Shown here: piece after piece, positions 1 to 64,000 of the stretch | Numbering within the stretch: position 1 is the first letter of the stretch | How the letters are laid out: each line of letters begins with the position of its first letter | Origin: Oscillospiraceae bacterium | GTDB taxonomy: Bacteria; Bacillota; Clostridia; Oscillospirales; Oscillospiraceae | Length of the DNA: 64,000 nucleotides | Assembly (NCBI GenBank): GCA_009780435.1 | Contig: WRAB01000015.1 | Coordinates: forward strand, 1 to 64,000 | Direction: 5' to 3' | Position numbers and translations under genes: made by a program | The notes under the pieces: generated by a model | Told to the model about the DNA's origin: nothing | Databases searched by the model: none | Seen by the model: only the letters and a program-made list of their open reading frames with translations

Positions 1-256
1 ACCACATTCTTACCCCCGTTGTCAACTACTTTTTTCGTCAACCCAGATATTTCTTGTGGCATCGCACCAAAATGGCGCCCGATTAATATATCATGCACAG
101 CAAAAAGATGTCAACCCCTTTTTTCCAAGTTCTTCGACTTTATTTTTTGACAATTCATCCAATGTGATTAGGCCGCAAAAAACGAGGTTTGAGATGGACT
201 TTTTTTTAATATTGTGGTATCATTTGCACAATAATTTTTGCATGGAGGACGCACAC
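1..256. other. Gene-free leading segment
   Basis: AT-rich stretch before the first gene. An open frame continues upstream of the M28 gene from position 56, but it has no ribosome site and its residues do not look like a protein of this family, so I read it as untranslated. There is a TTGACA at 147-152 but no acceptable -10 at the right distance. I see no RNA gene here. Confidence 0.5.
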
Positions 257-1204
257 ATGGAAAATACTCGTTTCAAATCGTTTGCCCAAAGCCTTTTTAC
301 AAAACACGAAACGAGGATGTGGCGCAAGGAGAAAGATATCTTTTTGAATTATTGCAGAACAGAATTTAAAGCCCTCGGCTATCACGATTCAGAAATCACA
401 ATTCGGGAAGATCGTAACATGCTCGGCTTCAAGAGCAGAAATCTGCTCATCGGGCCGCCGGATGCAGATATTTTGATTACCGCTCACTACGATACGCCGG
501 GCAGAAACGGGTTTCTGCTCTTACTCGCCCCCGTTTTCGGAATTCTATTGGGCAGCATGACCCTGATGTTTCCCCTCTTTTTCGGGGTCGGCTTTTTGAC
601 CGGACTGCTCGGGCTATCGGAGGGGTCTCTTTTGGCCAGTTTTCTCCCCTTGCTTCTTTTGATCGCTATCCCCTCTCTCATCAAAAACCCGCATAATCAC
701 ACGGACAATACCAGCGGCGTCTTGGGTGTGTTTAACCTAGCGGCACGCATTGCAGAGAACCCTGAACTCCGGAAAAAATGTGCCTTCGTTCTGTTTGACC
801 ACGAAGAAGTGTTGCCGGGACTCTTGGGGTCAAAAGCATTTGCAAAATGGCGCAAACGGAATCATCCGGATAAGGTGCAGGGAAAAGTAATCAACCTCGA
901 CTGCATCGGAACTGGCGATGTGCTCACAGTGATGGCAAAGAAAAAGCACAGAGGCCAGAACGACATCGCCGCATTTTTACAAAAAGAGGGCTTTCCTGTC
1001 AAAAAAGTCCGTAGCGGATTGACGGGCAATAGCGATCACGCCGTATTTCCCAGAGGAGTTTCACTCTTATATCAGAAACGTTCTCTGCTTGGGCCTTTGT
1101 ACATACCAAAAATTCATTCGGGCAGGGACACTGTCTGCGATTTAGACCAAGTGGATCGGCTGTGCGGCGTGGTATATCAGTATATTGAAAACGCTGCCCC
1201 GTAG
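257..1204 (+). CDS. M28-family zinc peptidase with an inserted membrane hairpin
   Basis: A 315-residue protein carrying the zinc-peptidase signature of family M28 (aminopeptidase Y/S type): AHYD at 76-79, the bridging Asp150 in HTDNTSG, the Glu pair in DHEE (181-184), Asp215, SDHAVF at 259-264 and the last His ligand in IHSGRDT (His287). Unusually, about 55 hydrophobic residues (roughly 86-142) lie between the first His and the bridging Asp, forming two or three likely membrane segments, so the catalytic domain is probably membrane-tethered. The start at 257 follows GGAGG at 244-248 with good spacing; the longer frame from 56 has none. Substrate unknown. It precedes metA by 54 bases, with no clear functional link. 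Confidence 0.85.
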   Translation: MENTRFKSFAQSLFTKHETRMWRKEKDIFLNYCRTEFKALGYHDSEITIREDRNMLGFKSRNLLIGPPDADILITAHYDTPGRNGFLLLLAPVFGILLGSMTLMFPLFFGVGFLTGLLGLSEGSLLASFLPLLLLIAIPSLIKNPHNHTDNTSGVLGVFNLAARIAENPELRKKCAFVLFDHEEVLPGLLGSKAFAKWRKRNHPDKVQGKVINLDCIGTGDVLTVMAKKKHRGQNDIAAFLQKEGFPVKKVRSGLTGNSDHAVFPRGVSLLYQKRSLLGPLYIPKIHSGRDTVCDLDQVDRLCGVVYQYIENAAP

Positions 1205-1258
1205 CGCTCTTTCCTTGTATTTCCCTCACGTTTTTTCATAATAAGGAGGTCGATCCCC

Positions 1259-2182
1259 ATGCCGATTAAAATTGTCGACTCGCTGCCCGCACGGGCGGTC
1301 TTGGAGAGTGAGAATATTTTCGTTATGACGGAGTACCGGGCCATACATCAAGATATCCGTCCGCTGAAACTCCTCATATTAAACCTCATGCCCACGAAGA
1401 TTGTCACGGAAACCCAGCTCTTGCGCAAGCTCTCCAATACGCCGCTTCAAATCGAGGTGGAACTGCTCCAAACTGTGAGCCATAAGGCAAAAAATGTGGA
1501 CAAGAGCCATCTGGACTCCTTTTACCGTTCTTTTGAAGAAGTCAAAGACAATCGCTATGACGGTATGATTATCACCGGGGCCCCTGTGGAGAACATGGCC
1601 TTTGAGGGCGTGGACTACTGGCCGGAGCTCTGCCAGATCATGGAGTGGACGACAACCAATGTCCACTCCACGTTCCACATCTGCTGGGGCGCCCAGGCGG
1701 GACTCTATTACCATTATGGCATCCAAAAATATATGTTGCCGAAAAAGCTGTCCGGCGTATATGAGCACCGCATAGTCACGCCCATGTCGCCCCTGTTCCG
1801 CGGCTTTGACGACACCTTTCTGGCCCCCCACTCCCGCTACACCGAGGTGCGGGCAGAGGATATATTAAATGTACCGGACCTCGTACTCATGTCCGTATCC
1901 GACACAGCGGGAGTATTCGCCGTCAAGGCCGGCAACAATCGGCAGTTTTTCATCACCGGTCACCCGGAGTACGACGGGGATACCTTGGCCCGAGAATATT
2001 TTCGAGATCAAGACCGCGGGTTAGAGATAGACGTACCTATCAACTATTTCCCCGACAACGACCCAGCCCAGCCCCCCCACGTCTCCTGGCGCTCCCATGC
2101 ACAACTGCTTTACACCAACTGGCTCAACTACTATGTTTACCAGACGACGCCCTATGATTTAACACAGGTGGAGCGCGTGTAA
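1259..2182 (+). CDS. metA: Homoserine O-acetyltransferase (MetA family)
   Basis: MetA acylates homoserine at the start of methionine synthesis in the cytoplasm. The 307-residue protein has the family length and the catalytic residues in register: Cys142 in ICWGAQ, and His235 and Glu237 in TGHPEYD. Residue 111 is Glu (TGAPVEN). Work on MetA enzymes shows that Glu at this position goes with acetyl-CoA and Gly with succinyl-CoA, so I infer an acetyltransferase despite the usual succinyltransferase label. A strong AAGGAGG lies at 1243-1249, 9 bases before the ATG. There is no S-box or T-box leader in the 54-base gap upstream. Confidence 0.95.
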
Positions 2183-2229
2183 TACATCTAAAGAAGAACG
2201 CACTATAATAAACTGCGGGAGACTCAAAC

Positions 2230-3699
2230 ATGAAAAAACGGATCAACTTTATACTCCTAGCACTTCTACTCGTCGTGGCCCTCGGCGGATGCATTATCAT
2301 ACTGGACGACACAACCGTTGAAGATTATCGGGAACTGGAAGCCGTCTTCCGGGATCCGGGGGATGCGTCCTTCACCGGTGAATTTTTCATCGACATCCTC
2401 AACGGAGAGGATCCTGCAATCCGCTATCATACGTCCGGGAGCCATATCATCGCCACAGAGGCCTATCAGGCAACCTTTGACTTCAGAGAGGCAAACGGTA
2501 CGCCCTTATTTGAAGTAAGTGTAATCAGCGCAAACGGCAAAACCTATTTTAGTGCAGATTACTTTATCGACCTTGTCTTAGAGGAGTCTGGACTTTTCGA
2601 TGACCCGGACTTTATGGATGGCATTGACCTTTCCCCGGAGGCGCTTTTGGGGGAATACAGATACATTGATCTCACACTTGATGAGCCAGAAGAATGGGAT
2701 GAAGATCAGGTCTGTATCTGCTACATTTTCTCTGACGAGGTTCTGGAGCGCTATCTCAGCCGCGGGGAGAACAGCTTTATTATCGCCATAGAGGGCGAAT
2801 CGGTGCGGCGTGTGGTGGAGCACCACATAGATGCCTTTCTCCTAGAATTTGCGCTAGGCGGCGTCTGGTATGTAGAGGATATGTTCCCCGATATCGCCGC
2901 TTTCTTAAACAATGCAAGCGCTCATCCCTCTCGCATTGTGCGGGGGGCCGACTTAAGCGATGCACACATCGTTGTCGAGCGCTCACAGACAGGAGATGTC
3001 TTGTATCAAATGTTGAATTTATACATCCCAGATCGCGTCCATATCACAGCTACGGTAGCATACGATGCGGGCCATGTGCCGCCTATCTCGCCACCAGAGC
3101 GGTATTTAACAATTGACGAACTCTATGAGCGTATCTTTGACGCCATGATGGGCGGATTCGAGGCCCCCGATCTCGACACCGTCTACGATCTCGTGGGACT
3201 AACCCTCTTTGACCACGACCTCTCCGACAGTTCGTTCTTGGAATCGTATGCCCTGCGGAGTCCCTCCGGCGAGCGCCAAGAGGTCACTGTCATCTCCGGC
3301 GGTGATTTGCATCTCATGGAGCCCGGGAGTATTTTCTGGGACGCCTGGGCCATTGAGCTGTACTACACCCTTGTCCCCGACAGCGATGCGATTTCCGTTA
3401 TCACCGAATTTTCCGCCTTTGCCCTCTTGGGCGACCAACTCCACGTCGGCCCGCTACGGGTCAGCGCCGACCATCAGGCCGCAGCACTGGGCGTCATCTC
3501 CGATACATTCGGCTTCCCCGTTGGAATCCTCTATCTCGCCGAGGCCATTCCCGGCACAGAGTATACGCTCCTCCTGCAGCTTTTGCTTTTCTCAGAGCTT
3601 TTGGATGATACGGACTTCGATATTTTAGACGAACTCAGCACACACATGGGGATTGACCTGGCAGAATCCCTTGCGGCACTCTTCGACGAATCATTCTAG
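2230..3699 (+). CDS. Secreted lipoprotein, paralogue of the lipoprotein at 10.2 kb
   Basis: A 489-residue protein with a lipoprotein signal peptide (hydrophobic 5-18, lipobox LGGC with Cys21), so it should be anchored to the outer face of the membrane. The mature part is acidic and rich in Asp, Glu and aromatic residues. I recognise no family. Its last third matches the lipoprotein at 10166-11722: DHDLSDSSFLES against DHQLSSSALES, and MGIDLAESLA against IGLDFLEYLA near the end. It probably forms a single-gene transcript: 47 bases follow metA, and a strong terminator lies directly behind it. A binding or surface-sensing role is possible but not shown. Confidence 0.8.
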   Translation: MKKRINFILLALLLVVALGGCIIILDDTTVEDYRELEAVFRDPGDASFTGEFFIDILNGEDPAIRYHTSGSHIIATEAYQATFDFREANGTPLFEVSVISANGKTYFSADYFIDLVLEESGLFDDPDFMDGIDLSPEALLGEYRYIDLTLDEPEEWDEDQVCICYIFSDEVLERYLSRGENSFIIAIEGESVRRVVEHHIDAFLLEFALGGVWYVEDMFPDIAAFLNNASAHPSRIVRGADLSDAHIVVERSQTGDVLYQMLNLYIPDRVHITATVAYDAGHVPPISPPERYLTIDELYERIFDAMMGGFEAPDLDTVYDLVGLTLFDHDLSDSSFLESYALRSPSGERQEVTVISGGDLHLMEPGSIFWDAWAIELYYTLVPDSDAISVITEFSAFALLGDQLHVGPLRVSADHQAAALGVISDTFGFPVGILYLAEAIPGTEYTLLLQLLLFSELLDDTDFDILDELSTHMGIDLAESLAALFDESF

Positions 3700-3709
3700 C
3701 AAAATCGAA

Positions 3710-3750
3710 AAAACCGGGCTGACGTTATGATACGTCAGCCCGGTTTTATT
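3710..3750. terminator. Bidirectional terminator between lipoprotein and yabR
   Basis: A perfect 15-bp stem (AAAACCGGGCTGACG at 3710-3724 with its complement at 3733-3747) and an 8-base loop. A/T tracts on both sides make it usable by the two convergent genes. Confidence 0.9.
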
Positions 3751-3757
3751 ATGCACA

Positions 3758-4207
3758 TTATTTCGGTTTCCGCCGTGGCCGCTTACTGGCGGAATACATC
3801 TCCATGCCGGACATTTTACTGTTGGAGTCCTGCATAAACTGCTTGAGTTTATCCTCAAACGATCCCCCATCCCGTGGTGTCCCCTGCTGGGGGGAGCGCA
3901 TCCCCTGAGAGCGGCCCGGCGCGGTGTTATACTGCCGCCTTGGCACAGGTTCGGATCTGGAGGGTGTCGATTGCTCTTCCGCCTTTTTGATAGACAGATT
4001 GATTCGTCCCGCATCGTCAATGCCGATGATCTTAACTTTGACTTCCTGTCCCTCTTGGAGGTGCTGGGCTACATCATCCACATAGGTGTTGGCAATCTCA
4101 GAAATATGGACGAGTCCGCTCTTCCCCTGTTCCAGCGCGACGAACGCGCCGAACTTTTTGATCCCTGCGACCTTTCCGGTCACAATTGTTCCAACATCAA
4201 ACCCCAT
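3758..4207 (-). CDS. yabR: S1-domain RNA-binding protein, YabR type
   Basis: A 149-residue protein with one S1 RNA-binding domain at residues 1-72 (GTIVTGKVAGIKKFGAFVAL, then SGLVHISEIA and GRINLSIKKAE). A basic, Ser/Arg/Gln-rich tail without clear structure follows. This is the YabR / general stress protein 13 type. It is the last gene of a leftward cluster yabP-yabQ-divIC-yabR, the same order as in Bacillus subtilis, which supports the assignment more than sequence alone. The precise role of YabR is not settled; RNA or ribosome binding is expected from the domain. Transcription ends at the shared terminator just downstream. Confidence 0.9.
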   Translation of the reverse strand: MGFDVGTIVTGKVAGIKKFGAFVALEQGKSGLVHISEIANTYVDDVAQHLQEGQEVKVKIIGIDDAGRINLSIKKAEEQSTPSRSEPVPRRQYNTAPGRSQGMRSPQQGTPRDGGSFEDKLKQFMQDSNSKMSGMEMYSASKRPRRKPK

Positions 4208-4266
4208 ACCCTACCTGCAAATCCTTCTCTGTTAGATTTCAGAACATCGGGGCGTGTCGACACGCC

Positions 4267-4554
4267 CTAATTTATGATCCCATAAAACGTCCGCTCACCG
4301 GGCATTACAAGATTATATCTGCTACGGGCAATCCGCTCAATGATCTGCGGGTCATCACTGCGTTCGAGTTCATATTCATAGATACCGTTCTCCAGAGCCT
4401 GTTCAACGACGGCGCGTTGGAGCGCGGCTTGATCGTCTCTTGCCTGTTCGATTTGGCCGTGGAGGTTTATCAGGGTGATTGTCGCGTAAACGACCAGACC
4501 CAATACGACCAGTTTGGTATACATACTTGCCCGTCTGCTCTTCAGCGTACTCAC
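4267..4554 (-). CDS. divIC: Septum formation protein DivIC/FtsB family
   Basis: A 95-residue bitopic membrane protein: short basic N-terminus, one membrane helix (about 12-30), then a coiled-coil region with heptad-spaced hydrophobics (about 30-65) and the family end RYNLVMPGERTFYGI. DivIC/FtsB proteins form a heterotrimer with FtsL and DivIB that activates septal wall synthesis. The start is GTG at 4554 with AAGGA about 8 bases upstream; an ATG at 4524 would remove the basic N-terminus. The first 152 bases lie inside the yabQ reading frame in another frame, which is unusually long for two neighbouring cluster genes. Confidence 0.88.
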   Translation of the reverse strand: MSTLKSRRASMYTKLVVLGLVVYATITLINLHGQIEQARDDQAALQRAVVEQALENGIYEYELERSDDPQIIERIARSRYNLVMPGERTFYGIIN

Positions 4555-5029
4555 CCTTTTCCTTTTTCTCGGACTTCGATCTTATGTTAATTCGCTTCAC
4601 AAGTCCAATTATACACCGCTTTTTCCTGTTTTTAAAGCCTTTTTTTAAATTTTCTGAAACTTTTTTTCCGCGTTCCCACAACTTGTGAATCGGAATTATG
4701 ACAAAGCGCAAAACATACAATATCTTGTTGAGGCATTTTTCTAAAAATTTTAAAATATAGGCGCTGAAGACCAAAAAATATAGGATCGCGCCCCCAACTG
4801 TGGCCACCAGCATGAAAATTCGCACCTCGCCCCGTCCGGTGCCCATAACCTGCACGAACATGGCAATTGCCACAATTGCCCAAAACAGCATGTCTGCTAT
4901 GGCGGTGAAGCCCGGTTGATTGACCTGTCTGCGCAGGGCTTTTAAACAGTCGTAAAATACCCCTGTCACAACACCTGTGAGGAAGGCGAAGCCGGCCTGA
5001 TAGAGTTGGAGCGATATAGGCAGTTCCAT
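4403..5029 (-). CDS. yabQ: Spore cortex biosynthesis protein YabQ
   Basis: A 208-residue protein with four likely membrane helices in the first 110 residues (start MELPISLQLYQAGFAFLTGV; a conserved FYDCLKALRR loop near 25-35). YabQ is a sporulation membrane protein needed for cortex formation in Bacillus. It begins 3 bases after yabP ends, so translation is probably coupled. Residues 159-208 are read from the same DNA as the start of divIC in another frame and give a very basic tail ending in APTRRR. Either the overlap is real or a frameshift removed an earlier stop; without relatives I cannot decide. Confidence 0.85.
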   Translation of the reverse strand: MELPISLQLYQAGFAFLTGVVTGVFYDCLKALRRQVNQPGFTAIADMLFWAIVAIAMFVQVMGTGRGEVRIFMLVATVGGAILYFLVFSAYILKFLEKCLNKILYVLRFVIIPIHKLWERGKKVSENLKKGFKNRKKRCIIGLVKRINIRSKSEKKEKGEYAEEQTGKYVYQTGRIGSGRLRDNHPDKPPRPNRTGKRRSSRAPTRRR

Positions 5030-5032
5030 GTC

Positions 5033-5317
5033 TTATTTAAACAGCCTAGAGAGCAGGCTCCCCTTTTCTTTCATCTCTTCCTCATAGCGCAAGCTGTCCA
5101 CTTGGCCCTCCACCGACAGATCCCCGCCGTCTATGCTCAACTTTTCGATATGTAGGTCTCGGCCTCGGATGATTAGCATCCCTTTGTTGGTATAGACCAC
5201 AATGTTGCCTTCGTCAAAGCTCTCCACATCCTCCACGCCGGAAATACTCAACCGCTCCCTGCCCTCCATAATCACATTGTGGGGCGCATCCGCCCGTAGC
5301 TTCGTCTCATATGCCAT
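5033..5317 (-). CDS. yabP: Sporulation protein YabP
   Basis: A 94-residue YabP/YqfC-type protein (LSISGVEDVESFDEGNIVVY, GMLIIRGRDLHIEKLSID and the acidic end EEEMKEKGSLLSRLFK). YabP is made in the mother cell and is needed for spore cortex assembly with YabQ. I place the start at the second ATG (5317), because GGAGGG at 5325-5330 is only one base from the first ATG but 7 bases from the second. It is the first gene of the leftward yab cluster and lies opposite the M23 gene. A mother-cell sigma-E promoter would be expected upstream; I see only a weak candidate around 5350-5385. Confidence 0.92.
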   Translation of the reverse strand: MAYETKLRADAPHNVIMEGRERLSISGVEDVESFDEGNIVVYTNKGMLIIRGRDLHIEKLSIDGGDLSVEGQVDSLRYEEEMKEKGSLLSRLFK

Positions 5318-5455
5318 TGCCATACCCTCCTTTTCTGGTTTGTCCTAATACAAGCATATTCCCCGCTGGGACAACTTATGATAGGCAAACTTTGGGGGTT
5401 TGCGCTGTCGAGGCAGAGCCTCTTCTGTAACCTCGCCACTACTTTTGCGAACCCC

Positions 5456-5485
5456 TTGACAGGAAAAGTTCCCCGGTGCTATGAT
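5456..5485 (+). promoter_or_regulatory. Sigma-A promoter of the M23 peptidase gene
   Basis: A perfect TTGACA at 5456-5461, 18 bases of spacer, and TATGAT at 5480-5485. It implies transcription from about 5492 and a leader of about 105 bases before the GTG at 5598, which rules out the earlier ATG at 5481. Confidence 0.85.
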
Positions 5486-5597
5486 GCGGTTTGTAACCAA
5501 AATGTTTCTTTTTTATCCGTTTTGTTACCAGCGTATTTCTTCAAATTGGCACTCTACCCGTGTGAAGAACCGCCCGATCTTGGAAAGGAGACTACTT

Positions 5598-6818
5598 GTG
5601 TATAGCCGCAACATTCCAACCCAAATTGCATCAAAATTTCAACAGATCCGGAAGAGCAACTACCTCTTACCGGTATCCATTCTACTCCTGCTACTACTTA
5701 GCCTCACGGCCCTGATTTTTACCCAGTTCACCGTACAGTTATACGTCCGTATGGACGGCGAGAGTATCGGCACAGTCCCCGATACCGAGACTTTAGATCA
5801 GTTGATCGTTACAACAGAGGAGGCCGTGGGCGATATTTTAGGGTCACCCTTCGAGATAGAAGACCGTCTCAGCTACAGCCTTCGCATCGTCCACGTAAAT
5901 GAGGCCGAATCCGTAAACCTTGACAGCGTAGAACAGAGTATCTTCCAGCAGATTGACGAGATCGACATGCACTACGTCGTCTCCGTCGACGGTAATCCTG
6001 TCGGCTACATAGCCCGGCGATCTGATCTACGGGGGGCCATGGAGGCCCGGTTGAATCAACTGGTGGACGAGGGCGTCCAATCCGCCGCCTTTCTCTCAGA
6101 GGTGGAATTTGAGGCCCAATACATAGACTTAGACAGCAAGTTAGATCCCGCGGGCATTGAGACCCTGGTGATGACGCTCTCCGTGGAGACCGTAGAGCAG
6201 ATCGCCTACACGGAGTCCATCCCCTACGCGGTGGACGTCATCTTAGACGATACCCGGCTCATTGAAGACACGCAGATCTTGCGGGAGGGTACAGCTGGAA
6301 AAATGGAGATCCTGGCCCAGATCACCTCCGTGGACGGAAAAGAGATTCTCCACACCATATTGAAAACGGAAGTCCTCACTGACTCTGTTTCTGAAATTGT
6401 CCTCCTGGGTACGTTAGAGCGTCCGCTCACCGCCTCGTTCGGGGAGTATATCTGGCCCGTGGCCGGAACCGTCTCCTCTGGCTTTGGCCCACGGCGAGTA
6501 TCCGTCGGCTCCTCTAATCACCAGGGGATTGACATTGCCGCACCAGCGGGTACCCCTGTCCATGCCGCCGACGGTGGCGAGGTGATCTTCAGCGGCTGGA
6601 ACGGCGGGTTCGGCAACCTCATCAAAATCCGCCACGACAACGGTCACGTGACCTATTACGCCCACTTGAGCAGTATTGACGTCTCCACCGGGCAGTTCGT
6701 CTACCGGGGCCAATTCATCGGACGGGTCGGCATGACGGGTACCGCCTCCGGTAACCATCTGCACTTTGAAATTCGCATCAACGGCGTACCGGTAGACCCC
6801 ATGCTACACTTGCCGTAG
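5598..6818 (+). CDS. Membrane-anchored G5 / M23 metallopeptidase
   Basis: A 406-residue protein with one N-terminal membrane helix (about 22-44), an extracellular middle region, a G5 domain (about 205-285, from VETVEQIAYTESIPYAVDV to VSEIVLLGTLE) and a C-terminal LytM/M23 peptidase domain. All zinc-site motifs are present: HQGID, YAHLS and HLHFEIR. M23 enzymes cut peptide crossbridges of peptidoglycan, and G5 domains bind wall sugars. The GTG start at 5598 follows GGAAAGGAG at 5582-5590 and lies behind a consensus promoter. Its place opposite yabP suggests a wall-remodelling role in growth or sporulation; the housekeeping promoter argues for growth. Confidence 0.93.
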   Translation: MYSRNIPTQIASKFQQIRKSNYLLPVSILLLLLLSLTALIFTQFTVQLYVRMDGESIGTVPDTETLDQLIVTTEEAVGDILGSPFEIEDRLSYSLRIVHVNEAESVNLDSVEQSIFQQIDEIDMHYVVSVDGNPVGYIARRSDLRGAMEARLNQLVDEGVQSAAFLSEVEFEAQYIDLDSKLDPAGIETLVMTLSVETVEQIAYTESIPYAVDVILDDTRLIEDTQILREGTAGKMEILAQITSVDGKEILHTILKTEVLTDSVSEIVLLGTLERPLTASFGEYIWPVAGTVSSGFGPRRVSVGSSNHQGIDIAAPAGTPVHAADGGEVIFSGWNGGFGNLIKIRHDNGHVTYYAHLSSIDVSTGQFVYRGQFIGRVGMTGTASGNHLHFEIRINGVPVDPMLHLP

Positions 6819-6824
6819 ACGCAG

Positions 6825-6858
6825 ACCGCCCCCGACACAAGGCTTGGGGGCGGTTTAT
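6825..6858 (+). terminator. Terminator after the M23 gene
   Basis: A 9-bp GC-rich stem, ACCGCCCCC at 6825-6833 paired with 6846-6854, followed by a short T-rich stretch. Confidence 0.8.
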
Positions 6859-6893
6859 AGTGTTGCAATATCATTACAATATAAGGTAAAGTG

Positions 6894-6923
6894 TTGATAA
6901 TTTCATGTTGGTAAAGTTATAAT
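6894..6923 (+). promoter_or_regulatory. Promoter of the 999-residue SLH protein
   Basis: TTGATA at 6894-6899, an 18-base spacer and a perfect TATAAT at 6918-6923, in a strongly AT-rich region. The leader would be about 55 bases. Confidence 0.75.
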
Positions 6924-6986
6924 GATTTTAATTGTTTATACACAGAGAGAGAAACGTTCCAAAAAACGAAGGGAGATTCTACGGGA

Positions 6987-9986
6987 ATGAGGCGAATACT
7001 TAGCATTTTATTGGCAATTGTAATGGTCATCGGATTTTTCCCGACAACGGCGTTTGCGTCCGACGGCGGGGGGACAGAAGCAGAGATGGCTGCTCCGGCG
7101 AGTGGGATTGTGCCATTGAGCGTAGAGCCCGTAGCGACCTGGGATCAGTTGGTGGCAGCCGTTGCTGATCCGAATGTGACAGTCATTGCGTTGCAAAATG
7201 ATATTTCTATGGAAGATGTTATTACCATCGCAGGTGGGCGTGAAATTACCATCACCAGTGTTGATGGTAACCAATTTGTACTTACTCAGGCAACTGCCAA
7301 TCAGCGGCATTTTGTTATCATCAGTAGTATATTGAGGCTACATAGTGTTGTGCTCAGCGGCAATGCTTCAGAACTTGCCAATCACGGCGGTGTTGAAGTC
7401 CGGAATGCTACTGGACGGCTGTATATGGAAGACAGCGAAATTAGAAACAATCGTGCAGATGTTGGCGGCGGTGTAGAGCTTCGTGCCAGCAGTGGGCTTA
7501 GAATGGTGCGTGGAGCCATTAGCGGTAACACAGCGATCAACAATGGCGGCGGTGTTGCAATGTTCGGCAACGGCGCCTCCTTTGTGCTGGAAGACGGTGA
7601 TATCTCTGGCAATATGGCAGGGCTTAACGGCGACGGTGGCGGCGTTCACCTTGCCGCCTTCACTGTCTTTACTATGGAAAGCGGTACAATCAGCGGCAAC
7701 ACAGCACGTTATGGTGGTGGTGTATTAATAGCGGATAACGGTTCCTTTGTGTTGGAAGGCGGTACGCTCTATGAAAATACTGCAACTACCAGCGGCGGCG
7801 GCGTCCGTGTTTGGGGTAGCGGTGCCTCTTTTGCCATGCATGGCGGAGAAATCGTTGAAAATACCGCAACTTCTAGCGGCGGCGGTGTGTATGTAACGGC
7901 TGGCGCTATTACCATGGAAGGCGGTACAATCCGCAACAATACAGCAACCACCAACAGTGGCGGCGGCGTCAATCTCTTTAATGGCGGGCGTCTCACCATG
8001 TATGACGGAGAAATCGCTGGCAACTCGGCCACAAATGGCGGTGGGGTCAATATCGGGACACCCCTGTTACAGGCAAATTCACATGGCATCTTCACCATGC
8101 GTGGCGGAGCAATCTACAACAATACGGCTGCTGCCAATGGCGGCGGCATCCACATTGGAGGCCCACTCCCAAATCCGGGCCTTAATCAAAGCATTTTTAC
8201 TATGTATGGCGGCACCATAGATGGCAATCAAGCGGGCGGTAATGGCGGCGGTATATGGCGCATCTTGAATGCGTATACTTATCTCACCATAAACGCCGGC
8301 ACCATCAGCAACAACACAGCCACCAGCGGCGGCGGCATCTTTGCACAGGGGCAGGCTTACAGCGACCCCCTGCCAACGAACTCCTATCCCCGCATCACCA
8401 TCGCCCCCGACGTGGTCTTTTCCGGCAACCGGGCATTGAGCGGTGCATTCCGCTGGCCCAGCAATGCCCTAAACGTTACAGAGATACAGACCACATCTGC
8501 GACACTCTTCGGTCACCCGATCAACAACTATGACATTAATTTCCGAGCCGGGGCAGAAGTAGACGAACTCACCGTCAGATTCGAGACAAATTTAGCGCAC
8601 GGCAGCTTTGTGTCTCCGGTAGAAGAACCCAACGAGCATGTGGTAACCATTGACCTAGACCCTGACAATATGCCTTTCCACGTAGACCCGTCAGATATAC
8701 CCGAGGTGAATCCCGTAGACGGATTTAGATTCGTCGGCTGGCGCTATATCGGCCAGGCGGACGACGCACCGAACCTCCCGCCAAGCTTGGCAGACGTGGT
8801 ACTTACCGACGATATCACCTTCATCGCACAGTTTGAGGTGCGCGTAACATTCGTTGCAGGGACAGGCGGCACATTGACCGGAGAGACCGTGGTATATCTC
8901 CCGGTAGGCACACCGTTGACGGCAATCCCGACGCCGACGCCGAACGCCGGGTTCCGGTTCACCGGCTGGTCCCAAAGCACCCCGAATACTACCGCTCCGA
9001 TTAACGCCCCCGTGACATTCACAGCACAATTCCAGCAGATTATTATCTCACCTCCAAACGTCCCTGTACGCTTTCTCTGGAACTATGGCCGGGATGGCGA
9101 CCCCACTTTCCACCTGAAATCAATTCCGCCGGGTAGCAGAGCAACACCACCCACCCCACCCGCAAGAGAAGGTTACAACTTCATGGGGTGGTATCTGGAA
9201 CCCGCCACATCAAACAGCAAAAACTTTAATAATCCGGTACACGGCTATCTGCGCCTGTACGCACGCTGGGTACCAGTGGAGAACGGCAACGGCGATTCCG
9301 GTTTCCACAAGTGGTTCATGCAGGGCATCCCGGAAGGCACTTTCCTGCCCGACAACGATATCTCCAGAGCGGAAGTGGCGGCCATGCTGGCCCGCACTCT
9401 GATTCCGGGCTTTTGTCCAGAACTTCCGCCACCAGCAGGTATGCCCTTCCCCGATGTATATCCCGGCGAATGGTTCCACGGCTATGTGGCCTGGGTATAT
9501 GCCTATGATATCTTCCACGGCTTCGACGACGGGACATTCGGGCCGAGGACTCCCATCACCAGAGAGGAACTGGCCGCCGTCATCGTAAGAGCCAGCGGTG
9601 TACCGATCCTGCCCGCAGGAGAGTTTCCCTTCACAGATGCAGGACAGATCACAGGCTGGGCACGGGACTATGTCTACACCGCGTTCCGTCAGGGCTGGAT
9701 GATCGGCGACGAGTACAATATGTTCCACCCCGTCAGACCGATTATCCGGGCGGAGACTGCGGCGGTATTCTTCCGGGTACTTGATCGCGGGGCCACGAAT
9801 ATGGGCAGTCTTACAGGCGTCTGGGATGACCTCCGCCTCTTCCCCGATGTCGCGGATCCAGAAGTCTGGCACTTCTTCTACGTAGTCGAGGCGTCCCACA
9901 GCCATTACTTTATCCTTGAAAACGGCGTAGAGCGATGGACCTCCGTCACTTGGCCCACAGTTGACGATGAGATAGAGGACGAATAG
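6987..9986 (+). CDS. SLH-anchored surface protein with beta-helix and InlB-type repeats
   Basis: A 999-residue secreted protein. Order: signal peptide (1-25, ending TTAFAS); a right-handed beta-helix of short repeats with the recurring pattern GGGV...MxGGxIxxNTA (about 75-520); two or three InlB/Listeria-Bacteroides-type beta-grasp repeats ending in FxGW and YARW (about 530-765); three SLH motifs (about 775-940); then a conserved tail with EASHSHYF and ERWTSVTWP. SLH domains bind pyruvylated secondary wall polymers, so it should sit on the cell surface; the beta-helix suggests adhesion or polysaccharide binding. It shares its linker, SLH block and tail with the 2,073-residue protein at 57.4-63.7 kb and with the remnant at 12.5-13.3 kb. 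Confidence 0.92.
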   Translation: MRRILSILLAIVMVIGFFPTTAFASDGGGTEAEMAAPASGIVPLSVEPVATWDQLVAAVADPNVTVIALQNDISMEDVITIAGGREITITSVDGNQFVLTQATANQRHFVIISSILRLHSVVLSGNASELANHGGVEVRNATGRLYMEDSEIRNNRADVGGGVELRASSGLRMVRGAISGNTAINNGGGVAMFGNGASFVLEDGDISGNMAGLNGDGGGVHLAAFTVFTMESGTISGNTARYGGGVLIADNGSFVLEGGTLYENTATTSGGGVRVWGSGASFAMHGGEIVENTATSSGGGVYVTAGAITMEGGTIRNNTATTNSGGGVNLFNGGRLTMYDGEIAGNSATNGGGVNIGTPLLQANSHGIFTMRGGAIYNNTAAANGGGIHIGGPLPNPGLNQSIFTMYGGTIDGNQAGGNGGGIWRILNAYTYLTINAGTISNNTATSGGGIFAQGQAYSDPLPTNSYPRITIAPDVVFSGNRALSGAFRWPSNALNVTEIQTTSATLFGHPINNYDINFRAGAEVDELTVRFETNLAHGSFVSPVEEPNEHVVTIDLDPDNMPFHVDPSDIPEVNPVDGFRFVGWRYIGQADDAPNLPPSLADVVLTDDITFIAQFEVRVTFVAGTGGTLTGETVVYLPVGTPLTAIPTPTPNAGFRFTGWSQSTPNTTAPINAPVTFTAQFQQIIISPPNVPVRFLWNYGRDGDPTFHLKSIPPGSRATPPTPPAREGYNFMGWYLEPATSNSKNFNNPVHGYLRLYARWVPVENGNGDSGFHKWFMQGIPEGTFLPDNDISRAEVAAMLARTLIPGFCPELPPPAGMPFPDVYPGEWFHGYVAWVYAYDIFHGFDDGTFGPRTPITREELAAVIVRASGVPILPAGEFPFTDAGQITGWARDYVYTAFRQGWMIGDEYNMFHPVRPIIRAETAAVFFRVLDRGATNMGSLTGVWDDLRLFPDVADPEVWHFFYVVEASHSHYFILENGVERWTSVTWPTVDDEIEDE

Positions 9987-9993
9987 TATCGCA

Positions 9994-10045
9994 AAAACTA
10001 TAGCGGGGGCAGCCGGGATGGCTGTCCCCGCTATAGTTTTAAGAT
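9994..10045 (+). terminator. Terminator after the SLH gene
   Basis: A long stem of about 20 bp: AAAACTATAGCGGGG from 9994 pairs with a segment ending CTATAGTTTT at 10041, with one mismatch inside. Confidence 0.88.
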
Positions 10046-10112
10046 GGCCTCAAAAACGGCTGAAAACAGCCGAAATTTTGATCTGCTACGCAATCAGAGC
10101 CCGCATCACAGG

Positions 10113-10141
10113 TTGACAGATTGGGCAACTCGCGGTATAGT
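10113..10141 (+). promoter_or_regulatory. Sigma-A promoter of the second lipoprotein gene
   Basis: A perfect TTGACA at 10113-10118, a 17-base spacer and TATAGT at 10136-10141. Because transcription would start near 10148, an open frame beginning at 10121 cannot be translated from its first codon. Confidence 0.87.
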
Positions 10142-10165
10142 CTCTCTGTAAGCCGAAAGGGAGAT

Positions 10166-11722
10166 ATGAAAATCATGCGTAAAAAAATATCGCTTTTTTG
10201 GGGACTTTGCCTGATCTTAGGCCTTTTCTCCGCGTGCATCCCAACCCCCTCTGAAGAACTGACGGCGTTGATCGAAAAATTCTCCGCACTGGATGATTAC
10301 ACCTTCACCGCCGAAGGAGAGCTGACGTTCCCGGCGGAGTTTGAAGCGGGGGCCGCACACTTGCCTACCCGATACGTCATGGAGGGCCGCCGTGCGGCAC
10401 GCACCGGGCAATTTGCCGCGGACATCCAGTATATCGATGGGATTGATACGCGCCTATATGACTTGTCTCTCTTAGAGACGAGCGGGGCGACCTACACTTC
10501 TTTCGCCCCCATTTTTCAGTACGTGCTTGATCACGAGTTTCCAGATTACTATGTCCTGGCAGATGCCTTTGACGGCAATCCGTATCTCGTCCGTCCCGCG
10601 CTAGATCTATCCGACTTGCTGGTGGATATCCCTGCGCTGCTTCGGGAGGTAAGCAGGCTTAATGTTGACGAATATCTCACCGCCGCCGGCGGATTCTATG
10701 CCTTCAGCCTCACCGGGGAACAGGCGGGCCGGGAAGCCCTTACACAAATGATACGCCCCTTCGTCCTGGCCGCCGATTTGACCAATCTGACCACAAAAGA
10801 ACCCGAGACGGATGGGGAAAATGCCGCAGAGTACGAAGAAGACATCGACGAAGATATCGCAGATGTGGAAGAACCTGAGGCACAGGAGACCATCCTGGAC
10901 ACCTTGTTCACAGGCCCTCTCTCCGAATATCATCTAGAGTTGACCCTCACCTACGACGAGGAGAACGAGACCTATACCGTATGGCTGACTCTCACCACGC
11001 CGAACAACATCACCGTCACATCGGATGTGACTTATAAACGAACGCCCGTCCCCCCCGTCCTCCCGCCCTACGGAGCATTGGAGATCGCGGAAATACAGGA
11101 GATTCTCTCCGACTACCGTGCCGCCCAGGCCAGGGCCCGCTTCTTAGCGGATAGCGGTCTGATCATCGTCCACGACCTGCCGGAATTACACATGGTAGAT
11201 CACCAGTTGTCCTCATCGGCGCTGGAGTCCCATGAGATGGTCATCGACGGGAGTACGTACAATGTATCTATCCTGGCGGCGGGCGACAATACAGAGAATG
11301 TCATCACCGGGATCGTCTCTAGTTTCGCTCCTGCCATGTCATTTCTCTACATCTGCCTGGACGCTTTCTATGCCAGCGAGACCATGGCCCTCTTTGTGTT
11401 GGATGCCATGGATATCGAGCACTTCTCCGGAGAGAACCACAAGCACACACCCATGCGCATCAACGCCCACGACACGGCGGCGGCTATGGCCCTAGTCTAT
11501 GACGACTATTTTTTGGATCGAACCATCCATATCTATGTGCTTCAAGCCATTGCGGATACAGATAGAGCCCTATTCCTCTGGATTGTCATCTTCCCCGATA
11601 TGATCTCCAACGCCGAACGGGATGCCCTGGGAGACCTCGGTTTTTACATCGGGCTGGACTTCTTGGAGTACCTGGCCCTCGTCCCGATAGAATGGGACAC
11701 AGAAGAGGAAGAGAACGCATAA
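10166..11722 (+). CDS. Secreted lipoprotein, paralogue of the lipoprotein at 2.2 kb
   Basis: A protein of about 518 residues with a lipoprotein signal peptide (MKIMRKKISLFWG..., lipobox FSAC, Cys24). ATG at 10166 or 10175 can both use AAAGGGAG at 10156-10163; 10175 has the more usual spacing. The mature part has a mixed alpha/beta look and an acidic linker (EEDIDEDIADVEEPE) near residue 235. I recognise no family. The C-terminal third aligns with the lipoprotein at 2230-3699. The gene has its own consensus promoter and terminator, so it is a single-gene unit behind the SLH gene. Surface binding is a guess only. Confidence 0.82.
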   Translation: MKIMRKKISLFWGLCLILGLFSACIPTPSEELTALIEKFSALDDYTFTAEGELTFPAEFEAGAAHLPTRYVMEGRRAARTGQFAADIQYIDGIDTRLYDLSLLETSGATYTSFAPIFQYVLDHEFPDYYVLADAFDGNPYLVRPALDLSDLLVDIPALLREVSRLNVDEYLTAAGGFYAFSLTGEQAGREALTQMIRPFVLAADLTNLTTKEPETDGENAAEYEEDIDEDIADVEEPEAQETILDTLFTGPLSEYHLELTLTYDEENETYTVWLTLTTPNNITVTSDVTYKRTPVPPVLPPYGALEIAEIQEILSDYRAAQARARFLADSGLIIVHDLPELHMVDHQLSSSALESHEMVIDGSTYNVSILAAGDNTENVITGIVSSFAPAMSFLYICLDAFYASETMALFVLDAMDIEHFSGENHKHTPMRINAHDTAAAMALVYDDYFLDRTIHIYVLQAIADTDRALFLWIVIFPDMISNAERDALGDLGFYIGLDFLEYLALVPIEWDTEEEENA

Positions 11723-11733
11723 AAGGTATATTA

Positions 11734-11770
11734 AAAACTCCCCACAGGGCAAGCCCTGTGGGGAGTTTTG
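11734..11770 (+). terminator. Terminator after the second lipoprotein gene
   Basis: AAAACTCCCCACAGGGC at 11734-11750 pairs with a mirror segment ending GGGGAGTTTT at 11769; perfect stem, tiny loop. Confidence 0.9.
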
Positions 11771-11961
11771 GCGCGAGTGGTGTATGATTCTCCCAGTGGG
11801 CTTCAGCCCACTTCGCCGCAGGCGGCGGCGTCCAAGCATTTTTGCATGGCAAAAATCTTGATATAGGCGGGCTTTGCCCGCCGTAATAGATTAAATCTCG
11901 GGGTCCCCACGGGGGCTTGCCCCCGTGGGGTGGTGCGAATAGGCATAAGGGGCATAAACTC
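11771..11961. repeat. Cluster of short GC-rich hairpins and one copy of a 15-bp direct repeat
   Basis: Three small hairpins in a row: GTGGGCTTCAGCCCAC (near 11800), GGCGGGCTTTGCCCGCC (near 11868) and CCCCACGGGGGCTTGCCCCC (near 11915). The stretch ends with CATAAGGGGCATAAA at 11944-11958, which recurs at 12394-12408 on the other side of the next gene. No coding sequence is apparent. Confidence 0.6.
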
Positions 11962-12324
11962 TTAATTGAATGCTTGGTTATAATCATGTCGATCATATGA
12001 ACGTTGTGTCATAATGTATGCGCATATGGACTTCTTATCTTCATAGCTAAGTCTTTCGTAACCACAGAGCGTTGCTAGCAACGCTCTCTCGACACTCAAC
12101 ATGAGTGAGCGCATTTCTTCATCACTGATACGAGAGAGCTGATTCCATTCAATTTCACCATATGGGGTTATGACTTTCACATCAGAATAATCTCCGATTT
12201 TTGAAGATGGAGAGACGCCGCAATGTAAATCTTCTAAATCTGTATTATTCCTCACACCTTCTACAGCGAGTAATTTTGCTAAGTCGGCTAACTCTTTTTT
12301 CTTTTCCCCGCTAATTTTTGACAT
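11962..12324 (-). CDS. Small AT-rich orphan protein
   Basis: A 120-residue, soluble-looking protein with charged and polar composition (starts MSKISGEKKKELADLAKLLA, ends YDRHDYNQAFN). I do not recognise a family. The middle, SRISDEEMRSLMLSVERALL, could be a helical pair. Ribosome site GGAGAAATGAT precedes the ATG at 12324. Base composition is clearly more AT-rich than neighbours, and the gene lies between two copies of a 15-bp direct repeat (11944-11958 and 12394-12408), so recent acquisition is plausible. It lies opposite to its neighbours and has no operon partner. Confidence 0.6.
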   Translation of the reverse strand: MSKISGEKKKELADLAKLLAVEGVRNNTDLEDLHCGVSPSSKIGDYSDVKVITPYGEIEWNQLSRISDEEMRSLMLSVERALLATLCGYERLSYEDKKSICAYIMTQRSYDRHDYNQAFN

Positions 12325-12393
12325 ATCATTTCTCCTTTATTCGCATCTCGCAATAAAACTGCTCCTTATGGCTGCTCACAACGTAAGAGTGGT

Positions 12394-12408
12394 CATAAGG
12401 GGCATAAA
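12394..12408. repeat. Second copy of the 15-bp direct repeat flanking the orphan gene
   Basis: CATAAGGGGCATAAA, identical to 11944-11958 and in the same orientation. The 436-bp interval contains only the AT-rich 120-residue gene. Confidence 0.7.
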
Positions 12409-12521
12409 AAATGCCTTTATTTTCAATAGTTTGCGCCAGCTATGTCTCCTGAAATATGCTAAAATCAGTATAACACACTCTGTTCTGTACAGCAATATCC
12501 TTTGCAATGAATGGAATGGCC

Positions 12522-13251
12522 GCCAAACTGATTACTGGAGAAATTGGGTAAGCCCGTGGCACGCCCACAGGGCAAATATTTCACGCATTGTTTTTGAAGG
12601 CCCAATTACGGCCGGGACTTCTTTGTCCGGACTATTTGCCGACCTTACTTACCTAGCCGATATAGAAGGTTTGGAGTATTTCGATACCTCCGATGTGACG
12701 GATATGAGCGGGATGTTTTCTTCTAGTATATTCGAGCCAACAAGCCTTGACATCTCCCACTTCGACACCGGCAACGTGACGACTATGAAATGGTCGCAAG
12801 GACCGTAATCGGTCGAGAAAATATACCTCCGGCGGCCGAGCTACCCTTCCCGGACAGAGACGCCATCCCCAATTGGGCAGAAGACGAGGTGTACGCCGCA
12901 TTCCGCAACGGCTGGGTGCGCGGCAACGAGCATGGCGAATTTCTCCCCGGCACCAATCTGACAAGAGCTTCTGCCATCGCCGTCATCTGCCGTGTCTTGG
13001 GCAGGGGCATCACGACAGCGCACTCCACAAGACATGTAAGTGAACAACTCATTCCATTTTCCGATGTAACAAACGCAAACCACTGGTACTACCACTATGT
13101 ACGTCAAGCCACCAACACACACCGTTTCCGTTCCGTTCCATCCGGAGAAGGGTTCCAAATCGAGTGGACACAAGTGGAAATAGACCTCGCACAGATGCTC
13201 GGTGTTAGTTTCAGCCAAAACAGACCCTTATTCGGACAATTGGAAAAGTAA
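12522..13251 (+). pseudogene. Remnant of a DUF285 (BspA-like) SLH surface protein, internally deleted and frameshifted
   Basis: Two pieces of one surface protein in different frames. From about 12522 to 12787 the frame gives BspA-like DUF285 sequence (SPWHAHRANISRIVF, then GLEYFDTSDVTDMSGMF and DISHFDTGNVTTM). At about 12787 the sequence jumps to the middle of the SLH block in another frame (MVARTVIGRENIPP, then PNWAEDEVYAAFRNGWVRG and the tail up to LFGQLEK at 13251). The N-terminus with signal peptide, the remaining DUF285 repeats and the first SLH motif are gone. The upstream stretch has no convincing start. I infer a deletion fusing repeat region and anchor. The end carries a diverged form of the tail seen in the two intact SLH proteins. 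Confidence 0.8.
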
Positions 13252-13283
13252 AAACGCCACAACCCTTGGGGTTGCAGCGTTTG
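13252..13283 (+). terminator. Terminator behind the surface-protein remnant
   Basis: AAACGC...AACCC and GGGTT...GCGTTT form an interrupted stem just 6 bases before the tRNA 3' end; it was probably the original terminator of the broken gene. Confidence 0.6.
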
Positions 13284-13288
13284 ATCGT

Positions 13289-13375
13289 TGGTACTGGTGG
13301 CCGGAATCGAACCGGCACGGGCCAAGGCCCACGGGATTTTAAATCCCGGGCGTCTACCTGTTCCGCCACACCAGC
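13289..13375 (-). tRNA. tRNA-Leu (anticodon UAA)
   Basis: An 87-base class II tRNA read on the minus strand. The acceptor stem GCTGGTG pairs with CACCAGT, the anticodon loop is TTTAAAA with anticodon TAA, a long variable arm (GTGGGCCTTGGCCC) follows, and the T arm is CCGGTTCGAATCCGG. The 3' ACCA is encoded. It is the only tRNA in the window and lies beside a decayed surface-protein gene. Confidence 0.97.
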
Positions 13376-13439
13376 AAATTTGCTTGAAAAGCGTACCATT
13401 TTATAACGATTTTGTCAAGCAAAAATCCGTCAGACGCGA

Positions 13440-14474
13440 TTAGGCTTTTTTCAGCGCCTCGATCAATGCGTCCACATCCGCCGGGCGGGTACCCCAACTG
13501 GTGCAGAGCCGGATGACACTGTGGGTATCGTCCACCTTCTCCCAGGGACAATAGACGAAGGACTCGGCTAACTTTTGACAGACTGCATCGGGCAAGAGCG
13601 GAAACAGTTGATTCGTCCCCGTGTCATAACGCAGAGAGAACCCCGCGTCGAATATCCCCTGCCGGAGCCGGATGGCCTCCGCCACCCCGTGACGCCCCAG
13701 CTCGAAGTACAGGCCGTCCTCGAAGAGACATTCGAACTGGAGCCCCAGCAAAAATCCTTTTGCCAAAAGACCGCCCTGGCGTTTCATCAGATAGCGGAAG
13801 TCCTGCTGGAATTTTGCGTTGGGGATCACCACTGCCTCCCCGAACAGGCCGCCCACCTTGGTGCCGCCGATATAGAACAGATCACAGAGCCGTGCAATAT
13901 CCGATAGGGTTACATCACCGCCTACCGCCGCCAGACCGTAGCCCATGCGTGCGCCGTCCAGCATCAGGGGCAACCCTCGCTCCCTGCACACTTGGCTGAT
14001 GGCCGTCAACTCTTCCAGAGAATAGACTGTACCCACCTCCGTAGAAAAAGAGATGTATACCATCCCCGGCTGGACGGTGTGCTCGTGGTTGCCGGCGGCC
14101 CAGTGGTCGTCTACCAGCTCTTGAATCTGCCGAGCGGTAATCTTTCCCTCGTTGTTCGAGAGTGCGAGGATTTTATGGCCCGTGGCCTCGATTGCCCCGG
14201 TCTCGTGGGTGGTAATGTGGCCCGTATCCGCAGCAATCACCCCCTGATGGGGACGAAGCACAGCGGCGATCATGGTGGCGTTTGCCTGGGTGCCGCCCAC
14301 GAGAAAGTGTACCGCCGCCGCCGGCGCTTCACAGACGGCCCGGATCAAATCCGCTGCCCGCTTACAGTGGGGGTCCGTCCCGTAGCCGGGACTTTGCTCC
14401 CCTTGGGTCGCTTGCAACCGCTCCAAAATACGGGGATGAGCGCTCTCGATGTAGTCACTGTCAAATCGGATCAT
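13440..14474 (-). CDS. ltaE: Low-specificity threonine aldolase
   Basis: A 344-residue PLP enzyme of the beta-eliminating lyase / threonine aldolase type, which splits L-threonine or L-allo-threonine into glycine and acetaldehyde. Key motifs: SPGYGTDPHC near the N-terminus, HFLVGGTQAN, the PLP-stacking TGHITTHETGAIE, LMLDGARMGYGL with the cofactor Asp, and the Schiff-base Lys in YIGGTKVGG. The length is typical. AAAGGAGAACG precedes the ATG. It is the last of four leftward genes (ABC ATPase, ABC permease, membrane protein, ltaE) with short gaps; sharing a transcript is likely, a shared function is not. Confidence 0.93.
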   Translation of the reverse strand: MIRFDSDYIESAHPRILERLQATQGEQSPGYGTDPHCKRAADLIRAVCEAPAAAVHFLVGGTQANATMIAAVLRPHQGVIAADTGHITTHETGAIEATGHKILALSNNEGKITARQIQELVDDHWAAGNHEHTVQPGMVYISFSTEVGTVYSLEELTAISQVCRERGLPLMLDGARMGYGLAAVGGDVTLSDIARLCDLFYIGGTKVGGLFGEAVVIPNAKFQQDFRYLMKRQGGLLAKGFLLGLQFECLFEDGLYFELGRHGVAEAIRLRQGIFDAGFSLRYDTGTNQLFPLLPDAVCQKLAESFVYCPWEKVDDTHSVIRLCTSWGTRPADVDALIEALKKA

Positions 14475-14493
14475 AGCGTTCTCCTTTTTCTAA

Positions 14494-15258
14494 TTACTCC
14501 GTTTTATATCTTCCAAATTTGCTTAAAATCCAGCAAATGAATAATGCAAACGGGAATGCAATCCAAGATGTAATCCAAAAGTCCAGAATGATACCCACTG
14601 CCATAAGAATAACCGAGAACATGTAGTAAAGAATATCAAAAACATCGTCAATTAAACCGTCGCGCTTACGAATCGCATCGATGCATTTAATTGCGCAAAT
14701 AATAAGCCAGGAAACCGGGAGGGCAATCCATGCCTCAGTTATTACTTCTGCGATAATCCCAATTGCTAATACGGCCAATAATATCCACTGTAGAACGGCT
14801 TTATCCGTATTACTACTTTTTTTCTTTACAAGCGGGAAAATAAAAACAAATAACACGAATGTGATTGGCCCAGCCAGCCAAGATGCGTACATTGCGCCAG
14901 CGATTATCGCACTATACACCATAATTGTAGTGATTGCCATATAGATTGCATCTTCAAGCAAAGACTCAAAGGTGTGTGTAAACATTGAGCCTTTGTACCC
15001 GCCACTTTCCCTTGCATCAATTGCATCTTTGAAAAAAACGATTGTCGTCGTCAAGAGAAATAACAGAGGTGATAAAGCACGAACTTGGCTTGCAACCCCT
15101 TCACCACTTAGGCTTCCGCCTAAAATGCTAATACCAAATTGACTATAGAGTATTTCTGGCACAACCAAAAGTACCCCGACCAGTATTCCTGTTATTGTAT
15201 AGGCGTAATCTGAAAAATCCCATTTATCGTCGTTGTTTCTATTATGATTCTCTGTCAT
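14494..15258 (-). CDS. Multi-pass membrane protein of unknown function
   Basis: A 254-residue integral membrane protein with about seven hydrophobic segments, a soluble acidic N-terminus (MTENHNRNNDDKWDFSDYAY) and a cytoplasmic loop with KDAIDARESGGYKG around residues 78-92. GGAGG lies upstream of the ATG. I do not recognise a family. It is more AT-rich than its neighbours, which may indicate transfer. It lies 30 bases behind the ABC exporter permease and 19 bases before ltaE, so it is probably co-transcribed with both; an accessory role in the exporter cannot be excluded. Confidence 0.75.
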   Translation of the reverse strand: MTENHNRNNDDKWDFSDYAYTITGILVGVLLVVPEILYSQFGISILGGSLSGEGVASQVRALSPLLFLLTTTIVFFKDAIDARESGGYKGSMFTHTFESLLEDAIYMAITTIMVYSAIIAGAMYASWLAGPITFVLFVFIFPLVKKKSSNTDKAVLQWILLAVLAIGIIAEVITEAWIALPVSWLIICAIKCIDAIRKRDGLIDDVFDILYYMFSVILMAVGIILDFWITSWIAFPFALFICWILSKFGRYKTE

Positions 15259-15288
15259 ACGAGCGCCTCCACCTACAGAATATAAAGA

Positions 15289-16851
15289 TCAATACTGGAA
15301 CTCCGCCCACGTCAGCATATTGCGGCATAGGAAAATAACCAAAAAGCTGACGCCATAGCACCATAGGACCACCGTCCACAGGGCAACTGTAAGAGGCATC
15401 CCCAACCAGAGCACGGCCAGCATGGCCATTCCCACGCCGGGGCCGATGAAAAGCACCGCAAAAAACAGGAATAGCGGCAACACGATCATAGGCGATTTGA
15501 TCTGGCCAAATAGCCGCTCCATAGCCGCACTCATGGCGATCACAAGCAGACCAACGCCCACCCGGATCAAAATGCCCACCCCAACCATCGTCCAGGAGAC
15601 TCCGGTGATCAATCCCAGCGCCACCATGAGAACGGCGGACTCCAGGACGCATTTGAGCACACTCTCCCCGCAGAGCATAATGAGTTTCTTGAAGGGATTC
15701 TGGGGTACCAGGTAGATGTAGGGCTTCAACATCTCCATGCCCCATCGGGAAGCGCTGAAGCTAAATAGGGTCAGAAAGCAGCTGGCGATGAGAGCGGGCA
15801 GGAAACTCTCCGGCGCCCGGCCCAGAAACACGGCCAAACCAATGGGGATGGCCATGAGCAACAGGGACATAGTGCTCAATAGAAAGCGTCCGGCCCGGCG
15901 GCTCTCTATGAGATGTTTGAAGAAAAACACCGATGCGCCCCGGCCTCTACCGATACCGGTTTTCCCCACTTTTATGGTCCTCCTGCCGGTCTCCGTCATC
16001 CGCCCCTCTTTCGCCGCCGCGACGGCCGAGTGGGTCACCTCCGTGGCTAAGAGCACGTCCTCGTAATAGTCCGCGTTGAGGCGGAGGATCACCAAGGTAA
16101 CGATCAGCAGAAACGCACCCATCGCCCCAACACCGATGAGCAACAGTATTGCGTCACCTGTAAATAGGCCGCGGATAATCGCAACCACCCAGCCCGCCAT
16201 GGGGAACGCCATCCCCATGGGCTCCGCCCCCCGGGTGAACAGGCTCTCCAAAACCCCGCCCCCGGCAAATACGGGCCGTAGTAGCCACAGAAGAGTCGCC
16301 CCACAGACGGCCCAGATTAAAGTGCGGATCACTCTCTTGCGCCCATCGCTTCCGCTGGAGACACAATAGATCCACATGGCCGTGAGTTGGGCGGCAAACA
16401 CGATCAGGCCATAGCCTGAGACGATCACCAGCATCTGCCCAAAGGATATACCGAAGCTGGATCGAAGCCAGCCGTATTGAAACAGCAAAAACATCCCCGT
16501 GAGGGCCGTTGTCCCCAACTGTTTAATCAGGCCGTAGTACAAAATCCGTTTTGGCGAGAGGGGAGCCGTGAACAAAAGGCTCACATCTGCCATGGTGTAA
16601 AACGTCGTCCCGGAACCCAGGCCAGGGAAGAGGCCTATCACATAGGTAAAAGCAAAAAAGGCCAGCATGATGGCGAATAGTGCACCGTCGTCCTGGGGAA
16701 CCGCACCCGCCTCGTTGCCCATAGCAGTGATGAGCACAAATACCAGTAATCCGGCGAACACCAAAAATAGTATCAGTTTTGCCGGACGGCGGCGCAGTTC
16801 TTTGATCCGATTTTTCAACCGTGTGATTTGTAGGTAGAACAACGCCCTCAT
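15289..16851 (-). CDS. ABC exporter permease, ABC_export type
   Basis: A 520-residue membrane protein with about 12 hydrophobic segments in two halves, separated by a basic cytoplasmic loop (about residues 265-315, TGRRTIKVGKTGIGRGRGAS). The N-terminus MRALFYLQITRLKNRIKELRR and the ADVSLLFTAPLSPKRILYYG motif match the 'putative ABC exporter' family of Firmicutes. Its start overlaps the stop of the ATPase gene by 4 bases (ATGA), so the two proteins should be made in equal amounts and form one exporter. The substrate is unknown; relatives are usually annotated without one. Confidence 0.85.
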   Translation of the reverse strand: MRALFYLQITRLKNRIKELRRRPAKLILFLVFAGLLVFVLITAMGNEAGAVPQDDGALFAIMLAFFAFTYVIGLFPGLGSGTTFYTMADVSLLFTAPLSPKRILYYGLIKQLGTTALTGMFLLFQYGWLRSSFGISFGQMLVIVSGYGLIVFAAQLTAMWIYCVSSGSDGRKRVIRTLIWAVCGATLLWLLRPVFAGGGVLESLFTRGAEPMGMAFPMAGWVVAIIRGLFTGDAILLLIGVGAMGAFLLIVTLVILRLNADYYEDVLLATEVTHSAVAAAKEGRMTETGRRTIKVGKTGIGRGRGASVFFFKHLIESRRAGRFLLSTMSLLLMAIPIGLAVFLGRAPESFLPALIASCFLTLFSFSASRWGMEMLKPYIYLVPQNPFKKLIMLCGESVLKCVLESAVLMVALGLITGVSWTMVGVGILIRVGVGLLVIAMSAAMERLFGQIKSPMIVLPLFLFFAVLFIGPGVGMAMLAVLWLGMPLTVALWTVVLWCYGVSFLVIFLCRNMLTWAEFQY

Positions 16852-17561
16852 GCCTCATCCCTCCGGCTCGTCTCGGTAACGGCGAAAAACAGGTCTTCCA
16901 ACCCTTTATCCGCTGTGGCCTCGTCGGCGGCCATGGTGGCTGCGAATTTTCCGTTTACCATGATGTGAGCTACATTCCAATAGGCCTCCACACTGTCGAT
17001 CATGTGGGTGCTGATTAGTAGCGCCACCCCGGCGTCCCGGAGCTCTATAATCAGAGAGCGAAGCTCTTTTATGGCGTGGGGATCGAGACCCACCAACGGC
17101 TCGTCCAAGATCACCAGCCGGGGCCGGGGCAAAATACCGCAGATGATGCTGAGCTTCTGTTGCATCCCCTTGCTGAGCTCTTTGCCCAGCTTGTTTGCCT
17201 TGTCGTCTAACTCAAATCGGCGGAGCAGGGACTCGCCGTATTCTTTCCAGTCATCTTGGAGGTCATATGCCCTGGCGATAAACTCCAAGTGCTCAGAGAC
17301 GGTCAGCAGATCGTATACTGCTGGCATCTCCGGCACATAGCCCAGGCGGCGTTTTGCCTCCAGGCTCTTGTTGGCGCAGCCGTCGATCTCGATCTCGCCT
17401 GTAAAACGCAGAAGTCCTGCGATGCACTTGATGATCGTGCTCTTCCCCGCCCCGTTAGGGCCCAATAAAATGGCAACTTGCCCGGCTCCGACGGAAAAGC
17501 TGATGTCGTCGTTGGCCAGGAATTTGCCATATCGCTTGCTGACGGAATTGACTGTGAGCAT
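16848..17561 (-). CDS. ABC transporter ATP-binding protein (exporter type)
   Basis: A 237-residue nucleotide-binding subunit. Walker A GPNGAGKSTI (about 34-43), the signature LSKGMQQKLSI (about 132), Walker B RLVILDEPLVGLD and the switch His in LLISTHMID are all intact. The GPNGAGKS form and the family resemblance point to an export or drug/bacteriocin-resistance type ATPase. GAGAGGAG precedes the ATG. It is the first gene of the leftward unit with the permease (4-base overlap). The divergent Ig-like gene starts 57 bases away, so the short gap must hold promoters for both directions. Confidence 0.92.
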   Translation of the reverse strand: MLTVNSVSKRYGKFLANDDISFSVGAGQVAILLGPNGAGKSTIIKCIAGLLRFTGEIEIDGCANKSLEAKRRLGYVPEMPAVYDLLTVSEHLEFIARAYDLQDDWKEYGESLLRRFELDDKANKLGKELSKGMQQKLSIICGILPRPRLVILDEPLVGLDPHAIKELRSLIIELRDAGVALLISTHMIDSVEAYWNVAHIMVNGKFAATMAADEATADKGLEDLFFAVTETSRRDEA

Positions 17562-17618
17562 AGGCGCTCCTCTCTTCGGGCATACTTTAGAAAAAATGTC
17601 TTTGGGAGGTCTCCTTTA

Positions 17619-17981
17619 TTGAAACGTTTCCTATTATTTGTATTGACAATACTCCTGCTCATCCCATCGGCCCTGGCCGTGGAGATGGCCACAGAAAATC
17701 AGGCCCCCATAGCGGAGGCCCTGGAACTGACCACCTATCGCGATATCGCCCTGGCCGGCATGTTGATTGCCACGGATCCGGAGGGGGATTTATTTGAGTA
17801 TCAAATCGTCCGCTCTCCCAAGAAAGGCCAACTGGAACTAGATTCGCCCACCGGGCTGTTCACCTACACGCCCCTGGAGGGCAAACGGGGCCGAGACACC
17901 TTCACCTATGTGGCAATTGACGCAGTAGGGAATATCTCCGATGAGACCGCCGTCACGATTCGGATCCGGCGCAATGTGTAG
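17619..17981 (+). CDS. Secreted single-domain Ig/cadherin-like protein
   Basis: A 120-residue protein starting at TTG 17619, where GGGAGG (17604-17609) is 9 bases away; the open frame extends further upstream but over the promoter and start of the divergent gene. A signal peptide MKRFLLFVLTILLLIPSALA is followed by one beta-sandwich domain: NQAPIAEALELTTYRD, ATDPEGDLFEYQIV, GLFTYTPLEGKRGRDTFTYV and DAVGNISDETAVTI. This is the tandem-95 / cadherin-like Ig pattern normally found as repeats in large adhesins; here it is a lone unit. It probably stays associated with the cell wall or is released. Function unknown. Confidence 0.82.
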   Translation: MKRFLLFVLTILLLIPSALAVEMATENQAPIAEALELTTYRDIALAGMLIATDPEGDLFEYQIVRSPKKGQLELDSPTGLFTYTPLEGKRGRDTFTYVAIDAVGNISDETAVTIRIRRNV

Positions 17982-17983
17982 CG

Positions 17984-18017
17984 CAATCCTCAGTCAGCTT
18001 CGCTGACAGATCCTTTG
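17984..18017. repeat. Copy of a dispersed 34-bp repeat
   Basis: Identical at 33 of 34 positions to 21429-21462. It contains the small hairpin GTCAGCTTCGCTGAC. It begins 3 bases after the Ig-like gene stop. The 120 bases that follow contain no recognisable gene. Confidence 0.85.
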
Positions 18018-18139
18018 CACCACAGGCACCTCTTCCGCCGAGCCAATCGCTTCGCTCTTGGGGCGTCAGTTGGAAAAGGAGCCTGCGCACTGGGTTCAAC
18101 GTGCTATACAGGCGTACTCTGTAGAACCATGTGTCTCTC

Positions 18140-18448
18140 CTACACCCCGACCATCTTCTCAAATTCTGTGATCGGATGCACACCGACCCGCTTGTCCACC
18201 TCTTGTCCATTCCGAAATAGAATCACCGTGGGGATGGTCATCACGCCGTAGCGGGCGGCCAGTGGTCCCTGCTCGTCCACGTGCACTTTACACACCTTTA
18301 CCTTGTCCCCGTGTTTTGCCGCAAACTCCTCCAAAATGGGGGTCAGCATCCGACATGGGCCGCACCACTCGGCCCAAAAGTCTACTAGTGTCACGCCCTG
18401 GCTGATGGTCTGATCAAAATTGTCTGCCGTCAAGTTTTGCAATGCCAT
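18140..18448 (-). CDS. trxA: Thioredoxin
   Basis: A 102-residue classical thioredoxin with the active site WAEWCGPCRM (Cys29, Cys32), the cis-proline loop MTIPTVILF and the standard length. It reduces protein disulfides in the cytoplasm, itself reduced by the flavoenzyme encoded just upstream. The ATG at 18448 has AGGAGG at a proper distance; a longer frame exists but runs through a repeat element. It forms a unit with the trxB gene, separated by 100 bases that are almost entirely an inverted-repeat element. Confidence 0.96.
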   Translation of the reverse strand: MALQNLTADNFDQTISQGVTLVDFWAEWCGPCRMLTPILEEFAAKHGDKVKVCKVHVDEQGPLAARYGVMTIPTVILFRNGQEVDKRVGVHPITEFEKMVGV

Positions 18449-18464
18449 TTTAATATCCTCCTTA

Positions 18465-18552
18465 GTAGGGGCGGCAACCTGCCGCCCGTGGTTTCTTGAT
18501 CCCTGTCGGTTTTCGCATAGGGACATAGCCGGCGGCAATCTGCCGCCCCTAC
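18465..18552. repeat. 88-bp nested inverted-repeat element between trxB and trxA
   Basis: The ends GTAGGGGCGGCA (18465-18476) and TGCCGCCCCTAC (18541-18552) are perfect inverted repeats of 12 bp, and each end also folds on itself (GGGCGGCA...TGCCGCCC). It looks like a non-autonomous dispersed repeat. Its left part carries the trxA ribosome-site spacer; its right end supplies the stop codon of trxB. Confidence 0.8.
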
Positions 18553-19403
18553 GCACCATCCAAATATGCCGCCGCATTGAGGGCCGCAACCAGGCCCTCG
18601 CCGGTGGCTTTTGACACTTGATAGGGTTTGCCCGTACAGTCTCCGGCGGCAAATACGCCGGGAATATTGGTCTGCATATTCCGATCCACCTGAATATGTG
18701 TGCCGTCTAATGCGAGATCGGGCAATAGACTGGCCATTGCCACGGTACTCCGGAGGATAAATACGCCCTGACAGGGGATCGTCTCCCCGTCCACTTGCAA
18801 TGATTCAACTCTGGTTGCGCCGTGAATTTCCAGCTTTTTGCCCTGAATCACGGGGATATCTGCATGCAACCCGTCCAAACTCCGCCCGTCTGAGATGGCG
18901 GTCACGGTGGAGCCGATCTCCCGGAGATAGTTGGCCTCGTGAATCCCCTCGCCGGACTTGATTATTACACACACGGTCTTTTGGCGATATAACATCCCGT
19001 CACAGGTGGCGCAGTAGCTGACGCCCCGCCCCAGAAGCTCCCGCTCCCCCGGATAGGCCGCCTTTTGAACGATGCCGCAGGCCAAGATCACCGCCTGGGC
19101 CGAATAGACGTCGGCGCCGGCGGAAATCATAAACTTGTCCCCCATAGGCATGACGCTCAATACTCTGCCGCCGATAAAGTCTACATCTCGACCCCGCACC
19201 TGCTCCAAACAGAGTTCCAGATAGTCCCGCCCGCTCATACCGGGGGTTCCCAAAACATTCTCCAGCCACTCGGCCTTATAGAGCCCGCTCTCCCGGTAGT
19301 CGCTGGAGAATATACGGGTGGATTTGTTCCGCACCCTGGCGTTCAGCGCCGCTGACAACCCCGCCGGGCCGCCACCGATAACAGCAATATCTGTGTGGCT
19401 CAT
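18549..19403 (-). CDS. trxB: Thioredoxin reductase-like flavoprotein lacking an NADPH site
   Basis: A 284-residue flavoprotein of the thioredoxin reductase fold. FAD motif GGGPAGLSAAL at 10-20, redox pair CATC (Cys131, Cys134), and the second FAD motif GVFAAGDCTGKPYQ (249-262) are present. The place where NADPH-dependent enzymes have GxGxxA/HRR reads VCVIIKSGEGIHEA and lacks the glycine pattern and the basic phosphate-binding residues. The protein is also about 25-30 residues shorter than standard TrxB. Clostridial ferredoxin-dependent flavin thioredoxin reductases share this loss, so I infer ferredoxin as electron donor. It pairs with trxA downstream. Confidence 0.88.
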   Translation of the reverse strand: MSHTDIAVIGGGPAGLSAALNARVRNKSTRIFSSDYRESGLYKAEWLENVLGTPGMSGRDYLELCLEQVRGRDVDFIGGRVLSVMPMGDKFMISAGADVYSAQAVILACGIVQKAAYPGERELLGRGVSYCATCDGMLYRQKTVCVIIKSGEGIHEANYLREIGSTVTAISDGRSLDGLHADIPVIQGKKLEIHGATRVESLQVDGETIPCQGVFILRSTVAMASLLPDLALDGTHIQVDRNMQTNIPGVFAAGDCTGKPYQVSKATGEGLVAALNAAAYLDGA

Positions 19404-19453
19404 AGGAATCCCCCCTTGATTTCCCCACCTGCGGCAGGAAATATTGTAATCAA

Positions 19454-19482
19454 ATTATACTCCAAATGGCGAAGTCTGTAAA
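19454..19482 (-). promoter_or_regulatory. Promoter of trxB-trxA
   Basis: On the minus strand, TTTACA (19482-19477), a 17-base spacer and perfect TATAAT (19459-19454). It lies back-to-back with the glnS promoter. Confidence 0.82.
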
Positions 19483-19488
19483 TACAAT

Positions 19489-19516
19489 TTGATTTTCCGC
19501 AAATTTTGCGTATAAT
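19489..19516 (+). promoter_or_regulatory. Promoter of glnS
   Basis: TTGATT at 19489-19494, a 16-base spacer and perfect TATAAT at 19511-19516, implying a leader of about 110 bases that contains the hairpin at 19571-19591. Confidence 0.75.
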
Positions 19517-19570
19517 GTAGGGGATGATGGCAATCGTCCCGCAATGTGCAAAAATCTGTCATGGAACGTA

Positions 19571-19591
19571 GGGGCGCACATTGTGCGCCCC
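19571..19591. repeat. Dispersed palindrome in the glnS leader
   Basis: GGGGCGCACA and TGTGCGCCCC around one central T. A near-identical palindrome lies at 23032-23050, so this is a dispersed hairpin unit. In the glnS transcript it sits about 30 bases upstream of the ribosome site and has no T tract. Confidence 0.8.
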
Positions 19592-19633
19592 TGTTGTACG
19601 ATACATCCAACCCCCAAAAAGGAGTGCATAGCT

Positions 19634-21322
19634 ATGGCCGAAGAGATCAAAACCACTGAAATAAGCGAAAGTTCCACAAACTTTATCCACGCATTTATTG
19701 AGGAGGATATCGCCCCCGGCGGGCGGTTCGCCGGGATGACTGTCCACACCCGGTTCCCACCGGAGCCCAACGGGTACCTCCACATCGGCCACTGCAAGGC
19801 CCTGTGCATTGATTTTGGCACGGCTGAAAAATACGGCGGTGTCTGTAACCTCAGAATGGACGACACCAACCCCGCCAAAGAGGACGAGGAGTACGTCACC
19901 GCCATCCAGGAGGACATCCGCTGGCTGGGCTTTGACTGGGGCGACAACTTCTTCTACGGCTCCGACTTCTTCGACCAGCAGTTCGATCTGGCCGTGGGGC
20001 TGATTGAGCGGGGGCTGGCCTACGTGTGTGAGCTCACCCCGGAGGAGTTTAAGAAAAATCGCGGCTCCATCGGCATCCCCGCCGTGAGCCCCTATCGGGA
20101 TCGCCCTGTGGCGGAGAGCTTAGACCTCTTCCAACGGATGAAAAGCGGGGAGTTCCCCGCCGGGGCCATGACTTTGCGGGCTAAGATCGACTTGGCCTCC
20201 GGCAACTTCAACATGCGGGATCCCGCCCTCTATCGGATCAGCCACACCCACCACCACCGGACGGGGGATACATGGTGCATCTATCCCATGTACGACTACG
20301 CCCACCCCCTCCAGGACGCATTGGAGGGTATCACCCACTCCCTGTGCTCTCTGGAATTTGAAGATCACCGACCGTTATACGACTGGGTGGTGGACAATAC
20401 GATGGTTGCGTCAAAACCCCGGCAGATTGAGTTTGCCCGGTTATATATCAACTATACGGTCTTGTCCAAGCGGAAACTCCGCCTCCTGGTGGAAGAGGGC
20501 ATCGTCTCCGGCTGGGATGACCCCCGGATGCCCACCCTCACCGGGATGCGCCGCCGGGGATACACCCCCCGGAGCATCCGCAACTTCGCCGAGCGGATCG
20601 GCGTCAGCAAGGCCGCAAGCGTCGTGGAGTTCTCCTTCCTGGAGCACTGCCTCCGAGAGGATTTGGGCGCCATCTCCCAGCGGGCCATGGCCGTCCTGCG
20701 GCCTATGGAGCTGGTGATTACCAACTATCCCGCCGATCAGAGCGAGACGTTTCAGATTGAAAATAATCCGGAGGACCCGGAGTCCGGCACACGGCCCGTC
20801 ACCTTCTCCAAGACCCTCTGGATCGAAGCCGAAGATTTCATGGAGGAGCCGGTGAAAAAGTACAACCGCCTCTTCCCCGGCAACTACGTGCGGCTAAAAG
20901 GCGCGCATATTGTGCGCTGTACCGGCTGTGAGAAAGACGCAGACGGCAACATGATCCGGGTATTCGCCGAATATGACCCCGATCTGCCCGCCGGGAGCAC
21001 GCCCGAAGGGATTAAAGTCCGAGGTACGATCCACTGGGTGGACATAAACACCGCCGTAGATGCCACAGTACGGCTCTACGACAACCTGTTCTCCGATCCC
21101 GATCCCGACGCTGCCGACAAGGATTTTTTATCCTGTCTCAACCCCAACTCTCTGGAAGTCTTATCAAACTGCAAGGTCGAGGCCGGCTTTGCAGAGGCCC
21201 AGGCCCCTGCAAACTTCCAATTCCTGCGGACAGGCTATTTCTGTGTGGACAGCGTGGAGTCCCGTCCCGGAAACCTCGTCTTCAACCGCAGTGTGGCCCT
21301 CAAAGACAGTTTTAAGAAATAG
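19634..21322 (+). CDS. glnS: Glutaminyl-tRNA synthetase
   Basis: A 562-residue class I synthetase that charges tRNA-Gln directly. The N-terminal catalytic domain has FPPEPNGYLHIGHCKAL with the HIGH motif, MDDTNPAKEDEEY, and the KMSKS-equivalent VLSKRKL. The C-terminal half is the beta-barrel anticodon-binding part (from about residue 340, ending in YFCVDSVESRPGNLVFNRSVALKDSFKK). The length fits bacterial GlnRS. The ATG at 19634 follows AAAGGAG at 19618-19624. Possession of GlnRS is patchy in Firmicutes, where many use the GatCAB route; GatCAB may still be elsewhere for Asn. Confidence 0.97.
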   Translation: MAEEIKTTEISESSTNFIHAFIEEDIAPGGRFAGMTVHTRFPPEPNGYLHIGHCKALCIDFGTAEKYGGVCNLRMDDTNPAKEDEEYVTAIQEDIRWLGFDWGDNFFYGSDFFDQQFDLAVGLIERGLAYVCELTPEEFKKNRGSIGIPAVSPYRDRPVAESLDLFQRMKSGEFPAGAMTLRAKIDLASGNFNMRDPALYRISHTHHHRTGDTWCIYPMYDYAHPLQDALEGITHSLCSLEFEDHRPLYDWVVDNTMVASKPRQIEFARLYINYTVLSKRKLRLLVEEGIVSGWDDPRMPTLTGMRRRGYTPRSIRNFAERIGVSKAASVVEFSFLEHCLREDLGAISQRAMAVLRPMELVITNYPADQSETFQIENNPEDPESGTRPVTFSKTLWIEAEDFMEEPVKKYNRLFPGNYVRLKGAHIVRCTGCEKDADGNMIRVFAEYDPDLPAGSTPEGIKVRGTIHWVDINTAVDATVRLYDNLFSDPDPDAADKDFLSCLNPNSLEVLSNCKVEAGFAEAQAPANFQFLRTGYFCVDSVESRPGNLVFNRSVALKDSFKK

Positions 21323-21428
21323 ACGCAAGCTGGAGACGTTGTATTGACCGCCCTGCCCTTTTGGGGTGCTCCTCCAGTCAGGCTTCGCCTGACAACCCCT
21401 CTGGGCGATGAGGCCTGAAGGTCAAGGA

Positions 21429-21548
21429 CAATCCTCAGTCAGCTTCGCTGACAGCTCCTTTGAGAAAGGAGCTAAAGGTCAAGAACACACTGCACCAAAA
21501 ACCTCCTTTGGAAAAGGAGGTGGCAGAGCGAAGCTCTGACGGAGGATT
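21429..21548. repeat. About 120-bp MITE-like element between glnS and the TIM-barrel gene
   Basis: The left end AATCCTCAGTCAGCTTCGCT and the right end (AGCGAAGCTCTGACGGAGGATT) are imperfect inverted repeats, each with an internal hairpin. Inside are two more complementary pieces (AGCTCCTTT / AAAGGAGC and ACCTCCTTT / AAAGGAGGT). The left 34 bp also occurs alone at 17984-18017. A decayed second copy may lie at 21370-21425. No transposase is present. Confidence 0.75.
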
Positions 21549-21603
21549 ACTCTCTGCGCCCCAGGCGGGGAATCCCCGATTAAATCATGCAGGAGGTCAC
21601 AAT

Positions 21604-22287
21604 ATGGAACACAGCAAAAAAATGGTCCCCTCCTATGCGGGGAACCTACGCAGCCATATGATCCAAGTACCGGAAGTCATCGCCCAGTGCAGTGGGATCC
21701 GCATTTTCGGGCGTCGGATTAAGAGCCTGGTCTTCTCCACAGATGCGGCCATTATCAAGAACATCAACGCCGACGCGGTGATCGCCGTCTATCCATTCAC
21801 CCCCCAGCCAGCCATTGGCCGGGCCGTGCTCATGGCGGCGGATATGCCGGTTCTCGTAGGCGTCGGCGGCGGCACCACCAGCGGCGCACGGGTGATCCGT
21901 CTCGGCTGCGACGCAGAGGATCAGGGTGCCTATGGCGTGGTGGTCAACGCCCCCCTTCCCGTGGAGGTGATCCAGGATTTAAAGGCCCATCTGGAGATTC
22001 CCATCGTGGTGACGGTGGTATCCTCCCAGACCGATATCGCCGCACGGATTGAGGCCGGGGCCAGTATCGTCAATATCTCCGGCGGCGCACGGACAGCGGC
22101 GCTTGTGGCCGCAGTCCGGGAAAAGTTCCCCGACCTCCCCATCATCGCCACCGGCGGCCCCACAGAGGAGAGCGTCCTGGAGACCATCCAAGCCGGGGCC
22201 AATGCCATTACATACACCCCACCCACCACGGGTGAGTTGTTCGCCGGAATGATGGCAAAGTATCGGGATATGATGGCCGAGGGATGA
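21604..22287 (+). CDS. TIM-barrel protein of unknown function
   Basis: A 227-residue protein that reads as a small (beta/alpha)8 barrel: alternating strands such as ADAVIAVYPF, MPVLVGVGGGTTSG, IPIVVTVVSS, ASIVNISGG and LPIIATGGPTEESVLETIQAGANAITYTP. The last segment resembles the phosphate-binding end of ThiE/NanE/aldolase-type barrels. I cannot name the reaction; relatives in Clostridia carry only general hydrolase labels. The ATG at 21604 has AGGAGGT at 21591-21597; an upstream frame extension reads into a repeat element and is rejected. It stands alone between a repeat and the toxin-antitoxin pair. Confidence 0.8.
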   Translation: MEHSKKMVPSYAGNLRSHMIQVPEVIAQCSGIRIFGRRIKSLVFSTDAAIIKNINADAVIAVYPFTPQPAIGRAVLMAADMPVLVGVGGGTTSGARVIRLGCDAEDQGAYGVVVNAPLPVEVIQDLKAHLEIPIVVTVVSSQTDIAARIEAGASIVNISGGARTAALVAAVREKFPDLPIIATGGPTEESVLETIQAGANAITYTPPTTGELFAGMMAKYRDMMAEG

Positions 22288-22308
22288 GGAGATTACAGCC
22301 TATTCCTA

Positions 22309-22337
22309 TTGAACGATAAAACTAAATTTGATATACT
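22309..22337 (+). promoter_or_regulatory. Promoter of the mntA-hepT pair
   Basis: TTGAAC at 22309-22314, a 17-base spacer and TATACT at 22332-22337, about 30 bases upstream of the antitoxin start. Confidence 0.8.
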
Positions 22338-22365
22338 ATAAACTAGGCAGAAAGGGGGATTTTCT

Positions 22366-22686
22366 ATGGTTTACACACTAAGCGAATTGCGACAAAAATT
22401 GACTCCCATTGCAGAAAAGCATCAACTAGAAACCATTTATGTGTTTGGCTCATACGCACGTGAAGACGTCACAGAGGACAGCGATATTGATCTCCTGGTC
22501 GATGCATCTGGTTCTGGTTTGGTGGGATGGGATTTCGGCGGATTATATGAAGATCTCAAACTCGCTCTCAAAAAAGACATCGATATGATTACAACTGACG
22601 CCTTATCCGACTATGAGCGGGATATTGACAAAGAATTCAGCCACACCGTACTGAATGAGAGGGTTGCCGTCTATGAACGAACGTGA
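22366..22686 (+). CDS. mntA: MntA-type minimal nucleotidyltransferase antitoxin
   Basis: A 106-residue nucleotidyltransferase of the minimal (MNT) class with GSYAREDVTEDSDIDLLVD: the G-S pair and the two metal-binding Asp residues of the active site are intact, and a third acidic position lies in DIDMITTDAL. In HepT/MntA systems this protein inactivates the toxin by adding AMP groups to a tyrosine. It starts at ATG 22366 behind GAAAGGGGG and overlaps the toxin gene by 14 bases, as in other such pairs. The two genes are more AT-rich than surroundings, consistent with mobility. Confidence 0.92.
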   Translation: MVYTLSELRQKLTPIAEKHQLETIYVFGSYAREDVTEDSDIDLLVDASGSGLVGWDFGGLYEDLKLALKKDIDMITTDALSDYERDIDKEFSHTVLNERVAVYERT

Positions 22687-23020
22687 TCTGACACGCATCA
22701 GATATATAAAAGAATATTGTGACGATATTACCGCAACCATTGCTCGTTGCGGAAACGATGAGCAAAAATTCCGCTCGGATAGAGACTACTACAACTCGGT
22801 TTCCATGTCCCTGATGCAAATCGGAGAACTGAGCAAGTCATTGAGCCCAGAATTCATAAAGGAAACCGAGAATCAAATTCCCTGGCACAAAGTGCGGGGG
22901 ATGCGAAACTGGTTCGCCCATAGTTATCAAAAAATGAGTAAAACAACCATGTGGGAGACGGCTACGAAAAGCATTCCCTCTCTGTTGGCCTTTTGTGAAC
23001 AGGCCATCCCACAACAATAA
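22673..23020 (+). CDS. hepT: HepT-type HEPN ribonuclease toxin
   Basis: A 115-residue all-helical HEPN protein. The catalytic signature R-x4-H-x-Y is visible as RNWFAHSY near residue 80, preceded by PWHKVRGM. HepT toxins cut RNA, and the Tyr of this motif is the target of AMP transfer by the partner nucleotidyltransferase. ATG 22673 lies inside the end of the antitoxin gene, with GAGAGGG 9 bases upstream; an ATG at 22655 lacks a ribosome site. The pair forms a complete, apparently functional toxin-antitoxin module with its own promoter. Confidence 0.92.
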   Translation: MNERDLTRIRYIKEYCDDITATIARCGNDEQKFRSDRDYYNSVSMSLMQIGELSKSLSPEFIKETENQIPWHKVRGMRNWFAHSYQKMSKTTMWETATKSIPSLLAFCEQAIPQQ

Positions 23021-23031
23021 AAAGGAATAGC

Positions 23032-23050
23032 GGGCGCACAATGTGCGCCC
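23032..23050. repeat. Dispersed palindrome between hepT and the phosphoesterase gene
   Basis: GGGCGCACA and TGTGCGCCC around one A, nearly identical to the palindrome at 19571-19591. It lies between convergent genes and could act as a hairpin end for either transcript, though the T tract is poor. Confidence 0.75.
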
Positions 23051-23962
23051 CTATTTCACCCGCTCCAGGCACTGCTCCATATTCCGAGGCCCTGTCATGG
23101 GCTCTTTCGTAATATAGAGGGTGCCGTCTTCTTTTGCGGCGATTTCCCACTTGACCAGGGTCAGCGCCCCCCGTTCGATCTCAATTGCCGTAATGTATCG
23201 GGTGTGGACGGCGCTCCCTGTGTTGTAGTACGGCCCCTCGCCGCCCCTGGGGAGGATGGGCCTGTGGGTATGCCCCGCCACGATGGGGATATTGGTCTTT
23301 TCCCCCCACTGCTCCAAAATCTTCTCCGTCCGATTCCGCCGCTTCGCCCGCCGGGGCGTATCGAATGGATTTCGCATCCCTAAAAGCTCCAAGGGCTGCC
23401 ACAGATAGCGCACCAGAAATCGGCCCAGCCACCACAGACGATAATTGAAAAAATCCGCCTGGTGGCCGTGGAGCAGGAGCAGTTCTCTCCCGCTGGGCGT
23501 GTGGTGAAGTAAAATCGCCTCCGAGACCGTGATATCGGGAAACAGCGGTACAGGGGCCGTCTGATTTCCGGGGCAATATACCCGGAGATTTTTTTGCACC
23601 CACTCCGCCCGCCCCTTGACCATGTCGTGGTTGCCGTAGATCATATGGAGCCGTCCCTCTCGGTACAGATCGGCCAGGAGGCCGAAGATGTGGTCGTACT
23701 CGGCGGCGATGTCCGCCATGTGCCGCTCCTCCCACAACTCATCCCCGTCGCCCAGTTCTATGTAGGTGAATCCGTTGCGATAATAGTGGCCCAGGGCCAC
23801 GTAGTAGAGCTTTTGATTCTTGGCAAAATCATCGGCCCCCGTCCCCGTGCCGCGGTGGCAGTCGCTAACGAGCACGATCTTGCTCGCATTGTCCATCTCT
23901 AGCCGCTTGGCCCCACGATAGGCGGCGTATATCCACCGATCTTGGGCGAAAAATAGATTCAT
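23051..23962 (-). CDS. Calcineurin-type metallophosphoesterase
   Basis: A protein of about 303 residues with the full metal-binding set: SDCHRG (D-x-H), GDGDE (variant of GDxxD), GNHD, a His in LLLHGHQADFF and GHTHRP. This class hydrolyses phosphoesters with two metal ions. The central aromatic part (FFNYRLWWLGRFLVRYLWQPLE) could associate with membrane, as in lipid-related phosphoesterases such as LpxH, but there is no lipid A pathway expected here, so the substrate is open. Two ATGs lie 6 bases apart; the second (23962) has the better distance to GAGGGGG. Confidence 0.87.
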   Translation of the reverse strand: MNLFFAQDRWIYAAYRGAKRLEMDNASKIVLVSDCHRGTGTGADDFAKNQKLYYVALGHYYRNGFTYIELGDGDELWEERHMADIAAEYDHIFGLLADLYREGRLHMIYGNHDMVKGRAEWVQKNLRVYCPGNQTAPVPLFPDITVSEAILLHHTPSGRELLLLHGHQADFFNYRLWWLGRFLVRYLWQPLELLGMRNPFDTPRRAKRRNRTEKILEQWGEKTNIPIVAGHTHRPILPRGGEGPYYNTGSAVHTRYITAIEIERGALTLVKWEIAAKEDGTLYITKEPMTGPRNMEQCLERVK

Positions 23963-24018
23963 TCTCATCCCCCTCTGTTGGTATTACCAACTTTATGCGG
24001 GAAAAAGGGAAAAAATCC

Positions 24019-24047
24019 TTGCTTTGATCGGGCAGGTCTGCTATACT
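24019..24047 (+). promoter_or_regulatory. Probable promoter of rpsB-tsf
   Basis: TTGCTT at 24019-24024, a 17-base spacer and TATACT at 24042-24047. The -35 is weak, the -10 good. Confidence 0.55.
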
Positions 24048-24053
24048 ATTTGG

Positions 24054-24177
24054 GCATTACACACACTGACCGGACAGGTGACTCGGTGCTCTTGAGGGGG
24101 AAATCCGCCCAGGGGTGGGTCATTCTGGCTGATGGCGGTGGAGGGTAAAACAAAATTTTTAGGAGGACATTTATCAC
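24054..24177 (+). promoter_or_regulatory. Long leader of rpsB, possibly structured
   Basis: About 120 bases between the predicted transcription start and the rpsB ATG, GC-rich and with several complementary blocks (ACCG...CGGT near 24072-24088, GGGGG...CCGCCC near 24096-24112). Ribosomal protein S2 genes in several bacteria have autoregulatory leaders bound by S2. I cannot match a known motif by eye. AGGAGG lies at 24163-24168. Confidence 0.35.
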
Positions 24178-25005
24178 ATGGCAGTCGTTTCAATGAAGCA
24201 GCTTCTGGAGGCCGGCGTACACTTCGGTCACCAAACCAGACGGTGGAACCCCAAAATGGCGCCCTATATCTACATGGAGCGCAACGGCATCTATATTATT
24301 GACCTACAAAAAACGGTCAAGAAATTAGACACCGCCTACAATTTCATCCGCGAAGTATCCGAAAATGGACAGAGTGTGCTGTTCGTCGGCACAAAAAAAC
24401 AGGCCCAGGACGCCATCCGGGAAGAGGCATCACGGGTCAACATGCACTTCGTCAACGCCCGTTGGCTGGGCGGTATGCTCACCAACTTCAAGACCATGCG
24501 CACCCGCGTGGATCGCTTGGCCCAACTGCAAAAGATGCAGGAGGACGGTACGTTTGACATGCTCCCCAAGAAGGAAGTCATCAAGCTGACCAACGAGATC
24601 AATAAGCTGGAAAAATATCTGGGCGGCGTCCGGGAGATGCGCAAGCTCCCCGGTGCCATCTTTATCGTAGACCCCCGCAAAGAACGCAGCGCTATCGCAG
24701 AGGCCCGCAAGCTGAAAATTCCAATTGTCGCTATTGTGGACACTAACTGCGACCCCGACGAGATCGACTATATCATCCCGGGCAACGATGATGCCATCCG
24801 TGCCATCAAACTCATCAGCCAGGCCATGGCCAGCGCCGTGCTGGAAGGCCGCCAAGGCGACGATCAGCCCGAAGAGGCTCCCGTAGCTGAAGCACCTGCC
24901 GCCGCTGCCCCAGCTCCCGTCGAAGCGCCCGCTCCAGTTGCGGCCCCTGCTGCCGAAGCGCCTGCCGCCGTGGCTCCGGCTACTGAAGCACCCGCCGCGG
25001 AATAA
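24178..25005 (+). CDS. rpsB: Small ribosomal subunit protein uS2
   Basis: A 275-residue S2 protein. The family core is clear ([87 protein letters not shown]). About 48 residues of Ala/Pro/Glu-rich low-complexity tail follow from near residue 228, longer than the usual S2 end; such tails are seen in some Clostridia and are probably disordered. It is followed after 61 bases by tsf, the normal bacterial order. Confidence 0.98.
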
Positions 25006-25066
25006 AAGCGTTTAAATCAAGAACCAGAGGGCAAGGCCCCTTGGGGAATTTAGGAGGAAATTACCT

Positions 25067-26002
25067 GTGTCTTTTACAGCGAAAGATGTTCAAAAACTCC
25101 GGGAAATGACCGGTGTTGGTATGATGGACTGCAAAAAAGCGTTGGTTGAATCCGATGGCGATATGGACAAGGCCGTGGCATTCCTGCGGGAAAAAGGCTT
25201 GGCCGCCGCCCAGAAAAAGGCCGGCCGTGTGGCCGCCGAGGGTATCGTCGCCGCCGTCACCGTAGGCGATACCGCCGCCGTGGTGGAAGTCAACGCCGAG
25301 ACCGATTTTGTCGCACAAAATGATATCTTCCAGACCTTCGCCGCCGATGTGGCAAATCTGGTCGCCGAGAAAAATCCCGCTGACCTGGAAGCGCTTATGG
25401 CGCTCCCCTACCCCGGCAGTGATATGACCGTCACCGAGATGCAGCAGGAGAAAATCCTGGTCATCGGCGAAAATATTCAAGTCCGTCGCTTTGCCCGCTA
25501 CGATTCCGGGCTCACTATCCCCTACGTCCACATGGGCGGCCGGATCGGTGTCCTGGTGAACATGGACGTATCCGCCGGCCTGGAGTCCAACGAGGCCGTG
25601 ATCCAGCTGGGCAAAGATCTGGCCATGCAGATCGCCGCCATGCGCCCCATGTATCTGGACAGCTCCTCCGTGGACGCCGCTGTGGTCGCAGAGGAAGAGA
25701 AAATCCAGTTGGCTAAGGCGGTAGAAGAGAACAAGGCCAAAAACCTGCCGGATGACAAGGCCCAGAAAATCGCCGAGAGCATGGTCAAAGGCCGGATGAA
25801 CAAGTTCTTCGAGGAAGTCTGCCTGATGAACCAGCCCTTCGTCAAAGGGGACAAGATCACCGTCGAAAAGCATGTAGCCAACCTGGCCAAAGAGTTGGGC
25901 GGGACCATTGTCATCAAAGGCTATACCCGCTTTGAAAAGGGCGAGGGGATTGAGAAGCAAGAGTCCAATTTCGCCAGTGAGATTGCCAGCATGGTGCAGT
26001 AA
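25067..26002 (+). CDS. tsf: Elongation factor Ts
   Basis: A 311-residue nucleotide exchange factor for EF-Tu. The N-terminal UBA-like domain (VQKLREMTGVGMMDCKKALVE) and the EF-Tu-contacting VNAETDFVAQN motif are intact, and the core has the normal two-subdomain length. The start is GTG at 25067, 11 bases behind AGGAGG. It is the second gene of the rpsB-tsf unit, which ends at a strong terminator; no pyrH or frr follows, unlike in many genomes where the cluster continues. Confidence 0.98.
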   Translation: MSFTAKDVQKLREMTGVGMMDCKKALVESDGDMDKAVAFLREKGLAAAQKKAGRVAAEGIVAAVTVGDTAAVVEVNAETDFVAQNDIFQTFAADVANLVAEKNPADLEALMALPYPGSDMTVTEMQQEKILVIGENIQVRRFARYDSGLTIPYVHMGGRIGVLVNMDVSAGLESNEAVIQLGKDLAMQIAAMRPMYLDSSSVDAAVVAEEEKIQLAKAVEENKAKNLPDDKAQKIAESMVKGRMNKFFEEVCLMNQPFVKGDKITVEKHVANLAKELGGTIVIKGYTRFEKGEGIEKQESNFASEIASMVQ

Positions 26003-26016
26003 TCGCATATGATTGA

Positions 26017-26060
26017 AAAAAGAAGGTTGCCGTTTCCGGTGGGAAACGGCAACCTTTTTT
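26017..26060 (+). terminator. Terminator of rpsB-tsf
   Basis: A perfect 15-bp stem, AAGGTTGCCGTTTCC at 26023-26037 paired with 26042-26056, followed by T6. Confidence 0.93.
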
Positions 26061-26157
26061 GGCGTGGGGCCTTGGATTGCTCTTTTTGCTTTCCTGCTCG
26101 TCGTCGTAAGCCACAACGACTGATTTTCTCTTTCAGCACACAGATAAACCAACTTCT

Positions 26158-26201
26158 TTTGCAATTTTTCTATTGCGAAATTGCAAATCATGGAGTATAC
26201 T
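26158..26201 (+). promoter_or_regulatory. gdhA promoter overlapped by a 30-bp palindromic operator
   Basis: The promoter is TTGCGA (26173-26178), 17 bases, TATACT (26196-26201). A perfect inverted repeat TTTGCAATTT (26158-26167) and AAATTGCAAA (26178-26187), spaced by 10 bases, covers the -35 box. A dimeric repressor or activator bound there would control gdhA. I cannot name the regulator. Confidence 0.7.
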
Positions 26202-26240
26202 GTACTACAGTAAAGACTATACCTTTGAGGAGGCGTACCA

Positions 26241-27587
26241 ATGCAACAGTTAAAAAACGCTTATCTGGCCCGGGTTTACGAGGCCGTGGAACAACGAAAT
26301 GCGGGGGAGTCTGAATTCCTCCAGGCGGTGCAGGAGGTGCTCCACAGCATTGAGCCCGTTATAGACCAGCACCCGGAATTCATCCAAAACGCCATCATCG
26401 AGCGGCTGGTAGAGCCGGAACGGTTGATCCAGTTCCAGATTCCCTGGACAGACGATCAGGGCAATATGCAGGTCAACCGGGGATTTCGCGTCCAGCACAA
26501 CAGCGCCCTGGGGCCCTATAAGGGTGGCCTGCGCTTCCATCCCAGCGTAAATCCGTCTGTGGTCAAATTTTTGGGCTTTGAGCAGACCTTCAAAAACGCC
26601 CTCACCGGCCTGCCCATGGGCGGTGGAAAAGGCGGCGCAGATTTCGACCCCAAGGGCAAGAGCGAGGGCGAAGTCAAGCGGTTCTGTCAGAGTTATATGA
26701 CCGAACTCACCCGCCACATCGGCCAGTTCACCGACGTCCCCGCCGGGGATATCGGCGTGGGCCGCCGGGAGGTGGGGTACATGTTCGGTCAATACAAACG
26801 GATGCAAAACGAGTTCACCGGCGTATTCACCGGTAAACATCCGGATAACTCCGGCTCTCTCGGCCGGAAAGAGGCCACGGGCTACGGCCTGGTCTATATC
26901 GTGGCGGAACTATTCCGCAGCTTGAAAAACGAGGATCTCAAGGGCAAAACCGTCACCGTATCCGGCTCCGGCAACGTGGCCATCTATGCCATTGATAAAG
27001 CCACCCAACTGGGTGCCAAAGTGGTGACGGCCTCCGACTCTGCGGGGTATGTCTATGACGAAAACGGCATTGATCTGGCAGTGCTCCAACAGATCAAAGA
27101 GGTGGAGCGTGGACGGCTCACAGAGTACGCAAAACGGGTTCCTACCGCCCAGTATCACGAGGGCAGCGGCGGCGTCTGGTCCATCCCCTGTGATATCGCC
27201 CTCCCCTGCGCCACCCAGAACGAGATCGACGGGGATTCCGCCCGTGCGCTGGTACAAAACGGCGTCATCGCCGTGGCGGAGGGTTCCAATATGTCCACCA
27301 CCCCGGAGGGCGTCGAGGCTTTCTTGGAGGGTAATATCCTCTACATCCCCGGCAAGGCGGCCAATGCCGGCGGCGTCGCCGTCAGCGGCCTGGAGATGAG
27401 CCAGAACTCCCTACGCCTGGGCTGGAGCTTTGAAGAGGTGGATGAGAAGCTACAGACCATCATGGTCAACATCTTCCACACGGTCTATGACGCCTCCAAA
27501 GCCTGCGGCGTCCCCGGCAACTTCGTGGTCGGCGCCAATGTGGCGGGACTCTTGAAAGTCTCCCAGGCCATGCTCTGGCAGGGGTAG
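26241..27587 (+). CDS. gdhA: Glutamate dehydrogenase
   Basis: A 448-residue hexameric-type glutamate dehydrogenase linking ammonia, 2-oxoglutarate and glutamate. Substrate-site motifs GPYKGGLRFHPSVN and LPMGGGKGGADFDPKGKS (catalytic Lys), PAGDIGVG (catalytic Asp), and the Rossmann motif VSGSGNVAIYAIDKA are all present. Length and sequence pattern fit the NADP-linked biosynthetic class, but the cofactor is an inference. GAGGAGG precedes the ATG. It is transcribed alone from a promoter carrying a palindromic operator. Confidence 0.96.
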   Translation: MQQLKNAYLARVYEAVEQRNAGESEFLQAVQEVLHSIEPVIDQHPEFIQNAIIERLVEPERLIQFQIPWTDDQGNMQVNRGFRVQHNSALGPYKGGLRFHPSVNPSVVKFLGFEQTFKNALTGLPMGGGKGGADFDPKGKSEGEVKRFCQSYMTELTRHIGQFTDVPAGDIGVGRREVGYMFGQYKRMQNEFTGVFTGKHPDNSGSLGRKEATGYGLVYIVAELFRSLKNEDLKGKTVTVSGSGNVAIYAIDKATQLGAKVVTASDSAGYVYDENGIDLAVLQQIKEVERGRLTEYAKRVPTAQYHEGSGGVWSIPCDIALPCATQNEIDGDSARALVQNGVIAVAEGSNMSTTPEGVEAFLEGNILYIPGKAANAGGVAVSGLEMSQNSLRLGWSFEEVDEKLQTIMVNIFHTVYDASKACGVPGNFVVGANVAGLLKVSQAMLWQG

Positions 27588-27608
27588 ATTGCTCGGCTAT
27601 AGGTGATC

Positions 27609-27640
27609 AAAAAGGAGCAGCAAACCGCTACTCCTTTTTT
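27609..27640. terminator. Terminator between gdhA and the hydrolase gene
   Basis: AAAAAGGAGCAGC and GCTACTCCTTTTTT form an imperfect stem with A and T tracts on both sides, suited to both convergent genes. Confidence 0.65.
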
Positions 27641-27649
27641 CGCTTTATT

Positions 27650-28327
27650 CTATTCCATCAAAAACCCATACACGTCCCCGCAGATTTCCTCCCGGAGCGC
27701 GCCGGGTATGGCAAGAATCTGATGACACCCGCCGGGATAGTAGCGCAAAATCGCCCGATCCGGGATTTGATCCCTCATATACTGTGCGCTTTTATACCGC
27801 ACGCTCTCGTCTGCCTTACATTGGATCAGCAGTGTGGACTTCGTGATATCGCCGATCCGTCTTTTTGATTTTGATAAGATTTTCAAGAACTCCACGCTGG
27901 ATTTTACTGAGACGCCCAGCACACCTTTTTTATAGTGGTTCCATCTTTCAAACCGTCTCGCCCGAATATCACTGACGATATCTTTCGCCATGATTTTTAT
28001 ATTCCAGAAATAGATGGGCGTATTGATAAAGACAAATTTCTGTATCTCCGGGATATCCGCACACTGCACACCAATCAGCCCGCCCATGGAGAAGCCGATA
28101 TATACGATTTGGCGGTATTCAGCTTTGAGCGTGTTGATCGTATCCCGCACATGGTTGATCCAGCATATATGGGTCGATTGCCGCAACGCTTTCTTGGTAT
28201 CACTGTGTCCGGGCAGTATCGTCGTATGGACATCAAGCCCTTTTTTGCGCAGATATTCGGCCAGATAGTCAATGTCGTCTAAATATCCGGCAAATCCGTG
28301 GATGATAAGATACGCGGTGTCTTTCAA
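27650..28327 (-). CDS. Alpha/beta hydrolase, carboxylesterase type
   Basis: A protein of about 225 residues with the alpha/beta-hydrolase elements: oxyanion motif YLIIHGFAGY, nucleophile elbow GFSMGG, an Asp in IQCKADESV and the catalytic His in PGGCHQI. The compact length and HGFAG start resemble Est30-like monoglyceride or carboxylesterases. I favour TTG 28327 as start because AGAGG lies 9 bases upstream; the ATG at 28360 has no ribosome site. It is followed by an AT-rich gap upstream and appears single. Substrate unknown. Confidence 0.82.
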   Translation of the reverse strand: MKDTAYLIIHGFAGYLDDIDYLAEYLRKKGLDVHTTILPGHSDTKKALRQSTHICWINHVRDTINTLKAEYRQIVYIGFSMGGLIGVQCADIPEIQKFVFINTPIYFWNIKIMAKDIVSDIRARRFERWNHYKKGVLGVSVKSSVEFLKILSKSKRRIGDITKSTLLIQCKADESVRYKSAQYMRDQIPDRAILRYYPGGCHQILAIPGALREEICGDVYGFLME

Positions 28328-28550
28328 TGTAATGCACCTCTTTTTCTCGATAAATATCATAGAGTTTGCTCACAAAGCACGGTTTGTTCTTTGTTTTTTT
28401 AATTTGAGTTTACTCATTATTTCATTCCGCAACTTTAGTTGCCATTACTCCGCATATCAGCCTCTGTAATATACCTTCTAGGGCTATAAAAAGAAATGCG
28501 CCTAACAGGGTACAATATATCCCAACCCGTAACTACATACTCAATTATAT

Positions 28551-28595
28551 CTACCTCAATTTGTTCTGAATGACGGCCCAGATCATTTTTTTCAT
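28551..28595 (-). CDS. Possible 14-residue peptide or start of a broken small gene
   Basis: ATG at 28595 with AAGGAG 7 bases upstream, encoding MKKMIWAVIQNKLR and a TAG. The initiation signals are better than many real genes here, yet the product is tiny. After the stop, the neighbouring frame continues open for about 40 codons (VDIIEYVVTGWDILYPVRR...), which suggests a frameshifted remnant as an alternative to a genuine peptide. Confidence 0.25.
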   Translation of the reverse strand: MKKMIWAVIQNKLR

Positions 28596-28724
28596 TGAAT
28601 TTCTCCTTGCTGCTCTGGCGTAAAATTTCTCTATTCAACACCTACAGATGTAACAGATCGATTGACTACCGGCCATGCTTTTCACTACTTCCATAATAGC
28701 ATACTTCACCCGCCCACACAAATC

Positions 28725-28764
28725 AAAAACCAGAATCCATCAAGCGACGGATTCTGGTTTTTTT
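28725..28764. terminator. Terminator of the gntR-DUF1648 unit
   Basis: A 14-bp stem AAAAACCAGAATCC (28725-28738) with its complement (28749-28762), T or A tracts both sides. Confidence 0.9.
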
Positions 28765-28789
28765 GCATGCACTGCCGAGCTTACTCAAA

Positions 28790-29953
28790 TCACAGCAATT
28801 GCATCGTTATCCATACATAAGTCGCCACGAGACCCAGTGCCAAGAGCACTGTGCCGAGCTGTACGAGGCGTTTGGCGTAGTTGAAGCCGATGTTGGTGCC
28901 GAATCGATCTTCGACGATGTAAGCCGGGTCATCCGGGTTATAGTAGAACGTGCCGATGATCCAATACTTGTCGTCCCCGCGTCCGTAGGTCTTGGATTTC
29001 GCCGCAGGCGCCTCGTCCTCCGCAGCACTCTCGTCAACATCCACTTTAACCTTACAGCCCCCCTGCCCTGTTTTTAGAATCACAGCGATTAGGACGACCA
29101 TAGAGATAGAAAACACCCCCATGCCAATCCAGAAGATCACGCCGCCCAGAGCCGGGGATACCGGGAATAGGATGGGAAGTCCCACCAGTGCCAAGAGCAG
29201 AACCATTGAGAGTGTCAGAAACCCCATGGCGTTGCCCATACGTCTGCGGTATGCCCGGTGCTGGGCAAAAGATTTTCGTGGAGCGCTTGGGTCGATCTGC
29301 AGCTTGGCCCGCTCAATCATAATCCCCACGGGTAGCATAAGGACAACCAGCAGGCCCGCATTCATCAGCGGCATCATTAAGACACTCCCCCATGTTTTGG
29401 GAACCATTCTGGTGGGCTGCATACTCCCATCCATATGGGCTGCAATCATATCGGGAAGATGGGGATATTGTATGACGGCAACGGCAAAGGTCGCCAAGAC
29501 GAGTACCAACCCCGCAATATACCATCCCCAGGGTACGTTAGACAGCTTCCCCCGGGTGTGGGAGGAACTGGTCTCTGCAAATACCACGCTGGGTACCTGC
29601 CAGCCCCGCTCTGCTTTCAAGTGGGCGGCTCGCTTCCAATTGGGGACGAAGGCTATAAAATAGAGCGGAATCACCAGGAGCGGCAGGTACATGGCCGCCG
29701 CCATGGTCCACTCCCGCCACAGCATAAACTGCGCCGCACAGATAAGCAGCAGGACGAGGGTACCCAGCAGACAGGTACGCACATAGCTCTTCCGCAACTC
29801 TTGGGCCGCCGGATCATAATACGCCTCCGGCGGGACTTTTACGCCGAAGAGCAGGGATTTCCGGGTGAGATACGGCAGAACCACATACAGGCCGCCGCAC
29901 AGGGCCAGGACGAATGCATTGATTGCGAATAATCCGATGTTTTGATCAGTCAT
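28790..29953 (-). CDS. DUF1648/DUF5808 membrane protein (SdpI-like)
   Basis: A protein of about 387 residues with some eight membrane helices. The middle has the DUF1648 pattern (IQYPHLPDMIAAHMDGS followed by TWGSVLMMPLMNAG), known from SdpI-like bacteriocin-immunity proteins, and the C-terminus the DUF5808 motif KYWIIGTFYYNPDDPAYIVE and RFGTNIGFNYAK. The start at 29953 lies behind GGAGGGG and overlaps the GntR stop by 8 bases (ATGACTGA), so it is co-translated with its regulator. The neighbourhood suggests a cell-envelope stress or peptide-resistance role, not proven. Confidence 0.82.
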   Translation of the reverse strand: MTDQNIGLFAINAFVLALCGGLYVVLPYLTRKSLLFGVKVPPEAYYDPAAQELRKSYVRTCLLGTLVLLLICAAQFMLWREWTMAAAMYLPLLVIPLYFIAFVPNWKRAAHLKAERGWQVPSVVFAETSSSHTRGKLSNVPWGWYIAGLVLVLATFAVAVIQYPHLPDMIAAHMDGSMQPTRMVPKTWGSVLMMPLMNAGLLVVLMLPVGIMIERAKLQIDPSAPRKSFAQHRAYRRRMGNAMGFLTLSMVLLLALVGLPILFPVSPALGGVIFWIGMGVFSISMVVLIAVILKTGQGGCKVKVDVDESAAEDEAPAAKSKTYGRGDDKYWIIGTFYYNPDDPAYIVEDRFGTNIGFNYAKRLVQLGTVLLALGLVATYVWITMQLL

Positions 29954-30338
29954 TTGATACCCCTCCATTCTTTGCACCTTGATACGCCCGCCCGCAGAGG
30001 GCGGCAAATTCCATTTCGCTGATCCCATGGCAGATGGCCTCGGCGGCGGAGAGCGTCAACTCCTCCAAAAGATCGGCTTCAAAGGCCTCTCTCCTGGCGA
30101 TCCCCCCCGCCACTACGGCCCCCCGGCGGCGATCCATCTGGATATAGCCCTCGTCGGAGAGCATGGCGTAGGACTTGTTGACCGTGTGAAAATTGATCCC
30201 CAAATCGGCGGCCAACCGCCGCACCGACGGCAAATCCTCCCCCGGCAACAGCCGCCCTCCGGCAATCCCCAACACAATCTGATCCCGCAGTTGGGTATAG
30301 ATGGGTGTGGGGCTCTGGGTGTTGATCTCAATAATCAA
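29946..30338 (-). CDS. GntR-family regulator, YtrA subfamily
   Basis: A 130-residue DNA-binding protein: winged helix with PIYTQLRDQIVLGIAGGRLLPGEDLPSVRRLAADLGINFHTV split across residues 12-53, and a short helical C-terminus typical of YtrA-type regulators that lack a large effector domain. The start is TTG 30338, 7 bases behind GGAGGG. YtrA-type proteins repress their own operons and respond to envelope-active compounds. A palindrome over the -10 box of this promoter (30364-30386) is the probable autoregulatory site. It forms a two-gene unit with the DUF1648 protein. Confidence 0.92.
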   Translation of the reverse strand: MIIEINTQSPTPIYTQLRDQIVLGIAGGRLLPGEDLPSVRRLAADLGINFHTVNKSYAMLSDEGYIQMDRRRGAVVAGGIARREAFEADLLEELTLSAAEAICHGISEMEFAALCGRAYQGAKNGGVSND

Positions 30339-30363
30339 GGAGCGTCCCTCCTTTCGATTGCGC

Positions 30364-30406
30364 TTGTTATATATCTAGTATAACAAATTGGGACGAGTGA
30401 TGTCAA
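30364..30406 (-). promoter_or_regulatory. gntR promoter with overlapping operator
   Basis: Minus strand: TTGACA (30406-30401), 18 bases, TATACT (30382-30377). The inverted repeat TTGTTATA (30364-30371) and TATAACAA (30379-30386), spacer 7, covers the -10 and start region, as expected for autorepression. Confidence 0.82.
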
Positions 30407-30410
30407 GAGA

Positions 30411-30455
30411 AAAATCACCGCTCCACAGCCTCAACAGGCCAGGAGCGGCGGTTAT
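30411..30455 (-). terminator. Terminator of glgP
   Basis: On the minus strand CCGCTCC...GGAGCGG with an inner GCCT...AGGC helix, followed by TGATTTTTCTC. Confidence 0.7.
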
Positions 30456-30473
30456 TCTTTCTTGGCTTTACTC

Positions 30474-32807
30474 TTACATCCCCCAAATATCCCTCGCATA
30501 TGCTCTGATGGTGTTATCGCTGGAGAAAAACCCGCAATTTGCGATATTCAGCAAACCCTTCCGGGCAAATGCCAAAGTATCCTGGTAGTCCCAATTCACT
30601 CTGCGCTTGGCGTCCAGATATTGCTCCAAATCTGAGAGCACGTAGTAGTGATCCGGCGTGTGCCAACTGGCACCGTCTAGGAGGGAGGTGTAAATCTCCC
30701 GGAAAATCCCGCTGCCGCCGTCGTCGAATGTGCCGTCTATGAGAGTGTCCACAATCCGCCTGATCCGGGGGGAGGGTTCGTAGATCGTTCTGGCGCAGTA
30801 GGTCTCTGCAATCCTACGCTGCGCCTCAATGGTGGGGCCGAACATGTAGTTGTTCTCCTCCCCGGCCCGCTCTACAATCTCAATGTTCGCACCATCCCGG
30901 GTACCTAGGGTGACGGCCCCGTTGAGGGACATTTTCATGTTCCCCGTCCCGCTGGCTTCCGTCCCCACGGCGGATATCTGCACGGAGACATCCGTCGCCG
31001 GCATGATCTTCTCCGCGTAGCTGACGTTGTAGTTCTGGACGAATAACACCTGCATCAGGTCCTTCGTATCGGGGTCGTTGTTGATCAGCGCCGCGATCTC
31101 GTTGATATACTTGATAATCCCTTTTGCCCTGTCATAGCCGGGAGCGGATTTTCCGCCGTAGAGAAACGCTGACGGGGCAAAAGCCGCCGTCCCGTCTTTG
31201 ATCCCGAAGTAGAGATCCAGCAGGGAGAACGCATCCATCAACTGCCGTTTGTACTCGTGGATCCGCTTGCACAAACTAGAGAACATAAAGTCCGTATTCA
31301 GGGCAAAACCCTCATGCTTCGCCACATACTCCGCCAGTTGACACTTCTTCTCCCGCTTGATATCTGCAAAGGCCCGGAGGGTGGCCTCATCGTCGGCAAA
31401 GGGGGTGAGCCGGGCCAAGTTGTCCAAATCCATGAGCCACTCGTCGCCAATCCGCTGGGTAATAAAGGCCGATAGCTCGGGGTTAATCAATCCCATCCAC
31501 CGCCGCTGGGAGACGCCGTTGGTCTTGTTGTTGATCCGATCCGGATACAACTCGTGCCACGCCCGGAAGAGGTCTGATTTGAGCAGAGATGTGTGGATCT
31601 CCGACACCCCGTTGGTGGAATAGGACCCGTAGACCGCCAGTTGCGCCATCTGTATCCTACCGTCTTTGATCAGCTGATAGTCCACTGCGCTGTCCCCTGT
31701 GTAGCCACGGGCGATCAACTCCCGATCCAGGCAGTTCTGGATCATCACGATGTACGGATAGACCTCCGGCAATACGTTGCAGAACAACTCCACATCCCAC
31801 TGCTCCAGGGCTTCCTTCATCACCGTATGGTTGGTAAAGGCGAAAGTGCGCTGCACAATGTCAAATCCCGTCTCGAAATCCAGGGCGTAATCGCCCATGA
31901 GAATCCGCAGCAGTTCCGGGATGGAAACTGCGGGATGGGTGTCGTTCAACTGGATGCGGTTTCGCTCCGAGAACTGGGAAAAATCTGTCCCATACTCCGC
32001 CACAAAGCGATTGACAATGCTCTGGAGAGACGCACTGGAGAAGAAATATTCCTGTTTGAGGCGGAGGATTTTCCCGGTGCGAGTGTTATCATTGGGGTAG
32101 AGCACGGCACAGATCTCATCCGCACGGGTTTGCTCCTCCACGGCGGCGTCATATTCCCCGTCGTTGAACTTGGCGAAATCAAAGCCGCAGATCGGCTCTG
32201 CTTTCCACAGGCGGAGGGTGTTGACCATCTTCCCGCCATAGCCAATGATCGGCATATCATAGGGTACCGCCCGGACAGCTTGGCCCTTGAAGGAGACGAT
32301 AACGGCATATTCCTCCCGCCGGACACTCCAGGGATCGCCCCAGCGCTCCCAGTCGTCTACGGTCTCTGTCTGAAATCCGTCTTGAAAGCCCTGCTTAAAC
32401 AAGCCGTATTGATATCGAATTCCATAGCCATCCAAGGGGATATTCTGGGTCGCAGCGGAATCCAAGAAACAGGCCGCCAGCCGACCCAGCCCGCCGTTGC
32501 CGAAGGCCGCATCGTCGATCTCCTCAAAATCGGCGACAGAGTGACCGGATTTACGCAAAAACGCCTCCGCTTCTTCCAGCAGACCCATATTATAGAGATT
32601 GCTGTGTATCACCCGGCCAATCAAAAACTCGGCGGAAAAGTAGCCCACACGCCGTCCCTGGGATTTTTTGGGACCCATCCAATCTTGCGGCAAAGTCTGC
32701 ATCGCCGCGTGGGATAGCGCCTCATATTGTTCCTTCAGAGTCGCCCGCGAGATGTCCACGCCCTTCATGTGTAAAAACTGTGCTATCGCATCTTGAAAAT
32801 CGCGCAT
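30474..32807 (-). CDS. glgP: Glycogen/alpha-glucan phosphorylase
   Basis: A 777-residue PLP-dependent GT35 phosphorylase that releases glucose-1-phosphate from glycogen or maltodextrin ends. Motifs: YFSAEFLIGR near the N-terminus, AFGNGGLGRLAACFLDS, NDTHPAVSIPELLR, CKRIHEYKRQLMD and the PLP-Lys region EASGTGNMKMSLNGA (Lys near residue 625). It is somewhat shorter than the 810-840 residues of many GlgP/MalP enzymes, mostly at the N-terminus. GGAGGGG precedes the ATG. It follows malQ by 45 bases in the same direction, so the two make a maltodextrin/glycogen degradation unit. Confidence 0.96.
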   Translation of the reverse strand: MRDFQDAIAQFLHMKGVDISRATLKEQYEALSHAAMQTLPQDWMGPKKSQGRRVGYFSAEFLIGRVIHSNLYNMGLLEEAEAFLRKSGHSVADFEEIDDAAFGNGGLGRLAACFLDSAATQNIPLDGYGIRYQYGLFKQGFQDGFQTETVDDWERWGDPWSVRREEYAVIVSFKGQAVRAVPYDMPIIGYGGKMVNTLRLWKAEPICGFDFAKFNDGEYDAAVEEQTRADEICAVLYPNDNTRTGKILRLKQEYFFSSASLQSIVNRFVAEYGTDFSQFSERNRIQLNDTHPAVSIPELLRILMGDYALDFETGFDIVQRTFAFTNHTVMKEALEQWDVELFCNVLPEVYPYIVMIQNCLDRELIARGYTGDSAVDYQLIKDGRIQMAQLAVYGSYSTNGVSEIHTSLLKSDLFRAWHELYPDRINNKTNGVSQRRWMGLINPELSAFITQRIGDEWLMDLDNLARLTPFADDEATLRAFADIKREKKCQLAEYVAKHEGFALNTDFMFSSLCKRIHEYKRQLMDAFSLLDLYFGIKDGTAAFAPSAFLYGGKSAPGYDRAKGIIKYINEIAALINNDPDTKDLMQVLFVQNYNVSYAEKIMPATDVSVQISAVGTEASGTGNMKMSLNGAVTLGTRDGANIEIVERAGEENNYMFGPTIEAQRRIAETYCARTIYEPSPRIRRIVDTLIDGTFDDGGSGIFREIYTSLLDGASWHTPDHYYVLSDLEQYLDAKRRVNWDYQDTLAFARKGLLNIANCGFFSSDNTIRAYARDIWGM

Positions 32808-32852
32808 TGTATTTACCCCTCCTGGGTTTTATTTCTTTTGTATGCAATGTTT

Positions 32853-34358
32853 TTATGTTTCCCCCGCCTGCGGCGGGGAGAATGCTGTCCGTCCGTATTG
32901 GGTCAACCACGCGGCGTAGGAGTCCAGCTTTTCCTCAAACAGATCGTAGTCGGCCAACTTCCACTCCCAGTTGGGCGGGCCGATGGTACTGGGCGTATTC
33001 ATCCGCGCGCTGTCATCTAACCCTAAAATATCCCAAACGGGGATGATGGCGACGTTTGCCCCACTGTCCAAGGTGTATTGAATCATCTGTTCGGAGATGC
33101 TTCCCTTGTAGCCATGCCGCTTCAGATAGCTCTTGACCTTCTTCTGATCCGTTTCTTTTAACTCTAAAAACCAGCCCAACGTCGTCTGGTTATCATGGGT
33201 TCCGGTATAGGCAATCGTATTCTCGCCGACCGCCCGCTTCGGGGCCGGCAGCCGTCTCTTGCCAAAGGAGAACTGCATGATCTCCATGCCGGTAAACCCA
33301 TAGTGGTCCCGCAGGGCCAGAACCTCCGGACGCAGATCGCCTAGATCTTCCACCACAATATTGATATCCGGCAGGGCTTGGAATAGGGCATCAAAAAACG
33401 CATACCCCGGCGCCTCAATCCACGCACCCACAATTGCCGTATCCTCTTCCGCCGCAATTTTCCAGTAGGTGTCAAAGGCCCGAAAGTGATCTAACCGGAT
33501 CGAGTCGAACACGTTCATATTGAGCCGCAGCCGCTCAATCCAGAAGCGAAACCCGTCTTTTTGAAGGACATCCCAGTTATAGATCGGGTTCCCCCACCGC
33601 TGGCCATCCTCGTTGAAATAATCCGGCGGCACCCCCGCCACATAGGACGGCTCCCCGTCTTGAGCCAGCAGGAAACACTGCTGATTTTCCCATACATCCA
33701 GGGAGTCGATTCCCACATAATATGGAAGGTCCCCCATGATTTCAATCCCGCTCTCGTTGGCGTAATGTTTCAGCCGATCCCACTGACTGAAGAAGATAAA
33801 CTGTAAAAACTGATAGTACGCAATGTCCTCTTCATAGGGAGTGAGATTCAGATCGCGGTTTTTGATCCAATCCCGGTGCGCCGGAATCCAATTTGTCCAA
33901 CAGGTAAGGTTATTTTCATCTTTCAGCGTCAAAAATACACTGTAATTATAGACCCAGGGATTCTCTTCGAGGAACACTGTATACGCCCGTTCATATCGCG
34001 GGAAGTTTTCCTGAAAATGCGCGAATGCTTTCCTGAGGTACTTTGCCTTAAACCATCGTACTGCGTCATAATCCACACGGGTCGCATCTTCGTCAAAATG
34101 GGATATCTCCCGAAGCGCCAGATACCCGTCTTCCACCAGATTGTCAATGCTGATATAGATTTCATCCCCGGCGATACTGGACGCTGTCTGATACGGGCTG
34201 TTGCCGTAGCCCAGCCGATTAAAGGGCAGTATCTGCCATATGTTTACGCCTGTCTCGGCCAAGTAATCCACAAAGGAAAACGCGCCGGGTCCCAGATCTC
34301 CGATTCCGTAGCCGGATGGCAGAGATGAAATTGCCATCAAAACACCATTTTTTCTCAT
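32853..34358 (-). CDS. malQ: 4-alpha-glucanotransferase (amylomaltase)
   Basis: A 501-residue GH77 enzyme that rearranges maltodextrins. Motifs: MAISSLPSGYGIGDLG, WQILPFNRLGYGNSPYQ, the nucleophile Asp in SIRLDHFRAF, the acid/base Glu in VVEDLGDL, and the stabilising Asp in TGTHDNQTT. The start at 34358 lies 7 bases behind AGAGGAA; an ATG 16 codons earlier overlaps the promoter region. The last residues (AFSPPQAGET) and the stop are encoded by a dispersed CCCCGCC/GGCGGGG hairpin repeat, so the original C-terminus may have been altered. Co-transcribed with glgP from a TTGATT/TATAAT promoter with a LacI-type site upstream. Confidence 0.95.
   Translation of the reverse strand: MRKNGVLMAISSLPSGYGIGDLGPGAFSFVDYLAETGVNIWQILPFNRLGYGNSPYQTASSIAGDEIYISIDNLVEDGYLALREISHFDEDATRVDYDAVRWFKAKYLRKAFAHFQENFPRYERAYTVFLEENPWVYNYSVFLTLKDENNLTCWTNWIPAHRDWIKNRDLNLTPYEEDIAYYQFLQFIFFSQWDRLKHYANESGIEIMGDLPYYVGIDSLDVWENQQCFLLAQDGEPSYVAGVPPDYFNEDGQRWGNPIYNWDVLQKDGFRFWIERLRLNMNVFDSIRLDHFRAFDTYWKIAAEEDTAIVGAWIEAPGYAFFDALFQALPDINIVVEDLGDLRPEVLALRDHYGFTGMEIMQFSFGKRRLPAPKRAVGENTIAYTGTHDNQTTLGWFLELKETDQKKVKSYLKRHGYKGSISEQMIQYTLDSGANVAIIPVWDILGLDDSARMNTPSTIGPPNWEWKLADYDLFEEKLDSYAAWLTQYGRTAFSPPQAGET
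32862..32878. repeat. Dispersed GC-rich hairpin at the malQ 3' end
   Basis: CCCCGCCTGCGGCGGGG, part of a family seen again near 34463-34480 and 46302-46320. It forms the malQ C-terminal codons. Confidence 0.65.
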
Positions 34359-34394
34359 CAGTCGTTCCTCTTTCCGTGATGCGCTTGTGACGTT

Positions 34395-34450
34395 ATTATA
34401 TCGCACTATATTTCATAGAATCAAGCAAATCCCGCTTGGTAACGTTTCCA
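34395..34450 (-). promoter_or_regulatory. malQ-glgP promoter with upstream LacI-type operator
   Basis: Minus strand: TTGATT (34424-34419), 18 bases, TATAAT (34400-34395). The site TGGTAACGTTTCCA (34437-34450) is a near-perfect LacI-family palindrome with a central CG. Its centre is about 55 bases upstream of the predicted start, which fits activation or a looping partner better than simple blocking. Confidence 0.7.
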
Positions 34451-34462
34451 TGTTGTGTTCTC

Positions 34463-34480
34463 CTCCGCCTACGGCGGGGG
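34463..34480. repeat. Second copy of the CCTCCGCC/GGCGGGGG hairpin
   Basis: CCTCCGCCTACGGCGGGG between the LacI gene and malQ; probably serves as the transcript end of the LacI gene. Confidence 0.55.
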
Positions 34481-34506
34481 ACACTAACAGGCGCCCTGTT
34501 TTCGCA

Positions 34507-35475
34507 TTAACATGTATCCCCTTCAATGACTTGGTACGGCAACACGATGTCAGTTTTTGTTTTCGTCTTGTTGATCCGCTTCATCAGCGTCTGCACAGCC
34601 GCTTTGCTCAGAGCCTCGAAAGGCTGCTGGACAGAAGTCAAGATGTATGGATAATCTTTATTCGTAGACAGCCCATCAAAGGAGACCACATAAAAATCCC
34701 GCCCGACAATCTGATTTTGCGTGTACATCCAGGCGATGTGCTTGTGGGCATGGTAATCACAGCCGAAGAAATAGCCATCACAATCGTGGGTCATGGCAGA
34801 TACACGCCGCAAATACGGGATCAACTGCTCTTTATAGTGCATTTCAATCACACGGTGGGGGCGGCCATGTCTGATGCAAGTATTTCGAAACCCTTTGGGA
34901 CGATCTTGGGTGATACCGCTTTTAAACGAACCCAGTCCCACATAAGCCACTTTTTGCTTGGCCTTCGACAAGAGTTTTTCTGTAATACGGCAACTGGCTT
35001 CAAAGTTATCCACATGTACGCAGGGAATGTCCTGATTTAAAAACCGGTCAATGGATACGATGGGCAAGTGGTTATAGGCGTAACTCTCTTGCACACTCAT
35101 AAATGGCGCCGTGATGATAGCCCCCGCAATCTGATGGGATTCCAGCTTCTCCAGGTATTCCAGTTCTTTATCTCCCGCGTGGTTCGATATACAGAGCAAC
35201 GTATGGTACCCCAAGTTATATAACTCTTTTTCAATGTGATACGTCAACTCCCCCGTAAAACTCTGGATCGTGCTGGGGATAATGAGGCCTACCATATTGG
35301 CCTGCTTTTTTTGAAAATTCCGGGCCAGTTCATTGGGGACGTAGCCCACTTCGTCGATGACCTTTAACACAAGTTCTCGGGTCTCTTTCGACACAAAACC
35401 GGAATTGTTGATCACACGGCTCACCGTCGCAATTCCAACATTGGCCCGCTTTGCCACATCTTTCATGCTCGCCAT
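34507..35475 (-). CDS. LacI-family regulator, upstream of malQ-glgP
   Basis: A 322-residue repressor. The N-terminal helix-turn-helix MKDVAKRANVGIATVSRVIN and hinge YVPNELARNFQKKQ precede a periplasmic-binding-type sugar sensor domain (ANMVGLIIPSTIQSFTGELT, then IVSIDRFLNQDIPCVHVDN and FYVVSFDG). The ATG at 35475 has AGGAGG 9 bases upstream; the longer frame crosses the divergent promoter region. It sits between malQ-glgP and eda, and a LacI-type operator lies before malQ. I infer a regulator of glucan use; the effector is unknown. It might also control eda, as KdgR does elsewhere. Confidence 0.93.
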   Translation of the reverse strand: MASMKDVAKRANVGIATVSRVINNSGFVSKETRELVLKVIDEVGYVPNELARNFQKKQANMVGLIIPSTIQSFTGELTYHIEKELYNLGYHTLLCISNHAGDKELEYLEKLESHQIAGAIITAPFMSVQESYAYNHLPIVSIDRFLNQDIPCVHVDNFEASCRITEKLLSKAKQKVAYVGLGSFKSGITQDRPKGFRNTCIRHGRPHRVIEMHYKEQLIPYLRRVSAMTHDCDGYFFGCDYHAHKHIAWMYTQNQIVGRDFYVVSFDGLSTNKDYPYILTSVQQPFEALSKAAVQTLMKRINKTKTKTDIVLPYQVIEGDTC

Positions 35476-35614
35476 AGGGCTACACCTCCTGTCACATATT
35501 TGTATCTTAATTATAACACAAATTTTCAAAATCGGGTATTGCAATTGCATTTGGATCGTTGTACTATATTCTTTAGAGGAACAATCAAAACGGAAGAAAA
35601 GAGAGGAAATAACA

Positions 35615-36244
35615 ATGGATGTGTTAAAACGGCTCGGAACCTGCGGCATCGTACCGGTAGTGGTACTGGACAAGGTAGAGGACGCAATCCCCACCGCCAA
35701 GGCGCTCTTAGCCGGCGGCGTGGACGTAATGGAGATCACCCTGCGCACGGAGGCGGGCCTCGGTTCTATCCGCCAAGTGGCGGAGCAGTGTCCAGACGTT
35801 CTCGTAGGCGCCGGGACTGTTATCACCTTGGATCAGTGCAAACAGGCGGTGGAGGCCGGTGCGCGCTTTATCGTCTCTCCTGGCTTCAACCCTACCGTGG
35901 TGGAGTGGTGTATCGCCAACAATATCTCTGTAACCCCCGGATGCGTCACGCCCACAGAGATTACCGCAGCCCTGGAACTGGGCATCAACGTCCTGAAATT
36001 CTTTCCCGCCGATGTCTATGGCGGCCTCTCCGCCATGAAGGCTCTGGCCGGCCCCTTTGGAAATGTAAAATTCGTCCCCACGGGCGGCATCTCGGATAAG
36101 AACCTAGCGGAATACGTATCCGCGCCCTTTATCCACGCAGTTGGTGGAAGCTGGCTCTGCGCGAAAGCGGATATCGCCAGTGGCAACTTTGAGAAAATCA
36201 CTGCTCTCGCGGCACATGCAGCGAAAACCGTTGCTGAAAAATAG
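35615..36244 (+). CDS. eda: KDPG/KHG aldolase
   Basis: A 209-residue class I aldolase that cleaves 2-keto-3-deoxy-6-phosphogluconate to pyruvate and glyceraldehyde-3-phosphate. The catalytic Glu40 lies in VMEITLRTE, the Schiff-base Lys128 in VLKFFPAD, and the phosphate loop in VPTGGIS. The start at 35615 follows GAGAGGAA; upstream open frame is discarded because it runs antisense through the LacI start. No 2-keto-3-deoxygluconate kinase, dehydratase or uronate gene is nearby, so the source of substrate is not evident. Transcribed divergently from the LacI gene. Confidence 0.95.
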   Translation: MDVLKRLGTCGIVPVVVLDKVEDAIPTAKALLAGGVDVMEITLRTEAGLGSIRQVAEQCPDVLVGAGTVITLDQCKQAVEAGARFIVSPGFNPTVVEWCIANNISVTPGCVTPTEITAALELGINVLKFFPADVYGGLSAMKALAGPFGNVKFVPTGGISDKNLAEYVSAPFIHAVGGSWLCAKADIASGNFEKITALAAHAAKTVAEK

Positions 36245-36265
36245 AATTTTTGATCAAGAAAATGG

Positions 36266-36296
36266 GGGGCGATGTATACTCAAATACATCGCCCCT
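36266..36296. terminator. Hairpin between eda and the DUF2812 gene
   Basis: GGGGCGATGTAT (36266-36277) pairs with ATACATCGCCCC (36284-36295). A strong stem, modest T tract, shared by convergent genes. Confidence 0.75.
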
Positions 36297-36306
36297 CGTT
36301 ATTCGC

Positions 36307-37128
36307 CTATATCGTCGCCCTCTTCTTAAGTCGCAATACACGTCGATGGTTTAACACAATCCCCCAGCCCATGACGAGGGCAATGCCAATCCCTGCGCCC
36401 AACAAGACCCCGAGCAAAATAGCAACTGGGAGCGAGGCTGAAGAAAAAAATATCCACAGTAAGACAAAGGATACAACCGCCACTGCAAGTCCTGTCACCG
36501 CACTCCACACGGAATGCCGGCGCAATTTCTCGTATTTCTGCGCCAAGCTGGTGTTATCCGTATAGATTGGCGTCGTCCCTACGGGCGCACGAAACCAGTG
36601 GATCGTATCGCAACTACAAATGTATTCCCAGCCGCCGCTTTGGAAAATCGCTATATAGTCGGCAAACCCGTCTCCGGCTGGCGCTACATCTGAGTAGTCA
36701 ACGGAAAAACTCCACGCCTCCGGTTGGGTCCGCTTGAATTTGTAATAGCCGAAACCGTTTACCGCAACCAGCGCATACCCCTCCGCCGCCAGTTCCTCGC
36801 AGAACTGCATATCTTTCTCTTCCGAAAACGCCAGACCGTTCCCAAACATATACACATGGCGACCAGATCCCGCCGTCACAAAGGTGAACCATTCCACAGC
36901 GTAGACGAGTGCGAGAACACCTGCGCCTCCCAAGAGCGCACCAGCCAGGAGATTCATCCAAAGATTCCCTAGCATCATCAGCATCGCAAGGGCACCTGCC
37001 GACACGGCAATATATGTCAAAAGTTTATATGTCAATACCCGACGCCTTCTTTTATATGCAAGCGCTATACCTGCAACATCGGAACAGACAACCGGGACAT
37101 TGCGCCCGTTTTTATTCAATTTCTTCAT
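36307..37128 (-). CDS. DUF2812 membrane protein
   Basis: A 273-residue protein with two hydrophobic hairpins (about 35-80 and 210-255) around a soluble domain. The soluble part has the DUF2812 pattern: FSEEKDMQFCEELAAEGYAL, YYKFKRTQPEAWSFSVDY, DYIAIFQSGGWEYIC and HWFRAPVGTTPIYTDN. DUF2812 proteins typically sit next to a PadR regulator, exactly as here with a 4-base overlap. Their function is not known; a membrane stress or transport-related role is inferred from the regulator type only. Confidence 0.88.
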   Translation of the reverse strand: MKKLNKNGRNVPVVCSDVAGIALAYKRRRRVLTYKLLTYIAVSAGALAMLMMLGNLWMNLLAGALLGGAGVLALVYAVEWFTFVTAGSGRHVYMFGNGLAFSEEKDMQFCEELAAEGYALVAVNGFGYYKFKRTQPEAWSFSVDYSDVAPAGDGFADYIAIFQSGGWEYICSCDTIHWFRAPVGTTPIYTDNTSLAQKYEKLRRHSVWSAVTGLAVAVVSFVLLWIFFSSASLPVAILLGVLLGAGIGIALVMGWGIVLNHRRVLRLKKRATI

Positions 37129-37463
37129 ACTCTCTCCTCCAGATAGGTGTCCATCACCAGTTTTCCATATGCGGCGAATCGCTCCCGCTTATCGATCTCA
37201 ATTTGCAGGGTCGCCCAACCCTCGTCTGTGATGCAGTACACTTTTTTCGTATCCTCCTCTGCTATGAGACGGATAAACCCCGCATCGGTCAACTTTTTCA
37301 GAGTGGTATAGAGGGACGCCGGACCGATCCGCACATCGCCGCCGGTCATCTCGTCAATCTTGGACATGATTCGATACCCGTGCCGGGGCGTCGTCAGTGC
37401 GACCAGAACAAGATATGCCACATCTGTAAGCTGTCCCTGCTGATAGTAATCTTGCTTCGGCAA
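37125..37463 (-). CDS. PadR-family transcriptional regulator
   Basis: A 112-residue winged-helix protein: TDVAYLVLVALTTPRHGYRI, then IGPASLYTTLKKLTDAGFI and EEDTKKVYCITDEG, the full PadR N-terminal domain, with the short C-terminal helix of subfamily 2. It should repress its own two-gene unit with the DUF2812 gene. A 39-bp palindrome that overlaps its promoter (37483-37521) is the likely binding site. The start codon follows GGGAAGGGGAAGA. Confidence 0.94.
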   Translation of the reverse strand: MPKQDYYQQGQLTDVAYLVLVALTTPRHGYRIMSKIDEMTGGDVRIGPASLYTTLKKLTDAGFIRLIAEEDTKKVYCITDEGWATLQIEIDKRERFAAYGKLVMDTYLEERV

Positions 37464-37482
37464 TTCATCTTCCCCTTCCCGC

Positions 37483-37529
37483 TATATCGTTCATAGATAT
37501 AATATATCAATGAACGATATAGTTGTCAA
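37483..37529 (-). promoter_or_regulatory. padR promoter inside a 39-bp palindrome
   Basis: Minus strand: TTGACA (37529-37524), 17 bases, TATATT (37506-37501). Perfect 12-bp arms TATATCGTTCAT (37483-37494) and ATGAACGATATA (37510-37521) with a 15-base centre. One arm lies in the promoter spacer, the other after the -10. A further ATGAACGAT occurs at 37691-37699. Confidence 0.85.
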
Positions 37530-37543
37530 CATTTTTTTGACGC

Positions 37544-37572
37544 TTGAAAAATAAAACCGCGTCAGCTATAAT
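37544..37572 (+). promoter_or_regulatory. Promoter of the first GH65 gene
   Basis: TTGAAA at 37544-37549, 17 bases, perfect TATAAT at 37567-37572. It implies a leader of about 135 bases that contains one PadR-like half-site (37691-37699) just before the ribosome site. Confidence 0.82.
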
Positions 37573-37713
37573 GAAATCTGTCCGACACAAGCAACGCGTA
37601 TTTTGACACAAAATTGAATATGCTCAAAAAATATCTCTCTGTGTTTCTCGCAGTAGAACGCCTGTTCTTTGAGTGCACTAATCATTTTTTATGAACGATC
37701 AGGAGGACGCCCC

Positions 37714-39840
37714 ATGCGCATCTATATCAATGATCTAAGCCCCGAGATGCTGGAGCGGGCCGAGGCCTTGCTTTACTCCGGCAACGGCTTCATCGGTATC
37801 CGGGGATGTTTGGAAGAGGCTTACTACGACCACTTCTCCACCAACCGGGAGAGCTACATCAACGGCTTTTACGAGACCCGCACCATCTCATATCCCGAAA
37901 AGCACTTCGGTTTTCCTGCAACGGGCGAAACCATGATCTCCGTCATCGACGGCCAGACCACGCTGATCCACATCGGCGGTGAGCCCGTCTCCCTGCACAG
38001 CGGCGAGATCACAGACCATACCCGGTATCTGGATATGGAGCAGGGCGTTGTGGTACGGAAGTTTCTCTTTGTCTCCCCCGCAGGGCGAAAAACACGCATT
38101 AAAATCACCCGGTTGGCCTCCTTTGTCCACAAGAACATCTTTGCCATGCACTATGAGTTTGAGCGCCTCAATCACCATGCGCCCATTGAACTGATCACAC
38201 ACCTCAACTACTACCCCACCCGCACCGTGGACAAAGACGATCCCCGGATGCACCACGACATAGTAAAGCTACATGTAGAGCGGATCGAACAACGCAACGC
38301 CGGTGCGGAGTTTGACGTCGTCCACTTTAACGCACCTAACTCCGGCAAGACGGCCAGTTTCTTCTGGCATCTTTCCGAAGAGACCAAGCGGGAAATTCTC
38401 GACGATAAAATTGTTCTGAAGACACAGCTGACCGATACCCACTTCACAAAGACCTTCGCCTACACCCTGGGCAACCGGGAGATCACAGGGTTTAATCTCT
38501 CCTTCGAGGAACACCTGCGCCTCCAGCGTGAGTTTCTGGATTCTTTCTGGCAAGTAGCCAGAATCGAGATCGATGCCCAGGAAAATATCGAGGAGAGCGT
38601 CAATTTCGGTACCTTCGCTCTCCTACAATCTCTCGGCACAGACGGCCAGAGCATTATCTCGGCAAAAGGCCTCTCCGGCAGCGGATACGAGGGCCACTAC
38701 TTCTGGGATTGTGAGTTGTATATCTTTCCGACGTTTTTGCACTTCGCCCCCCACCTGGCCCGGGAAATTCTGCGCTATCGAATTAATACCTTGGAACAGG
38801 CCCGGGCAAACGGCAAAAACTTCGGCTATACTACTGGCGCACTCTATCCCTGGCGCACCATCTCCGGCATCGAATCCTCCGCCTTTTTCGAGGCGGGATC
38901 CGCGCAACACCACATCAACTCAGATATCGCCTATGCCTTTATCCGCTATTATGAGAGCACGAGGGATTCCAGTATTTTCTTCGATGGCGGCTTTGCCGTC
39001 CTCTTAGAGACCGCCCGCTTCCTGGCCGCCGTGGGCCATGTGCGGGACGATCAATTCCATATTGATAAAGTCACCGGCCCGGACGAGTACACGGTATTGG
39101 TCAACGACAACTACTACACCAATCTCATGGCGGCGTATCATTTCCGCTGGGTGAACCAACTGGCGTGTATTTTACAGGCTGAAAATCCCACCGGGTGGGA
39201 CAATCTCTCCGCCCATCTCACACTGACACAAGGGGAGTTGGATCAGTTGAGCTGGTATGCCGATCATATGGCGCTGCCCTTTGACGAGAACCAACAAATC
39301 ATTGCCCAGGACCGGGATTTTCTCAACAAGGCCCCCTGGCCTTTCTGGCACGAGGAGAAGTACCCCTTACTTCTCCACTACCACCCCATTACAATCTACC
39401 GCTATCAGGTGGCAAAGCAGGCGGACGCCGTACTGGCCCTCATGCTCTTCCCCGACGCCGTATCCCCGGATGTTGCAGAGAATACCGTGCGCTACTACGA
39501 CGCCATCACCACCCACGACTCCTCCCTGTCCTATTCGGCCTTCTCCGTGGTCTACAACCGGATCGGCGATACGGCAAAGTCCTATGACTACTTCGTCAAA
39601 AACGCCCGCTGTGACCTGGACAACCTTCACAAGAACACAAAAGACGGTCTGCACCTGGCATCCATAGGCGGTACGTTGATGAATATCCTCTACGGCTTCT
39701 GTGATCTCCGCTTTTCACAAGATGGATTCACCCTCAATCCCCGCCTGCCAGACGAAATCAATGCGATCCGCTTCTCCATGGTCTACCACGGCAAAACGCA
39801 TCGCATCAGTGTGACGAAAGATGGGTATGAGATTGGGTAG
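37714..39840 (+). CDS. GH65 family disaccharide phosphorylase/hydrolase
   Basis: A 708-residue GH65 enzyme: N-terminal beta-sandwich (SGNGFIGIRGCLEEAYYDHFSTNRESYINGFYETR split), (alpha/alpha)6 barrel with GLSGSGYEGHYFWDCELYIFP (written in parts: GLSGSGYEGHYFWD and ELYIFP), and general acid Glu458 in TGPDEYT. The VAKQADAVLAL motif of the phosphate-binding side is present. GH65 members phosphorolyse maltose, trehalose, kojibiose or nigerose to glucose plus beta-glucose-1-phosphate; the specificity cannot be read by eye. The ATG at 37714 follows AGGAGG. It has its own promoter, opposite padR, and converges on pgmB, which would use its product. Confidence 0.88.
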   Translation: MRIYINDLSPEMLERAEALLYSGNGFIGIRGCLEEAYYDHFSTNRESYINGFYETRTISYPEKHFGFPATGETMISVIDGQTTLIHIGGEPVSLHSGEITDHTRYLDMEQGVVVRKFLFVSPAGRKTRIKITRLASFVHKNIFAMHYEFERLNHHAPIELITHLNYYPTRTVDKDDPRMHHDIVKLHVERIEQRNAGAEFDVVHFNAPNSGKTASFFWHLSEETKREILDDKIVLKTQLTDTHFTKTFAYTLGNREITGFNLSFEEHLRLQREFLDSFWQVARIEIDAQENIEESVNFGTFALLQSLGTDGQSIISAKGLSGSGYEGHYFWDCELYIFPTFLHFAPHLAREILRYRINTLEQARANGKNFGYTTGALYPWRTISGIESSAFFEAGSAQHHINSDIAYAFIRYYESTRDSSIFFDGGFAVLLETARFLAAVGHVRDDQFHIDKVTGPDEYTVLVNDNYYTNLMAAYHFRWVNQLACILQAENPTGWDNLSAHLTLTQGELDQLSWYADHMALPFDENQQIIAQDRDFLNKAPWPFWHEEKYPLLLHYHPITIYRYQVAKQADAVLALMLFPDAVSPDVAENTVRYYDAITTHDSSLSYSAFSVVYNRIGDTAKSYDYFVKNARCDLDNLHKNTKDGLHLASIGGTLMNILYGFCDLRFSQDGFTLNPRLPDEINAIRFSMVYHGKTHRISVTKDGYEIG

Positions 39841-39997
39841 AAGAAGTGGGCAATGTGGCAAAACGAATTTATAGGAGCTTCGCCTGCCGGAGGATTATCC
39901 CTGCGCCGCTGACTGCATATTTTCCGGGAAATAAAAACGCCGCCTCTGATGTGGAAAAGTTGACAGTCTTCGTAGACCGCCACAGGCATATGTTTTT

Positions 39998-40690
39998 TTA
40001 TGCACTTTCTCCATTTTTAAATTCTAAAAACGCATTCGATATCTCATTCAGCGACAACTCGGCTGTCCCATCCAAAATCAGGTCTGCGCCGCCGAGCTGT
40101 TCCACCTCCCCGATCCCCACGGCCATCATATGGGCCGCCTTGATGGCCTCTACACCGGCGGCGGCATCCTCAATGCCCACACACTCTGACGGGTGGGCTC
40201 CCAGATGCGCCGCCGACACCAGGAAGATATCCGGTGCGGGTTTTGGATTGGGAATCGCCCCGACGTCTGCGATGTAGTCGAAAAAGTGGCGGATTTCCAG
40301 CTTCTCTACAATGGCAGGCGCATTTTTACTGGCGGACGCAATGGCGGTCTTGATGCCATGATCCTTTAGCTCCTGTAAAAAGTCTAGTATCCCCGGCAGA
40401 ATATCCGCCGGTGTGATGTCATTGATTAACGCCACGTACTCGTCGTTTTTCTCCGTGGCCAAGGCCACTTTTTCCGCTGGAGAGAATCGCTCCGCCATAT
40501 CGCCCTGCTCCAGAATCAGTTCCAAGCTCTCCATTCTGGATATGCCCTTTAGATTCTCGTTAAAGGTGCGGTCAAAATCAATCCCGATCCTGTTGGCAAG
40601 ATTTTTCCAGGCGATGTAGTGGAACTCCGCCGTGTCGGTGACCACACCGTCCAAATCGAAAACGACCGCTTTGATCTTACTTTTCTCCAT
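39998..40690 (-). CDS. pgmB: Beta-phosphoglucomutase
   Basis: A 230-residue HAD-family mutase converting beta-glucose-1-phosphate to glucose-6-phosphate. Nucleophile Asp12 and acid/base Asp14 lie in VVFDLDGVVTD; the cap specificity residues are in the FHYIAWKNLANRIG helix and GISRMESLELIL; later motifs are IASASKNA, NPKPAPDIFL and VGIEDAAAGVEAIKAA. It is the last gene of the leftward sugar operon and overlaps the permease stop by 14 bases. GH65 phosphorylases make beta-glucose-1-phosphate, so the gene completes the pathway for both GH65 enzymes here. Confidence 0.96.
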   Translation of the reverse strand: MEKSKIKAVVFDLDGVVTDTAEFHYIAWKNLANRIGIDFDRTFNENLKGISRMESLELILEQGDMAERFSPAEKVALATEKNDEYVALINDITPADILPGILDFLQELKDHGIKTAIASASKNAPAIVEKLEIRHFFDYIADVGAIPNPKPAPDIFLVSAAHLGAHPSECVGIEDAAAGVEAIKAAHMMAVGIGEVEQLGGADLILDGTAELSLNEISNAFLEFKNGESA

Positions 40691-41510
40691 CCATCCTTCT
40701 CCCGGTTAAAAAGAAATTATTGAACACAAAATATATGATAATAATCGGCAGTACCGTGATACACGCCGCCGCCATGGTCTGCGCCCACTGTGTTCCCGCA
40801 TGTCGAGATGAAAAGGTCTGGAGCCCTAGCGTGATCGTGAAGTTCTCTTGGGTCTGCAGGTATAGCATGGGCCGGACGAACTCATTCCAGAATCCCATAA
40901 AGACAAATACGCTCTGGGTGGCGATGGCCGGCCTCGCCAAGGGCAAACTGATACGGAAGAATCTGGCGTACCGCCCCAGTCCGTCTATGCTGGCGGCCTC
41001 CTCTACATCCGTTGAAAAGTTGATGAAGAATTGCCGCATCATAAAGATGTACGCAATGTTGACGGCGGCGGGCAAGGTGATGGCCGCAAAGGTGTCCAGC
41101 ATACCCATGGCGTTCATAATGAGATAGTTGGGGATCAAGAGCACCTGACCCGGCACCATAATCAGCGCCAAGAGGCCAAAGTAGATTTTATTCCGCCCCG
41201 GAAACGTCAGCCGGGCCAGGGAATATCCCGCCATGGAGTTGAAAATGACGTTTATTGTGGTACCGACGAGGGCCACGATAAAGGAGTTTAAAAACCACCG
41301 GGGAAAGAGCGAGGTAAGCCCTAAGACGAACCGATAGTTATCCAGCGACATATTGGGGCTGACCAGGGACATGTTCCCGCCCACAATCTCCGCAAGGGGC
41401 AGAAATGACGCAGAGATCATCCACAAGAACGGATACAACGTCGCCGCCGAGGCGATAATCAATACCATATACAGGATGATTCTACCCGGGCTGATCTTTT
41501 TAATCCGCAT
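40677..41510 (-). CDS. Sugar ABC transporter permease, MalG type
   Basis: A 277-residue inner-membrane subunit with six helices. The cytoplasmic EAA loop that docks on the ATPase reads EEAASIDGLGRYARFFRISL. The start at 41510 lies one base after the upstream permease stop and behind GAGAGGG. Together with the MalF-type subunit and the binding lipoprotein it forms a CUT1-class carbohydrate importer. No ATPase is in the operon; the MsmK-type ATPase at 48.4 kb is the probable partner. Confidence 0.93.
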   Translation of the reverse strand: MRIKKISPGRIILYMVLIIASAATLYPFLWMISASFLPLAEIVGGNMSLVSPNMSLDNYRFVLGLTSLFPRWFLNSFIVALVGTTINVIFNSMAGYSLARLTFPGRNKIYFGLLALIMVPGQVLLIPNYLIMNAMGMLDTFAAITLPAAVNIAYIFMMRQFFINFSTDVEEAASIDGLGRYARFFRISLPLARPAIATQSVFVFMGFWNEFVRPMLYLQTQENFTITLGLQTFSSRHAGTQWAQTMAAACITVLPIIIIYFVFNNFFLTGRRMDGEK

Positions 41511-41511
41511 C

Positions 41512-42408
41512 TTAATACACCCTCTCTTCCTTATTGATCCTGTTGACAATGAGAGAGATGGTCAGAATGATCAACGCCAATATCACAGCCAGCGTAGCGG
41601 CATATCCCATGGCGTTTTGCGGCCCAAATGCGTACCGGTATACCAACAGGGCGATTGTGAGGGTGGAGTTGGCGGGGCCGCCGGACCCGTCCGAGAAGAT
41701 ATAGGCCTGATCGAACATCTGCAAGGTGCCGATGATGCCTGTCAGCAGCACAAAGGTGGTAATGGGCCGGAGATACGGGACTGTGATCCGAAAGAACTTC
41801 TGCACCACATTTGCGCCGTCTATGCTGGCGGCCTCATACAGATTTGACGGCATATCCACAAGACTTGCAATATACAGGGTCATATAAAATGGGACTGTGG
41901 ACCAGATATTCATCACCATAATGACCGGCAGTGTAAATCGCGTGTTCTGCAAAAAGTTGATGCGTTCACTTAAAATATCCACATCCAGCAGCATGTTATT
42001 GACAGGACCTTGGATATTGAACATGAACATAAAGATCAAGGTCAGGGCGGCGCTAGAGGTCAGGGTCGGCAAAAACAAAACACTTCTAAATAGTTTCCGC
42101 CCTCTTATGTTGCTACTGAGCACATAGGCCAAAATGAGCGCCAACATAGTCTGTGCAGTCACGACCACGGCGGAAAACGTAAGGGTGTTCCGTATGGCCC
42201 GCATAGCCGTATGATCCAACCGTAATCTGATGAAGTTTTCAAGCCCTACAAATTCATAGGTATTTTGAAATAAATTCACCCTGTGAAAGGATAGATAGAT
42301 GACAAAGAGCACGGCCAGACAGATGAATATCCCAAGGATAATAATCGACGGTGCGACAAACAGATACCCCTGGAGCCACTCCTGTTTACGGCGCTTTAAT
42401 CTAAACAT
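41512..42408 (-). CDS. Sugar ABC transporter permease, MalF type
   Basis: A 298-residue permease with six helices (first at about 14-36, WLQGYLFVAPSIIILGIFIC) and the EAA loop YEAASIDGANVVQKFFRITV. It ends with IVNRINKEERVY. I use ATG 42408, which follows GGAGCGGAGGAGA, instead of an ATG 16 codons upstream. A very stable 18-bp hairpin lies between this gene and the binding-protein gene, so its expression is probably lower than that of the lipoprotein. Confidence 0.93.
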   Translation of the reverse strand: MFRLKRRKQEWLQGYLFVAPSIIILGIFICLAVLFVIYLSFHRVNLFQNTYEFVGLENFIRLRLDHTAMRAIRNTLTFSAVVVTAQTMLALILAYVLSSNIRGRKLFRSVLFLPTLTSSAALTLIFMFMFNIQGPVNNMLLDVDILSERINFLQNTRFTLPVIMVMNIWSTVPFYMTLYIASLVDMPSNLYEAASIDGANVVQKFFRITVPYLRPITTFVLLTGIIGTLQMFDQAYIFSDGSGGPANSTLTIALLVYRYAFGPQNAMGYAATLAVILALIILTISLIVNRINKEERVY

Positions 42409-42464
42409 TCTCCTCCGCTCCTTAAAAAGAGATCGCCTTGTACTAGCTCTAATCAAAAGGATAT

Positions 42465-42503
42465 GGCAGACAGTATAAAGGCTGTGCCTTTATACTGTCT
42501 GCC
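42465..42503 (-). terminator. 18-bp perfect hairpin between binding protein and permease genes
   Basis: GGCAGACAGTATAAAGGC (42465-42482) with its exact complement (42486-42503) and a 3-base loop. The following minus-strand stretch has only a short T run (CCTTTTGATT), so partial termination or RNA stabilisation of the upstream message is likelier than full stop. Confidence 0.85.
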
Positions 42504-42519
42504 TTTCAGTTCATTGATT

Positions 42520-43839
42520 TTATCCGCCAATCTGGAAGTTGGCCTGCTCTTCTGCCAGTCTCATGGCCTCTTCAACCGTCATATTGCCCTGCACTGCCTC
42601 CAACAGGAAGTTCATATACTCGTCATTGATGATGGAGGAATACAGCCCCATGCTCCAGGGAATCGCATGCTGGACTTGATCCAGATGGATTTGCAGGAAC
42701 GGATCCGCCGCCACGTCAATTTTATCGGCCACGTCTTGCCTGGAGGGCAGGACGCCGGTGGCGCCGGTGAAAATGGCCATACCATCTACGCCTGTGGCAT
42801 AGCGAATCCACTCCAGGGCCAAGTCTTGATTTTCAGAGTCTATGAACATACCATAGCCCACAGTGAACATCATGGAGCTGACCTCACCTCTAAAGGAGGG
42901 CATGTTCAAAACAGCGAAGTTCACATCACTAAACTCTGTTCTTAAGAAATTGTATACCCAGTTACCCTCGTCCATGATGGCAACTCTCCCGACCCCAAAG
43001 GCCTCCCCGTTCCAGCCGAGGCCCAGATCCTGCGGTCTCTGATATGCGCCGGTTTCGACGAGATCCATGATGAGTTGGAAGTTTTCCAGTACACCGGGTG
43101 TGTCCAGCGTCGCTCTGCCGTCCGGACCGATGACACTGGCACCGCCTCTGTTCAATAAATGCAGGTTTCTGGCCAGCTCTAAATTATAGGACATTGCGGC
43201 TACAGCGCCCGCACCATATGCCTCGTCCAGTTGGGCCTGGAATGCAGGCAAAAATTCTACAAAATCTTCCCATGCAGTGGGGAGATCATCCACAGTAAGG
43301 CCGACTTCTTCTAACATGTCTAGGTTCACATATAGGGCCAATGTGGAGAAATCTTTGGACACAGCGTATAACTGACCGCTGGTACCCACAAAGGTATCTA
43401 CCAAGTTTGTATAAAACGCATCTGCGTCAACGGCTTGCCTGTCCAGGGGCGCTAATACGCCTAGTGAATCAAAGAAGGGGAACATATTGGCGTCCACATA
43501 GAACACGTCGGGGGCTGTCCCCGCGATAAAGTCCGCTTGGATTTGCATGTTGTAGTCTGTGTAGACCCGGAAGGTGACGGAGGCGCCGGTCATGGCTTCA
43601 AAGTTGAGTCGCATTTCTTCCATAGCGGCCATTTCCGTATCATTGCCGCCCCAGATGCCGACGACTAATTCACGGCCTGCAAAGTCACCGTCATCGTCAT
43701 CGACCGGGGGCGCCGGAGTTGCCGCCTCTGGTGTGGGAGCCGGGGCTTCGGGTGCCGCCTCCGGCGGTGCGCTGGTACATGCCGCAACCGACAGCACGAG
43801 CAGTGCGCAAATGAGAATTAAGCTAATCTTCCTTTTCAT
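42520..43839 (-). CDS. Sugar-binding lipoprotein of a CUT1 ABC importer
   Basis: A 439-residue extracytoplasmic binding protein (family 1). Signal peptide with lipobox VAAC (Cys21), then an Ala/Pro/Glu-rich linker (25-50), then the two-lobe fold with ELVVGIWGGND, FIAGTAPDVFYVDANMFPFF, YAVSKDFSTLALYVNLDMLE and VAIMDEGNWVYNFL. It captures an oligosaccharide outside the membrane and passes it to the two permeases encoded next. AGAGG precedes the ATG. The ligand is unknown but should be an alpha-glucoside given the GH65 phosphorylase upstream. Confidence 0.94.
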   Translation of the reverse strand: MKRKISLILICALLVLSVAACTSAPPEAAPEAPAPTPEAATPAPPVDDDDGDFAGRELVVGIWGGNDTEMAAMEEMRLNFEAMTGASVTFRVYTDYNMQIQADFIAGTAPDVFYVDANMFPFFDSLGVLAPLDRQAVDADAFYTNLVDTFVGTSGQLYAVSKDFSTLALYVNLDMLEEVGLTVDDLPTAWEDFVEFLPAFQAQLDEAYGAGAVAAMSYNLELARNLHLLNRGGASVIGPDGRATLDTPGVLENFQLIMDLVETGAYQRPQDLGLGWNGEAFGVGRVAIMDEGNWVYNFLRTEFSDVNFAVLNMPSFRGEVSSMMFTVGYGMFIDSENQDLALEWIRYATGVDGMAIFTGATGVLPSRQDVADKIDVAADPFLQIHLDQVQHAIPWSMGLYSSIINDEYMNFLLEAVQGNMTVEEAMRLAEEQANFQIGG

Positions 43840-43882
43840 TGTTTCTTACCTCTTTCAAAAAATTTATTTGGAACCTAATTTA

Positions 43883-43900
43883 GATAGTGTGCACACTATC
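43883..43900. promoter_or_regulatory. 18-bp perfect palindrome between GH65 and the binding-protein gene
   Basis: GATAGTGTGCACACTATC ends directly at the GH65 stop codon. The centre is GC, not the CG of LacI sites. It may be a hairpin processing point or an operator for an internal promoter; no promoter boxes are evident. Confidence 0.6.
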
Positions 43901-46240
43901 TTAGGGTTTTGCGCAAATACAATCGAACTCGTCTTGGAACGTGACCACTTTACCGCAGATGGAAAGGGTCACCGGTTTCGTCCCCGTACAATTTTGAACC
44001 AATACCCGGCCTTTCGTGATCTCTACAGAGAGCTTCTGCCCCTGCCAGTAGAGATAGAAGTGGAGCCGATGCCACCCATCGGGGAGCGCCGGGTGAATTC
44101 GCAGTTTACCGTCCAGCATCCGCACGCCACCGAAGCCGAGGACTGTCGTCTTCCATATGCCGCCGATAGAGGCCGTGTGGATTCCAGCGTCGGAGGTCTT
44201 CATGTTCTCTCCCAAGTCGATCTTCGCACAGCGGTCAAATAACGCACTGGCCATTGTGCTGTCCCCCATATCCGCCGCCAGGATGGCGTGGGTGGAGAGA
44301 GACAGAGAGGAGTCGTGCAACGTCCGTGCCTCATAGTATTCAAAATTGGCCTTTTTGACATCCAGGGAAAACAGATGTTCCAAAAGCAAGAATAAAATCA
44401 ATACGTCCGCCTGCTTGGAGACTTGAATCTCATTCACCTGTTCTAAATTATATTCCCGGAACATCTCCCCTACATTTTTTTGGTTCTTATACTTCGTCAG
44501 GTCGATCTCTTTTAGATCAAGATACGTCTTATTTTGCGGCAATACCTGATCCGCTTCCCTGGGCAGGGGCAGATAGATGCGCCCCAACACGCCGGCAAAG
44601 GCCTCCATGTGTGCGTCCAGGTTTAGCTTTTGATTTAATCGGTCAAATATGTCCTGATTTTCTGTTTTCAGCATCGTATACTGCTCCATGGCCTTTTGGA
44701 TGTTCCAATGGGCCATGTAGTTGGTAAATGCGTTGTCGTCCACATGTTCTTTGTACTCATCCGGCCCCATGACGTCGTTAATATGGTACAGTCCGTCACT
44801 CTCGTCATGCTCCAGGCGGGACGCCCAGAAAATGGCGGTGTCGAAGATAATCTCATAGCCGTATTTGGCCATAAAGTCATCGTCACCCGTCACCATATGA
44901 TACTGCCAGACCCCGTATGCCACATCGGCGGAGATATGCTGCTGGATAAAGCCGGACCAGATCTTCGTCCGCTCTCCGGTGACAATGTCGGCGGCGCCCC
45001 ACACAGGGGTCGTCTCGCCATCTTTTAGCCCGGCGGATTCCCAGGGGTACATGGCCCCGGCGTAGCCGTTTTCTTTCGCTTTCTTATGGGCGCCCGGCAG
45101 AGAGAGGTAGCGATACTCGCACAGACTCCGGGCAACCCCCGGCTGGGTGTATGTAAAATAGGGCAGCGTAAAAATCTCATTGTCCCAAAATACGTGGCCC
45201 TTGTACCCCTCCCCGGACAGCCCCTTGGCGGCAATGCTCATTCTGGCATCGTGGGCGGGTACCATGACCTGTAAGTGGTATTGGGCAAACCGGATCGCCA
45301 GCTGGTCAAATTTGTTCTCGGATTCCACCGTGATGGGAATCTCGCTCCACACCAATTCATCCCATTTTTGCGCATTTTCTGCCTGTAGGGCGTCGTATCC
45401 CTTTGCGTACTGCTCTTTGAGCCGTGCCAGACAGGCCGCCTGCATCTCTTTCACCGTCATGTGGGCGTATGCCAGATCGTGAGACGTTGCCACATAAGAT
45501 ATCTTGGAAATCTCCAACGTCTGGCCCTGTTTTACGGGAATCGTATACGTACAGTACAACTGCCGCCGATCCATGGCGATAAACGGCGCCGCCTGGGCGG
45601 GTTCCCCGTCGATTGTCACCTGTACCCCGGTGGTCAGGACAAAGTCGATCTCGCTCTGGGTCGTGGTCTGGACGAATTGCATGTATTTCTTATCGTAAAA
45701 CCGCTTTTCGCCCTCGGAGAAATGCTGCACCCCCGTATTGGTCACAGTGCCGTCGATCCCGGTCTTGATATATATATCCGCGTCCACATCCGGGGTAACT
45801 GATACTTTCTGCCCCAAAGTGTGGAGCTCCGCCAGGGAGACGAACCGGCGAAAGTCAAATCGGGCGGATTTTCCCTTGGGACTCTCCCACCGGACATTCC
45901 GGCTCAGTTCCGCCGTCTTTAAATCCAGGCTACGGTTGTAGTGATGGGTACGTCCCGTCTCCAGATTAAACGCCTCGCCGTCCAGCCGGAGCTCCATGGC
46001 GGTTAGATCTGCGGCGTTGGGCAGTTCCGTCACTTCTGCGTGGTCAAATTGATTATACGTCCCCGCTACAAATAAATTCCGCACCTGGTTGGTATAGTGC
46101 TCCTCTAAGGAGGATCGCACGCCCATATATCCGTTACCAAGACATAGAATCGCCTCACATTTTCCCTGATCATCTTTTTGAAAAGCGGTCTCTGAAATAG
46201 TCCATGCGTTCTCTAAATCGTACTGCATTGTTGTATTCAT
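43901..46240 (-). CDS. GH65 family disaccharide phosphorylase (transport operon)
   Basis: A 779-residue GH65 enzyme. N-terminal LGNGYMGVRSSLEEHYTNQV, barrel motif GLSGEGYKGHVFWDNEIF, general acid Glu495 in VMGPDEYKEH, VSKQADVLILFLLLE and the THSL-type end AGIHTASIGG are all present. The pattern is closest to kojibiose/nigerose-type phosphorylases with this length, but I cannot fix the linkage. Lying between the RDD genes and the ABC importer, and upstream of beta-phosphoglucomutase, it should act on the imported sugar in the cytoplasm. A LacI-type site (46249-46262) touches its ribosome-site region. Confidence 0.92.
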   Translation of the reverse strand: MNTTMQYDLENAWTISETAFQKDDQGKCEAILCLGNGYMGVRSSLEEHYTNQVRNLFVAGTYNQFDHAEVTELPNAADLTAMELRLDGEAFNLETGRTHHYNRSLDLKTAELSRNVRWESPKGKSARFDFRRFVSLAELHTLGQKVSVTPDVDADIYIKTGIDGTVTNTGVQHFSEGEKRFYDKKYMQFVQTTTQSEIDFVLTTGVQVTIDGEPAQAAPFIAMDRRQLYCTYTIPVKQGQTLEISKISYVATSHDLAYAHMTVKEMQAACLARLKEQYAKGYDALQAENAQKWDELVWSEIPITVESENKFDQLAIRFAQYHLQVMVPAHDARMSIAAKGLSGEGYKGHVFWDNEIFTLPYFTYTQPGVARSLCEYRYLSLPGAHKKAKENGYAGAMYPWESAGLKDGETTPVWGAADIVTGERTKIWSGFIQQHISADVAYGVWQYHMVTGDDDFMAKYGYEIIFDTAIFWASRLEHDESDGLYHINDVMGPDEYKEHVDDNAFTNYMAHWNIQKAMEQYTMLKTENQDIFDRLNQKLNLDAHMEAFAGVLGRIYLPLPREADQVLPQNKTYLDLKEIDLTKYKNQKNVGEMFREYNLEQVNEIQVSKQADVLILFLLLEHLFSLDVKKANFEYYEARTLHDSSLSLSTHAILAADMGDSTMASALFDRCAKIDLGENMKTSDAGIHTASIGGIWKTTVLGFGGVRMLDGKLRIHPALPDGWHRLHFYLYWQGQKLSVEITKGRVLVQNCTGTKPVTLSICGKVVTFQDEFDCICAKP

Positions 46241-46248
46241 GGGCCCTC

Positions 46249-46262
46249 CGAAAACGTTTTTG
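46249..46262 (-). promoter_or_regulatory. LacI-type operator before the GH65 gene
   Basis: CGAAAACGTTTTTG, central CG with AAAACGTTTT symmetry, 8 bases from the start codon and overlapping GGAGG. Related to the site at 47066-47079. Confidence 0.65.
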
Positions 46263-46298
46263 TAAATGGCAATAAAAAAATATAGTAAGCTTTACTCT

Positions 46299-46325
46299 GT
46301 TCCCCCGCCGCAGACGGGGGAACTA
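46299..46325 (-). terminator. Hairpin between the small membrane protein gene and GH65
   Basis: GTTCCCCCG (46299-46307) pairs with CGGGGGAAC (46315-46323). It belongs to the dispersed CCCCGCC/GGCGGGG hairpin group and lacks a T tract in the minus direction, so it may only weaken read-through. Confidence 0.6.
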
Positions 46326-46589
46326 TTATTTATAAAAATAATAGTTTGAGACGTAAATCAGCACGACCAGCCCAAAGCCTATGAGTCCGATGCTGATAAT
46401 GATCGGTGCATGGAAAATCACCAACACTACGGCGACTGCGATGGAGATGGGAACATACAGCTTCACACTTTTTCTGATATCATTGGTCTTAGCGAACACA
46501 CGGGCCGAAACATACCCCGCCGCCCCCATGCACAATACGCCGAGGACAAGCACAAGGGGATTTAACGTAAGTAACAGATTATTTTCCAC
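46326..46589 (-). CDS. Small membrane protein of unknown function
   Basis: An 87-residue protein with two or three membrane helices (about 5-30, 45-62, 66-84) and a short basic loop (AKTNDIRKSVKLY). It ends in YVSNYYFYK. I do not recognise a family. Its start overlaps the RDD gene stop by 11 bases, so the two are translationally linked and may act together in the membrane. Being under the sugar operon promoter suggests an auxiliary role in uptake or envelope adaptation. Confidence 0.75.
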   Translation of the reverse strand: MENNLLLTLNPLVLVLGVLCMGAAGYVSARVFAKTNDIRKSVKLYVPISIAVAVVLVIFHAPIIISIGLIGFGLVVLIYVSNYYFYK

Positions 46590-47052
46590 GGGTTATGCCA
46601 CCCTCTTCGTCTTTGGGAACCTCCCATAGGAATATCACCTTGGTATCGGCGATGTAATCGTGGAGCGCTCTGCCTGTTAAGAACATCAGAATCGCACTCA
46701 CCCCGCCCATGGCCCAGCCGACAATGGGGATAAAATAGACCGCCTTTGTCAGTTCGCGGATACCGATGTACAGGAAAGTCGCTTTTGGCCCTGCCTTATC
46801 CCGCACAGTCAATCTGCTCAACAGTTTGCCGACAGTCTGCCCATTTGCAACGGAGATCAGCGCTACGCCGTAGACTGCAAACAGCATCTGGAACAAAAAG
46901 TTCGCCTGTCGCTCCGGCACACCTATAATGCCCAATAGCACCAATTGCACAGGCACCATGATGATGATAAAATCCACTAATGCCGAAAGGAGTCTTAAAA
47001 TACTCTTTGTAGCGCCGCTTTTTCGCCTGTTTTGCTTCTCATTTATATTCAT
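46579..47052 (-). CDS. RDD-family membrane protein
   Basis: A 157-residue protein with the RDD pattern: SILRLLSALVDFIIIMVP (Arg and Asp of the name), NGQTVGKLLSRLTVRDKAG and a third helix region IVGWAMGGVSAILMFLTGRALHDYIADT. RDD proteins are small membrane proteins; a few are linked to ion exchange, most have no known role. It is the first gene of the leftward sugar operon, just behind a consensus promoter with a LacI-type operator, an unusual position for an RDD protein. Confidence 0.88.
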   Translation of the reverse strand: MNINEKQNRRKSGATKSILRLLSALVDFIIIMVPVQLVLLGIIGVPERQANFLFQMLFAVYGVALISVANGQTVGKLLSRLTVRDKAGPKATFLYIGIRELTKAVYFIPIVGWAMGGVSAILMFLTGRALHDYIADTKVIFLWEVPKDEEGGITRGK

Positions 47053-47065
47053 AATAAAAAATCAC

Positions 47066-47116
47066 CGAAAACGATTTCGACGTTAGCATAATACCATATC
47101 CACACGAGATTGTCAA
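47066..47116 (-). promoter_or_regulatory. Sugar operon promoter with LacI-type operator
   Basis: Minus strand: TTGACA (47116-47111), 17 bases, TATTAT (47093-47088). The near-palindrome CGAAAACGATTTCG (47066-47079) lies just downstream of the -10, covering about +5 to +20, the classic repression position. Confidence 0.85.
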
Positions 47117-47126
47117 TGAATTTTTG

Positions 47127-48140
47127 TTAAAAATGCAATGTCGTGCTCCTTACGAGCAGCTCATGATTTACAAGGATCCTTCTCGGCGCGTACTTTTTTT
47201 CCACCATATTGATCACACATTCCGCCGCCTTTACTCCGATTTTATAGTAGTTTTGGTGTACTGTCGTCAGTCCGCCAAAGGCATACCGGGCAGTAAATAT
47301 GTCATCAAATCCGATGATAGACAGTGGCACCGGCACTTTTATGTTCAACTCTGACGCCGCCGTCAATGCGCCGAAGGCAATGAGGTCGCTCGCGCAGAAG
47401 ATGGCGTCAATTTTCCTGTGCCGTATCAGAAGTTCTTTCGCCCGCTCCAACGCGTCCTGGGCAGAAAAATCTGTATGTACAATATATTCAGGATTGAGTG
47501 GGATTCCGTTGGCCTCCAGCGCCTCTTTATATCCGGAAAATCGCTCCTCACTTACCTTTGCGGTTCTTTTTCCGTTTAATATGGCAATCTCTTTCCGGCC
47601 CGTTTGAAGCAAATACGTGACCGCTTCACAAGAAGCGTCTTTATTGTTGGTCGAGACCAGGCAGATATTTTCGCCTACAATGTCCATATCCATCAGTGCG
47701 CAAGGGATGGGGCTTTGCTTCAGCTCCTCGTAATAGGCGTCATTCATATTCAGTCCCATGACCACAGCCCCGTCCAGATTTTTGTGTCTACACAGCTCCA
47801 AAAATGTCATCTCTTTTTGTCGCAGGGAGTCCGTGGCCAGGAGGATAAATTCGTAGCCTTTTTTGTTACACGTGTTATAAATACTACTTATGAGTTCATA
47901 GATATACCCGCTCTCATCTCTCTGCTTTAGGCTGGACATCAACAGGGCAATGGTTTTTTCGGGAATACCGCCCAGAGAGCGGGCTGACGCATTCGGCACA
48001 TAATTGAGCGCCTTTGCCGCTTTCAACACCTTCTCCTTCGTTGCCTCACTTACATCGGGATACCCGTTTAGTGCTTTGGATACCGTCGTAATGGAGACAT
48101 TTGAGGCCTTTGCCACATCTCGGATCGTTACTCTTTCCAT
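47127..48140 (-). CDS. LacI-family regulator of the GH65/ABC operon
   Basis: A 337-residue repressor: HTH VTIRDVAKASNVSITTVSKA, hinge VPNASARSLGG, and a sugar-binding domain (TIALLMSSLKQRDESGYIYE, MDMDIVGENICLVSTNNKDA, IGFDDIFTARYAFGGLTTV). ATG 48140 is chosen because the HTH begins there and AGAAGGG lies upstream; the longer frame has no HTH-compatible start. Gene order places it directly upstream of the operator-bearing promoter at 47.1 kb, and opposite the ATPase gene at 48.4 kb. I infer that it represses both until the sugar is present. Confidence 0.94.
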   Translation of the reverse strand: MERVTIRDVAKASNVSITTVSKALNGYPDVSEATKEKVLKAAKALNYVPNASARSLGGIPEKTIALLMSSLKQRDESGYIYELISSIYNTCNKKGYEFILLATDSLRQKEMTFLELCRHKNLDGAVVMGLNMNDAYYEELKQSPIPCALMDMDIVGENICLVSTNNKDASCEAVTYLLQTGRKEIAILNGKRTAKVSEERFSGYKEALEANGIPLNPEYIVHTDFSAQDALERAKELLIRHRKIDAIFCASDLIAFGALTAASELNIKVPVPLSIIGFDDIFTARYAFGGLTTVHQNYYKIGVKAAECVINMVEKKYAPRRILVNHELLVRSTTLHF

Positions 48141-48337
48141 GCAAATCACTGCCCTTCTCCATAATGGGAATGTTACACTCAAAAGAGATCGCCCTATGTT
48201 TTTCTCCGCTAAAAGCAGGGGGAAAACACAGAAAACAACCCGCAAAGATAACACTTCCAATGAAATTATATCCCAGCTTGTTTTCGAAAGCAAATCATTT
48301 TTTTCGTTACAAATAGTTACAAACACATTGCAACCGA

Positions 48338-48366
48338 TTGACATGCCGGCAATAATCTGTTATTTT
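48338..48366 (+). promoter_or_regulatory. Promoter of the MsmK-type ATPase gene
   Basis: Perfect TTGACA at 48338-48343, a 17-base spacer and TATTTT at 48361-48366. No clear LacI site is visible between it and the start codon at 48399. Confidence 0.7.
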
Positions 48367-48398
48367 GCAAGATAGAGAATAAAAAGGGGGCTTTTCAC

Positions 48399-49508
48399 AT
48401 GGCAGGAATCACATTAAAGAATATTTACAAAGTATATCCCGGGGACGTGACTGCGGTACATGATTTCAATCTGGAGATCGAAGACAAGGAGTTCATCATC
48501 CTGGTCGGCCCATCGGGTTGCGGAAAATCCACGACACTGCGTATGATCGCGGGGTTGGAGGAAATCACCACGGGTGAACTCTACATCGGAGATCGGCTGG
48601 TCAACGACGTGGCGCCGAAAGATCGGGACATCGCCATGGTGTTTCAGAACTATGCACTCTACCCACACATGTCGGTGTACAAGAACATGGCCTTTGCGCT
48701 GAAATTGCGGAAAGAACCCAAAGATGTTATTGATCGCAAGGTCAAAGAGGCAGCGAAGATTTTGGACATTGAGCACCTCTTACAACGGAAGCCAAAGGCC
48801 CTCTCCGGCGGCCAGCGGCAGCGTGTGGCCCTGGGCCGCGCCATGGTGCGGAATCCGGCGGTCTTCCTCCTGGATGAACCGCTGTCAAACTTAGACGCCA
48901 AACTCCGTACCTCCATGCGCATGGAGATCTCCAAACTCCACAAGCGTCTGGGTACCACCTTCGTCTACGTCACCCACGATCAAGTGGAGGCCATGACCAT
49001 GGGTGATCGCATCGTCGTCATGAAAGACGGTTTCATCCAGCAAGTTGACACACCGCAAAATCTCTACGACAGCCCTTGCAACCTATTCGTAGCCGGCTTC
49101 ATCGGCACACCCCAGATGAACTTCATCGATGCAGTAATAGAGAAGACCGCCAGCGGATTCGCGGCAAAGTTCGGTGATACTCTCATCCCCTTCCTCCCCG
49201 GCAAGATAGCGGATGATGTGATCTCCTCATACGAGGGCAAGGAGATCACCGTGGGCATCCGTCCGGAACATCTCCACGCGGAGGAGGTCTACATGGATCA
49301 GGCCACCACGGCGACTATCGACGTAGATGTGGATCTGGCCGAGCTCATGGGTGCGGAAATCTATCTGTACTGTGTATGGAACGGCGTAAACCTAATCGCA
49401 ACGATCCCGCCCCGGACAAACCCGAGACCGGGCGAGAAGTTTAAGTTGGCGATTGATTGCGCAAAAATACACCTGTTTGATAAAGAGACACAACGGGTTA
49501 TTTCTTAA
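48399..49508 (+). CDS. msmK: Sugar ABC transporter ATPase, MsmK/UgpC type
   Basis: A 369-residue ATPase: Walker A GPSGCGKST (37-45), signature LSGGQRQRVALGRAM, Walker B VFLLDEPLSNLDAK, switch His in VTHDQVEAM, then a C-terminal regulatory TOBE domain (about 240-365). Such ATPases energise several CUT1 sugar importers at once and are often encoded away from their permeases, as here. The gene stands alone on the plus strand between the LacI gene and a terminator, so it could serve the importer at 40.7-43.8 kb and others elsewhere. Confidence 0.95.
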   Translation: MAGITLKNIYKVYPGDVTAVHDFNLEIEDKEFIILVGPSGCGKSTTLRMIAGLEEITTGELYIGDRLVNDVAPKDRDIAMVFQNYALYPHMSVYKNMAFALKLRKEPKDVIDRKVKEAAKILDIEHLLQRKPKALSGGQRQRVALGRAMVRNPAVFLLDEPLSNLDAKLRTSMRMEISKLHKRLGTTFVYVTHDQVEAMTMGDRIVVMKDGFIQQVDTPQNLYDSPCNLFVAGFIGTPQMNFIDAVIEKTASGFAAKFGDTLIPFLPGKIADDVISSYEGKEITVGIRPEHLHAEEVYMDQATTATIDVDVDLAELMGAEIYLYCVWNGVNLIATIPPRTNPRPGEKFKLAIDCAKIHLFDKETQRVIS

Positions 49509-49517
49509 TGCGTAGAT

Positions 49518-49557
49518 AAAAATTCCCCGCGAGGCAGGCCTCGCGGGGAATTTTTTA
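49518..49557. terminator. Terminator between msmK and the SUFU gene
   Basis: AAATTCCCCGCGAGG pairs with CCTCGCGGGGAATTT around a CA/GG loop, followed by T6. Used by both convergent genes. Confidence 0.93.
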
Positions 49558-50304
49558 TTCGCTTGCCGCCTCCAGCACACTGGGGCGCTTGATATCCAGC
49601 ACCAGCATATCTTTTCCCGCAGGGTGTTGCTCAAACTTCTCTAAGAGCACATCGGCATCGTTTTCAAGTTTATAGTTCATTTCATCCGCATAGAGAGGCA
49701 GCATCTGGTAGAAGATCACACGACTGCCGTCCGGCATTTCACATATCTGCGCCTCCGGGCCAAACTGGGCAGGCGGTGCAAGCACGATACAGCAAAGCTC
49801 CGTATTTTCTGCAAAAGATTCTCCGTTGGGGACCGTGTGGCCGTATCCGAGCCATGTATTGTTTTCAATGGGCAGCCGTGCCAAAATCTTGAGCCAACGC
49901 AAGGGCCAATACCAGTTTTCATGATTGGGGTGGTCGGGGTTATTTTCCGAATCCTCGTCATCGCCGCCGATAATCTCCAGATCGGCACGAGGCACCTTCC
50001 AATCCGGCGGCAGACAGATCATCAACTCGGCCCGCTCCAGCTTGTACGGGGCCATCTGTGACGGGATATTCATCCGATGGGCGCCCATGCCCATGGTCAC
50101 CAGGGTGTAGTAATTACGTTCCTCCGTCGGAGGAATGAGAACAATATCCACATGTATGTCAGGGGATATGATCTCGTGAAATACATTGTCAAATGCGCCG
50201 AAGTGTTTTGCTATGTGGGCGGCAATAACGGCCATTTCTTCCTCTGTGTACAGTTCTGGCAAGGGCATCTTCGGCTCTTTTTTCTTTCTGGAAAACCATT
50301 TCAT
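49555..50304 (-). CDS. Suppressor-of-fused (SUFU) domain protein
   Basis: A 249-residue protein with a basic start (MKWFSRKKKEPK) and the SUFU fold: HIAKHFGAFDNVFHEIISPD, VDIVLIPPTEERNYYTLVTM, GMGAHRMN, RAELMICLPPDWKV, WPLRWLKILARLP, HTVPNG and FYQMLPLYADEMNYKL. In bacteria SUFU proteins are known as immunity proteins of polymorphic toxins, though many are orphans. No toxin gene is visible here. The DUF1266 gene lies upstream in the same direction. The start at 50304 is not certain: AAAGGA is about 14 bases away and is buried in a stem; ATG 50379 in the same frame is an alternative. Confidence 0.88.
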   Translation of the reverse strand: MKWFSRKKKEPKMPLPELYTEEEMAVIAAHIAKHFGAFDNVFHEIISPDIHVDIVLIPPTEERNYYTLVTMGMGAHRMNIPSQMAPYKLERAELMICLPPDWKVPRADLEIIGGDDEDSENNPDHPNHENWYWPLRWLKILARLPIENNTWLGYGHTVPNGESFAENTELCCIVLAPPAQFGPEAQICEMPDGSRVIFYQMLPLYADEMNYKLENDADVLLEKFEQHPAGKDMLVLDIKRPSVLEAASE

Positions 50305-50307
50305 CAG

Positions 50308-50415
50308 AAAAAGTCCATTCCTTTCATTAACGTCTTTGGCACAAAAAGACCACGAAAAAGGAATGGACTTTTTGTGCATCAATTGTGGTTCCCCGTAGGG
50401 GGAACAATTGGCACA
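50308..50415 (-). promoter_or_regulatory. Leader RNA of the SUFU gene with three mutually exclusive helices
   Basis: On the minus strand three helices compete. P1: TGTGC with GCACA (50415-50411 and 50377-50373), enclosing CAATTG and GTTCCCC/GGGGAAC pairs. P2: GCACAAAAAG (50377-50368) with CTTTTTGTGC (50348-50339). P3: AAAAAGTCCATTCCTTT (50373-50357) with AAAGGAATGGACTTTTT (50324-50308), a perfect 17-bp stem that buries the ribosome-site candidate AAAGGA. The layout is that of a translational switch. Confidence 0.55.
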
Positions 50416-50456
50416 TCACAAAGGGTTTAGCGCGAATTTTGACGCTAATCCCCCTC

Positions 50457-51251
50457 CTAGTAAAATAACGCCTGCCGAAACGGGCTGTTTTCATTGTGCA
50501 ACAAATACCGCAGTGTGGCGTATATATCTGTGGAGTTGTTACCATATCCTATGGCACGGCCAATGACGTATCCCGCCAGATATTCCCGCCAATTTCGATA
50601 GACACGGATTGCGTTGTCAGCGGCGGACCGCATGAATTCCCAAGTCTCGCCCTCTTCTAAATAGCCCGCTTTTGTGCCGTAGCGGACAATCAACCCCACC
50701 CGCCCATAGTCCCACGCAGCGGTGGAGCTGACCCAGGATAGTTCCGTCTCGCTATAGCCCAAATCGGTCAGAACCTCTCCGGCGATCTGATAGCTATCCA
50801 ACCCCGAAATGATTCTCGGCACCGGGACATTCCACAGTCCAAACTCCTCTATCTGCTGGTCGGTTAAGCCCACTAGGTACTCTAACGCTTCTTTTTGAGA
50901 GACCAGATGGAGCCGCTTCCTCAATATGAGATTTTGATAGATGGGATCAGCCACAGGCGTATGCCCTGCCGCAATGGATAAATATTCGACCGCGTGTAAT
51001 GCCGCTTCCCGGTTGGTAATCCCCCACCATTCGTCCAATACCTTTACAGCCGTTTGTCGATCCGCTTTCACCTGAAATGTTCTGCATGACTCTAAGTTCC
51101 TGGTAAGCAATACCGCCCCAAAAGTTAGTAGCCTCTGTCGCTCCTGCGAAACGGGACTATCTGCTTCCAGTTGGCGTATTTTATTAGATTGCAGCACTGA
51201 AGTAATTCGTTTCATTGCAATTCTGTCAATCAGACCATAGTATTTCGACAC
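50457..51251 (-). CDS. DUF1266 protein
   Basis: A protein of about 264 residues, mostly helical. The C-terminal half carries the DUF1266 pattern: AAWDYGRVGLIVRYGTKAGY, EETWEFM-like EGETWEFMRSAAD, and NWREYLAGYVIGRAIGYG. The N-terminal half has a helical repeat region with LDEWWGITNREAALHAVEYL. I choose GTG 51251, which is 9 bases behind GAGG; a GTG at 51266 lacks one. DUF1266 proteins have no established activity and often occur near polymorphic-toxin immunity genes. Here it lies 150 bases upstream of a SUFU gene in the same direction. Confidence 0.85.
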   Translation of the reverse strand: MSKYYGLIDRIAMKRITSVLQSNKIRQLEADSPVSQERQRLLTFGAVLLTRNLESCRTFQVKADRQTAVKVLDEWWGITNREAALHAVEYLSIAAGHTPVADPIYQNLILRKRLHLVSQKEALEYLVGLTDQQIEEFGLWNVPVPRIISGLDSYQIAGEVLTDLGYSETELSWVSSTAAWDYGRVGLIVRYGTKAGYLEEGETWEFMRSAADNAIRVYRNWREYLAGYVIGRAIGYGNNSTDIYATLRYLLHNENSPFRQALFY

Positions 51252-51324
51252 AACAACACACCTCACTTCACATATGTAAATTTACCATAGTCTCCATCAT
51301 TTGTCCAACCGAAATAGGAAACAA

Positions 51325-51351
51325 CGGCTCCGGCGCAATGCGCCGGAGCCG
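51325..51351 (-). terminator. Terminator of the DUF3798 ABC operon
   Basis: A perfect 13-bp palindrome stem, CGGCTCCGGCGCA with its complement, one central base. It lies between the last permease gene and the DUF1266 start. Confidence 0.8.
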
Positions 51352-51370
51352 CTCAATTTGTATTTTGCAA

Positions 51371-52951
51371 TTAACTTTCTTGTGCGCCTCCCCCTGTATC
51401 AGGGGCAGGATCGCCTATTTGGGCAGCACTTGATGCCGTTTTAATCCGTGACCACGCATATAGGGCCAGAGAGATGGCCACGACGCCATAGGTGATGAAG
51501 AGCCGGAAAAATTCGCCGTGCTGGGAATCTCCCATCAACTGCGCACCCACGTTTGGCGCGAGGAAGATCAGCGTATGGAACAGCACCACGCCCAGAAGCG
51601 CATTTTTGATGCCGGCGGACTGCACCGACGCACCGCCGACCAGAAGTGCGGCGACGGTGTAGAGCCCCACCGCCGGATGGGCGCCGTACATGGCCATAGT
51701 CCCCATGTTCTGGAGGAAGATGAGCTGCCCCCAGCAGGCCAGGGTCGTGGACATGATAATGGCGATAATCCGCACCCGGTTTACATTGATCCCGGCAGAG
51801 GTCGCCACAGCCCGATCCTGCCCGACTGTGCGCATATTTTGCCCCAGTCTGGTATTCAAGAACCAACGGATAAAGAAGCACGTCCCTATGATCAGCAAAA
51901 ACGTGAGCACCGGCAGACGCACGTGCATGAAGGCGGTATAGACCGCCGGGTGCCAGGTGATCCCGTAGACCAGAGCGGCGGCCGCAAGGTAGAGGATGGG
52001 GCGCAGGGGAACGCCCTCTTTCTTCTGGAGCGCTTTTTCCTGAATGATGCGCCACAACGAGATTGCCGCAACGAGGAACGCCGTCCATTCTACTGCATAG
52101 ATCAAACGCAGACGATCCGCCAGGAGAAACTCCTCAACTGCCGGGAAAATATGGCTCGCCCCCCAGAGGATTGCAACGGGAACGAATACCTTGGCAATCT
52201 TCAGGAGACCTAGAGCCTTCTTTGTCACAAAGCGATAGATAAGCATCACTGCCGAAACCGCACTCACAACGTAAAATGCAGCGTCTACAATCCGGAGCAT
52301 GGATACGTTGTCGACTGCCCCTGCGATGTTGCCCTGCAAGTTGATATTGACCATGACACCGACGCCCGTTGGCAGAATCAAGTTGAGTGCGGCGTCGGGG
52401 AAGAGTCTTGCCATCATATCGACGGTGAACAGGCCGCCCATAACAAAGAGGAAGAAGAACTGGTACAGGCCGTCGGAGAAGAATCCCGCCACAAGGCCGC
52501 CGATCATCTCCGTACCCTTCATTTTATTGAACAGCTTGCCCACCAGAAATCCGAAGAGAATTGCCAGAGGTGTGGCGACGGCAAAGGCGATTAGAAATCC
52601 GATGAAGCCTATTCCGGCAAAGTCGGCCATAAATCCAAGAAGTCTTCCTTCGCCAAAGAGTGTTTCGATATACTGGAAAAAGAAAACTGCAATAAATATC
52701 CCGGCCTGGGCGGCAATGGCGCCGACGACAATGCCGAAGTTGAGCCCCAATCCCGCAATGACAGGGATTAAGAGCGACAGAACCAGTAGGGTACTCCGCC
52801 CCATCCGCATAAATATCTCTTCCAGAATAAACGTGGGTGAGAACGTGGTGATATAGAGCGCAATGATACACAGAATCACAAACAGCACCGTCACACAGTT
52901 TTTGATGAAAAAGTTACTCACTCGATACATATCAATCCCATTCTGTCTCAT
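51371..52951 (-). CDS. ABC transporter permease (ribose/nucleoside type), second subunit
   Basis: A 526-residue permease of the BPD_transp_2 class with roughly ten helices. Typical parts: FMRMGRSTLLVLSLLIPVIAG, LNFGIVVGAIAAQAG, the cytoplasmic KMKGTEMIGGLVAGFFSDGL, LNTRLGQNMRTVGQDRAVA (the EAA-like docking loop of this class, with ATSAGINVNRVRI) and LLVGGASVQSAGIKNALLG. It is about 200 residues longer than ribose-type permeases because of a middle insertion (about 230-320). Start overlaps the first permease gene by 4 bases (ATGA). Confidence 0.92.
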   Translation of the reverse strand: MRQNGIDMYRVSNFFIKNCVTVLFVILCIIALYITTFSPTFILEEIFMRMGRSTLLVLSLLIPVIAGLGLNFGIVVGAIAAQAGIFIAVFFFQYIETLFGEGRLLGFMADFAGIGFIGFLIAFAVATPLAILFGFLVGKLFNKMKGTEMIGGLVAGFFSDGLYQFFFLFVMGGLFTVDMMARLFPDAALNLILPTGVGVMVNINLQGNIAGAVDNVSMLRIVDAAFYVVSAVSAVMLIYRFVTKKALGLLKIAKVFVPVAILWGASHIFPAVEEFLLADRLRLIYAVEWTAFLVAAISLWRIIQEKALQKKEGVPLRPILYLAAAALVYGITWHPAVYTAFMHVRLPVLTFLLIIGTCFFIRWFLNTRLGQNMRTVGQDRAVATSAGINVNRVRIIAIIMSTTLACWGQLIFLQNMGTMAMYGAHPAVGLYTVAALLVGGASVQSAGIKNALLGVVLFHTLIFLAPNVGAQLMGDSQHGEFFRLFITYGVVAISLALYAWSRIKTASSAAQIGDPAPDTGGGAQES

Positions 52952-54150
52952 CGTGCCACCTCCTTTGCTTTTGTGAGCGCATAGAGGATGATCCCGTTTG
53001 AGATGATAATCCGCGCGATTTCAGAGAGATTGCCCTCCGGCACCAACTGGTTGGCCACCGCAGGCCCCGTAACCAGGATGCCTTGGAACAGGAATGCACC
53101 TAAGAGCACATTGAAAATCCACGCCCTGTTAATACTGGCCCCGCCGATCAGGATGGCGGCCACAGTGGTAAAGCCCATAAACAGCGGTGCGCTGTACATC
53201 TGCAAAAAACCAAAGCTCTGGGCATAGATAATAATACCCACAGCGCCTAACATGGTGGAGATTGTCGTACCCAATATCCGCATCCGGTTCACGTTGATCC
53301 CGGCGGCTTTGGCAAAGCTGGGATTGGCCCCCGCCGCACTCATCATCATACCGGAACGGCTCCGCATAAAGAGCCAGATGATTACACAGAACAGGAAGAA
53401 CACCAGCAACAGCCCCGTAGGAATAATCAACCCCCCAATAGAGACCGCCCACAAATGATTGAACACCCGGGAGAAGTCGTCAACCAAACTGATCTGCACC
53501 CGGAGTCCGGCGCCCGCAATGGGCCAGATAGAGGTTCCCGCCCGGAAGGGCAGAACCAACCACATGATGTTAAAGAATGCCACCACAGAGAATCCTACAT
53601 AGGTGGAGATCATCATCTCACTGCCCTTGACCCGGTTGAGGAGCATTCCATAGAGAATCCCAAAGATGGCCGCAAAGAACAACCCGATAATCATAGCCAC
53701 GATGATCTGGACGACCACATCTGCGCCGGGCAACTGCCCCACGTAATTGAAGAACCCACCGCCGACAATCTCATAATAATCGGCCAGATAGTCGCCATAC
53801 GCCGCTCCATTGGTAGCAACAGCGTCTGCCGCTTGTCCCACTTCCCTGTCACCGGAGCCAAGCCCTAGAAAGGCCCCGGCGGCACGCAATTCAATACTGA
53901 TCAAAGCGCCCAACAGCCCGCCAATGATCCCAATGGAGACCCCAAAGTTCGGCCCGATGCCGGACTGAATGCTGGGTACCATGGCCAAAACCAGAATCCC
54001 GTGCATCCCCCAGCGGATAAATACGTCCGTCAGCATCCGGGGGACACTCATCCCGTACACGCCTGACAGCACGAGGAGGAGCAGGAAAAATCCGAGAATA
54101 ATAGATCGGGCCAGACCGAAGTCTTTTGCCGCTCTTGTAATTCGCTCCAT
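52948..54150 (-). CDS. ABC transporter permease (ribose/nucleoside type), first subunit
   Basis: A 400-residue permease of the same class: MLTDVFIRWGMHGILVLAMV, SGIGPNFGVSIGIIGGLLGA, VKGSEMMISTYVGFS, the docking loop MSAAGANPSFAKAAGINVNR and ILIGGASINRAW. An acidic extracellular insertion (DREVGQAADAVATNGAAYGD, about 100-120) is unusual. It starts directly after the ATPase stop codon and overlaps the next permease by 4 bases. Both permeases form the membrane channel of the DUF3798 importer. Confidence 0.93.
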   Translation of the reverse strand: MERITRAAKDFGLARSIILGFFLLLLVLSGVYGMSVPRMLTDVFIRWGMHGILVLAMVPSIQSGIGPNFGVSIGIIGGLLGALISIELRAAGAFLGLGSGDREVGQAADAVATNGAAYGDYLADYYEIVGGGFFNYVGQLPGADVVVQIIVAMIIGLFFAAIFGILYGMLLNRVKGSEMMISTYVGFSVVAFFNIMWLVLPFRAGTSIWPIAGAGLRVQISLVDDFSRVFNHLWAVSIGGLIIPTGLLLVFFLFCVIIWLFMRSRSGMMMSAAGANPSFAKAAGINVNRMRILGTTISTMLGAVGIIIYAQSFGFLQMYSAPLFMGFTTVAAILIGGASINRAWIFNVLLGAFLFQGILVTGPAVANQLVPEGNLSEIARIIISNGIILYALTKAKEVAR

Positions 54151-55737
54151 CTAGCTCACCTCCCTGTCGCCGAGTTCGCTCATGGCAAGTCCGAATTCCA
54201 CGTCCGGTGCATCGGGTGCTAAAATCCGGGAAACTTGTCCTTCGGTCACGATGGCGATTCGATCACAAATACTGCGGAGTTCGGCCAGCTCACTGCTGAT
54301 CATAATAATAGTGAGCCCTTCTTCGTCCCGCAGTTGGGATAGATATTCCATAATCAGCTTCTTTGCGCCGATGTCAATCCCCCGGGTGGGTTCAGAGACC
54401 ACCAGAAGCCGTGGTTTCAGGGTCAACGCCGCGGCCAGACACACCTTTTGCTGATTGCCGCCGGACAGACTGCCCACCCGCTGTCCGCCGCCAACGCAAC
54501 GGATATCCAGGAGTTGAATCATCTCCGCCGCATGTTCCCGTACGGCTTTCGCATTCATAAGCCCTGCGTTGAGAAATTGTCGTCGCACAGTCATGGTGTT
54601 GAATATGATATTGTGGGCGATGCTGTCTGTCAGAAGCAACCCGACCCCACGCCGATCCTCCGATACGAAGGCGACGCCCTTACTAAGGGCATCGCCCAGT
54701 TTTGCAAACTGGAGGGGTTCGCCAAACACTTCCACTTCGCCCTGGGCCGGGAACATGCCCATCATGCCGTTGGGAATGCCGACTTTGCCCTGACCGGCAA
54801 GGCCGCCGATTCCAAAAATCTCACCTTTCCGGATGTCTAAGTCAACGCCACGTACTGTCTCGCCTGGCATATTCACATATAAATCCCGGATTTTTACGGC
54901 AATTTCAGCGTCTTCTCCGGGCGCAAAATTTTCTTCTTTGTCATCCACCAGCTTTTCAATGCGCCGCCCCACCATGAGTTGGGCGATCTCCACCACATCG
55001 GTGTCGGCGATTGGTTTTTCGGTCACGACCTCCCCGTCACGCAGAACTGTCATCCGGTCGGCGACCTCCATGACCTCGGACAGGCGGTGGGTGATGAAAA
55101 TAACTGCGATCCCTTTTGCCGCAATTGTTTTCATAACGGCCAGCAGTTGATCCGCCTCACTCTCCGTCAAAACGGCGGTGGGCTCGTCAAATACCAGCAG
55201 TTTGATGTTCTCTTTATCAATTTCCCGTGCGATCTCCACAAATTGCATATAACCCACGGGAAGGCCCGCCACCCGTGCATATTCGGCGATGTCCATGCCG
55301 ATGGTGTCCAGCGCACGGCGGGCGTCTGCGTTCATCTTGCCCCGGTTTAAGGTCTCCAGACTTTTTCCAACTACACGGCTGGCCAGATTGGGGAGGGTAT
55401 CCTCCCTACCTACCTTGATATTCTCGGCAATAGTAAAGCCAGGAATGAGCATAAATTCCTGATGCACCATCCCGATCCCTGCGGCCATGGCGTCGGCGGG
55501 TGATTGGAAATGAACCTCTTCCCCATCGACTTTCACGCTGCCCTCAAATCCGCCTGTCTCACGGATCACCGACATGCCGAACAGGATGTTCATCAGCGTC
55601 GATTTCCCTGCGCCGTTTTCGCCGACCAGGGCGTAAATCTCCCCCGGCTTCACGGACAGGGACACGTCTTTGAGCACCACGTTGCCGCTATAGTCTTTCG
55701 TTATGCCGTCTAATTCCAGCACTCGTTTCGCTTCCAC
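54151..55737 (-). CDS. ABC importer ATPase with two nucleotide-binding domains
   Basis: A 528-residue fusion of two ATPase domains, as in RbsA/YufO-type importers. First domain: Walker A GENGAGKSTLM, LPVGYMQFVEIAREI in place of LSGGQ, Walker B LLVFDEPTAVLTE. Second domain: degenerate Walker A GGLAGQGKVGIPNG, signature LSGGNQQKVCLAAAL, Walker B LLVVSEPTRGIDIGA (Ser in place of the usual Asp after VV). One consensus ATP site and one altered site are normal for this group. Start GTG 55737 follows GGAGGAAG; the ATG 11 codons earlier lacks one. Confidence 0.92.
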   Translation of the reverse strand: MEAKRVLELDGITKDYSGNVVLKDVSLSVKPGEIYALVGENGAGKSTLMNILFGMSVIRETGGFEGSVKVDGEEVHFQSPADAMAAGIGMVHQEFMLIPGFTIAENIKVGREDTLPNLASRVVGKSLETLNRGKMNADARRALDTIGMDIAEYARVAGLPVGYMQFVEIAREIDKENIKLLVFDEPTAVLTESEADQLLAVMKTIAAKGIAVIFITHRLSEVMEVADRMTVLRDGEVVTEKPIADTDVVEIAQLMVGRRIEKLVDDKEENFAPGEDAEIAVKIRDLYVNMPGETVRGVDLDIRKGEIFGIGGLAGQGKVGIPNGMMGMFPAQGEVEVFGEPLQFAKLGDALSKGVAFVSEDRRGVGLLLTDSIAHNIIFNTMTVRRQFLNAGLMNAKAVREHAAEMIQLLDIRCVGGGQRVGSLSGGNQQKVCLAAALTLKPRLLVVSEPTRGIDIGAKKLIMEYLSQLRDEEGLTIIMISSELAELRSICDRIAIVTEGQVSRILAPDAPDVEFGLAMSELGDREVS

Positions 55738-55771
55738 AAACTTCTTCCTCCATCCCACTAAAAACGCCATG

Positions 55772-55801
55772 AAACTGCCGGGGAATTGACCCGGCAGTTT
55801 C
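55772..55801 (-). terminator. Hairpin between binding-protein and ATPase genes
   Basis: AAACTGCCGGG (55772-55782) pairs with CCCGGCAGTTT (55790-55800). No T tract follows in the minus direction, so it probably adjusts the ratio of binding protein to transporter. Confidence 0.75.
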
Positions 55802-55828
55802 TGGCAGTATGTATTACAAGAATAAGGC

Positions 55829-57118
55829 TTATCCGAAGTTGACGAAATCGCCGAGGATCATGAACATGCTGTCTAGTGTACCGACCACGTTCCGCTCGGG
55901 AATACCGTCTTCGTCTAATACGGGCTCACCGTCTTCATCTAATACGGGCTCCACAATCTCAAAGTTTGTGATACTTCTGACCTGTGAGTTGTACTCGGCA
56001 AGCACCTGATCCAGAGCCCAACGGACAACTGTGGGATCAAAGCGGCCATTGGTGCGGCCTTCCAGGTATTCGATGGCGTAGGCGACACCGGCTTCAATGT
56101 TCAACATATTGACAGGCACGCCCCAGTTGGAGATTCGGCCAGTCATGCCCGCGGCGGAAACTGCTTCATTGATCCGCTCAATCATCCAGGGTACATCGCC
56201 CTCGTGGCCGGTCACGTCGATATTAAATGCCGCAGGCATTGCGTGGAACGGACTCGGACAGCACGGCTGGGGATAGATTGCACCCTGTTCCATGATGCCG
56301 CGGATCAGTGGTTCCTGCATGGCGCAGTTGGTGGCGAAGAACGCCGTATCTACACCGTGCTCTGCGATCTGACGGGGTACATCTTCTACGATGAACTGCT
56401 GGGCGCCGGGGATGCCCGCATCGCCAGTTGGATCCGGTGCCATGACATCGATAAACTCAATGCCTAACCGCTCAGCCGACTCCCGAAGCAGGGCATGGCG
56501 GCGGGCAATCATCTCAATGCCGAGATGACGGGGGAAGGAGTAGTGGATAAAGGTGGTCGCACCCTGGGCATATGCTTGCTCCATGACGGCGGTACCCATG
56601 CCGATATCATCGGACTGGAGAATCACGTCTGCCACTTGTGCCAATTCCAGGGGCGGCTCTGCAATGGTGCCGACCACGATGAGCAGATCAGGGTTGCGAT
56701 CCCGTGCTCTCTGCAGAGCGGGGAGAGAACCGATGACCGCTTGGTTGAACACAATGGCGTCCACACCGGCGTCTACCAGACTCATAGTCTGTGCGATGGT
56801 GGTCTCAATCTCCTCGGAGAAGCGGTCTGGGTAAGTAACGGTCATAATGCGGTCAGCGCCGTGGCGGGTGAGCATCTTCTGCCCGGCCATGAACTCCTCT
56901 TCACCCTGGGAGACCGTACCGGTCACGATGCCGATCTTCCACTCGCCTACTTCGACGATTTCCGTGCCGTTATCTTCCGGATCGGGATCCGGCGTCGCTT
57001 CCGCAGGGGCGGGCGTGGGAGCGGGTGCCTGTACGGCGGGTTGCTCGGCGCGGCATCCGGCGAAAACCGGAACGATCATCAACAATACCAAACCGATGCA
57101 TAGTAGTCTCTTCAACAT
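55829..57118 (-). CDS. DUF3798-type substrate-binding lipoprotein
   Basis: A 429-residue lipoprotein (lipobox FAGC, Cys22; Ala/Pro/Glu linker to about 50) with a periplasmic-binding fold: WKIGIVTGTVSQGEEEFMAG, HGADRIMTVTYPDRFSEEIE, DAGVDAIVFNQAV, TTFIHYSFPRHLGIEMIARR, FFATNCAMQEPLIRGIMEQG and PCCPSPFHAMPAAFNID. This matches the DUF3798 family, which I know only as uncharacterised Clostridia proteins. Two copies of EPVLDEDG lie near the C-terminus. It is the first gene of the four-gene importer and has a perfect promoter, so high expression is expected. Ligand unknown. Confidence 0.88.
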   Translation of the reverse strand: MLKRLLCIGLVLLMIVPVFAGCRAEQPAVQAPAPTPAPAEATPDPDPEDNGTEIVEVGEWKIGIVTGTVSQGEEEFMAGQKMLTRHGADRIMTVTYPDRFSEEIETTIAQTMSLVDAGVDAIVFNQAVIGSLPALQRARDRNPDLLIVVGTIAEPPLELAQVADVILQSDDIGMGTAVMEQAYAQGATTFIHYSFPRHLGIEMIARRHALLRESAERLGIEFIDVMAPDPTGDAGIPGAQQFIVEDVPRQIAEHGVDTAFFATNCAMQEPLIRGIMEQGAIYPQPCCPSPFHAMPAAFNIDVTGHEGDVPWMIERINEAVSAAGMTGRISNWGVPVNMLNIEAGVAYAIEYLEGRTNGRFDPTVVRWALDQVLAEYNSQVRSITNFEIVEPVLDEDGEPVLDEDGIPERNVVGTLDSMFMILGDFVNFG

Positions 57119-57225
57119 AATCTTTTTCCTCCTCTTTTTTCATATGTGAACACATCCGCAGATGCGCACAATGCATTTTAACACTTTAGCTCGGTGACGC
57201 AATAACTCAACTATGTATAAAAGAT

Positions 57226-57254
57226 ATTATAATAAGATGTTGTGCGCTTGTCAA
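57226..57254 (-). promoter_or_regulatory. Perfect consensus promoter of the DUF3798 operon
   Basis: Minus strand: TTGACA (57254-57249), exactly 17 bases, TATAAT (57231-57226). The leader to the ATG at 57118 is about 100 bases and contains a small inverted repeat GCATCTGCGGATG near 57150. Between this and 57370 I see no gene. Confidence 0.93.
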
Positions 57255-57365
57255 TATATAATTAATCCATTTTGCAGTTTTCAGCTGAATCTCTTGCAAT
57301 TTAAACAAAGCGGCCTAGGGTTTTCCTGACCGCTCTAGGGGTTTCGCCTGTATCCCCGCATCACA

Positions 57366-57402
57366 AAAACCACCGGGGCGACCATATGGTCGCCCCGGTG
57401 AC
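57366..57402 (-). terminator. Terminator of the giant SLH gene
   Basis: A 30-base perfect palindrome at 57371-57400 (CACCGGGGCGACCAT and its complement), followed in the minus direction by GTTTTTG. Confidence 0.92.
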
Positions 57403-57443
57403 AGAGTTGTGTGAAGGCTTCTCGATTCACACGATTGTTACGA

Positions 57444-60400
57444 TTAGTTGGGCCAAGTGATTTCAGTCCACCGTTCCATGTCTCTCGCCACGCCCTCAAT
57501 TACTACACTCTCTGTCAGGAAGTAATGGCTGTGAGAAACTTCAATGATCAGGTAGTAGTGCCATGTGCCAGGCAGAACATCCGGGAAGATACGGAGATCT
57601 TCTCTGACATCTACCAAGCTAGCTGTGTTGGTCACACCGTCACGACCCAAGGCGCGGGCAATCACTGCTGCCGCTTCCGATCTCTGGATGGGATCAGTCG
57701 GTCTGAGGTTTCCATACCCATCGCCGCGTATCCAACTTTCATTGGTCACAGCGTAGACATAGCGAACCGCCCAAGGGGTAATCTGGTCAGCATCCGGGAA
57801 GTGCGGTGTGCCAGTCCCACTGAGATCAAGCTCCGCCGCTCTTGCGACCATGGCTGCCAGTTCTTCTCTCGACACGGGCTCACGCGGACTAAATATGGGG
57901 TTCCCTGCATCGTCCACACGACCGCGGACGAAGTCAAGGTGAAACGCCCAAGCAATGTAAGCTGCTTCCCAGTGCTCGGTGGCGTTGACATCCGTAAATG
58001 GCATTGCCGGCGGCGCCGCTAGGTTATAATTCTCTGCGAAGGTACGGACCAGGATGGCCGCTACATCGCCTCTGGTGATGTTCCCGTGCGGATTAAACAG
58101 ACCCTGGGCATTGCCCTGCATGAACCATGCGTGGAACTGTGGCTCTGGATTTTCTTCCCAGCGGGCATAGAGGCGCAGATGGCCTTCGTCGTCGCAGAGG
58201 AGAGCTTCCGTCACCGGAGTATCGAAGCCTTTGGCTGTCTCGTTTGTAGGCTCTAAGTACCAGCCTCTGAAGAGGAAGTCTTCGCGCGTAGGTGCGCCAG
58301 CGGTCGGGGCTGTCAGATTTGCGCCTAATGTGACTGTGCTCTCATAGAAGAGGCCATCGTCGGCAGCGCCCTCGTAGTTCCGCAGGAACAATACGGGAAC
58401 CTGTACAGAATTGGACTGCCACTGGGCAAACAGCAAGATGTTGGAGTTGATGGTGCTCACAGGAGTCACAATCTGACCGCTGGGGGTAGAAATCCGGGAC
58501 CAGCCAAGGAAGATATAGCCGGCTTTGGTGGGTTCGGTCAAGTCGGTCTGTGTCTCCCACCCATCAATTGCTGCGCCGTAAGTGGTGCTTGCAGCATTGA
58601 TCGTGACGACCTCAAAAGCAGGTTCGCCGCCGTGGCCGAGGAAGGTCACTTCGATCACTGGATCTGGTTCTACACCCGGAATCAGGGTCCACTGGGCAAA
58701 TAGAGCAAACTGCCCTGTACCTATTGTGGTTACAACATTTGCAGCCCCTGTCACCGGAGCGCCAGTCGGGGTTAAGGACCAGCCGGCAAAGGTGAACCCT
58801 TCTTTGGTCGGCGCTTGTTCGCCGGTCTGTGTCCGCCACAGGGCAATCGCCTGGTTGAAGGTTGTGGTATTTTGGATCGTTACCGCTTCATATACCGGCG
58901 CGCCGCCGTTGCCGACAAAGCTCAACAGAATCGGTTCTGGCTCAATTACGTCTGGAATCTCTTCCCAGATGGCGTAGAGCACTGCGTGTGCGGGATCAAT
59001 TGGCAACGTACCCGTCACTGCATTGCCGCCGGAGAGCAACGACCAATGTAAGAATTCGTGACCATGACGGGTTGGGTCTGTCAGACGAGTCTGAGCCCGC
59101 CACGCCGCAATGGCCTGTGCATACGTTGGATTCGGTGTCTCGGTCAGGTTGAATGTCACCTGCTCGAAGGCCGGATAGCCGCCGTTACCGACGAAGGTCA
59201 CGGTCAGCATCTCATCATCCACTTCACGCTCCCACTGGGCAAACAGTAGGATGTTGGCGCTGATGCTGCTTGTATTGGTCACAAACTCGCCGCCGCGGAG
59301 TGATGAACGGGACCAGCCACGGAAGGTGTAACCTTCTTGTGTCGGTATAGTCTGGCTGGTCTGTGCCTGCCACGCCGTAATTGCTGCGCCGTAAGTGGTG
59401 GTCGGCGTAGTGAATTCGACGATCTCATGGGCAGGTTGGCCGCCGTTGCCGATGAATGTCACTTGGAGTGGCACTATTGGCAAATCTACCGCTTCCGCTT
59501 CCCAGATGGCGAATAGGACAAACCGTTGTGCGCCTGTAACTCGTACATTTCCTGATACCGGTCCGCCTGTGCCGTCTTCATACAACGACCAATGTAAGAA
59601 TCTGTAGCCGGAACGGATTGGCACTGTCCGATCTGTCTCCGCCTGCCATATGCCGATTGCCTGGGCGTAGGTTGTGGTCTCTTCGATCTCTATCACACGG
59701 TACGCCGGTGTGCCGCCGTTGCCGACAAAGCTCATCCGAATTGGTTCCGGTGCAGCGGGAATCGCTTCCCACTGGGCAATCAGTATGGTGTTTTCGGTGA
59801 GTGTGCTGCCGAGGGCCACCATTTCATAGCCGCCGGTTGCGATTGTACGGGCCCAACCGAGGAAGTTGTAGCCGGGTCTGATCGGTGCTGTTAGACCGAC
59901 CTGATACTGCCACGCCGCAATCGCTGCGCCATAAGTGGTGCTCGCTGCGTTAATGGCAATGGATTGAATTGTAGGTTCGCCGCCGTTGCCCAGGAAGGTC
60001 ACGACAATGGGATCTGGCAACGCTGTCCATTGGGCATATAGGGTGGTGCTGGCAGTGAGGGCGCTTCCAGCTGCGACAGGTACGCCGCCGGCTGGATTAT
60101 GGAACCAACCCCGGAAGGTGTAGCCTGCTCTGGTGGGTTCAGGCAACACGGTCTGATCCTGCCACGCCGCAATTGCTTCGCCATAAGTGGTCGGCACGAA
60201 CAGTTCCACAACTTCGCCGTCTGGGGCGCCGCCGTTGCCGCGGAAGGTCACAACAATGGGGGCTTCCACAGGCTGCCACTGGGCCGCCAGTATGTTTTGA
60301 CGCTCGGTAATATTACTTTCAGGGGCGATCATCTGATACTCAGTTCCCGTTACGCGGGCCCAACCGAGGAAGGTATAGCCTTCTCTGGTCGGCACGTATT

Positions 60401-63400
60401 TCCCGGCCCAATACTGCCACTGTGCAATTGCAGCAGCGTAGGTCGAGGGATCTTGATCCATAATGATCGTCTTGAGCACAGGGGTACCGCCGTTGCCCAG
60501 GAAAATTACTTCATAGGCAGTTACGGGTACAGGTTCCCACTGGGCATACAGGGTATGGGTGCGTTCGTTGTTGTTGATAACGCTGGCGAGGTTCACGGGA
60601 TCACCGCCGGACGGAGCATAGAACCAACCCTGGAAGATGTAACCGGGTCTGAACGGCATTGTATAGCCCCCGATAATCGTACCGTCGTATGCGGATCTAT
60701 AGCCTCCGGTCTCAAGCCGCAACAAGCCCACTGCGGCGCCGTAGGTGCCGATTTCATCAGCGAACACAGTAACTCTCTCGTGTGTGCCGCTGACAAATGT
60801 GCCGCCGTTACCCTCAAAGGTCACCGCCATGGGAGGTATAAGCGCTCTCCACTGGGCAAACAATAGAATGTTATGGGAGACGGTGCTGCCACGATACACA
60901 ATCGGATAGCCGTCTACGCTTGAACGGGACCAGCCGATGAACTCATAGCCAACTTTGGTGGGTTCGGTCAAGCCGGTCTGGTATTCCCACATGTCAATGA
61001 GGCGACCATAGGACAATGGAGTTTCATGCGTCACCACAAGGACCTCGCCCGGAGAGCCGCCGTTGCCGATGAAGAGCGCTTGAACCGGTTCCGGCTCCGC
61101 ATCCCACTGGGCAAATAGGGCGAAGTTGCCTCTCACATAGACGACATCATCAAGGAGCAGACCTTGAATCAAGTTGAAGCGACCAAACTCCTCAATGGCC
61201 CATCCCTGGAATATCCAATTATTCCATTCCGGATGCTCCAGCTCGACCTGCGCTTGCCACATGGCAATTGCTTCTGCATAGGTCGTGTCGGCGTAGACAT
61301 ACACTCTCGTGTACGCCGGTGTACCGCCGTTGCCGATAAAGCTCATGCGGAATCGGGGCATCTCTTCCCAAATGGCATAGAGATTGATGTAGTCATAGCT
61401 GAAATCGGGCTCATCTAGCCAGTCTACAAGACGTGTTTCCAGCATCTCGCTTGTAACTAAGAGGCCTTCGGTGCCGAAGTCTACGGCTACCTGGTTCTCA
61501 CCGTTCTGACCGTCCGTCAGAGACCAGCCCGCGAAGACGTGTCTGACCTGGCCCTCGTAACGTGGGAACCAGACCGGCTCTTCAATGGGCTCGAGCAGAC
61601 GCCCGGGAATGGGTGTCACAACGTCTTGATCGTGGAGGCTGTACGGGTAATCATGGTGGTCATTGCGCAGGAAGTACGCAATTGCCATATCTGGTTGCGG
61701 GTCAGTTGGATCCTGATCCCACGGGACACCGATGAAGTTCACATCCCAGTTGTTGAGCGCAAGGCGCCAATTCCGGGGGTCGGCTTGCTGAAATAAGCCG
61801 CTGCCGGTGTTATGCGGTACCGGGGAGACGGATGTCGAGTTGTTCGTGAAGTAGCGGTAGAAGGGAATGGGGAAGAGACCACCTCTTAAGTTGGCTACAG
61901 GCGGACGGTATGCGCCGCGGCCCGCATAGTTGCCGGTGAACTCCACGCCCGCATTGACAACCCGCACGTCACAGTACATGGGGTAGACCAAGATCGGTGT
62001 GAAATAGAAGAATTTCTGTGTAAAGACCGCACCGCCGTCTACTCTTGCCTCGTTGTTTCTAAAGATACCTTGGCGTAGATAGGCATGTGCGCATGAACTC
62101 ACAAAGAGACCGCCGCCACGGCGAGTCGCCTCGTTGCCTTCAATGACAGGCGTCGGGCCGGTTGGCGTCTGGAAAAAACCGGTTCTGGTACGATCCATCT
62201 CAAGGCGCGTGCTTCTCTGGAGCCATACACCGCCGCCTTCAGCGGCCTCGTTGTCGCGGATGGTGCCGCCCAGCATGGTGAACCTCGGGCTGCGCGTATT
62301 ACACACGCTGAGTAGCGCACCGGCACTGAGTCGAACGCCGCCGCCGGTGACAGCCGTGTTGTTTTCAATATAGCCGCCACGCATGGTGAGGGTGGCGCCA
62401 CTGTTGGCAAAGGGAACCAGTGACATTGTGGTCAGGCTGTGGTAGCCCAAGCTCACACCGCCGCCGCCGTTGGCAGAAGTGTTGTTGTGGATTCTGCCGC
62501 CGGTCATGGTGATATCACTGTTTGCACACGCACGGATACCGCCGCCAAGGGCTGGGTGTGTCAGGATCGAGTGACTGCCCCGTGCTCTGTTGCTATGGAT
62601 TTCGCCGCCGCTCATGTGGAGTTCGGCGCGGTTGTGGATATTAGAGCCACGGAGACGAACGCCGCCGCCATAGACTGCGGTGTTGTTGTCAATGGAGCCG
62701 CCGCGCATGTCGAGCACAGCGTTTGCCGATAGATGTATGCCGCCACCGGTGCCGGTGTTATAGGCGTTCACAATGTTACCGACTGACCGGGCTTCATTGT
62801 TGTCAATTCTACTACCTTCCGCCATGCGGACAACAGAGTTTATGCTGGCATAGACGCCGCCGCCACGGGCCGCTACGTTATCGTGGATTCGGCTGCCGGG
62901 AAGCATAGTCAATTGACCACCGCTACGCGGCATAAACAGCGTGTTCATACCACAGTTTAAGTAGACGCCGCCGCCACGGCTACGGAAAATCGGATTGCCA
63001 ACGGCGTTGGAGTTCCGAATGGCGCTACCGCGGTGCATAATCAGATGTCCGCCCACCGGTTGGAGGAGGAGGAGGCAACGGCCTTCTACACGGACGCCGC
63101 CGTGGTGCGCAGTAAATAGAGATGGAAGAGTGGCAGAACCACCGCAGAGGATGACATCTTCCAACACCAACGTGGCACCGGGGCCTATGATAAAGTGCTC
63201 GGTGAATGCAAGGTTGGTAATGGTGCGCTGTACACCGGGCTGACTACTTCTAATGTAGAGGGTCGCACCTGCCGGAACCGCCGCAGGCGGTGCCATGGCT
63301 GGCATGACGATGTCATGTGTGAGATTCATCGTCATCCCTGCGCTGCCGACCGGCGTCACGAGTGCCATTGCATGAAGTTGCGTCAGGGCGAGGAACATGT

Positions 63401-63665
63401 TGCACTCAAGGGTAACGCTAATCGGGAAGTTGCCCCCTATAATGTTCCATAGGCTGAAGTCAATATCAATGTTGAGGAAGGGCCACCAATGGCTGATGGT
63501 TTTCTGCAGAGGTGGAGGGGACGGAGGCCCCCAACCCGCCGGGATGGTGCCAGCCGAGTGGACTTCAGGTGCCACTGCGTCCGTGTTGGCCAACGCTGTC
63601 GCTGGGAACAGCGACAGAACCATCAATAGGGTAAGAAGAATTGCTAAAAATCGTCTCGTCTTCAT
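57444..63665 (-). CDS. Giant SLH surface protein with beta-helix and variant InlB-type repeats
   Basis: A 2,073-residue secreted protein. Order: signal peptide (1-26, ending PATALA); N-terminal region to about 115; right-handed beta-helix of GGGV/GGxIxNN turns (about 120-600); a degenerate repeat; eleven repeats of about 80-100 residues, each with a GNGG turn, a short helix of the type TYGAAIAAWQ, and ending FxGW...FAQW (about 767-1750); a linker module shared with the 999-residue protein; three SLH motifs (about 1845-2020); and a tail with EVSHSHYF and ERWTEITWP. It should be attached to wall polymers by SLH and extend far from the cell; adhesion or matrix binding is inferred. Confidence 0.93.
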   Translation of the reverse strand: MKTRRFLAILLTLLMVLSLFPATALANTDAVAPEVHSAGTIPAGWGPPSPPPLQKTISHWWPFLNIDIDFSLWNIIGGNFPISVTLECNMFLALTQLHAMALVTPVGSAGMTMNLTHDIVMPAMAPPAAVPAGATLYIRSSQPGVQRTITNLAFTEHFIIGPGATLVLEDVILCGGSATLPSLFTAHHGGVRVEGRCLLLLQPVGGHLIMHRGSAIRNSNAVGNPIFRSRGGGVYLNCGMNTLFMPRSGGQLTMLPGSRIHDNVAARGGGVYASINSVVRMAEGSRIDNNEARSVGNIVNAYNTGTGGGIHLSANAVLDMRGGSIDNNTAVYGGGVRLRGSNIHNRAELHMSGGEIHSNRARGSHSILTHPALGGGIRACANSDITMTGGRIHNNTSANGGGGVSLGYHSLTTMSLVPFANSGATLTMRGGYIENNTAVTGGGVRLSAGALLSVCNTRSPRFTMLGGTIRDNEAAEGGGVWLQRSTRLEMDRTRTGFFQTPTGPTPVIEGNEATRRGGGLFVSSCAHAYLRQGIFRNNEARVDGGAVFTQKFFYFTPILVYPMYCDVRVVNAGVEFTGNYAGRGAYRPPVANLRGGLFPIPFYRYFTNNSTSVSPVPHNTGSGLFQQADPRNWRLALNNWDVNFIGVPWDQDPTDPQPDMAIAYFLRNDHHDYPYSLHDQDVVTPIPGRLLEPIEEPVWFPRYEGQVRHVFAGWSLTDGQNGENQVAVDFGTEGLLVTSEMLETRLVDWLDEPDFSYDYINLYAIWEEMPRFRMSFIGNGGTPAYTRVYVYADTTYAEAIAMWQAQVELEHPEWNNWIFQGWAIEEFGRFNLIQGLLLDDVVYVRGNFALFAQWDAEPEPVQALFIGNGGSPGEVLVVTHETPLSYGRLIDMWEYQTGLTEPTKVGYEFIGWSRSSVDGYPIVYRGSTVSHNILLFAQWRALIPPMAVTFEGNGGTFVSGTHERVTVFADEIGTYGAAVGLLRLETGGYRSAYDGTIIGGYTMPFRPGYIFQGWFYAPSGGDPVNLASVINNNERTHTLYAQWEPVPVTAYEVIFLGNGGTPVLKTIIMDQDPSTYAAAIAQWQYWAGKYVPTREGYTFLGWARVTGTEYQMIAPESNITERQNILAAQWQPVEAPIVVTFRGNGGAPDGEVVELFVPTTYGEAIAAWQDQTVLPEPTRAGYTFRGWFHNPAGGVPVAAGSALTASTTLYAQWTALPDPIVVTFLGNGGEPTIQSIAINAASTTYGAAIAAWQYQVGLTAPIRPGYNFLGWARTIATGGYEMVALGSTLTENTILIAQWEAIPAAPEPIRMSFVGNGGTPAYRVIEIEETTTYAQAIGIWQAETDRTVPIRSGYRFLHWSLYEDGTGGPVSGNVRVTGAQRFVLFAIWEAEAVDLPIVPLQVTFIGNGGQPAHEIVEFTTPTTTYGAAITAWQAQTSQTIPTQEGYTFRGWSRSSLRGGEFVTNTSSISANILLFAQWEREVDDEMLTVTFVGNGGYPAFEQVTFNLTETPNPTYAQAIAAWRAQTRLTDPTRHGHEFLHWSLLSGGNAVTGTLPIDPAHAVLYAIWEEIPDVIEPEPILLSFVGNGGAPVYEAVTIQNTTTFNQAIALWRTQTGEQAPTKEGFTFAGWSLTPTGAPVTGAANVVTTIGTGQFALFAQWTLIPGVEPDPVIEVTFLGHGGEPAFEVVTINAASTTYGAAIDGWETQTDLTEPTKAGYIFLGWSRISTPSGQIVTPVSTINSNILLFAQWQSNSVQVPVLFLRNYEGAADDGLFYESTVTLGANLTAPTAGAPTREDFLFRGWYLEPTNETAKGFDTPVTEALLCDDEGHLRLYARWEENPEPQFHAWFMQGNAQGLFNPHGNITRGDVAAILVRTFAENYNLAAPPAMPFTDVNATEHWEAAYIAWAFHLDFVRGRVDDAGNPIFSPREPVSREELAAMVARAAELDLSGTGTPHFPDADQITPWAVRYVYAVTNESWIRGDGYGNLRPTDPIQRSEAAAVIARALGRDGVTNTASLVDVREDLRIFPDVLPGTWHYYLIIEVSHSHYFLTESVVIEGVARDMERWTEITWPN
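58415..61365 (-). repeat. Eleven tandem InlB-type repeats inside the giant surface gene
   Basis: Repeat unit about 250-290 bp. In plus-strand orientation each copy has a CCGCCGTTGCC block (the GNGG turn), spaced almost regularly from near 58630 to near 61335. Copies differ in sequence enough to be old, not recent, duplications. They encode the helix-containing repeats. Confidence 0.85.
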
Positions 63666-63723
63666 TGTCTAATACGTTCTCCTTTGCTTTTTAATACGTT
63701 GTCATTGAACTAAAATGACCGGA

Positions 63724-63777
63724 TTACATTTTGACACTACGTGTACTGGTATGCACTGGTTTCGCCGGGGTCTCCAT
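63724..63777 (-). CDS. Possible 17-residue leader peptide of the giant SLH gene
   Basis: ATG 63777 preceded by GGGAGAAAGGAG (GGGAG at 7 bases), encoding METPAKPVHTSTRSVKM and TAA at 63726-63724. It lies between promoter and main gene. The chance of so short a frame is high; only the strong purine-rich stretch before it makes it worth noting. Confidence 0.25.
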   Translation of the reverse strand: METPAKPVHTSTRSVKM

Positions 63778-63858
63778 CTCCTTTCTCCCTCATACGCATT
63801 TAAAAATTCTTTAATTGGTGTTTACAAATTGTTCGCAGTGTATTAACAATACAGAAAC

Positions 63859-63886
63859 ATTTTAACATAAAAAAAAATATTGTCAA
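63859..63886 (-). promoter_or_regulatory. Promoter of the giant SLH gene
   Basis: Minus strand: perfect TTGACA (63886-63881), 16 bases, TAAAAT (63864-63859). Confidence 0.72.
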
Positions 63887-64000
63887 CATTTTCATATTGA
63901 TATATCATTACATTTTTATTACAGTTTGCAAAAAAATTTTAAGCCGAACTCCCCTTTGCGCACATCGCGCACATCGTATTTCACATATTTTTATGAACTA

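Follow-up and report, generated by a model that had tools for sequence, protein, structure and literature searches.

A short, probably IS110-derived mobile element between the Shine-Dalgarno sequence and the start codon of a SUFU-domain gene

Translational riboswitches and RNA thermometers are built from mutually exclusive helices, the last of which ends at a ribosome site. An arrangement of this kind stands directly before a SUFU-domain gene in an Oscillospiraceae genome (assembly GCA_009780435.1, contig WRAB01000015.1, positions 1 to 64,000; this whole stretch of 64,000 nucleotides is called the window). A preliminary description, made from the sequence alone, took it for a candidate translational switch. 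The question raised by the locus is whether the conserved feature is a regulatory device of the SUFU gene, or whether the fold belongs to something that has come to lie there.

Architecture of the locus and fold of the RNA

The shared strand of the helices is denoted A and its two partners M and R, of which R contains AAAGGA. The features are as follows (coordinates within the window).

49555-50304, minus strand: SUFU-domain gene, downstream of the element (Pfam PF05076, 166 bits on a longer frame; ATG at 50302-50304)
50308-50449, minus strand: whole putative mobile element, ~142 bp, delimited by copy comparison and by the empty site at secY (outer left boundary approximate)
50308-50324, minus strand: R arm, the right end of the element, carrying AAAGGA (covariation; end type common to IS110 elements)
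50339-50352, minus strand: M strand (TGGTCTTTTTGTGC), the alternative partner of A (covariation and folding)
50357-50373, minus strand: A arm (AAAAAGTCCATTCCTTT), which pairs with R, or with M when extended into GCAC
50374-50414, minus strand: P2, nested hairpin GTGCCAATTG..CAATTGATGCAC (covariation in 56 copies)
50423-50452, minus strand: P1, the left-end terminal hairpin, GGGATTAGCG..CGCTAAACCC (fold, copies, left ends of insertion sequences)
50453-50458, minus strand: AGGAGG, presumed original Shine-Dalgarno (SD) sequence of the SUFU gene (from the sequence and the SD-like motif 5' of other copies)
50457-51266, minus strand: DUF1266 gene, upstream and co-directional (Pfam PF06889, 98.9 bits), the stop of which abuts the old SD

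The three strand-sharing helices of the preliminary description are all present on the minus strand, both by inspection and by folding. The upstream nested hairpin corresponds to P2. In the 10-bp helix GCACAAAAAG/CTTTTTGTGC, residues 50368-50377 pair with 50339-50348 (the same helix was also scored as 14 nt with 93% complementarity), and in the perfect 17-bp helix AAAAAGTCCATTCCTTT/AAAGGAATGGACTTTTT, residues 50357-50373 pair with 50308-50324, burying AAAGGA. The closing GUGC/GCAC of P2 competes with helix A·M. The repeat extends 5' beyond the three helices, through a further hairpin, to about 50449; this hairpin, P1, has its foot in the flank, and its counterpart in other copies, as well as in full IS110 elements, is AG[GT]TTGAA... 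The AGGAGG overlaps the TAG stop codon of the DUF1266 gene (50457-50459), and the element now stands between this presumed old SD and the SUFU start codon.

The 171-nt minus-strand RNA folds with an energy of -67.1 kcal/mol, compared with -40.6 ± 3.8 kcal/mol for 200 shuffled sequences, none of which was as good (z = -6.93). Conservation was followed in an alignment of 56 copies taken from match lists of 94 and 47 rows (these include double loci and reverse-strand echoes of the palindromes). Near-identical copies, weak copies, one copy with an insert (L015) and the CTATGC-type subfamily (L043-L048, the first copy of L084, and L086) were excluded by hand. Helix A·R is paired in 95.0% of the cells, with 58 double-sided changes (16.6 in shuffled alignments), and A·M in 87.3%, with 23 (5.8 shuffled). 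P2 is paired in 78.5% of the cells and shows 119 double-sided changes (40.9 shuffled); its inner stem reaches 92.4% and its apical part, as aligned, only 56.1%. Slid controls are far lower for all three helices. The mutually exclusive pairing proposed earlier is conserved and covarying in the 56 copies, and because P2, A·R and A·M all covary, an RNA role of the element is likely.

When R is left out of the folding, at least 6 A·M pairs form in 56/56 copies. With R present, A·M is worse than A·R by a median of 6.2 kcal/mol (range -4.1 to +15.4). The probability that AAAGG is unpaired then has a median of 0.021 and is below 0.1 in 40/56 copies and above 0.5 in 4/56. The hexamer GAAAGG in R is nearly invariant across copies. 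In the predicted order of folding, A·M forms first and A·R last. A kinetic sequence in which the site is open first and closed later would fit these folding predictions, and a purely mobile-element role of the fold fits them as well. At 25, 37 and 50 °C alike, A·R is the more stable of the two helices in the window copy, so that the suggestion of a thermosensor gains no support. A known RNA family was rejected as an explanation, as no Rfam family scored over its threshold (the best hit was 19.2 bits to a microRNA family with a gathering score of 249).

Copies of the repeat and their insertion sites

With a 201-base query, three long copies (100, 91 and 85% identity) and one fragment were found in the own genome, and a direct search of 60 relatives gave matches in 4 genomes, the own one included. 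A covariance model built from 7 copies, with 10 pairs showing double-sided change (2.3 in shuffles), has matches in 55 of the 300 genomes of the family, often several per genome (13 in G118, 11 in G271, 10 in G204 and 8 in G288). A pattern of M plus R, searched in one genome per species, yields at least 120 stretches that share the right end; among the matches listed these are mainly from Oscillospiraceae and other Clostridia, together with records of Pelotomaculum, Thermacetogenium, Dethiobacter and Synergistaceae. The phage and plasmid collections contain no match to a 161-base query, and a phage or plasmid origin was rejected on this ground; in viral contigs the first search pattern has 0 matches and the second has 3. 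These three IMG/VR contigs, classed as viral (L209-L211), carry an IS110-type end, with a transposase in L211 only.

Some members deviate from the common plan. A subfamily (L017, L043-L048) has a different left hairpin, e.g. TTTGCTATGCAAAAGCATAGCAAA; its copies sometimes follow the T-run of an apparent terminator, mostly do not lie at the usual distance from a start codon, and are perhaps a sister group with another target. Further odd members are L084 (1001-1109) and L086. At L015 (2932-3073) a 37-nt extra hairpin is found between M and R, adjoining the ribosome site, and in two copies of G118 (L269, L274) the P2 loop is enlarged by CTGCCTGTCGGCAGACAGG-type repeats. One pattern match in an Aminicenantes record (L153), with neither a start codon after it nor other parts of the element, is probably due to chance.

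Most copies follow immediately on an upstream gene or on its SD, and most run, in the sense orientation, right up to a start codon. The genes that follow include secY, enolase, cytidylate kinase, pgsA, parA, purH and fmt (named by reading the translations). They are unrelated and thus form no regulon. Base-pair covariation in relatives, which the preliminary description had suggested looking for, does exist, but in copies before unrelated genes and not before SUFU alone. Of the translational switch proposed for SUFU, the exclusive and covarying helices stand, whereas the specificity does not, and a SUFU-specific riboswitch was dropped because the copies precede unrelated genes. A SUFU-specific thermosensor is not supported either: no Rfam family matched, and the element precedes secY, eno-, cmk-, pgsA- and parA-like genes and many others. 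For the feature in the window, the best reading is a conserved fold belonging to a mobile element with its own ribosome site; any switching is conjectural.

The position of the copies is narrowly defined at both ends. After removal of flank duplicates 92 copies remain. In 59 of them an ATG is located exactly 3 nt past the end of R, the background being 0.02 per position, and 11 of the 92 have no ATG within 8 nt. The left side was analysed in 66 of these copies, since in the other 26 the left end was not recognised or the flank was too short. An SD-like motif is present in the 16 nt around the left end in 50/66 copies, compared with 5/66 for a control stretch 30 nt upstream, and the mean energy of the anti-SD duplex is -6.46 at the left end and -1.51 kcal/mol in the control (Wilcoxon p = 1e-11).

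The site before insertion can be seen at secY. A match to this gene is present in 16 of the 19 genomes of the genus of G011, and in 13 of the 16 the end of rplO (GAGGTGG or a close variant) and the start of secY are contiguous. In G011 the element lies between AGGTG and the secY start, splitting the rplO-secY junction; by eye, no target-site duplication is apparent at secY. Two genomes (G331, G333) have the right end alone, CGAAAGGAATGGACGTTTAGTATG or CGAAAGGAATGGTCATTTAGTATG, directly before the secY start. At cmk, the full element is present in G118 and right-end-like relics in its two genus mates. These relic right ends are possibly transposon-derived ribosome sites of essential genes. No empty site is shown for SUFU itself, whose homologues elsewhere are only 40-41% identical. 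The own genome contains, beside that of the window, five right ends GAAAGGAATGGACTTTnnnATG (four exact and one with one mismatch; control 0), three of which look like relics without the rest of the element. Leftover right ends seem to stay on as putative ribosome sites.

The solitary right ends in the own genome precede three other genes (C2:52835, C2:82606 and C6:78841), one of them substrate-binding-protein-like, and the relic right ends directly before secY and cmk starts are those at L226, L228, L240 and L241.

Relation to IS110-family elements

An IS110-type transposase lies upstream of 26 of the 124 right-end sites among the matches listed; many of the other sites are cut by contig ends. 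One such protein matches DEDD_Tnp_IS110 (PF01548) with 84.7 bits and Transposase_20 (PF02371) with 76.9 bits. The full IS110 elements occupy the same kind of site, in the order SD, element, ATG. Their left end is AG[GT]TTGAAA in 12/12 full copies with both outer ends readable among the matches listed, 10/12 of which have an SD duplex energy of -5 or lower outside this end, and their right end, GAAAGGnATGGTCAT, lies directly before a start codon. The left end AG[GT]TTGAA is found in 49/92 small copies, and the right end of the full copies is common to many of them. Taken as a family, the small copies have both ends in common with the full elements. The subtype in the window diverges: its ends, TTAGCGTCAAAA and GGACTTT, differ from the insertion sequence (IS) ends seen, its TAGCG-type left end occurs in 7/92 copies, and a full IS with exactly the ends of this subtype (TTAGCGTGAAAA / GGACTTT) was not found among the IS examined. 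MITEs of the IS200/IS605 type (with hairpin ends) and of the DDE type were both considered and rejected, as there are no inverted ends and IS110 transposases were discovered.

In the full elements the region before the transposase contains, on the strand shown, CACATAnnnAT followed by CTCACCTCC. The motif is borne by 24 of the 124 sites among the matches listed (one counted match, L130, has no ATG at the standard offset). The guide triplet equals the three bases of the element's own insertion flank, ahead of the ATG, in 20/24 sites (shuffled mean 2.3, maximum 10 in 10000 shuffles), several of which are related IS and hence not fully independent. An SD-complementary string lies within 60 nt after the motif in 23/24 sites. 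The string AAG[GT]TT corresponds to the element's own left end, i.e. the donor end, in 11/11 full copies; the twelfth is without the string. These strings match the pattern of target and donor guides of bridge RNAs, as given in the part of PMC11208160 that was available. By such matching, from which the roles of the strings are assigned, the full IS110 elements look RNA-guided, and an SD mimic in the candidate bridge RNA would be a direct reason for insertions between SD and ATG.

The window element, with its ~142 bp, has no room for a DEDD and Transposase_20 transposase. No target guide is seen by eye inside the small element, and the small copies of G118 are near-identical while their flank triplets differ. 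A profile search of the own genome gave no match to PF01548. This domain is over the cut-off in 14 of the 55 model-positive genomes (25%), compared with 84 of 300 overall (counted from the search listings), so the presence of the element is not associated with that of an IS110 transposase; no such transposase was found in the many-copy genomes G271, G288 and G206. A partner transposase in the present genome is usual for non-autonomous elements but not required. Draft metagenome assemblies (MAGs) lose repeats, which makes the absence of a transposase weak evidence. An IS110 element with a similar left end and a different right end is present in G238, from the genus of the 13-copy G118. The genome search with PF01548 also returned weak matches in Cas9-sized frames (about 1,420-1,510 aa), which we take to be RuvC-like cross-matches and not IS110.

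On these comparisons of sequence, the feature upstream of SUFU is probably a short mobile element that is non-autonomous and descends from the IS110 family, whose insertion sequences presumably move it in trans.

Proposed mechanism, alternatives and known systems

How such an element could be tolerated is a separate matter, for which we offer a tentative proposal that may well be wrong in part. The IS110 enzyme and the bridge RNA of a full relative would recombine the small element, the SD mimic of the bridge RNA directing it into the gap between the old SD and the start codon of a gene. The right end would then provide a replacement ribosome site, with AAAGGA about 11 nt before the ATG. During transcription, with P2 formed, A would pair with M and leave this site open; later A would shift to R and close it. 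In the proposal, the insertion is tolerated and translation tempered because the site is open early and closable later, so that the host gene, even secY, would be translated from young mRNA. After decay of the element the leftover ends would persist as ribosome sites.

The strongest competitor for the role of the fold, and a reading we regard as quite possible if short of probable, is that it serves mobility, as DNA hairpins or as a recombinase-bound RNA, with no role in translation. R is the transposon end itself and A its complement, selection can act on the structure of ssDNA or RNA at the ends, and the greatest number of double-sided changes is found in P2, which contains no ribosome site. 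Against this reading stand the near-invariance of GAAAGG in R and the constant spacing of 3 nt that separates most copies from the ATG, although a recombinase could equally require fixed ends; moreover, right ends alone persist as relics at the secY and cmk starts. It is unlikely that a different, unrecognised enzyme moves the small elements and that IS110 merely shares or has captured their ends. The lack of co-occurrence with an IS110 transposase across the 300 genomes, and its absence from the own genome, would agree with such an enzyme, but the small elements have the two ends and the target site of IS110 elements, and the guides of the latter match these very features; repeats, moreover, drop out of MAGs, and a partner is often lost.

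We consider it rather improbable that the element is a genuine cis-regulatory RNA class (riboswitch or thermosensor) with a regulon, its dispersal being ordinary regulon evolution. Such a class could have exclusive covarying helices with the ribosome site within one of them, and copies that are mostly sense-oriented and directly before start codons. It is at odds with near-identical copies (85-91%, loops included) before unrelated genes in one genome, with the tight empty site at rplO-secY, with ends common to IS110 elements, with the absence of an Rfam match, and with A·R being the more stable helix of the window copy over 25-50 °C. A coding role is very improbable. The preliminary description had noted that translation from an ATG at 50379 would place the helices in coding sequence, as an N-terminal extension of SUFU, and the frame is indeed open in the window copy. 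Across copies it is open for 26 codons in only 26/81, which is about the chance estimate of (61/64)^26 = 0.29. What the copies conserve is therefore not coding; furthermore, indels shift the frame between subfamilies, and the compensatory changes track pairing and not codons. A leader peptide or coding extension was rejected on these frame statistics.

If the preferred reading, a mobile element of IS110 descent that enters the SD-ATG gap, is true, translation start sites in general would be a further natural class of bridge-RNA targets. It would show a mobile element entering essential operons at a point where expression is expected to be killed, and bacterial genomes would gain new ribosome-binding sites from it. 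It would also caution that a conserved RNA structure ahead of a start codon may descend from a transposon instead of being a riboswitch, and that gene callers may place the starts of the genes concerned too far upstream. Full-length IS copies whose guides and flanks match could be natural test pairs for the programming of bridge RNAs.

IS110 elements, bridge RNAs and a fold that buries the ribosome-binding site in an IS110 transposase leader are already known. The open-access literature, to which the search was confined, gave no short IS110-derived elements at ribosome sites and no SD-mimicking guides. In comparison with translational riboswitches and thermometers, the present element is mobile, stands before unrelated genes, matches no Rfam family, and no ligand pocket is shown.

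The full relatives resemble the IS110 elements with bridge RNA or seekRNA, as presented in the accessible parts of PMC11208160 and PMC11187229, in their DEDD and Transposase_20 domains, in the long non-coding region before the transposase, in having no evident terminal inverted repeats, and in target and donor guides that match the flank and the own end. Unlike these, the window element lacks both a transposase and a target guide, and its site is the gap between SD and start codon, whereas the example targets in the accessible parts of those papers are REP elements. With MITEs and short dispersed repeats, as treated in the portion of the review PMC10969869 at hand, the element shares that it is short, non-autonomous, multicopy and structured, and related through its ends to an autonomous element; it differs in that, by eye, it has no terminal inverted repeats and its ends are asymmetric. 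A term search of that portion of the review gave 'IS110' 0 times and 'IS1111' only as an IS inserting into a MITE.

The closest precedent for the site is IS900 of Mycobacterium avium, an IS110-family element that, by the title of Doran et al. 1997 (as listed in the part of PMC8141618 available), targets translation initiation signals. In our case, an end of the element would give the host gene a new ribosome site, and a short derivative has been dispersed. IS900 is a full IS of actinobacteria, and its reported benefit is said to be expression of its hed gene. For the fold, the precedent is the 5'-UTR of the ISPpu9 transposase (IS110/IS492 family), where, according to the accessible part of PMC8450116, the structure buries the ribosome site and its weakening raises translation. 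In ISPpu9 it is the transposase itself that is regulated, whereas here the site concerned is that of a host gene.
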